A DNA stretch of 33,149 nt from an uncultured Bacteroidales bacterium (GTDB lineage: Bacteria > Bacteroidota > Bacteroidia > Bacteroidales > Muribaculaceae): NCBI GenBank assembly GCA_945829225.1, contig CALZTY010000026.1, positions 1-33,149 on the forward strand. Direction: 5' to 3'. Made by a program: the position numbers and the translations under genes. The notes under the pieces were generated by a model. That model saw only the letters and a program-made list of their open reading frames with translations. It was not told the DNA's origin and made no database searches. This document shows positions 1 to 33,149 of this stretch, piece after piece; the first letter of the stretch is position 1; each line of letters starts with the position of its first letter.

Positions 1-69
1 GTTGCTCAGGAACTTATAAATAAAGTTAAATTATAGTGTTGCGGAATTAAGGATAATTATAAATAATAG

Positions 70-77
70 TACTTTTG
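70..77 (+). promoter_or_regulatory. -7 promoter box (TACTTTTG) upstream of the frameshifted gene
   Basis: TACTTTTG matches the Bacteroidetes -7 consensus TAnnTTTG. No good -33 TTTG lies at the usual 19-21 nt upstream. The same eight bases form the -7 box of the paralogous gene at 1138. Transcription would start near 84, giving a leader of about 60 nt before the ATG at 144. Confidence 0.5.
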
Positions 78-143
78 CACCATAATTATCATACTTTGTG
101 TACAATTTCATTAATATACTGTAACTTTTTAATTCCACAATTT

Positions 144-912
144 ATGAAAAAGTTTTACTCTTTGATTCTGTGCGCCTTTATGGCAAGCGCTGTTGTTCCC
201 GCATTTGCCGGTGATTTTGTGTTTTGGATTGATGACCGTGAAGTTGCAACCTTAAATTTCACTGTCCAGGAGGGAGAAGGTAAACCTGATGGTGTTAATA
301 CTAAAGATTTTAGCACAGCCATTAAAAATGGCTATAATGTCTTGACCCCCCGTTTCCTTTGATAACAAACTGCTGATGACATTCTATGGACCAACCGGAC
401 CGTTCAAAACATGGGTATATAAGAATGGAGTGCAGCAAGAACATCAGCCCTATGTGGACTCCTACTACATCTTTGAAGTAGCCGAAAACAATGTTGTAAA
501 GGTGTTCCTTGCTGCCGAACCTACAAATTGCACAGTGAATTTCAGCGGTAGCGGATTGGCTTCAGCCGGCATCATCGCCGACAAGGTGGTAAATGTTGAG
601 ACCTCATCGGCTTTTGCTTGCTTCAATGGCACCGAGATGATTATTACCCCCAACGACGGCGCTGCCATCGAGGTAGGCGTTAATGACGCTATCATCGATG
701 CTGATGCCGAAGGCAAATTTGTTTTCGTAGTCGACGAAGCCACTACCAACGTGGTAGTCAATCTCAAGGGTTCGGGCATCACCAGCGCAATCAATGATGC
801 TGCCGACAATGTTGAGATTTACAACCTCCAGGGTATTCGCGTCAGCAACGATGTCAACGCCCTCCCCGCCGGTGTATATATCCGCGGTGGCAAGAAGATA
901 TTGGTAAGATAA
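144..912 (+). pseudogene. Secreted protein with C-terminal tail, interrupted by a +1 frameshift
   Basis: The ATG at 144 begins a signal peptide (MKKFYSLILCAFMASAVVPAFA). The frame closes at a TGA at 360-362. A run of six C (346-351) marks the break: with five C, reading continues through VSFDNKLLMTFYG and on to the TAA at 910-912, giving about 255 residues. The joined product aligns throughout with residues 394-616 of the next gene: both have an FVFW(I/V)DD start, a LNGT/FNGT(Q/E) region and a YNLQGIRV...LPAG(V/I)Y(I/V)RGG tail. That tail resembles a short type IX secretion C-terminal signal. The function is unknown. An in-frame ATG at 75 is rejected because it would lie inside the promoter. 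Whether the extra C is a real mutation, a phase-variable tract or a sequencing error cannot be told here. Confidence 0.75.
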
Positions 913-931
913 GTAAACATACTGATTACCC

Positions 932-964
932 TCCGGGACCATGGCGTGAGCCTACGGTCCCGGA
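932..964 (+). terminator. Hairpin terminator after the frameshifted gene
   Basis: TCCGGGACC (932-940) pairs perfectly with GGTCCCGGA (956-964) around a 15-nt loop, and ATTTTAG follows. It lies 20 nt after the stop codon. The T-tract is short, so efficiency is uncertain. Confidence 0.65.
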
Positions 965-1031
965 ATTTTAGTTATTATACAAGTGTTGTTTTGTAAGTTT
1001 TTATCGCTTTACGAAAATAATTTGCAAAATA

Positions 1032-1063
1032 TTTGGTCGATTTAAGATAAAATATTACTTTTG
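1032..1063 (+). promoter_or_regulatory. Bacteroidetes-type promoter for the 616-residue secreted protein
   Basis: TTTG at 1032-1035, a 20-nt spacer, then TACTTTTG at 1056-1063 match the -33/-7 consensus of the Bacteroidetes primary sigma factor. The predicted start near 1070 leaves a leader of about 68 nt. Between this and the preceding hairpin I see nothing else. Confidence 0.75.
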
Positions 1064-1137
1064 CACTGCGAAAGCGTTTCAATTATGTGCAATCACTTTC
1101 ACAATAACCAATATTAACTAATTCCACTTATAAGTAA

Positions 1138-2988
1138 ATGAAAAAGTTTTACTCGTTCATTTCCATTGCATTTATTGCAATCTTCGGGCTCCAAGCATCA
1201 GCCCAGGACGCCGCGACTGTCACTTTTACATTGAATATTGACAATCCCGACGCTGTTTCTGTAACATTTGATTATGCCGAAGACCCCGGGTTCACTTTGG
1301 TCGCCGGTGACAACGTCATCACTCGCGCGCAGTATACTACGGTGCAGGTAAACTTGAAGTCCGACTATGCTTTCGAGTCCATCCTCGATGAGAATGGTAC
1401 CGCACAGGGTGTTTATGGCCCCACATGGTACACCGGTTGCTATCCTAACAATGACGGCAAGACCTTCTACATCAAGACTATCGACTTGAATGCCACTCGC
1501 ACTGCCTCGTTCACCCTCACTGTTGACGACCCCTCGCAAGTAATGGCTTCGTTTAAGGGTTCCAATGCCAACGTTGAACTCCAGGCAGGTACCGCAACCT
1601 ACAAATTTGACCCCAATGTCGAGACATCTCTCTTTGTGGCATCAACAGGTTACAAGAACCTTTATCGCGTGACCCTCAACGACGTGGAAATCCCTGTTAC
1701 CGATTCATCGGTTGAGGTACCCCTCTCCGAAGGTTGCCGTGTAGTTGTTGAGGCTAACTATCCCGACATGCCCTGCAACCTCAAATTTAACTACGACACT
1801 GAGAATTGCCCTGGTCTTATCACAAGCATTTCGGTGAACTATAACACTGTAGAGTTTGACGGCAAAAACTTGTCAGTTCAAGCCGGTGACAATGTAGCTA
1901 TCAACTTCAACCGTGATTACAAGATAGATGCCATTACCATCAATGGCGTAGCGCAAGACCTCACTTACTTCTACTATTATCTGTCATTCACTCCCACCGA
2001 GGATGCAGTCTTCAATATCACTGCACAACCCTATGGCAATATTAAAGCCACTGTGCTTGCAAACCCCGCTGCAGGCTTCCTTGTTTACAAGAGCTATGGT
2101 TCACCCGAGAACCTCCTCACCCTCGTAGACGGTCGCAACGAGGTAGAGATTGGCGAGAATGCGCCTACCCTCTTCTGGAAACTTGCTGCTGGCTACGATT
2201 TGGTTTCGGTAACAACTACTGTCAATGGCGAGACTACCGATCAATCAAATAACAACTATATCGATGTCGTTGATGGTATGGAAATCAATTTCCAAGCCAA
2301 GGCTATCGTCCTCGACAAGCAGTTTGTATTCTGGGTTGATGACCAGTCAGCCGCTGCCTACTACTTCAGCATCAACAACAACGCTCGCGACTACTACACT
2401 GTTGAGAATGGCTACACAGTGATTGGCTTCACCGACTCCTACTGTCCCTTCTCATTTGGCTGGGCAGGTGCACCCTCCACTCAACTCTACCTCAACAACG
2501 TATTGGTTGAGCCCCTCTATGCAGGTGGCTCCACATTCAATGTGACTCCCGCCGATGGCGACGTTGTTAAGGCATATCTTGCCGCTAATGCTGTAGAATG
2601 TAGCGTGGCTGTAGTCGCTGAGGGCGAATGTATCGCCGGCACCACTGCTACCGTAGATCTCATCGTGCCTCAAGAACTCGTCGACTTCACTTGCCTTAAT
2701 GGCACACAAGTGAGCATCACTCCCGATGCCGCTGCCGATGACTGCATATGTGTGCTCAACGGCGAAGAGGTTGTGCTCGGCGCTGACGGCACATTCACAT
2801 TCGTAATCACCGAGGCAACAAACACTCTTAACATCAAGGTTGACAAGAAAGATGGTATCTCATCTATCTCGCTCGATGGCAACAACGCCGACAACGATAC
2901 CTATAATCTCCAGGGTATCCGCGTTACATCAACCAACCTTCCCGCCGGTATCTATGTACGCGGTGGTCAGAAGATTGTCGTAAAATGA
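1138..2988 (+). CDS. Large secreted repeat protein with short C-terminal sorting-like tail
   Basis: This 616-residue protein starts with a signal peptide (MKKFYSFISIAFIAIFGLQASA, cleavage near residue 22-23). Residues about 25-390 hold roughly four loosely repeated beta-rich units of 75-95 residues. Each has a stretch resembling VxxxFxxxxxxLxxGxNxV, then a segment on the theme of GYxLxxVxxNG. Residues 394-616 form a module shared with the frameshifted gene just upstream, beginning FVFWVDD and ending YNLQGIRV...LPAGIYVRGGQKIVVK. That ending resembles the last part of type IX secretion sorting domains, so surface attachment or secretion is inferred. I do not recognise an enzymatic domain, and the function is unknown. 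It looks like an expanded paralogue of its neighbour and has its own promoter and a downstream hairpin. Confidence 0.85.
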   Translation: MKKFYSFISIAFIAIFGLQASAQDAATVTFTLNIDNPDAVSVTFDYAEDPGFTLVAGDNVITRAQYTTVQVNLKSDYAFESILDENGTAQGVYGPTWYTGCYPNNDGKTFYIKTIDLNATRTASFTLTVDDPSQVMASFKGSNANVELQAGTATYKFDPNVETSLFVASTGYKNLYRVTLNDVEIPVTDSSVEVPLSEGCRVVVEANYPDMPCNLKFNYDTENCPGLITSISVNYNTVEFDGKNLSVQAGDNVAINFNRDYKIDAITINGVAQDLTYFYYYLSFTPTEDAVFNITAQPYGNIKATVLANPAAGFLVYKSYGSPENLLTLVDGRNEVEIGENAPTLFWKLAAGYDLVSVTTTVNGETTDQSNNNYIDVVDGMEINFQAKAIVLDKQFVFWVDDQSAAAYYFSINNNARDYYTVENGYTVIGFTDSYCPFSFGWAGAPSTQLYLNNVLVEPLYAGGSTFNVTPADGDVVKAYLAANAVECSVAVVAEGECIAGTTATVDLIVPQELVDFTCLNGTQVSITPDAAADDCICVLNGEEVVLGADGTFTFVITEATNTLNIKVDKKDGISSISLDGNNADNDTYNLQGIRVTSTNLPAGIYVRGGQKIVVK

Positions 2989-3036
2989 ATCCCAAGTGTA
3001 AAGAAATAATATTTCTGTAACTTATTTATAAGATCG

Positions 3037-3069
3037 GGCTATCCGAGGTCCTCGTGACCTCGGACAGCC
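3037..3069 (+). terminator. Hairpin terminator after the 616-residue protein gene
   Basis: GGCTATCCGAGGTC (3037-3050) pairs with GACCTCGGACAGCC (3056-3069), with one A/C mismatch and a 5-nt loop. The T-rich TTGTCTCTT follows. It sits about 50 nt past the stop and separates this gene from the protease gene. Confidence 0.65.
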
Positions 3070-3124
3070 TTGTCTCTTATAGAACACACGCAAAAAATAT
3101 ATTTAAAACATATACCTTGCATCA

Positions 3125-5368
3125 ATGAAAAAACTACTTATTAGTGCAGTACTACTTGGGCTGAGTGCTACGGGAGTTAACGCTCGCCTCAGTCTTGCCG
3201 ACCGCATGCTTCTAAATGGAGCCTCTCGCGTGCAATCCTCATTATTGTCACCGATGCGCACCGCCGCGGTGCGAGGTGCCACGACAACCGCAATGGTGGT
3301 GCTCGACGATGGCTACACAATTGAAGACCTTGAAGCCGAGGGAGTTACCGTTGCTACCGTGCGAGGCAATATTGCTGTGGTATCAATGCCCACCGCCGAT
3401 GTAGAGCGCATCGCCGCAATGCCGGGCATCCGCCAATTTGAACTTTCACGTCCGCGTAACCTGCTCATGGACCGCGCCCGTCCTGCATCGGGTATATCCG
3501 ATATTCATGCCGGAGTAGACCTCGACCAGCCTTATACCGGCGCCGGTGTAGTGACCGGTATCGTTGATGGAGGTATAGACCCCAATCATATCAATTTTCG
3601 CGATGCCGATGGCAACAGTCGCGTCAAATACCTTGCACATATCTATATAGACTACTCATCGCCCGACTTTTGGACAGGCATCGAGTATGATGCAGAGCAT
3701 ATCAATCTGTTCACCACCGACACCGAGGCTACCTTCCATGGCACCCACACTATGGGCATCATGGCAGGCGGTTATCGCGGAGAAGTGGAGGCGGCAGTCA
3801 TTCAGAACAGCCAAATCGCACCGGTAGATGTTGTCGACAACCCCTACTATGGCGTGGCATACGAGTCAGATATAGCCGTTTCGTGTGGCGACACCTATGA
3901 CGACCTTATCGCCATCGGCATGGACCGCATCCTCGACTATGCCTACTATGCCAAAGAGCCATGTGTCATCAACCTCTCGCTCGGCAGCAATTATGGCTCG
4001 CATAGCGGCAAGAGCGTGATGGCGCAGTTCCTCGATAAAGCAGCCGAGGAAGCAATCATCGTGGTCTGCGCGGGCAACGAGGGCGATATCCCCCTGTCGC
4101 TGGTCAAGACCCTCAGCGATGACGATTTGGAAGCCAAGACTTTCATCCTTCCCACCTATGCAGACAATATACGCTATGGGCAGGTGCGCATTTACAGCGA
4201 CAAGCCCTTCGCCCTGCAAGGTGTGATATTCAACCAATCGCGCGGCAGGATTTCCTACCGTATGCCGGTGCTTGACGGACAGGGTCAAGCCGAGCCACAA
4301 TACTACTGCTCCAGCGATTATGTTGAGTATAGCAACGACATCACTGATGCCGCATTCTCCAATGCCTTTACAGGCTATGTAGGCGTGGGATGGGACTATG
4401 ACGAAAATACCGAGGAATATATGGGCTTGATGGACTTCTACACCGAAAATAACACAACGCTCAATGCCTCAGGTAATTACATCTTGGGCTTCGTCGTTAC
4501 CGGCGAGCCGGGTCAGCGCATCGAGTGCTATGGCGACGGTATGTTCGGCGTCCTCGACGACTACGATATAGAGGGCTGGGACGACGGCTCGACCGACTGC
4601 ACAATCTCGGATATGGCATGTGCCAATGATATCCTTACCGTCGGCTCCTACAATACCGGCGACACATGGGGTGGTCTCGACGGCAAGACCTATAACTACA
4701 GCGGAATGTTCACCGCCGGTGCTGTCAGCCCCTTCTCGTCATATGGCGTGCTCAAGGATGGCCGCAGCCTCCCGCATGTGTGTGCTCCCGGTGCCGTAAT
4801 CAACTCCTCGTGCAGTCAGTACTATGTGAACAATCCCGATAATGGCGTCACCGATGCCGACCTCAGCGCCGTGCTCTACGAGGGTGATCGCATCAACTAC
4901 TGGTGTCCCGCGATGGGCACATCGATGTCGGCTCCCTATGTTGCCGGCTCCATCGCTCTGTGGCTCCAAGCCAATCCCACGCTCACCATTGACGATGTTA
5001 AGGAAATAATTGCCGCCACCTCGGTGCGCGATGCCGATGTCCTCGCCGGAAATCTCGTGCAGTGGGGCGCCGGCAAGTTTGATGCCTATGCCGGGCTCAA
5101 GGAGGCTATCCGCCGCGGCTCGGTTGCCGGTCCCGTTGCCGACGGCAACAATTCCTTGATGATTAAGACTGTCGACCACAACACCTTTGAACTTTTCCTT
5201 GGCGGGGCTAATGCTTTGGATGTGAAGGTGTTCAACCTCCAGGGTGGGGTAGTGGCATCAGTCGCCGAGCAGGGCGACCAAGCCGTGGTTGACCTGTCGT
5301 CACTTGCCTCGGGCATCTACGTGGTAAATGTCAACGGCGCTCACTCGCGTCGCATCATTGTGAAATAA
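3125..5368 (+). CDS. Secreted S8 family (subtilisin-like) serine protease
   Basis: This is a 747-residue secreted endopeptidase. The catalytic triad is visible: Asp148 in GIVDGGIDPNH, His205 in FHGTHTMG and Ser600 in GTSMSAP. The oxyanion-hole Asn318 is in CAGNEGD. Residues 1-20 are a signal peptide, and about 30-115 look like an inhibitor-type propeptide. Between Asn318 and Ser600 lies a stretch of about 280 residues, longer than in bacillar subtilisins, which probably contains an inserted beta domain. Residues about 680-747 (VKVFNLQGGVVAS...LASGIYVVNVNG...RRIIVK) resemble a full type A type IX secretion sorting domain. The LRR gene begins 20 nt downstream, so the two are probably co-transcribed. 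The start is the first ATG before the signal peptide. The substrate is unknown. Confidence 0.93.
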   Translation: MKKLLISAVLLGLSATGVNARLSLADRMLLNGASRVQSSLLSPMRTAAVRGATTTAMVVLDDGYTIEDLEAEGVTVATVRGNIAVVSMPTADVERIAAMPGIRQFELSRPRNLLMDRARPASGISDIHAGVDLDQPYTGAGVVTGIVDGGIDPNHINFRDADGNSRVKYLAHIYIDYSSPDFWTGIEYDAEHINLFTTDTEATFHGTHTMGIMAGGYRGEVEAAVIQNSQIAPVDVVDNPYYGVAYESDIAVSCGDTYDDLIAIGMDRILDYAYYAKEPCVINLSLGSNYGSHSGKSVMAQFLDKAAEEAIIVVCAGNEGDIPLSLVKTLSDDDLEAKTFILPTYADNIRYGQVRIYSDKPFALQGVIFNQSRGRISYRMPVLDGQGQAEPQYYCSSDYVEYSNDITDAAFSNAFTGYVGVGWDYDENTEEYMGLMDFYTENNTTLNASGNYILGFVVTGEPGQRIECYGDGMFGVLDDYDIEGWDDGSTDCTISDMACANDILTVGSYNTGDTWGGLDGKTYNYSGMFTAGAVSPFSSYGVLKDGRSLPHVCAPGAVINSSCSQYYVNNPDNGVTDADLSAVLYEGDRINYWCPAMGTSMSAPYVAGSIALWLQANPTLTIDDVKEIIAATSVRDADVLAGNLVQWGAGKFDAYAGLKEAIRRGSVAGPVADGNNSLMIKTVDHNTFELFLGGANALDVKVFNLQGGVVASVAEQGDQAVVDLSSLASGIYVVNVNGAHSRRIIVK

Positions 5369-5388
5369 ACTAATGTAAACATACCTAT

Positions 5389-8300
5389 ATGAAGAAATTA
5401 TTATTGACAATGGCTGCCGCCTTGATGTTCACGGGCGCGGCAGTCGCACAAGACCAGGTAGCCATCAAATTCAAGACTAATGGCACCCAACCATCATTTA
5501 GTTTTATTATTGGAGCCACCGAAGAGACCTATATCGATGTCGATTGTGGTTATGGTCCAGTCGAATACGCGGTTGCCCCCGCGGTGTGGAACGAAGAGAC
5601 CCTGTCAATCGATGGTACTATGGTGGGCTGTCAAATCAGTGAGGCATGCGAAGTAACCATCTATGCCGACCCGTCGCTCATCAATTACTTCTTCTCGGAA
5701 GGTGCATATATCGAGAGCATAGACCTGGGCGAGTGCTACAACCTCGAAATCCTTGATTTGCAACACAATGTGCTCAAGGCGCTCGACCTCTCGCCCTACA
5801 CCAAACTCGCAGCCATATATCTCAGCGACAACCCCTTTACCGCCGAGACACCCCTCGTTGTCGGCAATAATCACCCCGAATTGATGATTCTCGAGGTGGA
5901 TATTGTTGACTATATCTCGCCCGATTTTGACATCACCACATTCCCCAAATTGTTGTCCTTTGATGGGTATGCCAATAAGACACTGACCCACCTCGACCCC
6001 ACCAAATGTCCCAATTTGATGCGATTGTCGGTGGATATGTGCCCCATTGAGTCGCTCGATGTCACCAAAAACCCCGAGTTGCTCATACTCAATATCTCCG
6101 ACACCAAGATTACCGATATCGACTTGAGCAAAAATACCAAGTTGGTGCAACTATATGCCAGCAACGAGAGTGGCTGGGTCAATCGCGAGCACAAACTCAA
6201 CGCCCTCGATATCCGCAACAATACCGCACTGACCATCCTCAATGCCTCAGGTAATAACTTCTCGTCAATCGACCTGTCGGCATGTCCTGACCTGGTATAT
6301 GTCGTGCTGAGCAATTGCCAACTCGAGGCGCTCGATGTGTCCAACAATCAGGTTATCAATCACTTGAATATCGCCAAGAATAATATGTCGTTTGCGACCC
6401 TGCCCTTCCCCAGCGCCAATTACAGCGAATACTACTACCAGCAGCGCCCCATCCCCGTTGAGCGCTCATATCCCGAGGGGCAGGTGCTTGATTTCAGCGA
6501 CCGTGTACTCCGTGAGGGCACTACCACCGACTGTGTCCTCTATGGCTATAGCGTAGCCTCCGACAAATCCACAGTCTTGGAACCGAAGTACTACTCCTAC
6601 TCGGAGGGACGTCTCACCATGTTGAAGGCTTACCCCGACTCGGTATATGCAGTCTTCGGCAACTCGGCTTTCCCCGATGCAGTGATGACCACCGGCAAGT
6701 TTATGGTCAAGACCGAACAAGAGTATGGCAAGCCCACCACCATCATCAGCATGACCTCCGGTGTCTACAAGGGCGATAAATTCACAGTGTATGTAGGGCT
6801 TGACGGTGCTTCGCCTTCCAACCCCAAGGAATTTACTATCCAAGCCGGCGACCAATACTACAAAGGCTATGCCACCTCAACAATCGAAGGCTCCAACGGC
6901 TTGGAATGTGTCATGGGTGCCGGCTCGGTGATAAATGTTAATATCCCCGAAGGCTCGGTGCTCACCTCATTTGCCATTGACGGTGTGACTCTCTATAGTG
7001 TCAACCTCTCCAAAGCCACCGAGTTGCGCTCGCTCAAATTGACCAATACCGAGTTGTATAGCATAGACTTGGCATACAACCGCTGCCTCACCGAGTTGAA
7101 CCTCGACGGCAACAACCTGCGCAACCTGGACCTCAGCGGTGTAAATGAGTTATACGGCAAGAATGTGCTCTCATCTATCAGCGCATGTGACAACGACATC
7201 AACGACCTCACCCTCAATGCCACCCTGGCAATCAAGGAGTTGCGCCTCGCCAATAATGCCCTTACCGAGTTCAATTACAAGGACTTTGACAATCTGCAGG
7301 TTATCGACCTCTCGGGCAACGAACTCACATCCCTCAATATGGATTATATGGCAGGGACCACCTACTGCAACCTCGCTGACAATCTGTTTGAGTCTATCGA
7401 GTTGCCGGCAACCAACAAGTTTGCCGAGTTGAACCTCTCGGGCAACAAATTGACCCTCGCAACCCTGCCCTATCTGCCTGCTCGCGACGGCTTGGTATAC
7501 ACCTATGCACCCCAGAAACCCATCACTATCCCCACACGCGGTCCCGGTATCGACCTGTCGTCGCAGAATCTCACCATCGCCGGTCACACCACCCAATTTG
7601 CATGGATTAAAGCCGACGGTACCCAACTCACCGAGGGCGTTGACTATACTATTAACAACGGTCGCACCAAGTTTATCAATACCTCAGTAGGTATGATTTA
7701 CTGCGCGATAAGCAATGGCGCATTCCCCGCTTTTGCCGGCGAAAATGTCTTGAGAACGACCGCTATCAAGGCAGATAAGATGCCCGAAAACCGCATCGCG
7801 ACCTTTGTTACTCCCGTAGGTGGCGAGACCGTGGGCTTGTCGCTCGCCGGCAACGTCGTCGGTAGCGCAGTATACTTCGACTGGGAAGGCAAGAATGATT
7901 TCCTGGACCAGTATATGCTCAACAGCACATATACCTTGTATAGCGCAACCACCACCGAGGGCGCTACAGTCAATGTTTACACCTATGAGCCGAGCGAGAA
8001 GGTTACTGTATTCTCTATCAATGGTGCCACCATGTCGTCGTTTGACGGCTCGGGTCTTGATGGCGTGCAGTGTCTCACCCTCCTCAATGCCGGACTGAAG
8101 GATATTACATATCCCAATAGCGCAAACCTCACCGAACTCAATCTCGATAACAACGCGCTCGAGACCTTTGACATCTCGCGCTTCCCCGAGTTGCGCGCTC
8201 TGTCACTATCGGGCAACAAACTCACTTCGCTCGACCTCAGTGGCGCATCCTACTTGCAGGTGGCTTCGGCTGCCCTCAATTCCATCTCCGAGGTGAAGTT

Positions 8301-9051
8301 TGCCAATAACACCAGCCTGTGGATGCTCAATCTCGCTGCCAACGAACTCAGAGACATCGACCTCTCGCCGCTGTCCCAACTCGAGCAGTTGAGCCTCAGC
8401 AACAACTACCTCAGCCACATCGACCTGTCGGCTAATAACCGTCTCCGTGTAATACAACTCGATGGCAATGCCTTCACCTTCTCGACTCTCCCATTGCCCA
8501 AGTCGGCATGGTATCTTTACAGTTTCGGCAACCAAGGTCCGATGACTGTTGAATGTGTCGATGGCAAGGTAGACCTCTCGAGCGAGGCTGTCATCAACGG
8601 CGTGGAAACCGAGTACACATGGTATCTCGGTATACCCGCGTTTGATGAGAATGGCAACCTCACCGGTGAAAACCTCTACGTCGGCGAGGAATATACGATT
8701 CAGAATGGCGTGACAACCTTCCTGTATGATTTCAACTATATCATGTGCGTGATGACCAACACTACCTTCCCGGGCTTGTACCAGCACACCAACCAGTTGA
8801 GCACCCAGGCAGGTGTGAACGATGTTCTCACCGATGCACAGGGCAACTCGTTCAAGGTCGTACCCACCGGCGCCGGCAATGTGAGCGTATTTACCACCCT
8901 GCCCGAGGGCACCGTTGTGACCGCATTCACTGTTGACGGCAAGGCTATCGCAAGTGCTGTGATTGCCAATGGCACTGCAACACTCCACGCACCTGTCGGC
9001 GCTGCCATCATCACCGCCGGCTCACATGCCGCCAAGGTGATTGTAAGATAA
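5389..9051 (+). CDS. Secreted leucine-rich-repeat protein with three tandem modules
   Basis: This 1220-residue protein has a signal peptide (MKKLLLTMAAALMFTGAAVA). It carries three blocks of leucine-rich repeats (about residues 105-335, 545-690 and 880-1028), with units such as LxxLDVSNNQ, LTELNLDGNN and LRALSLSGNK. Each block ends in a TLP(F/Y/L)P segment near residues 336, 691 and 1029. Each is followed by about 100 non-LRR residues with a shared plan: an aromatic-rich stretch, (L/I)D(F/L)S, a short strand region ending in Y.(V/I/C), then an (A/T)FP motif. The unit repeats every 340-355 residues. The C-terminus (HAAKVIVR) resembles a very short version of the tail on the upstream proteins. 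LRR surfaces usually bind proteins or glycans, so adhesion is a reasonable guess but not shown. The gene lies 20 nt after the protease gene, implying one transcript. Confidence 0.88.
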   Translation: MKKLLLTMAAALMFTGAAVAQDQVAIKFKTNGTQPSFSFIIGATEETYIDVDCGYGPVEYAVAPAVWNEETLSIDGTMVGCQISEACEVTIYADPSLINYFFSEGAYIESIDLGECYNLEILDLQHNVLKALDLSPYTKLAAIYLSDNPFTAETPLVVGNNHPELMILEVDIVDYISPDFDITTFPKLLSFDGYANKTLTHLDPTKCPNLMRLSVDMCPIESLDVTKNPELLILNISDTKITDIDLSKNTKLVQLYASNESGWVNREHKLNALDIRNNTALTILNASGNNFSSIDLSACPDLVYVVLSNCQLEALDVSNNQVINHLNIAKNNMSFATLPFPSANYSEYYYQQRPIPVERSYPEGQVLDFSDRVLREGTTTDCVLYGYSVASDKSTVLEPKYYSYSEGRLTMLKAYPDSVYAVFGNSAFPDAVMTTGKFMVKTEQEYGKPTTIISMTSGVYKGDKFTVYVGLDGASPSNPKEFTIQAGDQYYKGYATSTIEGSNGLECVMGAGSVINVNIPEGSVLTSFAIDGVTLYSVNLSKATELRSLKLTNTELYSIDLAYNRCLTELNLDGNNLRNLDLSGVNELYGKNVLSSISACDNDINDLTLNATLAIKELRLANNALTEFNYKDFDNLQVIDLSGNELTSLNMDYMAGTTYCNLADNLFESIELPATNKFAELNLSGNKLTLATLPYLPARDGLVYTYAPQKPITIPTRGPGIDLSSQNLTIAGHTTQFAWIKADGTQLTEGVDYTINNGRTKFINTSVGMIYCAISNGAFPAFAGENVLRTTAIKADKMPENRIATFVTPVGGETVGLSLAGNVVGSAVYFDWEGKNDFLDQYMLNSTYTLYSATTTEGATVNVYTYEPSEKVTVFSINGATMSSFDGSGLDGVQCLTLLNAGLKDITYPNSANLTELNLDNNALETFDISRFPELRALSLSGNKLTSLDLSGASYLQVASAALNSISEVKFANNTSLWMLNLAANELRDIDLSPLSQLEQLSLSNNYLSHIDLSANNRLRVIQLDGNAFTFSTLPLPKSAWYLYSFGNQGPMTVECVDGKVDLSSEAVINGVETEYTWYLGIPAFDENGNLTGENLYVGEEYTIQNGVTTFLYDFNYIMCVMTNTTFPGLYQHTNQLSTQAGVNDVLTDAQGNSFKVVPTGAGNVSVFTTLPEGTVVTAFTVDGKAIASAVIANGTATLHAPVGAAIITAGSHAAKVIVR

Positions 9052-9074
9052 TTTCAAGTAGTTTTATTCCTGAT

Positions 9075-9109
9075 AAAAAGGCGCGGCTCGCAGTGAGTCG
9101 CGCCTTTTT
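9075..9109 (+). terminator. Strong bidirectional intrinsic terminator
   Basis: AAAAAGGCGCGGCTC (9075-9089) pairs with GAGTCGCGCCTTTTT (9095-9109) with a single G-T wobble and a 5-nt loop. It has A- and T-tracts on both sides. It ends the secreted-protein block. Confidence 0.9.
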
Positions 9110-9112
9110 GTA

Positions 9113-9144
9113 GTTGTGCAATTGACGAAAAATTTGTAATTTTG
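9113..9144 (+). promoter_or_regulatory. Promoter for tamB-tamL
   Basis: GTTG at 9113-9116, a 20-nt spacer and TAATTTTG at 9137-9144 fit the Bacteroidetes -33/-7 pattern. It starts four bases after the terminator. The GTG start of tamB is 70 nt downstream. Confidence 0.6.
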
Positions 9145-9213
9145 GCGCTTGAATAGGGTCGGGAGAACATTTTTGACCGGCAAGCAGTTTTTTTTAAGTA
9201 TAAGCGATAGACA

Positions 9214-12200
9214 GTGAGTGTAAAGAAAGTTGTAGGCAAGGTATTCAAAGTGCTCGGCATCAGTGTGTTGTCGGTGCTCGCCCTGGTGGTGCTTCTTGTC
9301 GCTATGGTTTACACGCCTGTCGGCTCGGAGGTGGTGCGCAGATTTGTTGTCGAGAATATTTCGACCGACTCGTTGCGCATTGATATGGAGCGACTTAGCA
9401 TTGATTTCCCGGCGACTGTATCTGTCGAAGGTCTGCGCATGGAGATGATACCGCCCATGAGCATCAGTGCCGACCACGCCGAGGCTTCGGTAGAGATAAA
9501 ACCCCTGTTGGACAGCCGATTGCGCATCACCGATGCCCGTGTTGACGGGTGTCGCTTCTATATGACCTTGATGCCGGCGATTGACTCCTTGGGCATGACT
9601 ATGACCCATGCCCAGATAGATACCGCTTGTATCGACTTGAATAGCAGTGTTATAGATGTCAATATGGTGGTGGCATCCGGGGCACACATTAAATATATAG
9701 CACCCGACGAGGCAAGCCTTGCCGCGTGGGTCGAGGAGCCCGAAGAAGAGAGCGCCGCCGAGCCGTGGACGGTGCGTGTTGCCAACCTGCATATCAGCGG
9801 CGGCGATGTCCTGTATACCACTCGCGGCATTGAGCATTGCCCGGGGCTTGATGTGGCTTATATTCAGGTAGATAGCCTCGATGTCGCTGTTGAACATTTC
9901 TACAATCGCGCCGAGGTGGTGACAGTGCCGTTGCGCATCAGCGGTCATGAACGCTGTGGCGTGGACTTGGCAGTAACCGGCACACTGCGAGTCGATAGCA
10001 CAGCCACTCGACTCGATAGTATGAGCCTTGTGACACCGCCGGGTACAGCGTTGAATTTCAATGCGTTGATAGGAATGGGCGATTTGTTGACAGAGCCTGA
10101 GACGCCCTTGGCAGTCAATGCTACCGGTGTCGTGGCTCCGACCGATTTGTCGCTAATGCTGCCCGATATGGCTGAAATGTTTGACGCCATGCCGGCTGAC
10201 AAATTTGTGGAGACGAAAGTAGATGTTGACGGCACGGCAGGAGCGCTGAATATCAATGACTTGCAGATGATAGTAGATGGTGTCGCCGACCTTGCAGCCC
10301 ATGGCAGCCTCAACGATACATTTACAGCCGATATCCCGGCGATGCAGTTGGCTATCGACAGCCGACTCACCGATGTAAATTCGCTGAGAAGGACATTCGG
10401 CTTGACCGGCTTCACCATCCCGCCCACGACCCTTAGTGGTGATATTTCATTGAATACCAATGAGATGGAAGCCTCGCTGCGAGCAGCCACCGGCAGAGGT
10501 ATCCTTGATGTAGATGCCTCGATGGGTATGCGCGCCGACGACTATTGCGTGGCGCTGAGTGCACGCGACTTCCCGATAAATCGCTTTATGCCCGATATGG
10601 GCATTGGAGCCGTCAGTGCCGAGATGGATGCCGAGGGTAGGGGCTTTGACATTACGAGCCAATCTACCTTCTTGGATGCTGCTATAGATATCTCAAGTGT
10701 TGAATATGAGGACTATACATTCAAAAACTTGGGCTTGACGGCATTGATTGAGGAAGGCTCGGCATATGTTACCGCTATGGCAGACGACCCGATGCTGAAG
10801 TTGGGACTTGCCGCCTCGGGCAACCTCGCCGGCGACTGCTATGAGTGGCAGGGCGTGCTCGCCGACCTCTACCTTGATGCCTATGGTACCGGCTTGACAG
10901 ATACCGATATGATAGTGAGTGGCTCGATAGCCGGAGGCGCGACCATAGCGCCGGAGGGTTCGCGCTACGATGTGCGCATCGACCGCTTTGCCTATACCGA
11001 CTCGGTGGGCACCATTTACCTCAACGATGTGGCGGCAAATCTTGCCACCACCGACTCCACGACTATCGCCGGGTTGACCAACCGCGATATGGCGGCTTCG
11101 CTGTCATCGGCTGTGCCCTTGCAGGAGTTTCTCACGCGCCTGGACTCGGCAACGATAGTGATGGGCAGACAATTTGACAGCCATATCATAGATGTGGCGG
11201 CGCTTCAGCAAGCCTTGCCGCCCTTTAATTTTAATCTCAAAGCAGGAGGGTCCAATATCCTCAGTGATATTCTCAGCCAGTATGAGATGGGCTTTAACAC
11301 CTTGGATATCAATGCGTCAAATGCGCGCTCGCTGGCGGCGGATATGACCCTCCTCGGCTTCAATACGCCTACAATGGTGATTGACACCATCACCGCCGAT
11401 ATGAGCCAATACGGGCAGCGTATGGCGTTCACAACCAAGATAGACAACCGCCCCGGGACATTTGACGAGTGGGCACATGTGCGCATGGATGGTTTCTTTG
11501 CCAACAACAGCCTGCGCATGACCCTCAATCAGAGCAATATAGATGGGCGCGAGGGCTATAATACCGGTCTTGGAGCGACGCTGGGCGACTCCACCTTGAC
11601 ACTCTTCTTTGACCCCACCGACCCCACCATCGCCTATCGCCCGTGGAAAATTAACGATGACAATTATATAACGTGGTCCTTTGCGCGTCGCAGCATAGAT
11701 GCCAATTTGCACATGAGTGGCGGTGACTCGTCGGTAGAATTGTTTACCGCCGATGCCGACAGCATCGGCAAGACAGATGAACTGATAGCCCGTATCAACG
11801 ATATCAATATAGCCGATTGGGTGAATTTCAATCCCTTTGCGCCGCCTGTGACAGGCAAGTTGAATATGAATATGCGCCTGTCGGGCTTACCCGACAATAT
11901 CCACGGCTCGGGCACGGTGAGCCTTGATGGCTTGACATACGACCGCCGCAGAGTGGGGGATATAGCCGCCGACCTCGATGTGTCGACCGATCGCAGCGGG
12001 CGTATCCGCGCCTCAGCTGATGTGGCAGTCGATGGAGCCCGCTCCATCACCCTCGCCGGGGCGTTGAACGACTCGACTGCCGGGTCGCCCTTGGCACTGG
12101 ACTTCTCAATGATACACTTCCCGCTGTCGACAGTCAATCCCTTCTTGCCGCGAGGCATGGCATCGCTGCGAGGCACGCTCAACGGCAGCATGGATATCGG

Positions 12201-13698
12201 TGGCACCGCCGATGCGCCCACCTTGGATGGTTGGCTACAGTTTGACTCGGCGGCAGTGTATGTCGATATGTTGGCAACCTCGTATCCCATCAGCGCCGTG
12301 CGCATACCTGTTGAGGGTAATATAATAACACTCAACGACTTTGCTATCTCGGGAGTAAACGGACAGGCGATGGCACTCAACGGCACAGCCGATATACGCT
12401 CCCTTGCCGACCCGCAAATCGACTTGGCACTCACCACGTCGAATTTCCAAATATGCGACAGCAAGCGAGCCGCACGCGGCGCCGACATCTATGGCAAGGG
12501 CTTCATTGATGTTGATGCCACCGTCAGCGGCAATATGCGACTGATGCGTCTCAATGCAGATATTTCGGTGCTGCCCGGCACCAATATCAGTTATGTGATG
12601 ACCGATGCCGGCACGGCAATCCAGAGTTATTCCACCGAGGGCTTGGTGCGCTTTGTCAACTTTGCCGACACCACTACCACGGCAGTGGAGGAGGCAGTCG
12701 CCGCGATGGCTATGCTGATGCAGGCATCACTCAATATTGCCGACGGCACCACCATCACTATCGACCTGTCGTCAAACGGGCAAGATAGAGTGCGCATCCT
12801 TCCCGAGGGCAGGCTCAATATGTCGATGCTACCCATGAGCGACCCGCGCATCACCGGGCGCCTCAATATCAACAGCGGCTTCGCTCGTTACACCCCGCCG
12901 TTCATGACCGAGAAACTCTTCAATTTCTCCAACGGCTCGTATATAGCCTTCACCGGGGATATGTTCAATCCCACACTCAATATTCAAGCCGTCGACCCCA
13001 TTCGCGCCAATGTGACACAAGCCGGTCAAAATTCGCGCGTCATAGAGTTTGACGTGTCGCTGTCGGTGACCGGGACGCTCAATAACATGAATGTGGCATT
13101 TGACCTAAGCACCGACGATGATGCTACCGTTGCCAACGAATTGCAGTCGATGAGCCCCTCACAACGCGCCAACCAGGCGATGAATATGTTGCTGTATAAC
13201 GTGTATACCGGCACCGGCACCACCGCCGACTCAAACCTCTCGGGCAATATCCTCTACTCCTTCCTGTCGTCACAAATCAACTCGTGGGCGGCGCGCACCA
13301 TCAAGGGTGTTGACCTCTCCTTTGGCATCGACCAGTATGACCGCACCCTCAACGGCTCTACATCCACGACCACCAATTACACTTACTCGGTGTCGAAGTC
13401 GCTGTTCAACGACCGCTTCAAGATAGTCGTGGGTGGCAACTACACCACCGATGCCAATATTGATGAAAATTTTGCCGAGAACCTCATCAAGAATATCTCC
13501 TTTGAGTATTTCCTGAATAATGCGCGCACGATGTATCTGCGCTTGTTCCGCCACACCGGCTATGAAAGTATACTCGAGGGCGAAATCACGCGCACGGGTG
13601 TGGGCTTTGTATATCGCCGCAAACTTACATCGTTGCGTCAATTGTTCTCGCCGCGCACCCATGCTTTACCCGTAATAACCCTCCCCGCTGATGAATAA
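9214..13698 (+). CDS. tamB: TamB-family translocation/assembly module protein (DUF490)
   Basis: This 1494-residue inner-membrane-anchored periplasmic protein has one N-terminal membrane helix (residues about 10-33, VLGISVLSVLALVVLLVAMV). It continues as a very long beta-rich region typical of TamB/AsmA-like proteins, which are thought to form a hydrophobic groove linking inner and outer membranes. The C-terminal 250 residues carry DUF490 features: DPxITGRLNINSGFARY, FNPTLNIQA, a SQINSWAARTIKGVDLSFG region and an ending rich in barrel-like strands (VGGNY, FEYFLNNARTMYLRLFRHTG). The start is GTG at 9214, because an in-frame TAG (9208-9210) lies immediately upstream and no nearby ATG precedes the membrane helix. 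It overlaps tamL by 8 nt, so the partners are translationally coupled. Confidence 0.88.
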   Translation: MSVKKVVGKVFKVLGISVLSVLALVVLLVAMVYTPVGSEVVRRFVVENISTDSLRIDMERLSIDFPATVSVEGLRMEMIPPMSISADHAEASVEIKPLLDSRLRITDARVDGCRFYMTLMPAIDSLGMTMTHAQIDTACIDLNSSVIDVNMVVASGAHIKYIAPDEASLAAWVEEPEEESAAEPWTVRVANLHISGGDVLYTTRGIEHCPGLDVAYIQVDSLDVAVEHFYNRAEVVTVPLRISGHERCGVDLAVTGTLRVDSTATRLDSMSLVTPPGTALNFNALIGMGDLLTEPETPLAVNATGVVAPTDLSLMLPDMAEMFDAMPADKFVETKVDVDGTAGALNINDLQMIVDGVADLAAHGSLNDTFTADIPAMQLAIDSRLTDVNSLRRTFGLTGFTIPPTTLSGDISLNTNEMEASLRAATGRGILDVDASMGMRADDYCVALSARDFPINRFMPDMGIGAVSAEMDAEGRGFDITSQSTFLDAAIDISSVEYEDYTFKNLGLTALIEEGSAYVTAMADDPMLKLGLAASGNLAGDCYEWQGVLADLYLDAYGTGLTDTDMIVSGSIAGGATIAPEGSRYDVRIDRFAYTDSVGTIYLNDVAANLATTDSTTIAGLTNRDMAASLSSAVPLQEFLTRLDSATIVMGRQFDSHIIDVAALQQALPPFNFNLKAGGSNILSDILSQYEMGFNTLDINASNARSLAADMTLLGFNTPTMVIDTITADMSQYGQRMAFTTKIDNRPGTFDEWAHVRMDGFFANNSLRMTLNQSNIDGREGYNTGLGATLGDSTLTLFFDPTDPTIAYRPWKINDDNYITWSFARRSIDANLHMSGGDSSVELFTADADSIGKTDELIARINDINIADWVNFNPFAPPVTGKLNMNMRLSGLPDNIHGSGTVSLDGLTYDRRRVGDIAADLDVSTDRSGRIRASADVAVDGARSITLAGALNDSTAGSPLALDFSMIHFPLSTVNPFLPRGMASLRGTLNGSMDIGGTADAPTLDGWLQFDSAAVYVDMLATSYPISAVRIPVEGNIITLNDFAISGVNGQAMALNGTADIRSLADPQIDLALTTSNFQICDSKRAARGADIYGKGFIDVDATVSGNMRLMRLNADISVLPGTNISYVMTDAGTAIQSYSTEGLVRFVNFADTTTTAVEEAVAAMAMLMQASLNIADGTTITIDLSSNGQDRVRILPEGRLNMSMLPMSDPRITGRLNINSGFARYTPPFMTEKLFNFSNGSYIAFTGDMFNPTLNIQAVDPIRANVTQAGQNSRVIEFDVSLSVTGTLNNMNVAFDLSTDDDATVANELQSMSPSQRANQAMNMLLYNVYTGTGTTADSNLSGNILYSFLSSQINSWAARTIKGVDLSFGIDQYDRTLNGSTSTTTNYTYSVSKSLFNDRFKIVVGGNYTTDANIDENFAENLIKNISFEYFLNNARTMYLRLFRHTGYESILEGEITRTGVGFVYRRKLTSLRQLFSPRTHALPVITLPADE

Positions 13699-15988
13699 AT
13701 TGCTGAAATACATCATAGTCGCTGTATGCACCTCGATGCTGTGGGCATGCTCAACCACCTCGCGCATCCCCGAGGACGACTTGCTGTACACCGGCACCAA
13801 AAATATACAATATGTAATTCCCGAGAAGGGCGACACCCTGTATGCGGTGCCCGAGGAACTGAAAGAGACCCTCCTGGAGACCGTGGATATTGCGCCCAAC
13901 AACTATCTTAGCCTGTTGCGGTGGCGTTATCCCTTCCCCCTGGGCTTGTGGGCATATAACAATTGGCCCAATCCGCCATCGGGCTTCCGCCACTGGCTAT
14001 ATGAGACCTTTGCCGAGGAGCCGGTGCTCATCTCGGATGTGCGCCCCGAGGTGCGCACGCGTATGATTGAGCAATTGCTTGATAATCAAGGCTTTTTTCG
14101 TGCTACGGCGACTTATGAGTTGATACATCCCAAGAATAAGCGCAAGGCATCGGTGGTGTACACCGTCAATCCCGGTCCGGCATTCTATATCGACCGAGTC
14201 GAATTGCCCGAGGATACCACACACCTGTTGCATCTAATCGACTCCATCGCCTCGCGTGACACTTACCTGCACCCCGGAGTGCGCTTCAGCACCGACTCGC
14301 TGAGTGCGGCTCGCACCCGCATCACCAATGTGTTGCGCAACAAGGGATATTACTTCTTCCGTCCCGACTTTATTGAATTTCTTGCCGACAGCACTGCCCG
14401 ACGCTGCCGCATCGACTTGCGCCTGGCGTTGGTCGACAATCTGCCCAAATATGCCTCGCGATGCTATGTCACCGGCGACATATACGTTGTGGTCAATCGC
14501 TACGAGGGCGAGCAGCGCCCGGATACCGTGCCGATGGGGCGCGGCATCACTTTGGTGCAGATGCAGCCCACGCGCCTGCGTCGCGACATCGTGCCCGAAT
14601 GTGTGCGCTTCCGTCAGGGCAAGGTGTTCTCGGTGCGCGATATGAACCGCACACAGACAGCCTTGGCACGATTGGGCATCTTCCGCTCTATCGACATATC
14701 GGCTCGTCCCGACACCATGGCAGCCGAGCCGACACTCGATGTGCTGGTCGATTGTCGCTTTGATGCGCCCTTGGAGGCATCTATCGAGGTGAATGCTTCG
14801 TCAAAGAGCAATAGTTATATCGGACCGGGTCTCACCCTGGGACTCACCAACCGCAATATCTTCGGTGGCGGCGAGCAACTGTCGATAGACCTCACCGGTA
14901 CATACGAGTGGCAGACCGGGCATGGGCGTAGCAGCCTCTTTAATTCCTATGAGTTTGGCTTGAATGCCTCGTTGGCTATTCCGCGCCTGTTAGCGCCCAA
15001 GTGGGTGCCGCGCAGTCGCTATCAACTCAATTGGACGCGCTTCCAGTTGGGAGCCGACCTGCTCAATCGTCCGCATTACTTCAAGATGGCACAATTCAAT
15101 GCCTCGGTCAACTACGACTGGCGCTGGCGTCGCCATGTGAGCAACACCTTCACGCCACTGAAATTAACCTATACCAAGTTGATGAATACAACGGCGGCAT
15201 TTGACTCCATAATGGAGGCAAATCCGGCTGTAGCACAGAGTTTTATCAGCCAGTTTATCCCACAGATGATTTACTCGTACACCTACGACCGCCGCATCGA
15301 TAGCGACAATAGTGTCAACTTCCAGTTCACCATCCAGGAGGCGGGCAATATCATGTGGGCGGTGTGGCGAGCCTGTGGCGTTGAAGGCGAGAAGAAATTG
15401 TTTGGCACGCCGTTCTCACAATTTGTCAAGGGCTCGGCACAGGTGGTATACAATAGGCGAGTCATAGGCAATCACAGGCTTGTGTGCCGCCTGGCAGTGG
15501 GAGCCGAGCATGCCTACGGCAACTCGGCGGCAGTGCCTTATGCCGAGCAGTTCTATGTCGGCGGTGCCAACTCGGTGCGCGCGTTCACGGTGCGAAGCAT
15601 AGGACCGGGGCGCTATCATGCAGCCTCGTCGGTGGATAATGATTACTTTGACCAAACAGGTACGTTCAAGTTTGAGGCAAATGTGGAGTATCGTTTTCCG
15701 CTTGCCGGTGCACTCCATGGGGCATTCTTCTTTGATGCCGGCAATGTGTGGCTCCTGCGCGACGACCCGTCGCGTCCGGGGGGCAAATTGGAGGGCGGAA
15801 AATTCTTCCGCGACCTCGCCACCGGCACCGGCCTGGGCTTGCGCCTCGATATGGATATCATAGTGGTGCGCGCCGACGTCGGTATAGGCATCCACCTGCC
15901 CTACAACACCGGGCACGGCGGTTATTACAATATGGAGTCCTTCGGCAAGTCGCTTGCCTTCCACCTCGCAATAGGCTATCCCTTCTGA
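13691..15988 (+). CDS. tamL: TamL-type Omp85/BamA-superfamily outer-membrane lipoprotein
   Basis: This 765-residue outer-membrane barrel protein is the usual partner of TamB in Bacteroidetes. Residues 1-20 form a lipoprotein signal ending in the lipobox LWAC with Cys20 as the lipidation site. Lipidation distinguishes TamL from proteobacterial TamA. POTRA-like segments occupy about residues 100-360, for example FYIDRVELPEDT and VRFRQGKVFSVRDMNRTQTALARLGIFRS. The C-terminal half is a surface-antigen barrel with the Omp85 signatures GGANSVRAF and FFDAGNVW and a terminal strand AFHLAIGYPF. Role by family: with TamB, helping insert outer-membrane proteins or move lipids. The gene overlaps tamB by 8 nt and stops 2 nt from the convergent porin gene. 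Confidence 0.88.
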   Translation: MNKLLKYIIVAVCTSMLWACSTTSRIPEDDLLYTGTKNIQYVIPEKGDTLYAVPEELKETLLETVDIAPNNYLSLLRWRYPFPLGLWAYNNWPNPPSGFRHWLYETFAEEPVLISDVRPEVRTRMIEQLLDNQGFFRATATYELIHPKNKRKASVVYTVNPGPAFYIDRVELPEDTTHLLHLIDSIASRDTYLHPGVRFSTDSLSAARTRITNVLRNKGYYFFRPDFIEFLADSTARRCRIDLRLALVDNLPKYASRCYVTGDIYVVVNRYEGEQRPDTVPMGRGITLVQMQPTRLRRDIVPECVRFRQGKVFSVRDMNRTQTALARLGIFRSIDISARPDTMAAEPTLDVLVDCRFDAPLEASIEVNASSKSNSYIGPGLTLGLTNRNIFGGGEQLSIDLTGTYEWQTGHGRSSLFNSYEFGLNASLAIPRLLAPKWVPRSRYQLNWTRFQLGADLLNRPHYFKMAQFNASVNYDWRWRRHVSNTFTPLKLTYTKLMNTTAAFDSIMEANPAVAQSFISQFIPQMIYSYTYDRRIDSDNSVNFQFTIQEAGNIMWAVWRACGVEGEKKLFGTPFSQFVKGSAQVVYNRRVIGNHRLVCRLAVGAEHAYGNSAAVPYAEQFYVGGANSVRAFTVRSIGPGRYHAASSVDNDYFDQTGTFKFEANVEYRFPLAGALHGAFFFDAGNVWLLRDDPSRPGGKLEGGKFFRDLATGTGLGLRLDMDIIVVRADVGIGIHLPYNTGHGGYYNMESFGKSLAFHLAIGYPF

Positions 15989-15990
15989 TG

Positions 15991-17952
15991 TTAGTTGGCA
16001 AACTCAACGGAGACACCGATCTGGAAGCGGCGAGGGTTGAGCGGGTAGTCGGGCATGGAGAAATAGTTGTTGGAGAACCATCCTTGGTTGATGTGGCTGA
16101 ATAGCACGTAAAAGCGGGCTTTGCTCAGTTTGAAGTTGGCATAGGCGTTCATGAAAGGATAGTTGCCGTATTTCTCGTCGCGCTGGTTGGCAAAAGTGGC
16201 TGTAGCCGGTTGATACTTAGGTGCGTAGTACTTGGTGTAGTAGTTGCAGTCCATGCCGAGTTGCACCGAGAGGGTGGCTACGCGGAATTTGATATAAAGA
16301 TTGGAGTAAACGGCAAGGGTGGGGATTGAAATGACGTCCTCGTTGCTGCTTTTTTGGAATGTCAGGCTATTGTCCCAGTGGAGGATGCCTGCATGAAGCC
16401 CCTGACGGAGTCGAGCGCTCACCACTTGGATACTACCACCGTTTTGGGTGGGAAGGAAAGCCTCGTTGAAGTAGAGATAATTCTGAATATTGCTCACCTC
16501 TACGTCGAGATGCGAGTCGGTGTGGGCGATGTCGAGCGAGCCGCCGAATGTCACGCGGCGTTCCTTGCCGAAGTCGTTGTGCCAGGCGAAGTGGTTGGAA
16601 ATGTATTGGTTGAGAAAGTAGGATGGCGCCTTGTTGGAGAATGCGGCGCGCCCGGTGAGAGCCACAGAGTCGCCCAGCAAGGGGAAGCGCGTGGTGAAGT
16701 TGCCGTCGAGATTGATATCGCCGGCGACCTCGCCGGTGATGCCAAATCGGGCGGTGACCGCGTAGGTGAGGAGCGAGCCGCGTTGCTTGGTGAGTTGCCC
16801 GCCGATGGTGATATTGTGCTTGGTGGCAGAGGGGTCTATAGATGTGCAGCCCTCGGGTAGGGGTGTGAGGTCGAGTTCGGCGCGGTTGAGGGTGTCGACC
16901 GGCTGGGTGTATTTGACGACCTCATGGGTCATGAATGCAGCGAGACCGAACTTGGCATAACGGTGGAAGCCCTCGAGGAGCGATAGCCCTACGGTGTTGG
17001 AGATGCTCCATGTCGAGGCGCGGTCGTCGGTGAGGGTGGGGTTAAGGTAGGTATTCTCAAAGAACTCGTGGAACTCGCCCGAGGCATCGTCGCGGAAGAG
17101 GTGCTTGGAGTCGGAGTAGTCGAGAGTCCATATAACCGAGGTCACGGGGATGTAAGTGCGCGAGACTATCGAGTCGACATAGAGCGAGTCGTATTCCTCG
17201 TGCCAGTAGCCGATTTTGTAGCGGTTGTTGATGTGGAGTTGAGTGCCCTTGACGCGAGTGTGGGCATTGCTCAAGTGGGTGGGGATGGTCTTGGTGTTGA
17301 CCGATGTGACACCACCTTGCACCAGCGCCGGGTCGGTGATATAGAGCGGGTCGGTGATGCCGCCGTTTTCCTTGGCGATGAGATTGTAGTGATACACGAA
17401 TGCTTGCATCTCGTATCGGTCGCCGAGGTAAGAGCCCGAGAAGCCCCAGGTGAGGTTCTTGGTAGCCTGGGCGTTATAACTGCCCTTGGAGTAGAGGTAG
17501 TCGAGCAGAGCGCCGACCTGAGCGCGCTTGTTGATGTTGCCCGAGAAAGTGCCCGAGAAGCGGTCTTGAGTGTTGTCGCGGCCGCCGCCGGTGTTGTAAC
17601 TCATCAGAGTCATGGGGATGCGAGTATTGTAGAATCGCATTCGGTCGTAAGATGGGAGCCATGCGGTGAAAGCATCGTTGAAGAAGAAGCGGCTGAACGC
17701 CGGGCGCTCGGTCCAGATAGAGTTGATGCCGGGACCGCCGAGGTTGCCGGTGGTGGCACGTGCCTTGGAGACTGCCGAGGGCACAGCCCGTTGGGCGTAA
17801 TTATCGGGCAAGGTATCGATTGTAGCCTCCTCGCGCAAGTCGAGAGGCGGGATTATGCGCCATGCATAGCCCGGCTCGAGCATGGTCTTGCGTGCCGATG
17901 CATAGCCGGTGGCGACGAGCGATATGATGATGAGTAGCAGTATGCGTTTCAT
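15991..17952 (-). CDS. Putative porin (Porin_10-like outer-membrane barrel)
   Basis: The chosen start gives a protein of about 653 residues with a signal peptide (MKRILLLIIISLVATGYASA). The mature part is full of amphipathic aromatic strands such as FYNTRIPMTLMSYNTGGG, KNLTWGFSGSYLGDRYEMQAFVYHY and FRVATLSVQLGMDCNYYTKYYAP. It ends RRFQIGVSVEFAN, with an aromatic close to the terminus as in outer-membrane barrels. This pattern matches the Bacteroidetes putative-porin family (Porin_10); the family call is from memory of its motifs. An upstream in-frame ATG at 17985 is rejected because a -7 box (17975-17982) lies between it and the signal peptide. No terminator is visible in the 2-nt gap to tamL. 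Confidence 0.8.
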   Translation of the reverse strand: MKRILLLIIISLVATGYASARKTMLEPGYAWRIIPPLDLREEATIDTLPDNYAQRAVPSAVSKARATTGNLGGPGINSIWTERPAFSRFFFNDAFTAWLPSYDRMRFYNTRIPMTLMSYNTGGGRDNTQDRFSGTFSGNINKRAQVGALLDYLYSKGSYNAQATKNLTWGFSGSYLGDRYEMQAFVYHYNLIAKENGGITDPLYITDPALVQGGVTSVNTKTIPTHLSNAHTRVKGTQLHINNRYKIGYWHEEYDSLYVDSIVSRTYIPVTSVIWTLDYSDSKHLFRDDASGEFHEFFENTYLNPTLTDDRASTWSISNTVGLSLLEGFHRYAKFGLAAFMTHEVVKYTQPVDTLNRAELDLTPLPEGCTSIDPSATKHNITIGGQLTKQRGSLLTYAVTARFGITGEVAGDINLDGNFTTRFPLLGDSVALTGRAAFSNKAPSYFLNQYISNHFAWHNDFGKERRVTFGGSLDIAHTDSHLDVEVSNIQNYLYFNEAFLPTQNGGSIQVVSARLRQGLHAGILHWDNSLTFQKSSNEDVISIPTLAVYSNLYIKFRVATLSVQLGMDCNYYTKYYAPKYQPATATFANQRDEKYGNYPFMNAYANFKLSKARFYVLFSHINQGWFSNNYFSMPDYPLNPRRFQIGVSVEFAN

Positions 17953-17974
17953 GTATAGTCGTGGATAGAGAGTG

Positions 17975-17982
17975 CAAAGGTA
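17975..17982 (-). promoter_or_regulatory. -7 promoter box (TACCTTTG) for the porin gene
   Basis: On the minus strand TACCTTTG matches TAnnTTTG and would start transcription near 17968, 16 nt before the ATG at 17952. No clear -33 box is present. It supports the short porin start and separate expression from the upstream DUF6155-like gene. Confidence 0.5.
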
Positions 17983-17990
17983 CAAAAAAA

Positions 17991-18506
17991 TTAGCGATTT
18001 AGAGCATCGTCAATGGCATCTTTCACGGTCAACTTGGTTGTACGGGTCAATTGCTCGTGCTCCAATACACCCTCGGTGAGGAGTTCCATGCACTTGTCGG
18101 CAAGTTGGTGTTCGTTGGCATAAGAAATCATTTCCTTGGTGAGGCGAGCAATATAGTTGAAGTGGGTGTCCTTGTAGCGGAGAAATGTTTCGAAGAGGCA
18201 AATCAATTCCAAAGTGTGCAACATAAAGAGAATAGTCTCTTCGGCACCGATGTTGTATGCGATAAATTCCTTGACAATCTTATTGATAACCGAAGTACGC
18301 GCCTTACTGCTACCCCACTTGCTGCGGTTAAGTTCCTTCTTGATGAGGTCGAGTTTCTTTTCGCGGTACTTTGATACGTCGGGGTTGAGAAAAAATTCAA
18401 AGTATTGCTTGAACTCGGAGTTGACGTTATATGCGTCAAGGATAATCTGGCGCAGTTGCTCTGCGCTCATATTTTCCAACTCTTTTTTCAGTGCACTCTT
18501 TGACAT
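17991..18506 (-). CDS. DUF6155-like small cytosolic protein
   Basis: This 171-residue protein has no signal peptide or membrane segment. It is helical and charged, beginning MSKSALKKELENMSAEQLRQIILDAY. It has a YFEFFLNPDVSKYREKKLDLIKKEL region and a KARTSVINKIVKEFI segment, which resemble the DUF6155 family of Bacteroidetes. The biochemical role of that family is not known to me. It has a well-formed promoter of its own (18523-18554), divergent from purH. The porin lies 38 nt downstream with its own -7 box. Recognition of the family is moderate; that it is a real gene is likely. Confidence 0.7.
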   Translation of the reverse strand: MSKSALKKELENMSAEQLRQIILDAYNVNSEFKQYFEFFLNPDVSKYREKKLDLIKKELNRSKWGSSKARTSVINKIVKEFIAYNIGAEETILFMLHTLELICLFETFLRYKDTHFNYIARLTKEMISYANEHQLADKCMELLTEGVLEHEQLTRTTKLTVKDAIDDALNR

Positions 18507-18522
18507 TCATCAATATTTTGCA

Positions 18523-18554
18523 CAAAATTATAAAATATATATGTGGAGAGCAAA
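18523..18554 (-). promoter_or_regulatory. Promoter for the DUF6155-like gene
   Basis: Read on the minus strand: TTTG (18554-18551), a 20-nt spacer, then TAATTTTG (18530-18523). This is a full match to the Bacteroidetes consensus, 16 nt upstream of the ATG. Its -33 box lies only 8 nt from the purH -7 box on the other strand. Confidence 0.75.
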
Positions 18555-18562
18555 TTTTTTGC

Positions 18563-18570
18563 TAATTTTG
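18563..18570 (+). promoter_or_regulatory. -7 promoter box (TAATTTTG) for purH and the mre genes
   Basis: TAATTTTG matches the consensus, but no TTTG lies at a normal -33 distance. The leader to the purH ATG would be about 53 nt. I see no riboswitch-like structure in the leader by eye. Confidence 0.5.
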
Positions 18571-18629
18571 CATACCGAAACAGAAGGGCAACCGCCCGGT
18601 ACAATTTTAATAGCAAAAACGATTAAGAG

Positions 18630-20168
18630 ATGTCTACCACAAAAGCAATCAAGAGAGCCTTAGTATCAGTGTTTAACAAAGACGGCTTGGAGCCGATAGT
18701 AAGGTCGCTTGCAGCGGCGGGAGTCGAATTCCTGTCGACAGGCGGCACACGCACGTTTATCGAGGGGCTCGGAATCGATTGTAAGGCAGTCGAGGATCTC
18801 ACCGGCTATCCCTCAATCTTGGGCGGTCGCGTGAAGACTCTTCATCCCAAGGTGTTCGGCGGTATCCTGGGACGCCGTGATAACCCCACAGATGTCGACA
18901 CCATGCACCAAATGGAAATCCCCGAGATTGACTTGGTCATTGTCGACCTCTATCCCTTTGAGGCAACAGTGGCATCGGGCGCCGGTCATGCCGATATTAT
19001 TGAGAAAATCGATATAGGCGGTATATCGCTCATCCGAGCAGCCGCCAAGAATTATGCCGATGTGGCGATTGTCGCTTCCAAGCGTCAATATGCTATGCTT
19101 GCCGAGTTTATTGCCGATGGAGCCTCCACCACCTTGGAGCAACGCGCCTTGCTCGCTCGCGAGGCATTTGCCGTGTCGTCGGGCTATGATTCGGCAATTT
19201 TTGCCTACATGACCACTCAAGCCGCAGAGCCGGCTGCCGAGTCGTTGCGCTTGAGCATTGACGGTGCCAAGGACCTGCGCTATGGCGAAAATCCTCATCA
19301 GCAGGGTCGTTTCTATGGCGACTTCGGCGCAATGTTTGACCAACTTCATGGCAAGGAAATCAGTTACAACAACCTCCTCGATATTGACAGCGCCGTGTCA
19401 CTCATCGACGAGTTTGCCGATTGCGAAGGAGTTACTTGTGCTATCCTCAAGCACAACAACGCCTGTGGCTGCGCTACCCGCGCCACACTCACCGAGGCAT
19501 GGGCAGATGCGCTCGCCGGCGACCCGGTATCGGCATTCGGTGGTGTAATTATAGCCAACGCTCCGGTAGATGCCGCTGCAGCCGCCGAGATTGGCAAAAT
19601 CTTCTTTGAGGTGCTTATCGCTCCCGAGTACACTGCCGAGGCGCTCGAAATCCTTGGACAAAAGAAAAACCGCATCCTGCTACGTCGCAAGGACGCACCG
19701 AAGTCACCGACCACAGTGCGCACCGCTCTCAACGGCGTGCTGGTGCAGCAACGCGATGCCAAGGTAGAGACAGCAGCCGACCTCAATGTGGTGTCGGGCG
19801 TGCTCACCGAGGCGATGGCTGCCGATATGCTCTTTGCCAACAAGATTGTCAAGCACTCCAAGAGCAATGCTATCGTGCTCGCCCGCAATGGTATGCTCCT
19901 GGGCTCGGGTGTTGGACAAACCTCACGTGTCGATGCCCTGCGCCAGGCAATCGCCAAGGCGGGCTCCTTCGACCTCGACCTCCATGGTGCCGCAATGGCA
20001 TCAGATGCCTTCTTCCCCTTTGCCGACTGCGTCGAGATTGCCGACGCCGCCGGTATCACAGCGGTAATCCAGCCCGGTGGCTCCATCCGCGACAATGATA
20101 CCATCGAGTATTGTCGCGCTCACAATATCACTATGGCAATTACCGGCTATCGTCATTTTCGTCACTAA
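18630..20168 (+). CDS. purH: Bifunctional AICAR transformylase / IMP cyclohydrolase
   Basis: PurH catalyses the last two steps of purine synthesis: formylation of AICAR by 10-formyl-THF, then cyclisation to IMP. At 512 residues it has the usual length. The N-terminal MGS-like cyclohydrolase domain (about 1-200) shows VSVFNKDGL, STGGT and GGRVKTLHPKVFGGIL. The transformylase domain shows RYGENPHQQG, the catalytic Lys274-His275 in LKHNNACGCA, and DAFFPFAD...VIQPGGSIRD. It is the first gene of the transcript that continues 32 nt later into mreB. The purH-mreB order is common in Bacteroidales. Confidence 0.98.
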   Translation: MSTTKAIKRALVSVFNKDGLEPIVRSLAAAGVEFLSTGGTRTFIEGLGIDCKAVEDLTGYPSILGGRVKTLHPKVFGGILGRRDNPTDVDTMHQMEIPEIDLVIVDLYPFEATVASGAGHADIIEKIDIGGISLIRAAAKNYADVAIVASKRQYAMLAEFIADGASTTLEQRALLAREAFAVSSGYDSAIFAYMTTQAAEPAAESLRLSIDGAKDLRYGENPHQQGRFYGDFGAMFDQLHGKEISYNNLLDIDSAVSLIDEFADCEGVTCAILKHNNACGCATRATLTEAWADALAGDPVSAFGGVIIANAPVDAAAAAEIGKIFFEVLIAPEYTAEALEILGQKKNRILLRRKDAPKSPTTVRTALNGVLVQQRDAKVETAADLNVVSGVLTEAMAADMLFANKIVKHSKSNAIVLARNGMLLGSGVGQTSRVDALRQAIAKAGSFDLDLHGAAMASDAFFPFADCVEIADAAGITAVIQPGGSIRDNDTIEYCRAHNITMAITGYRHFRH

Positions 20169-20200
20169 TTTTTAATAATTTTTTAACATAAAGAGAAACA

Positions 20201-21220
20201 ATGGGACTGTTTTCACTCACCAAGGAAATTGCAATAGACCTTGGTACAGCCAATACGATAATCATTCACAATGACAAGATTGTGATCAATGAGCCATCGA
20301 TTGTGGCATTGGATACCCGCACGGATAAACTTGTAGCCGTGGGAACCGAAGCCTACTTGATGGAAGGAAAGAATCCTCCGGGCATCCGCACCGTGCGCCC
20401 CTTGCGCAAGGGTGTGATTGCCGACTTCACCGCTGCCGAGTTGATGATACGCGGCTTGGTGAAGAAAGCCAGCAGCCGTTCCAACTGGTTTGCCCCCTCA
20501 CTGCGTATGGTGGTGGGTATTCCCAGTGGCTCGTCGGAGGTTGAGATACGTGCCGTGCGCGACTCCAGCGAACATGCAGGTGGCCGCGACAGTTATATGA
20601 TTTATGAGCCTATGGCAGCCGCCCTGGGTATCGGTCTTGATGTCGAGGCGCCCGAGGGTAACATGATTGTAGATATAGGCGGTGGTACCACCGAGATTGC
20701 CGTTATCTCGCTTGGTGGCATCGTGTCCAACAAGAGTATCCAAGTGGCAGGTGACGACCTCACCGAGGATATCCAGAGCCATATGCGCCGTGCCCACAAC
20801 GTCAAGGTGGGTGTGCGCACCGCCGAGCAGATCAAGATGCACGTGGGCTCGGCTCTCACCGAGTTGGAGAATCCGCCCGAGGATTACGTAGTTCACGGTC
20901 CCAATATCATGACCGCGCTGCCTATGGAAGTGCCTGTAAGTTACCAAGAAATCTGCCACTGCATCGAGAAGACCATCTCCAAGTTGGAGGCAGCCGTGCT
21001 GAGCGCCTTGGAGCAGACCCCGCCCGAATTGTACGCCGACTTGGTGCGCAACGGCATCTATCTCGCCGGTGGCGGTGCTCTGTTGCGTGGTTTGGACAAG
21101 CGTTTCACCGACAAGATTGGTATCCAATTCCACATCGCCGAGGATCCGTTGCTCTCCGTAGCCAAGGGTACCGGCGTGGCTCTGAAGAACATCGACAAGT
21201 TCTCCTTCTTGATTCGTTAA
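20201..21220 (+). CDS. mreB: Rod shape-determining actin-like protein MreB
   Basis: MreB is a bacterial actin that polymerises under the inner membrane and guides the wall-elongation complex. The 339-residue protein has the actin-fold ATP sites: phosphate 1 IDLGTANT (residues 11-18), phosphate 2 VDIGGGTTEIAVIS and the adenosine motif LAGGGALLRGL. The start context is AAAGAGAAACA before ATG. mreC follows after 19 nt. I saw no missing key residue. Confidence 0.98.
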   Translation: MGLFSLTKEIAIDLGTANTIIIHNDKIVINEPSIVALDTRTDKLVAVGTEAYLMEGKNPPGIRTVRPLRKGVIADFTAAELMIRGLVKKASSRSNWFAPSLRMVVGIPSGSSEVEIRAVRDSSEHAGGRDSYMIYEPMAAALGIGLDVEAPEGNMIVDIGGGTTEIAVISLGGIVSNKSIQVAGDDLTEDIQSHMRRAHNVKVGVRTAEQIKMHVGSALTELENPPEDYVVHGPNIMTALPMEVPVSYQEICHCIEKTISKLEAAVLSALEQTPPELYADLVRNGIYLAGGGALLRGLDKRFTDKIGIQFHIAEDPLLSVAKGTGVALKNIDKFSFLIR

Positions 21221-21239
21221 GCCATCGGGTCGCAGGCAC

Positions 21240-22118
21240 ATGAAGGACCTGATAGAGTTTTTGCGCCGCTACAGCAAGTGGTTGGTATTTGCATTGTATG
21301 TGGTGTTGAGTTGTCTGTTGCTGTCGAGTGGAGACCCTTATCGTCATCACTTGTGGCTGACGACGGCATCGTCGGTAGCCGGGGGCATCCACGATGCCGG
21401 CAGTAGCGTGGGCGCGTATTTCAACTTGCGCTCGACCAACGAAGACCTCAACCGCCGCAATGCTCAACTCGAAGCCGAGGTGCTCAACCTGCGCGAGCAG
21501 TTGCAAGCACTGCGCATCGCCGGATTTGTCGACACACTGCGTGTCGACTCGGGAGTGCCACACTTCGACTTTATCGTCGCAAATGTCATCAGCAACAGTG
21601 TCCATCACCCGTTCAACTATATCACAATAGACAAGGGTACAGCCGACGGTGTGCGTCCCGAGTTGGGTGTAATCGACCACTCGGGTGTCGTGGGGACAGT
21701 CAGCGTCGCCGGCGAGCATTATTCGCGCGTCATCTCGTTGCTCAACCCCAACTTCCGCCTGTCGTGCAAGATACGCAACAGCGAGCACTTCGGCTCGCTG
21801 GTGTGGGACGGCAACGACCCCACAGTAGCGCTCCTCGAGGAGCTGCCGCGTCACACGGTCTTCCATACCGGCGACACCGTGGTTACGTCGGGCTTCTCTA
21901 ATGTGTTCCCTGCGGGATTGCCCGTCGGGGTAATCATCGACGATACCGACAATCACAAGGAAAACTTCTTCACCCTGCGCGTGCGCCTCTTTGCTGACTT
22001 CACGCGCTTGAGCAATGTGCAGGTAGTTGTGAACAACCTCCGCGACGAAATTGAAGCCGTCGAGAATACACCGCTCACCGGCAACGCACAAGCAAATACC
22101 AATCCGGCTAACAAATGA
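21240..22118 (+). CDS. mreC: Rod shape-determining protein MreC
   Basis: MreC is a 292-residue periplasmic scaffold that links MreB and MreD to PBP2. It has one N-terminal membrane helix (about 14-32, WLVFALYVVLSCLLL). A coiled coil follows (about 60-95, NEDLNRRNAQLEAEVLNLREQLQAL), then the paired beta-barrel MreC domain with ITIDKGTADGVRPELGVID..GVVG and VVTSGFSNVFPAGLPVG. Its last bases overlap the mreD start as ATGA. Confidence 0.96.
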   Translation: MKDLIEFLRRYSKWLVFALYVVLSCLLLSSGDPYRHHLWLTTASSVAGGIHDAGSSVGAYFNLRSTNEDLNRRNAQLEAEVLNLREQLQALRIAGFVDTLRVDSGVPHFDFIVANVISNSVHHPFNYITIDKGTADGVRPELGVIDHSGVVGTVSVAGEHYSRVISLLNPNFRLSCKIRNSEHFGSLVWDGNDPTVALLEELPRHTVFHTGDTVVTSGFSNVFPAGLPVGVIIDDTDNHKENFFTLRVRLFADFTRLSNVQVVVNNLRDEIEAVENTPLTGNAQANTNPANK

Positions 22119-22636
22119 ATAAGACCACACTGCATATTATCCTGTTATTCTTGATATTAGTGCCGATCCAGGCATTAGTGCTCAACAATATCGTGCTCTT
22201 CAATGTGGCGGTGCCCATGGTGTTTATCTACCTGATAATCACCTTGCCGGTGACATATAGCGCCAACGCCGCCATGACCATCGGCTTCCTCACGGGCTTG
22301 GCTGTAGATATCCTCAGCGACACTATGGGCGTCAATACCATGGCGTCCACAATTTTGGCATTTGTGCGTCGCCCGGTATTCCACCTGTATGTGCCTGTGG
22401 ATAACGACCTCGCCGAGCAGTGCCCCTCGATACGCAATATGGGCGTGGCATCCTTCCTCAAGTATGCCTCGACAATGACGCTGATCTATTGTGTGTTACT
22501 CTTTACAATCGAGTCGTTGGGCTGCTTCAACCTCGGCTTGTACTTGTTGCGCATCCCGGCGTCGGCGATATATACATTTGTGCTCATTTATGCCTTAGCC
22601 TGCCTCACTCCCGTGCGTCATGAGAAAAGACTATAA
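22115..22636 (+). CDS. mreD: Rod shape-determining protein MreD
   Basis: MreD is a 173-residue integral membrane protein of the elongation complex with about five to six hydrophobic helices. The recognisable core is MTIGFLTGLAVDILSDTMGVNT, where small residues and an acidic pair follow the helix, as in other MreD proteins. The start overlaps the mreC stop by 4 nt and the end overlaps mrdA by 17 nt, indicating coupled translation. Confidence 0.92.
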   Translation: MNKTTLHIILLFLILVPIQALVLNNIVLFNVAVPMVFIYLIITLPVTYSANAAMTIGFLTGLAVDILSDTMGVNTMASTILAFVRRPVFHLYVPVDNDLAEQCPSIRNMGVASFLKYASTMTLIYCVLLFTIESLGCFNLGLYLLRIPASAIYTFVLIYALACLTPVRHEKRL

Positions 22637-24476
22637 ACTCGAGAAGCGCAAATATGTAATCGGTGGGTTTATAGTGGTCATTGCGCTGATATATGCCATC
22701 CGCCTCTTTGACCTGCAACTCAACGACGACCGCTACAAGAAGCGTGCCGACTCCAATGCCTTCCTCGAGAAGACCATATATCCGTCGCGCGGACTGATGT
22801 ACGACCGCAACGGCGAGTTGGTGGTGTACAACCAGCCCGCCTACGATGTGATGATTATTCCGCGAGATGTGCAACCGTTTGACACGGTGGATTTTTGCAA
22901 TACCATCCACATCACGCCCGAGCAATTGCGACGCCGATTTGAGGATATGCGCGACAAGCGCCTCAATCCCGGCTACTCGACGTATACCCCCCAACGCCTT
23001 ATCACTCAGTTGTCTACACAGGACTACGGGCGACTGCAAGAAAAATTATATCGTTTCCCGGGCTTTTTCATCCAGAAACGCATCCTGCGCCAATACAATT
23101 ACGCGGCGGCAGCCAATGTGCTGGGCAACTTGCGTGAGGTGTCGCGTGCCGATATCGAAGCCGATCCCTACTATATGGCAGGCGACTACACCGGCGACTT
23201 GGGCGTGGAGCGCTCCTATGAGCAATACTTGCGAGGCGTCAAGGGTGTGGAGGTGCTCATGCGCGACGCCAATGGTCGCATCCAAGGGCGCTACGAGGGT
23301 GGTGCTCACGATGTTGAGCCGATATCGGGACGAGATCTCACCTTGAGTCTTGATATACGCCTGCAGCAGTATGCCGAGTCGCTGATGGTGGGCAAGCGCG
23401 GCGCCGTCGTCGCCATAGAGCCGTCGACCGGCGAAATCCTATGCTTGGTGTCGTCGCCGTCCTACGACCCGCGTCTGCTGGTGGGGCGCAAGCGTGGCGA
23501 GAATTACCGTATGCTCACCGAGGACCCTTCGCTGCCCCTGTTTGACCGCGCACTCGGCGGTGCATATCCTCCCGGCTCCACATTCAAGCCATCGCAGGGC
23601 TTGATATTCCTCCAAGAGGGCATTATCAATACATCCACCACATACCCCTGTACCGGCGGATATGTCAATGGCGGCTTGCGCGTGGGTTGCCACGCCCATG
23701 GCTCGCCCCTGCCACTGAAGCCCGCGTTGCAGACTTCGTGCAACGCTTTCTTCTGCTGGGGCTTCAAGAATATGATTGACCGTCGCTCCAAGTATGGCAC
23801 GCCGGCTCAGGCATTTGAAATATGGAAGAACCACCTCGTATCGATGGGCTACGGCTATCGCCTCGGTGTCGACCTGCCTCATGAGAGTCGCGGCTTCCTC
23901 CCCAATGCCAAGTTCTATAGCAAATTCTATGGCGAGGGTCGCTGGAGCGCCAATACGGTCATCTCGGTGGCTATCGGTCAGGGCGAAATCCTGGCAACTC
24001 CGCTTCAGATTGCCAATCTCGCGGCAACTATCGCCAATCGCGGCTGGTTCATCACGCCACACGTTGTCAAGGCTATACAAGACACGGTGATGCCCGCCGA
24101 GTTGCTTGAGAAGCGCTATCCCACCATTGATGCCCATTGGTATGACGATGTTGCCGAGGGCATGCACATGGCGGTGCTCGGCGGTACTTGCCGTCGTGCG
24201 CAGATACCCGGCATGGAGGTCGCCGGCAAGACCGGTACCGCCCAGAACCCTCATGGCAAGGACCACTCGGCATTTATGAGCTTCGCGCCCTTTGACAACC
24301 CGCGCATTGCCGTGGCTGTGTATGTCGAGAACGGCGGCTTCGGTGCCGTATTCGGCGTGCCTATCGGCTCGCTGGTGATGGAGAAATATCTCAACGATAC
24401 CATAGCCCCGTCGCGCCAATATATGGAAACACAGATGCTTAACACCTCGGTATATTATGCAACTAAGCGCAAATAA
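22620..24476 (+). CDS. mrdA: Penicillin-binding protein 2 (elongasome transpeptidase)
   Basis: This 618-residue class B PBP cross-links peptidoglycan during cell elongation, with RodA as its glycosyltransferase partner. It has a membrane anchor at about residues 13-28 (GGFIVVIALIYAIRLF). The N-terminal dimerisation region has SRGLMYDRNGELVVYNQPAY. The transpeptidase domain carries the three active-site motifs: SxxK at Ser320-Thr-Phe-Lys323, SxN at Ser373-Cys-Asn375, and KTG at Lys537-Thr-Gly539. It overlaps mreD by 17 nt and rodA by 20 nt. Confidence 0.97.
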   Translation: MRKDYKLEKRKYVIGGFIVVIALIYAIRLFDLQLNDDRYKKRADSNAFLEKTIYPSRGLMYDRNGELVVYNQPAYDVMIIPRDVQPFDTVDFCNTIHITPEQLRRRFEDMRDKRLNPGYSTYTPQRLITQLSTQDYGRLQEKLYRFPGFFIQKRILRQYNYAAAANVLGNLREVSRADIEADPYYMAGDYTGDLGVERSYEQYLRGVKGVEVLMRDANGRIQGRYEGGAHDVEPISGRDLTLSLDIRLQQYAESLMVGKRGAVVAIEPSTGEILCLVSSPSYDPRLLVGRKRGENYRMLTEDPSLPLFDRALGGAYPPGSTFKPSQGLIFLQEGIINTSTTYPCTGGYVNGGLRVGCHAHGSPLPLKPALQTSCNAFFCWGFKNMIDRRSKYGTPAQAFEIWKNHLVSMGYGYRLGVDLPHESRGFLPNAKFYSKFYGEGRWSANTVISVAIGQGEILATPLQIANLAATIANRGWFITPHVVKAIQDTVMPAELLEKRYPTIDAHWYDDVAEGMHMAVLGGTCRRAQIPGMEVAGKTGTAQNPHGKDHSAFMSFAPFDNPRIAVAVYVENGGFGAVFGVPIGSLVMEKYLNDTIAPSRQYMETQMLNTSVYYATKRK

Positions 24477-25923
24477 CAAGAGTACATCGATATTTCGCGA
24501 GATAGATTGGACCACCGTGATCATCTATCTGCTGATGATACTTGCCGGCGTGGCGAGCATATATGCGGCATCGTATGACTTCGACGAGGCGTCGATGCTC
24601 TCCTTCGACGAATTTTCGGGCAAGCAAGTGCGCTGGATAGGTCTCGGCTTGGTCATCGCCTTTGTGGTGCTGATGACCGATGCGCGCATGTTTGAGACCT
24701 ATGCCTATCCGGTATATATAATAATGTTGGTATTGCTGTTGGTGACGCCATTTATCGCGCCCGATATCAAGGGGTCGCGGTCGTGGCTGGTGATCGGCTC
24801 GATGAGTCTGCAGCCTGCCGAGTTTGCCAAGGTCACCACGGCACTGGCGCTCGCCAAGTTGTTCAACGGCTACAATTTTGTGCTCAATGCCAAGATGTCC
24901 AACTATGCCAAGGCGCTGGCTATCATCATCTTGCCGATTGTGCTGATTCTCGCCCAAAACGAGACCGGCTCGGCATTGGTGTATATGTCATTGTTCTTTG
25001 TTCTCTATCGCGAGGGCATGACGGGCTTGATACTCTTTGCAGCGCTGATGTCGGTGGTGATATTTGTGCTGACGGTGAAGTTTGTCGACCCGGGCTTCTT
25101 GGGTATTGCTACCGGAGAGTTTGCTATCTTGCTGATAGTGATGCTGATAGTGGTGGACATGACGTATATGTATGACAAGCGACTCACATTGCCGCGCAAC
25201 CTGGTGCTGTGGTTCTCAGGGGTGTTGCTGGTGATGTGGATCGTCGGCGGGCCCTGTGGTGTTGACTTGCCGGCGCGCGCCTGTCTGCTCTCGGCATTGG
25301 CGATAGCCTCGATATATATCGCTGTGGCGGCTATAGGGCGCCACCGTAACAAATTATTTGTGCCGGTGATCACTGCCGTTTTGGCTGTGGGATTGATGTT
25401 CTCGGTCAACGTAGCCTTCAATCAATTGCAGCCCCACCAGCAGCAACGCATCCGCGTGGTGCTGGGCATCGAGGAGGACCTGCGCGGAGCCGGATATAAT
25501 GTCAACCAATCCAAGATAGCCATTGGCTCGGGCGGTTTTGCCGGCAAGGGCTTCCTCAACGGTACCCAGACCAAACTGAAATATGTGCCCGAGCAACATA
25601 CCGACTTCATTTTCTGCACAATAGGAGAGGAGGAAGGCTTCGTCGGCGCTATGCTCGTCGTCGGGCTATATTTGGCGCTAATCCTGCGCATTATCTCCAT
25701 TGCCGAGCGCCAGCCGCGTCCCTTCGGGCGCGTATATGCCTATTGTGTAGCCTCTTACTTGATATTCCATTTCTGCATCAATATCGGCATGGTGATAGGC
25801 TTGTGCCCGGTAATTGGTATTCCCTTGCCGTTCTTCAGTTACGGCGGCTCTTCGCTGTGGGGCTTTACCCTGCTGTTATTCATATTGTTACGTATTGATG
25901 CCACACGCAAGTATTATAATTAA
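24457..25923 (+). CDS. rodA: Rod shape-determining protein RodA (SEDS peptidoglycan polymerase)
   Basis: RodA is a multi-pass SEDS glycosyltransferase that polymerises lipid II with PBP2. At 488 residues it is clearly longer than the roughly 370 of the E. coli protein. The extra length lies around residues 205-310 as additional hydrophobic segments, from memory a feature of Bacteroidales RodA. SEDS signatures are present: FAGKGFLNGTQTKLKYVPEQHTDFIF, with the catalytic-position Asp383 in HTDF, and PVIGIPLPFFSYGGSS near the C-terminus. The ATG at 24457 lies 20 nt inside mrdA. Confidence 0.96.
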   Translation: MQLSANNKSTSIFREIDWTTVIIYLLMILAGVASIYAASYDFDEASMLSFDEFSGKQVRWIGLGLVIAFVVLMTDARMFETYAYPVYIIMLVLLLVTPFIAPDIKGSRSWLVIGSMSLQPAEFAKVTTALALAKLFNGYNFVLNAKMSNYAKALAIIILPIVLILAQNETGSALVYMSLFFVLYREGMTGLILFAALMSVVIFVLTVKFVDPGFLGIATGEFAILLIVMLIVVDMTYMYDKRLTLPRNLVLWFSGVLLVMWIVGGPCGVDLPARACLLSALAIASIYIAVAAIGRHRNKLFVPVITAVLAVGLMFSVNVAFNQLQPHQQQRIRVVLGIEEDLRGAGYNVNQSKIAIGSGGFAGKGFLNGTQTKLKYVPEQHTDFIFCTIGEEEGFVGAMLVVGLYLALILRIISIAERQPRPFGRVYAYCVASYLIFHFCINIGMVIGLCPVIGIPLPFFSYGGSSLWGFTLLLFILLRIDATRKYYN

Positions 25924-25935
25924 GGAATAAATTGT

Positions 25936-25943
25936 TAACTTTG
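25936..25943 (+). promoter_or_regulatory. -7 promoter box (TAACTTTG) for prmA
   Basis: TAACTTTG sits in the 37-nt gap between rodA and prmA. It would start transcription near 25950, about 11 nt before the prmA ATG. No -33 TTTG is found at the expected place inside the end of rodA, so strength is uncertain. Confidence 0.45.
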
Positions 25944-25960
25944 CGAAAAATCTCACGACT

Positions 25961-26809
25961 ATGAACGATTATATTGAAGCACGCCTTGATTTGAAGCCCT
26001 TCCCGGGGAGCGATGCCACAGACTTGCTGGCAGCCTTGCTCGGCGATGAGGGATTTGAAAGTTTTGTTCCAGACGAAGCCGGACTCACGGCATATTGCCC
26101 GGTGGGATTGTACGACGAGGCTGCCGTGCGCGTTGCCTTGGAGGATTTCCCCTTTGATTGCGAGGTGACGATGACCACCACTGTGGTGGAGGGACGTGAC
26201 TGGAACGAGGAGTGGGAGAAGAATTACTTCCAACCCATCGTCATAGGAAATCGCTGCGTGGTGCATAGTTCGTTTCATCACGATGTGCCTGAGGCTCAAT
26301 ATGATATAGTCATAGACCCAAAGATGGCGTTCGGCACGGGTCATCATGCCACTACGTCGCTCATCCTCGACCAGTTGTTGGATATGCCCTTGGAGGGCAA
26401 GTCGGTCATTGATATGGGCACCGGCACAGCCATTCTTGCCATCCTCGCCGCCTTGCGCGGTGCTAAGCCGGTGACAGGCATCGAGATAGACCCCTTTGCG
26501 CATGCCAATGCCATCGAGAATGTGGCGCTGAACGGTCACCCGGAGATACGCCTCATCCTCGGTGATGCCTCGGCGCTGGAGGATGTGGCTCCTGCCGAGG
26601 TGTTTATCGCCAATATCAACCGCAATGTCATCACCGGCGACATTGCTGCCTATGCCTCGCGCTTGGTAGCCGGAGGCACTATGTTGCTCAGCGGCTTCTA
26701 TGTTGAGGATATTCCGGTGGTGGAGGCTGCCGCGTCGGTGGTGGGCTTGGAGCGTTGCTCCTTCACCGAGCGCGACCGCTGGACCTGCCTTAAACTCCGC
26801 AAAGAATGA
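25961..26809 (+). CDS. prmA: Ribosomal protein L11 methyltransferase
   Basis: PrmA transfers methyl groups from S-adenosylmethionine to ribosomal protein L11. The 282-residue protein has the family's N-terminal region followed by the PrmA signature DPKMAFGTGHHATTSL. The SAM-binding motif I is VIDMGTGTAILAI, and the acidic GIEIDPFA ends the second strand. FIANINRN takes the place of the NILA(N/D)PL motif of proteobacterial PrmA, as I recall for Bacteroidetes. Its stop overlaps the next start by 4 nt (ATGA). Confidence 0.94.
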   Translation: MNDYIEARLDLKPFPGSDATDLLAALLGDEGFESFVPDEAGLTAYCPVGLYDEAAVRVALEDFPFDCEVTMTTTVVEGRDWNEEWEKNYFQPIVIGNRCVVHSSFHHDVPEAQYDIVIDPKMAFGTGHHATTSLILDQLLDMPLEGKSVIDMGTGTAILAILAALRGAKPVTGIEIDPFAHANAIENVALNGHPEIRLILGDASALEDVAPAEVFIANINRNVITGDIAAYASRLVAGGTMLLSGFYVEDIPVVEAAASVVGLERCSFTERDRWTCLKLRKE

Positions 26810-27339
26810 GATATATCATAGCCATATTGACCTTGGTGTCGGCGCTGTGTGTGCGAGCCGAGCAACCGGTGGAGGTGATTGATAAGACGCTCTTCACCTG
26901 GGGTGCCGAGTGTGGCAGTACCATAGATATGAGTGCCCACGATATGTCGTCGGTCGATTTCAACGCTTCGTTTGGCTTGCGTCGCAATTGGCTGAGTTTT
27001 GTGGGTGTCGGTGCCGGTGCCAATGTGATGGTTTCGGGCTCGTATCGTTCGTATCCGTTATTTGCCGTGTTGCGCACCGATTTCTCGCGCTTCACGCGCT
27101 TGCTATTCATGGATGTGCGCGCCGGAGTGTCGGTTAACTACCTGGAAAACAATCAGTCGCAGACCGGTGCCTATGCTTCTGCAGCCTTGGGCGTCAATTT
27201 GGCTAAGGGGCGCACCTTCCGCAGTTATATCTTGGCGGGATATGCCTACTATGGTCGCAAAGATATTGTCCTTGAGGAAGTTGTGATGCCCTACGAGCCG
27301 TTACACACTGCCTTTATTCGTCTTGGTGTCGCATTCTGA
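26806..27339 (+). CDS. Putative small outer-membrane beta-barrel protein
   Basis: This 177-residue protein has a signal peptide (MRYIIAILTLVSALCVRA). Alternating hydrophobic/polar, Gly- and Tyr-rich strands follow (NWLSFVGVGAGANVMVSGSY, YASAALGVNLAKG, YILAGYAYYG) and end in IRLGVAF. A terminal Phe is the usual outer-membrane barrel signal. I do not recognise the family. It is coupled to prmA by a 4-nt overlap. Its last 39 nt overlap the convergent ferredoxin gene. Confidence 0.7.
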   Translation: MRYIIAILTLVSALCVRAEQPVEVIDKTLFTWGAECGSTIDMSAHDMSSVDFNASFGLRRNWLSFVGVGAGANVMVSGSYRSYPLFAVLRTDFSRFTRLLFMDVRAGVSVNYLENNQSQTGAYASAALGVNLAKGRTFRSYILAGYAYYGRKDIVLEEVVMPYEPLHTAFIRLGVAF

Positions 27340-28083
27340 GCCGTTGACGAGGTGAAGCATGGCGGTATAGCGACCCTTGCCTCGTGTCGCCTTGCCGTAA
27401 GCGACGGCATGATGAGGACATATGTGATAGCAGCGCAGGCATTGCGCGCAATTGTCGCCCCAGCAGGGGCGATGGTCTTTCATAGAGATATTGTGGAGCG
27501 GACATGTGCGCGAGCAGATGCCGCAACCCACGCATCCCTCGGTGGGATGGAATGGCTTGGGCGACATGGCATGGCTCACGAAGCCCGGATAGATAATCTT
27601 GGATTTGATGAAGGCAAAGCGACCGCGAGTGACATCGTCGCCGCTGAAGCCGGTTTCGATAGCCCGGGCAATGTCGGCGATACGCTGCTCGGCGGCAGCA
27701 ATTTTGGCATCCTCCACCTCGGCGGGGTCGGTGTCGAAGCCACGCATCAGCACATATATATTAGGCATAATCACCGTGAAGGCTCCGTGGGCTTTCGCGC
27801 CGATGAGACGTCGCCACTGGCGGGCGGTGAGCCCGGCATCGTCGCCGCAGGTCATCACGGCATAGTGGTCGCCCGATGCGGTGAGGGCTGAGCGACAGGC
27901 GTCAATCCAGCGGATGACCACCGGAGGCACGCCCCAGGAGTAGACCGGGAAGCACCATATAATGCGCTCATTGTCATTGGCTTGGACGATAGCAGGGTAG
28001 GTGGCCACGCGCTCGCCCAATATGCGGCTCAGCGACTGTGCCACATACATGCTGTTGCCGGTGCCCGAGAATACGAGTATCAT
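27301..28083 (-). CDS. EFR1-type flavodoxin-ferredoxin fusion protein
   Basis: This 260-residue cytosolic redox protein has two parts. The N-terminal flavodoxin-like domain has the FMN phosphate-binding loop FSGTGNS (residues 5-11), and FPVYSWGVPPVV follows at 45-56. The C-terminal bacterial ferredoxin domain carries two 4Fe-4S motifs: Cys184, 187, 190, 194 (CVGCGICSRTCP) and Cys212, 215, 218, 222 (CAQCLRCYHICP). All eight cysteines are present. The electron partner is unknown. Its start overlaps the stop of the DUF2027-Smr gene by 4 nt, so the two are co-expressed. Its 3' end runs 39 nt into the convergent barrel gene. Confidence 0.9.
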   Translation of the reverse strand: MILVFSGTGNSMYVAQSLSRILGERVATYPAIVQANDNERIIWCFPVYSWGVPPVVIRWIDACRSALTASGDHYAVMTCGDDAGLTARQWRRLIGAKAHGAFTVIMPNIYVLMRGFDTDPAEVEDAKIAAAEQRIADIARAIETGFSGDDVTRGRFAFIKSKIIYPGFVSHAMSPKPFHPTEGCVGCGICSRTCPLHNISMKDHRPCWGDNCAQCLRCYHICPHHAVAYGKATRGKGRYTAMLHLVNGSECDTKTNKGSV

Positions 28084-29165
28084 GGTTTGATATTTTTGCG
28101 TATGACCACCTTGGTGGCTCCGAAGCCATACTCGCGGAATGAGGCATCGCTGACATCGTGTCCCTTGTATCGGTGGGTGAGTTCCTTGGTAAGTGCTTGA
28201 CGCAGAACGCCTTCGCCCTTGCCGTGGATGAATATGATGACGCGCCCGGGGTGGTTGAGGTTCTCGTCCATGACACGGCGGAAGGTGTCAATCTGGTAGT
28301 TGAGGATGTCGGCGCGGCTCAGTCCGGCAGTAGTGTCGAGGAGAGCCGAAGCGTGGAGGTCTACTTCGAGGGGCGCGTTAGGGTCAGCCTTGGGCTGGTG
28401 AGGCTTGGGCTTGGGAGCGTCGATGCGAGTCTTTTGGGCAATGGCTTGCTCGAGAGCCTTGGGGTCAACGGTGATGGGCGCTCCTTGTGTGACATCATCC
28501 TTGACCACGTCGATTGCCAATACCGGACCATCGAAGTAGGGGTTGGATGTGAAGCAATGGAGTCGAGCAAATTTTGTGACATCGAGGCGATGCTCATAGG
28601 CTACAGGGGCTTTGAGAGTGTATGCGCCGGCGGTCTTGAACGGTAGGGCTTGCACGGCGATACGGTCGATGTCGGGCAGGTCGGCAACGGTCAACTCAAA
28701 GAGAAATTCTTGGATTTGGGGCTCAATCATGCCGCGGAAGCGCAGCGTCCAGCGCTCGTCGTCGCGCGAGCGAGTAGCTACGGTGAGCCACAGGCAGTAG
28801 TTGGAGTCGTTGACCAAGGAGGCATCGAATGAGGTGTCGCTCAGTCGCTTGATGTTGTCGGGCTCGAAACCGAGGACGATGTTGAGGTGCTCGCCCTCGG
28901 CGGTCTCAACAACCGGCTCCAATTGTGGCTCCGGGGCTTTGGCTGCAGGCTTCACCGGCTCGGGAGTCGGCTCGGGAGCCTTGGTGCCGGGGCGTTCTAC
29001 CTTATAAAAAGAGTCGGAGGTGCCCACCACGACACACTCGCTCACCAAGACAGGCGTCTCGAAGCCGTCTTCATCCACATATGCCGTGCGCCCGTCGATG
29101 CGGACGACGCGACCGCCGCCCACGCTGTTGAGAAAGCGCACTTGGTCTCCTATTTTTACATTCAT
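28080..29165 (-). CDS. DUF2027 domain protein with C-terminal Smr domain
   Basis: The chosen start gives 361 residues. The N-terminus (MNVKIGDQVRFLNSVGGGRVVRI) looks like a small SH3-like beta domain, then a Pro/Ala/Glu-rich linker (about residues 55-85) and the DUF2027 beta domain. The C-terminal 85 residues form an Smr domain with VDLHAS and the IFIHGKGEGVLR motif. Smr domains in MutS2-like proteins have nuclease or DNA/RNA-binding activity; the role of this short Bacteroidetes form is not established. A longer reading to 29330 is rejected: it would run into mltG, and a -7 box sits at 29183-29190. Confidence 0.88.
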   Translation of the reverse strand: MNVKIGDQVRFLNSVGGGRVVRIDGRTAYVDEDGFETPVLVSECVVVGTSDSFYKVERPGTKAPEPTPEPVKPAAKAPEPQLEPVVETAEGEHLNIVLGFEPDNIKRLSDTSFDASLVNDSNYCLWLTVATRSRDDERWTLRFRGMIEPQIQEFLFELTVADLPDIDRIAVQALPFKTAGAYTLKAPVAYEHRLDVTKFARLHCFTSNPYFDGPVLAIDVVKDDVTQGAPITVDPKALEQAIAQKTRIDAPKPKPHQPKADPNAPLEVDLHASALLDTTAGLSRADILNYQIDTFRRVMDENLNHPGRVIIFIHGKGEGVLRQALTKELTHRYKGHDVSDASFREYGFGATKVVIRKNIKP

Positions 29166-29182
29166 AGTCCTTAATTTTTTTG

Positions 29183-29190
29183 CAAAATTA
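29183..29190 (-). promoter_or_regulatory. -7 promoter box (TAATTTTG) for the DUF2027-Smr gene
   Basis: On the minus strand TAATTTTG lies 17 nt upstream of the ATG at 29165. No -33 TTTG is found at normal spacing. It fixes the start of the gene and pairs divergently with the mltG promoter. Confidence 0.5.
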
Positions 29191-29212
29191 CGCATAATAG
29201 TTTTAAAACGCT

Positions 29213-29220
29213 TAACTTTG
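29213..29220 (+). promoter_or_regulatory. -7 promoter box (TAACTTTG) for mltG
   Basis: TAACTTTG lies 14 nt before the mltG ATG at 29235, predicting a leader of only about 8 nt. The -33 region is not recognisable. Confidence 0.5.
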
Positions 29221-29234
29221 CAAAAAAAAGAACG

Positions 29235-30257
29235 ATGAAAAAAGCGATAAAGTTGATAATAGGCTTGATAGCAGTGGCATTGATAGGGCTCATTGCCGGC
29301 GCAGTGTGGCTGTGGTCTACTATCGAGCATTACGAGGGTGAGCCGGTGCGTATCTACATACCCGCCGGGTCTGATGCAGAGGCAATCCGCGACAGCCTTA
29401 TAAGCGCCACGGGTGAGGATTTTGGCTCGTCGGCAGCGCGACTATGGGGGCTGATGCGGTCCAGGGCATCGATGGCGCATGGCTCGTATGTTGTCGAGCA
29501 GGGCGAGAGTTCGTGGGATGTGGCTCGCCGACTGCGCAACGGGCGCCAGAACCCTGTCAAGGTCGTTATCAACAATATGCGCACCATCAACGACTTAGCC
29601 GACCGTGTGGCGGCTCGCTTGGAGACTACTCCCGAGGCTATCCTCGTCGCTATCGATAGCGTGGTGGGCGCCGAGGAGGAATTTGCTGCGCCGGAGACCT
29701 ATCCTGCAGCGTTTATGCCCGATAGTTATGAATTCTATTGGACCGAGAAGCCCGAGAATGTGGTGGCGACTCTGTTGATGTATCGAAATAAATTCTGGAA
29801 CGACGAGCGCCGCGCCAAGGCTAAGGTATTGGGATTGACACCGATTGAGGTGACAACATTGGCATCGATAGTCGAGGAGGAGAGCGCCAAGCGAGAGGAG
29901 CATGGCACAATCGCCCGGCTATACCTCAATCGCCTTGACCGCGATATGTGCTTGCAAGCCGACCCTACGGTGAAATTTGCAATCGGTGACTTCGGCTTGC
30001 GACGCATCACCAATGTGCACTTGCGGTATGACTCGCCCTTCAACACATATATATATAAGGGCTTGCCGCCGGGTCCGATACGCATTGTGGATAAGCGCAC
30101 CATAGATGCGGTGCTTGATGCTCCGCGCCACAACTATTTATATATGTGTGCCAAGGAGGACTTCTCGGGCTTCCACAACTTTGCTGCCGACGGCGCCACC
30201 CATATGGCGAATGCGCGGCGCTATCAAGCGGTACTCAATCGCCGTGGTATCAGGTAG
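29235..30257 (+). CDS. mltG: Endolytic murein transglycosylase MltG (YceG-like)
   Basis: MltG is an inner-membrane lytic transglycosylase that cuts nascent glycan strands and is thought to end their elongation. The 340-residue protein has one membrane helix (about 7-28, LIIGLIAVALIGLIAGAVWLW). A LysM-like/YceG N-terminal part with GSYVVEQGESSWDVARRLRNG follows. The catalytic region contains LASIVEEES (209-217), which holds the active-site glutamate, then LNRL, MCLQADPTV, YDSPFNTYIYKGLPPGPI and FHNFA. It matches the family's normal length. It ends exactly where the convergent TPR gene ends. Confidence 0.95.
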   Translation: MKKAIKLIIGLIAVALIGLIAGAVWLWSTIEHYEGEPVRIYIPAGSDAEAIRDSLISATGEDFGSSAARLWGLMRSRASMAHGSYVVEQGESSWDVARRLRNGRQNPVKVVINNMRTINDLADRVAARLETTPEAILVAIDSVVGAEEEFAAPETYPAAFMPDSYEFYWTEKPENVVATLLMYRNKFWNDERRAKAKVLGLTPIEVTTLASIVEEESAKREEHGTIARLYLNRLDRDMCLQADPTVKFAIGDFGLRRITNVHLRYDSPFNTYIYKGLPPGPIRIVDKRTIDAVLDAPRHNYLYMCAKEDFSGFHNFAADGATHMANARRYQAVLNRRGIR

Positions 30258-31100
30258 TTATTGAACGAACAAGGATCTAACCTTGACGGGCGAGGCACCC
30301 AACTCGATGGCTCGCTTGGCGTCGCGTTGTGCCTCTTCGAGGCAGTAGCGGTCGCGGTTGAGCCATGCGCGATAGTAGTACAGTTCGGGGTCGTTGGGGT
30401 ACATCTTCATGCCGTCGGTGATGGTTGCCGAGGCATCGGATAGTTCGCCGAGGGCGAGATAGCAACCGGCGAGGGTGGCATAGTACTCGGCTTGCGGGTC
30501 CTCGGCAATGAGTTGGCGCAGGTAGGGCACAGCCAGGCGTTCACGCCCGGTGAGCGAGTATAAGGTGCTGAGAGCCACTGCGGTATCGGAGGTGTGAGGG
30601 GTTACTTGCTTGAGGATGTCGAAGTCTTGCTCGGCGATATCTTGGCGCCCGCCATACAGTGCCATCATGCCGTGGTAAAAACGCGCCTCGGTGGATAGCG
30701 AGTCGATGCGGATGGCGGCATCAAAGTCTTCGTAAGCCTCAAAGTCGCGGTTGAGCGCCAGCAATAGGCGTCCGCGTCCGAGGCGCGACACCAACATATT
30801 GGGGGCGATGTCGATAGAGCGCGAGAACGAGGCGAGTGCCAGCGAGTCGCTGTCGGTGTATGTGTAGCAGATGCCGAGATTGTAATATACCAGGGCATTT
30901 GAGGGGTTTGACGGGTCGACGGCGAGGACATCGTTGAGTCGGTCGACAGCCTCGCTCCAGTTGCCGGCAGCGATGGCAGTGTCAGCCTCGCCCATGAGGA
31001 TGAAGTAGGGGTTTGCCTCCCACAGCGAGTCGACCGCCTCGGTGGCGGCGGCTGAGAATGTCGCCACGCAGGTAATAATATATATGAGTAACTTCTTCAT
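30258..31100 (-). CDS. Secreted/periplasmic tetratricopeptide-repeat protein
   Basis: This 280-residue protein has a signal peptide (MKKLLIYIITCVATFSAAA). Helical repeats of about 34 residues fill most of the remainder, for example NWSEAVDRLNDVLAVDPSNPSNALVYYNLGICYTY, DSLALASFSRSIDIAPNMLVSRLGRGRLLLALNRDFEAYEDFDAAIRID and a final DPELYYYRAWLNRDRYCLEEAQRDAKRAIELG. TPR arrays bind proteins; the partner is unknown. The stop codon abuts the mltG stop with no gap and no terminator between them. It has its own promoter. Confidence 0.88.
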   Translation of the reverse strand: MKKLLIYIITCVATFSAAATEAVDSLWEANPYFILMGEADTAIAAGNWSEAVDRLNDVLAVDPSNPSNALVYYNLGICYTYTDSDSLALASFSRSIDIAPNMLVSRLGRGRLLLALNRDFEAYEDFDAAIRIDSLSTEARFYHGMMALYGGRQDIAEQDFDILKQVTPHTSDTAVALSTLYSLTGRERLAVPYLRQLIAEDPQAEYYATLAGCYLALGELSDASATITDGMKMYPNDPELYYYRAWLNRDRYCLEEAQRDAKRAIELGASPVKVRSLFVQ

Positions 31101-31125
31101 TTGAGTACCTAATGATTGACAGCGA

Positions 31126-31159
31126 CAAAGTTATGCAAATAATCGCCATGAACCTCAAA
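31126..31159 (-). promoter_or_regulatory. Promoter for the TPR gene
   Basis: On the minus strand: TTTG (31159-31156), a 22-nt spacer, then TAACTTTG (31133-31126). The spacer is slightly long. The ATG follows 25 nt after the -7 box. Confidence 0.6.
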
Positions 31160-31227
31160 AAATAACATTAAAAAAAGTTGCATCACCCCTTACAAAGCCC
31201 AAAGTAGCAACAAAGAAGAAATAAAAA

Positions 31228-31259
31228 TTTGTATGTATTCGAAATTTACTGTAAATTTG
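31228..31259 (+). promoter_or_regulatory. Promoter of the AAA ATPase gene, embedded in a palindrome
   Basis: TTTG at 31228-31231, a 20-nt spacer and TAAATTTG at 31252-31259 are a full match to the Bacteroidetes consensus. The -7 box is the exact centre of the 40-bp palindrome at 31236-31275. Transcription would start near 31266, leaving a leader of about 12 nt to the ATG at 31278. Confidence 0.75.
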
Positions 31260-31275
31260 CAGTAAATTTCGAATA
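31236..31275. repeat. Upstream 40-bp palindrome, probable operator
   Basis: TATTCGAAATTTACTG (31236-31251) and CAGTAAATTTCGAATA (31260-31275) are perfect reverse complements around TAAATTTG. The only unpaired position in the 40 bp is T31252/G31259. It ends 2 nt before the ATG of the ATPase gene and covers its promoter core and predicted start site. A matching copy lies at 32557-32600. Confidence 0.95.
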
Positions 31276-31277
31276 GA

Positions 31278-32552
31278 ATGATTATGGCACAGTATATTCA
31301 GCGAAATATTTATCTCGAAAAATTGATAAACCGGCGGGATAATGGAGAGATAAAAATTATAACCGGTCCGCGGCGTAGCGGTAAATCGTGGCTTCTAAAG
31401 CGGTTGTATAGAGATTATTTGATACAAGATGGCGTTAAAGAAGATCACATAGTCGTTGTGTCGTTTGATATGGATGAGTCGTTTGACGGGCGAGACCTCA
31501 CTGACCCGTTAATACTTAAACAGCATCTGTATTCGAGAATTAAAGTTGAAGATGTTGATAATTACTATGTTTTTCTCGACGAGATACAGATGGTCAAAGA
31601 CTTTGAGCGTATCGTCAATGGACTCAATTCACATGATAATATTGATGTGTATATTACGGGTAGTAACTCCAAGTTCCTATCTACTGATATTAATACGATA
31701 TTCCGTGGTAGGGGTGACGAAGTTAGGGTATATCCTTTGAGTTTCAAAGAGTTTTGTGATGGACGGTCAGAATCTTTTAATGATTTGTGGCAGGAGTATT
31801 ATACGTATGGCGGACTTCCGGCTTTGCGAAATCACAAATCTAAGGAACAAAAGATTTCATACCTCAATAGACTATGGCAAAAAACTTATATTGATGATGT
31901 CGTGGAGAGGCATGGTATCAAGAATAGGTTAGCCTTGGAGTGTATTATTGATGTATTGTGCTCATCCATTGGTTCACTAACAAATCCGACGAAAATAAGT
32001 AATACATTAAAGACTTTGCAACATGTTGACATAAGCGTGGACACTGTAAACATGTACTTGTCATACCTTAATGATGCCTTTCTTTTTACTCCGGCTATGA
32101 GGTATAATATTAAGGGTAAAAAGTATTTTAATACTATAAAGAAGTATTACTCAATAGATTTGGGATTGAGAAATGCCCGCCTTAATTTCAGACAACAAGA
32201 GATTACCCACATTATGGAAAATGTGATATTTAACGAGTTGAAAATTAGAGGCTATTTAGTCGATATAGGTGTGGTGGAAACTCGTAAAATGATGGATGGG
32301 AAGAGTACATATAGCCAGCTTGAAGTGGATTTTATTGCGACGGATGGTGTTGAAAAATTTTATATTCAATCGGCATATGCCATCCCGGATGAGGCAAAGA
32401 AAGAGCAAGAACTTGCATCGCTGAAACATATAGACGATAGTTTCAGAAAAATCATTATTGTTAGTTATGATATTGCAACATATATCGATGATAACGGTTT
32501 TGTTTTCATGAGCTTACGACAATTTTTGAACAATGATAAAATTCTATCGTGA
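31278..32552 (+). CDS. AAA-family ATPase with DUF4143 C-terminal domain
   Basis: This is a 424-residue cytosolic protein. Residues 1-210 are the AAA (AAA_14-like) domain, with Walker A GPRRSGKS (30-37), Walker B FLDE with Asp101-Glu102, and a sensor-like TGSNS near 130. YTYGGLPAL links to the DUF4143 region. That region contains a probable winged helix (about 218-275) and a nuclease-like fold with ENVIFNEL (near 314), EVDFIA (349-354) and IQSAY (363-367). The last motif resembles PD-(D/E)xK folds but lacks the usual ExK, so nuclease activity is doubtful. Such ATPases are widespread in Bacteroidetes and archaea, with unclear roles. The gene is visibly richer in A and T than its neighbours, as if transferred. 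Long palindromes bracket it on both sides. A second ATG at 31284 is an alternative start. Confidence 0.93.
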   Translation: MIMAQYIQRNIYLEKLINRRDNGEIKIITGPRRSGKSWLLKRLYRDYLIQDGVKEDHIVVVSFDMDESFDGRDLTDPLILKQHLYSRIKVEDVDNYYVFLDEIQMVKDFERIVNGLNSHDNIDVYITGSNSKFLSTDINTIFRGRGDEVRVYPLSFKEFCDGRSESFNDLWQEYYTYGGLPALRNHKSKEQKISYLNRLWQKTYIDDVVERHGIKNRLALECIIDVLCSSIGSLTNPTKISNTLKTLQHVDISVDTVNMYLSYLNDAFLFTPAMRYNIKGKKYFNTIKKYYSIDLGLRNARLNFRQQEITHIMENVIFNELKIRGYLVDIGVVETRKMMDGKSTYSQLEVDFIATDGVEKFYIQSAYAIPDEAKKEQELASLKHIDDSFRKIIIVSYDIATYIDDNGFVFMSLRQFLNNDKILS

Positions 32553-32556
32553 TATG

Positions 32557-32600
32557 TCTATTTGAAATTTACTGTAAATTTACAGTAAATTTCAAATAGA
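32557..32600. repeat. Downstream perfect 44-bp palindrome
   Basis: Every position from 32557 to 32600 pairs with its mirror: the left half is TCTATTTGAAATTTACTG followed by TAAA, the right half its exact reverse complement. Its inner 40 bp match the upstream palindrome at 37 positions. The central box is TAAATTTA, so the promoter box is lost, and no TTTG lies at -33. It begins 4 nt after the stop codon. As RNA it would fold into a long A/U-rich hairpin, but no T-tract follows. Confidence 0.95.
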
Positions 32601-32644
32601 GCGAGTGGGAAGATTATTTATCGGTCTTATAATTATTATTTTAT

Positions 32645-32675
32645 TTTGATAATTCAAAAATAATCTCTAAATTTG
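32645..32675 (+). promoter_or_regulatory. Consensus promoter with no obvious gene behind it
   Basis: TTTG at 32645-32648, a 19-nt spacer and TAAATTTG at 32668-32675 match the Bacteroidetes consensus fully. The -7 box is identical to the one inside the ATPase palindrome. Transcription would begin near 32682, within a dyad, and run into a region without a recognised coding sequence. Confidence 0.6.
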
Positions 32676-32679
32676 CCAA

Positions 32680-32698
32680 GTAATCTTTAAAGGATTAC
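32680..32698. repeat. Small inverted repeat at the predicted transcription start
   Basis: GTAATC (32680-32685) and GATTAC (32693-32698) are reverse complements around TTTAAAG. It overlaps the start site predicted from the promoter at 32645-32675, so it may be an operator or a 5' RNA hairpin. Confidence 0.5.
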
Positions 32699-33004
32699 AG
32701 ACATAATAGGAAGCGTTTATTCGCGCTTATTCTTGACTCTATCGAAATGTGGCAGTTTCAAGGTCAGTTCAAGAACGATGCGATGATAGATGCTCATAGG
32801 TATGTAAAATGCCCAAGTGCTCTTGTGCGATGTTGCAACAAGAGCATTTGGTGATACATATCGGCGTGAGGTCATCGTTGCTTGTTGAGACTGATACGGG
32901 CGATGCCACATGCCAAGATAGAGCAAGACGAGCAAGGATATGGCTCTCACGCTTTTTTGTTAAAATTCAATGCCTTACCGGGAGCCTATGGGCACTTAGT
33001 GGCT

Positions 33005-33025
33005 TAATTGCAAAAAAGTAGGCTA
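33005..33025 (+). repeat. 21-bp direct repeat, copy 1
   Basis: A 21-bp sequence beginning TAATTGC, with a run of six A and then GTAGGCTA, is repeated without mismatch at 33108-33128, 103 bp further on. The base before it differs between copies (T here, C there). Confidence 0.85.
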
Positions 33026-33107
33026 CTATACCATATAATTATCTATTTTACAATCGCTTACCCATAGTTATTAAATTAGAACTTCAAAAAAGGCCTATTT
33101 TTATCTC

Positions 33108-33128
33108 TAATTGCAAAAAAGTAGGCTA
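33108..33128 (+). repeat. 21-bp direct repeat, copy 2
   Basis: This copy is identical to the one at 33005-33025. A related but inverted-looking fragment, AAAAAAGGCCTATTTTT (33086-33102), lies just before it. It sits 21 bp from the window end, so further copies could lie outside. Confidence 0.85.
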
Positions 33129-33149
33129 AATATTACTGAAAATAATTGA

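Follow-up and report, generated by a model that had tools for sequence, protein, structure and literature searches.

In RAYT-REP and IS200/IS605 systems, one gene lies between two short palindromes that are thought to be recognized by the encoded protein, and solo palindromes also occur. Insertion sequences have terminal inverted repeats. The unit described here lies toward the end of the window, by which we mean the whole 33,149-nucleotide stretch of DNA that was analyzed, from an uncultured bacterium of the Muribaculaceae. It resembles RAYT-REP and IS200/IS605 in being a single gene between two short palindromes and in the occurrence of solo palindromes, but its protein (P0001) is an AAA+ ATPase, and a Pfam scan of it found no HUH/Y1 domain, no transposase domain (DDE included), and no serine or tyrosine recombinase domain. 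In further contrast to RAYT-REP and IS200/IS605, its palindrome is not a dispersed repeat: in its own genome it is found only at the unit, and across 397 genomes of the bacterial family a single solo copy was found. With insertion sequences it shares sharp ends in some pairs of copies, unrelated contexts, and an empty site; it differs from them in its ends, which are self-complementary and may be direct copies, and in that ten units inspected by eye showed no target-site duplication.

The protein itself belongs to a described family, as P0001 matches the PADLOC model for PDC-S01, a candidate single-gene phage defense (PDLC04787, residues 3-420, E 5.8e-114). In the available portions of the two relevant papers, PDC-S01 is described as the fusion of an ATPase with a PD-(D/E)XK member and as the fourth most common defense across prokaryotes, most PDCs still awaiting validation (PMC12988326), and in a rumen survey no other individual locus was as frequent (PMC13356809). 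The family is common to that work and ours, but those portions contain nothing on bracketing palindromes, operators, or one-gene movement, and several units here adjoin housekeeping genes. Among the titles found on DUF4143, COG1373, or PDC-S01 ATPases, a literature in which few subscription papers were covered, none dealt with bracketing palindromes. Within the literature covered, the protein family is known, mainly by name, and a palindrome-bracketed one-gene unit is not described.

The gene, its palindromes, and its protein

The ATPase gene (31278..32552, plus strand; 424 aa) is bracketed by an upstream palindrome (31236..31275, no strand) and a downstream palindrome (32557..32600, no strand). 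The former is 40 bp long, has 19 of 20 complementary pairs, and is followed 2 nt downstream by the ATG (31278); the latter is 44 bp long and perfect, and the TGA (32550-32552) ends 4 nt before it. Their inner 40 bp are the same at 37 of 40 positions. The positions, lengths, and mutual match given in the preliminary description were correct to the base, as was its remark that the gene is AT-rich (36% GC versus 54% for bases 1-31100). By the score used, these are the top two palindromes of the window, and each exceeded 100 of 100 dinucleotide-preserving shuffles of its own 80-nt flank. Within the 2.27-Mb genome the 17-mer core AAATTTACWGTAAATTT is confined to the two palindromes. The contig stops at 33149, downstream of the gene. 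A reading of both palindromes as terminators was ruled out, there being no GC stem with a T-run at either site, and so was tRNA-linked integration, there being no tRNA within 29000-33149.

Likely promoter elements overlap the upstream palindrome. TTTG (31228..31231, plus strand) stands 20 nt ahead of TAAATTTG (31252..31259, plus strand), which lies at the center of the palindrome; the two fit the Bacteroidetes -33 and -7 boxes, the -7 consensus being TAnnTTTG. The final G of TAAATTTG is supplied by the sole mismatched pair of the palindrome, and the perfect downstream copy has TAAATTTA in its place. AATTTG also forms the first bases of the unit shared by two relatives (L301 and L304), and a TATAAT-like box is situated immediately 5' of the palindrome in several members from Firmicutes and spirochaetes. 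Because promoter boxes thus overlap or directly precede the palindromes, the upstream copy, which has similar counterparts upstream of relatives, is probably an operator as well as the left end of the unit; the downstream copy is the probable right end. From the position of this putative operator at a likely promoter, we predict that the gene is likely autoregulated in addition to being mobile.

P0001 exceeds the curated Pfam cutoffs for two domains, AAA_14 (residues 23-160; 112.4 bits, cutoff 27) and DUF4143 (residues 206-364; 57 bits, cutoff 28.1), and is therefore an AAA_14 + DUF4143 ATPase. The AAA_14 domain (31344..31757, plus strand), seen by Pfam, in an alignment of 40 homologues, and in the fold model, contains GPRRSGKS and FLDEIQ, presumably the Walker A and Walker B motifs. 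Residues K36, D101, E102, G128-S129-N130, and R145 of this domain are invariant among the 40 homologues. In the fold model, which is confident (pLDDT 91.1, pTM 0.91), an AAA+ part and a helical part are accompanied by a beta-rich domain at the C terminus. Its top Foldseek match was the archaeal AAA+ ATPase SSO1545 (2fna; E 2.9e-9, TM 0.45 by query length), with Apaf-1, Cdc6/Orc1, and CED-4 ranked below it. The likeness to these STAND/Orc-type AAA+ proteins is one of fold. No solved relative of P0001 was found in the PDB by sequence at an E value of ≤0.01; a PDB search with the alignment gave one weak match (E 0.026).

The preliminary description had proposed that one protein combines ATPase, winged-helix, and nuclease-like parts. 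The ATPase part is borne out by AAA_14 and the fold model. The DUF4143 region (31893..32369, plus strand; Pfam, fold model, and Foldseek) is helical, probably winged-helix-like, and runs into the C-terminal beta domain, the winged helix being our assignment from resemblance to SSO1545. The nuclease-like part comes from one published passage and an incomplete motif: the C-terminal domain (32202..32531, plus strand; alignment and fold model) is PD-(D/E)XK-like according to the available portion of PMC12988326. Among the 40 homologues, E314, E320, E349, D351, Q364, and A366 of this domain are invariant, and the last stands where the canonical (D/E)xK motif has its lysine, leaving the signature of an active PD-(D/E)XK nuclease incomplete. 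Because this catalytic lysine is replaced by an invariant alanine, nuclease activity of P0001 is uncertain; K374, conserved in at least 90% of the homologues, might substitute for it.

Palindromes beside the gene in relatives

We searched for the palindrome without reference to the gene in 397 family genomes, evenly drawn from a larger group and including the window's own, using 30 positions with up to 3 mismatches and the reversed sequence as a control. Eight sites were found in four genomes, seven of them at ATPase genes and one solo; the reversed control had no match in any of the 397 genomes. Two of the sites belong to the window's gene, two bracket a 61% identical homologue (in genome G335), three accompany a 66% homologue (G310), and the last is the solo copy (G126). 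In G310 the palindromes lie downstream, near the start, and far upstream of the gene, and the outer two have exactly 42 bp in common. Near the solo palindrome, tblastn detected no homologue within 1.5 kb, and none was recognized among open reading frames of at least 100 aa in ~2.6 kb on each side. Occurrence of the palindrome at many loci without the gene, which the preliminary description had named as refuting its reading, was therefore not observed in these genomes. A dispersed repeat family was likewise ruled out by the palindrome counts in the window's own genome and in the 397.

Homologues of P0001 at an E value of ≤1e-150 are sporadic, numbering 24 in 23 of the 397 genomes and in 7 of 30 genera. 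Their flanks could be assessed at 22 loci, the window's included, with L122 and L305 left out because they end at contig edges. Matching palindromes were present on both sides at 10 of these 22 (L084, which is the window, L123, L288, L289, L292, L295, L301, L304, L306, and L307); L289 is the G310 locus and L292 the G335 locus, so with the window three of the 10 had also emerged from the palindrome-only search. The remaining 12 have no matching downstream palindrome, and 7 of them have an upstream palindrome scoring at least 9, a cutoff chosen after the list was inspected, while 5 have none. Judged by the second refuting condition of the preliminary description, orthologues that lack both palindromes, the strict form in which the palindrome always flanks such genes on both sides therefore fails, and two-sided flanking stands for 10 of 22. 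The broader idea of a self-contained cassette, made up of the gene and the DNA sites its protein may recognize, is well supported. The palindromes follow the gene and not the genome.

A wider set comprised 80 loci of many phyla together with genus, plasmid, and phage loci, giving 114 loci once L018 (which has no start) and duplicates were excluded. Four were dropped for an internal stop or a length below 350 aa, and dereplication of the other 110 at 85% identity left 82, with 81 upstream and 81 downstream flanks. A significant upstream palindrome was present in 25 of 81 homologues (window included) versus 16 of 209 control genes (Fisher p 2e-6). AT-rich palindromes of at least 30 bp were found upstream of 19 of 81 homologues versus 6 of 209 controls, and downstream of 8 of 81 versus 6 of 223, the one class enriched on the downstream side. 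Plain downstream palindromes (p ≤ 0.01) were not enriched in this set, with 15 of 81 homologues and 34 of 223 controls. With the window excluded, the density of AT-rich palindromes beside the gene was 28 times that of the remaining DNA of the 81 loci, which includes coding DNA.

Upstream similarity also tracks protein identity. Across 80 loci, with phyla assigned by hand, the Spearman coefficient was 0.17 for all pairs and 0.15 for cross-phylum pairs, with 0 of 500 permutations as high in each case; the signal comes chiefly from pairs above 60% identity. For the downstream 55 nt, similarity did not track protein identity in these 80 loci. Subfamilies of the ATPase have palindromes of their own. 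A paralogue in the window's own genome (L085) is flanked by 71-bp direct repeats containing a different palindrome, which has no other site in that genome at up to 3 mismatches. In the sister species G026, L142 and L143 have their own far-upstream and downstream palindromes, L143 also has one near its start, and L139 lies between 48-bp direct repeats. All four thus have other palindromes on both sides, as direct or as inverted copies.

Copies, ends, and vacant sites

In the subfamily of P0001, unrelated loci carry copies of the unit that end at the palindromes or close to them. L298, L301, and L304 are 96 to 97% identical units in three species of one genus, and blastn found nothing common to their flanks save 37 bp beside L298 and L304. 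Between L301 and L304, similarity begins with the promoter box, which is 8 nt ahead of the upstream palindrome, and stops exactly at the outer edge of both downstream palindromes. Among seven listed pairs in which both members have a matching downstream palindrome (drawn from L123, L295, L301, L304, and L306), similarity stops no more than 3 bp from that outer edge in five; the exceptions are L123/L301, which extends 11 to 12 bp beyond the palindrome, and L301/L306 (80% identical), which ends 4 nt short of the gene end. Like units with defined ends at unrelated loci, as expected of mobile units generally, were thus found in L298/L301/L304 and in L123/L304.

The ends are unequally sharp in other members. 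In L298, which has no downstream palindrome, similarity stops 3 to 4 bp past the stop codon; in the wider set, L004/L007 (94%), where no downstream palindrome is clear, are similar from -48/-51 to +51; similarity stops no more than 3 bp from the stop codon in L009/L010, L073/L076, and L056/L059; and in L032/L034 it continues further.

Four sister species do not have the unit at one of its insertion sites. In G335 the unit is flanked on the left by a hexapeptide-repeat gene and on the other side by a PAP2 gene (both by Pfam), ~1.9 kb apart. In G294, G305, G260, and G349 the same two genes adjoin, with 121 to 172 bp between the matched stretches, so the site is vacant there, not to nucleotide exactness. 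Among 27 sister loci of the left-hand gene, 21 had no PAP2 match and two more differed in spacing or orientation. Because the G335 insert also holds, by eye, a ~310-bp duplication and another palindrome, a single clean event does not account for it. The G374 unit has recA on one side and a peptidase-like gene on the other; at this place two kinase-like genes are present in G425 and G326 (identified by eye, except for recA). The unit therefore replaced or displaced DNA there, and a simple insertion at this site was ruled out. The comparison of empty sites proposed in the preliminary description gave a vacant site for G335 and no simple insertion for G374. Elsewhere no empty site was found for L085 beside gltX, its left flank matching none of 29 loci compared, or for the flanks of phage MT835483 in five records; in the relatives examined for L143, the left and right flanks fall on separate contigs.

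A solo palindrome of the L143 type (L216, at G043:C1:90670-90717) lies between two convergent genes. No significant ATPase match was found within 5 kb of it, and no copy was seen next to the matching right-hand gene of 22 sister loci.

Other arrangements were also noted. L295 has a direct repeat of ~185 bp (-340..-157 and +15..+200 of the gene) that holds the terminal palindrome and adjacent DNA on both sides of the unit. L075 and L077 are nested arrays (-2236 to +1394 of the gene) in which three terminal-type palindromes with a common leader accompany a near-start palindrome, and a second DUF4143 ATPase lies on the other strand between two terminal-type palindromes; in L075, a further near-start palindrome is followed by an ATPase-like start that has decayed. 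A 2,630-bp circular Prevotella nigrescens 'plasmid' (L148, the whole of NZ_CP133466.1) has just two annotated genes, for the ATPase and for a fragment of a methylase. It is identical to part of a 568-kb replicon (L149), in which the ATPase lies between methylase genes next to an Mpi-type invertase, and is either an excised circle or an assembly product.

Interpretation of the unit and further members

Taken together, we read ~31226-32600 as a compact single-gene mobile unit whose ATPase would recognize its own palindromes, and we put the probability of this reading at roughly 0.6. Its order is a promoter/operator palindrome, one ATPase gene, and a terminal palindrome. The ATPase, with its SSO1545- and Orc/Cdc6-like AAA+ core, may bind the palindrome as a symmetric oligomer. 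Binding to the upstream copy would repress its own promoter, and binding at both ends would pair them, leading to excision, copying, or insertion of the unit. The C-terminal nuclease-like domain or recruited host recombination could serve as the catalyst, and solo palindromes would be remnants left after loss of the gene between two copies. Of the three options in the preliminary description (a selfish or mobile unit, an autoregulated defense or stress ATPase, and a DNA-looping switch), the mobile unit gains the most evidence, from like units at unrelated loci and from the vacant site. A bolder version, which we hold as tentative, makes the ATPase the mobilizing enzyme of a new class of one-gene elements, in which an Orc/STAND-type AAA+ protein would pair cognate palindromes, possibly as cruciforms, and move them by its PD-(D/E)XK-like domain; much of PDC-S01 would then be a selfish element whose protein and palindrome change together.

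Were the palindromes sites of a host or phage system, acting through cruciform resolution, replication slippage, or single-strand annealing, the ATPase gene would simply be carried along. Direct copies would recombine in this way, and the duplicated flanks of L295 (185 bp) and G335 (~310 bp), the nested arrays of L075 and L077, and the lack of a recombinase domain in the Pfam scan all fit; yet a generic host system does not predict palindromes that are peculiar to each subfamily and found almost only with the gene, and we consider this account possible but doubtful. That they are ordinary intergenic palindromes, terminators or chance occurrences beside a common ATPase gene, is very improbable. 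Control genes do have downstream palindromes too (34 of 223 at p ≤ 0.01), but those at issue here are AT-rich, have no T-run after a GC stem, are alike in sequence on both sides, are gene-specific in the 397 genomes, and belong to a class of AT-rich palindromes 28 times denser beside the gene, coding DNA being part of the remainder.

It is unlikely, in our estimate, that the unit is simply an autoregulated antiphage gene of PDC-S01, with palindromes that are operators only, a downstream copy that aids repression by looping or blocks read-through, and a distribution owed to ordinary horizontal transfer of a useful gene. The strong PADLOC match (E 5.8e-114) suggests such a role, as do an AbiD-like gene adjoining the L304 unit and methylase genes adjoining the P. 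nigrescens copies. An upstream palindrome that overlaps the likely promoter, covaries with the protein, and is more frequent than the downstream one is what operators would give. Yet this explanation offers no account of why units in unrelated surroundings should lose similarity where the downstream palindrome has its outer edge, nor of solo palindromes. The neighbors also tend to count against it: those of the subfamily include recA, lepA, lpxA, lptB, a topoisomerase IV/gyrase A-like gene, and peptide deformylase. Of eight neighbors scanned with NCBIfam, seven were housekeeping or metabolic (two of them below the curated cutoff) and one had no match, and one of nine other neighbor proteins matched a defense model. 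A mobile immune gene, for which defense and mobility both hold, is conceivable. Should the members of PDC-S01 prove to be mobile units bounded by palindromes, counts of immune systems would need rereading, and the family offers natural protein-site pairs for the study of DNA recognition and mobilization by AAA+/nuclease-like proteins.

Several observations concern more distant or incidental sequences. No close relative was found in IMG/VR, where six candidate stretches proved by tblastn not to be relatives, and one Acinetobacter plasmid locus, of a distant subfamily, had no matching palindrome pair. Plasmid records with a homologue numbered 232, of which 174 were from Acinetobacter; the Acinetobacter entries among the matches listed are ~35% identical to P0001. 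A distant member of ~34% identity (L138, at G002:C23) lies between two ~99-bp direct repeats with a hairpin. A 54-bp stretch beside the L085 palindrome (L085 2816-2869) recurs elsewhere in the same genome, at G000:C6:13846-13899, and four further genomes of this genus contain it as well. At the contig end of the window, an exact 21-nt direct repeat, TAATTGCAAAAAAGTAGGCTA, occurs at 33005-33025 and 33108-33128, 103 nt apart.
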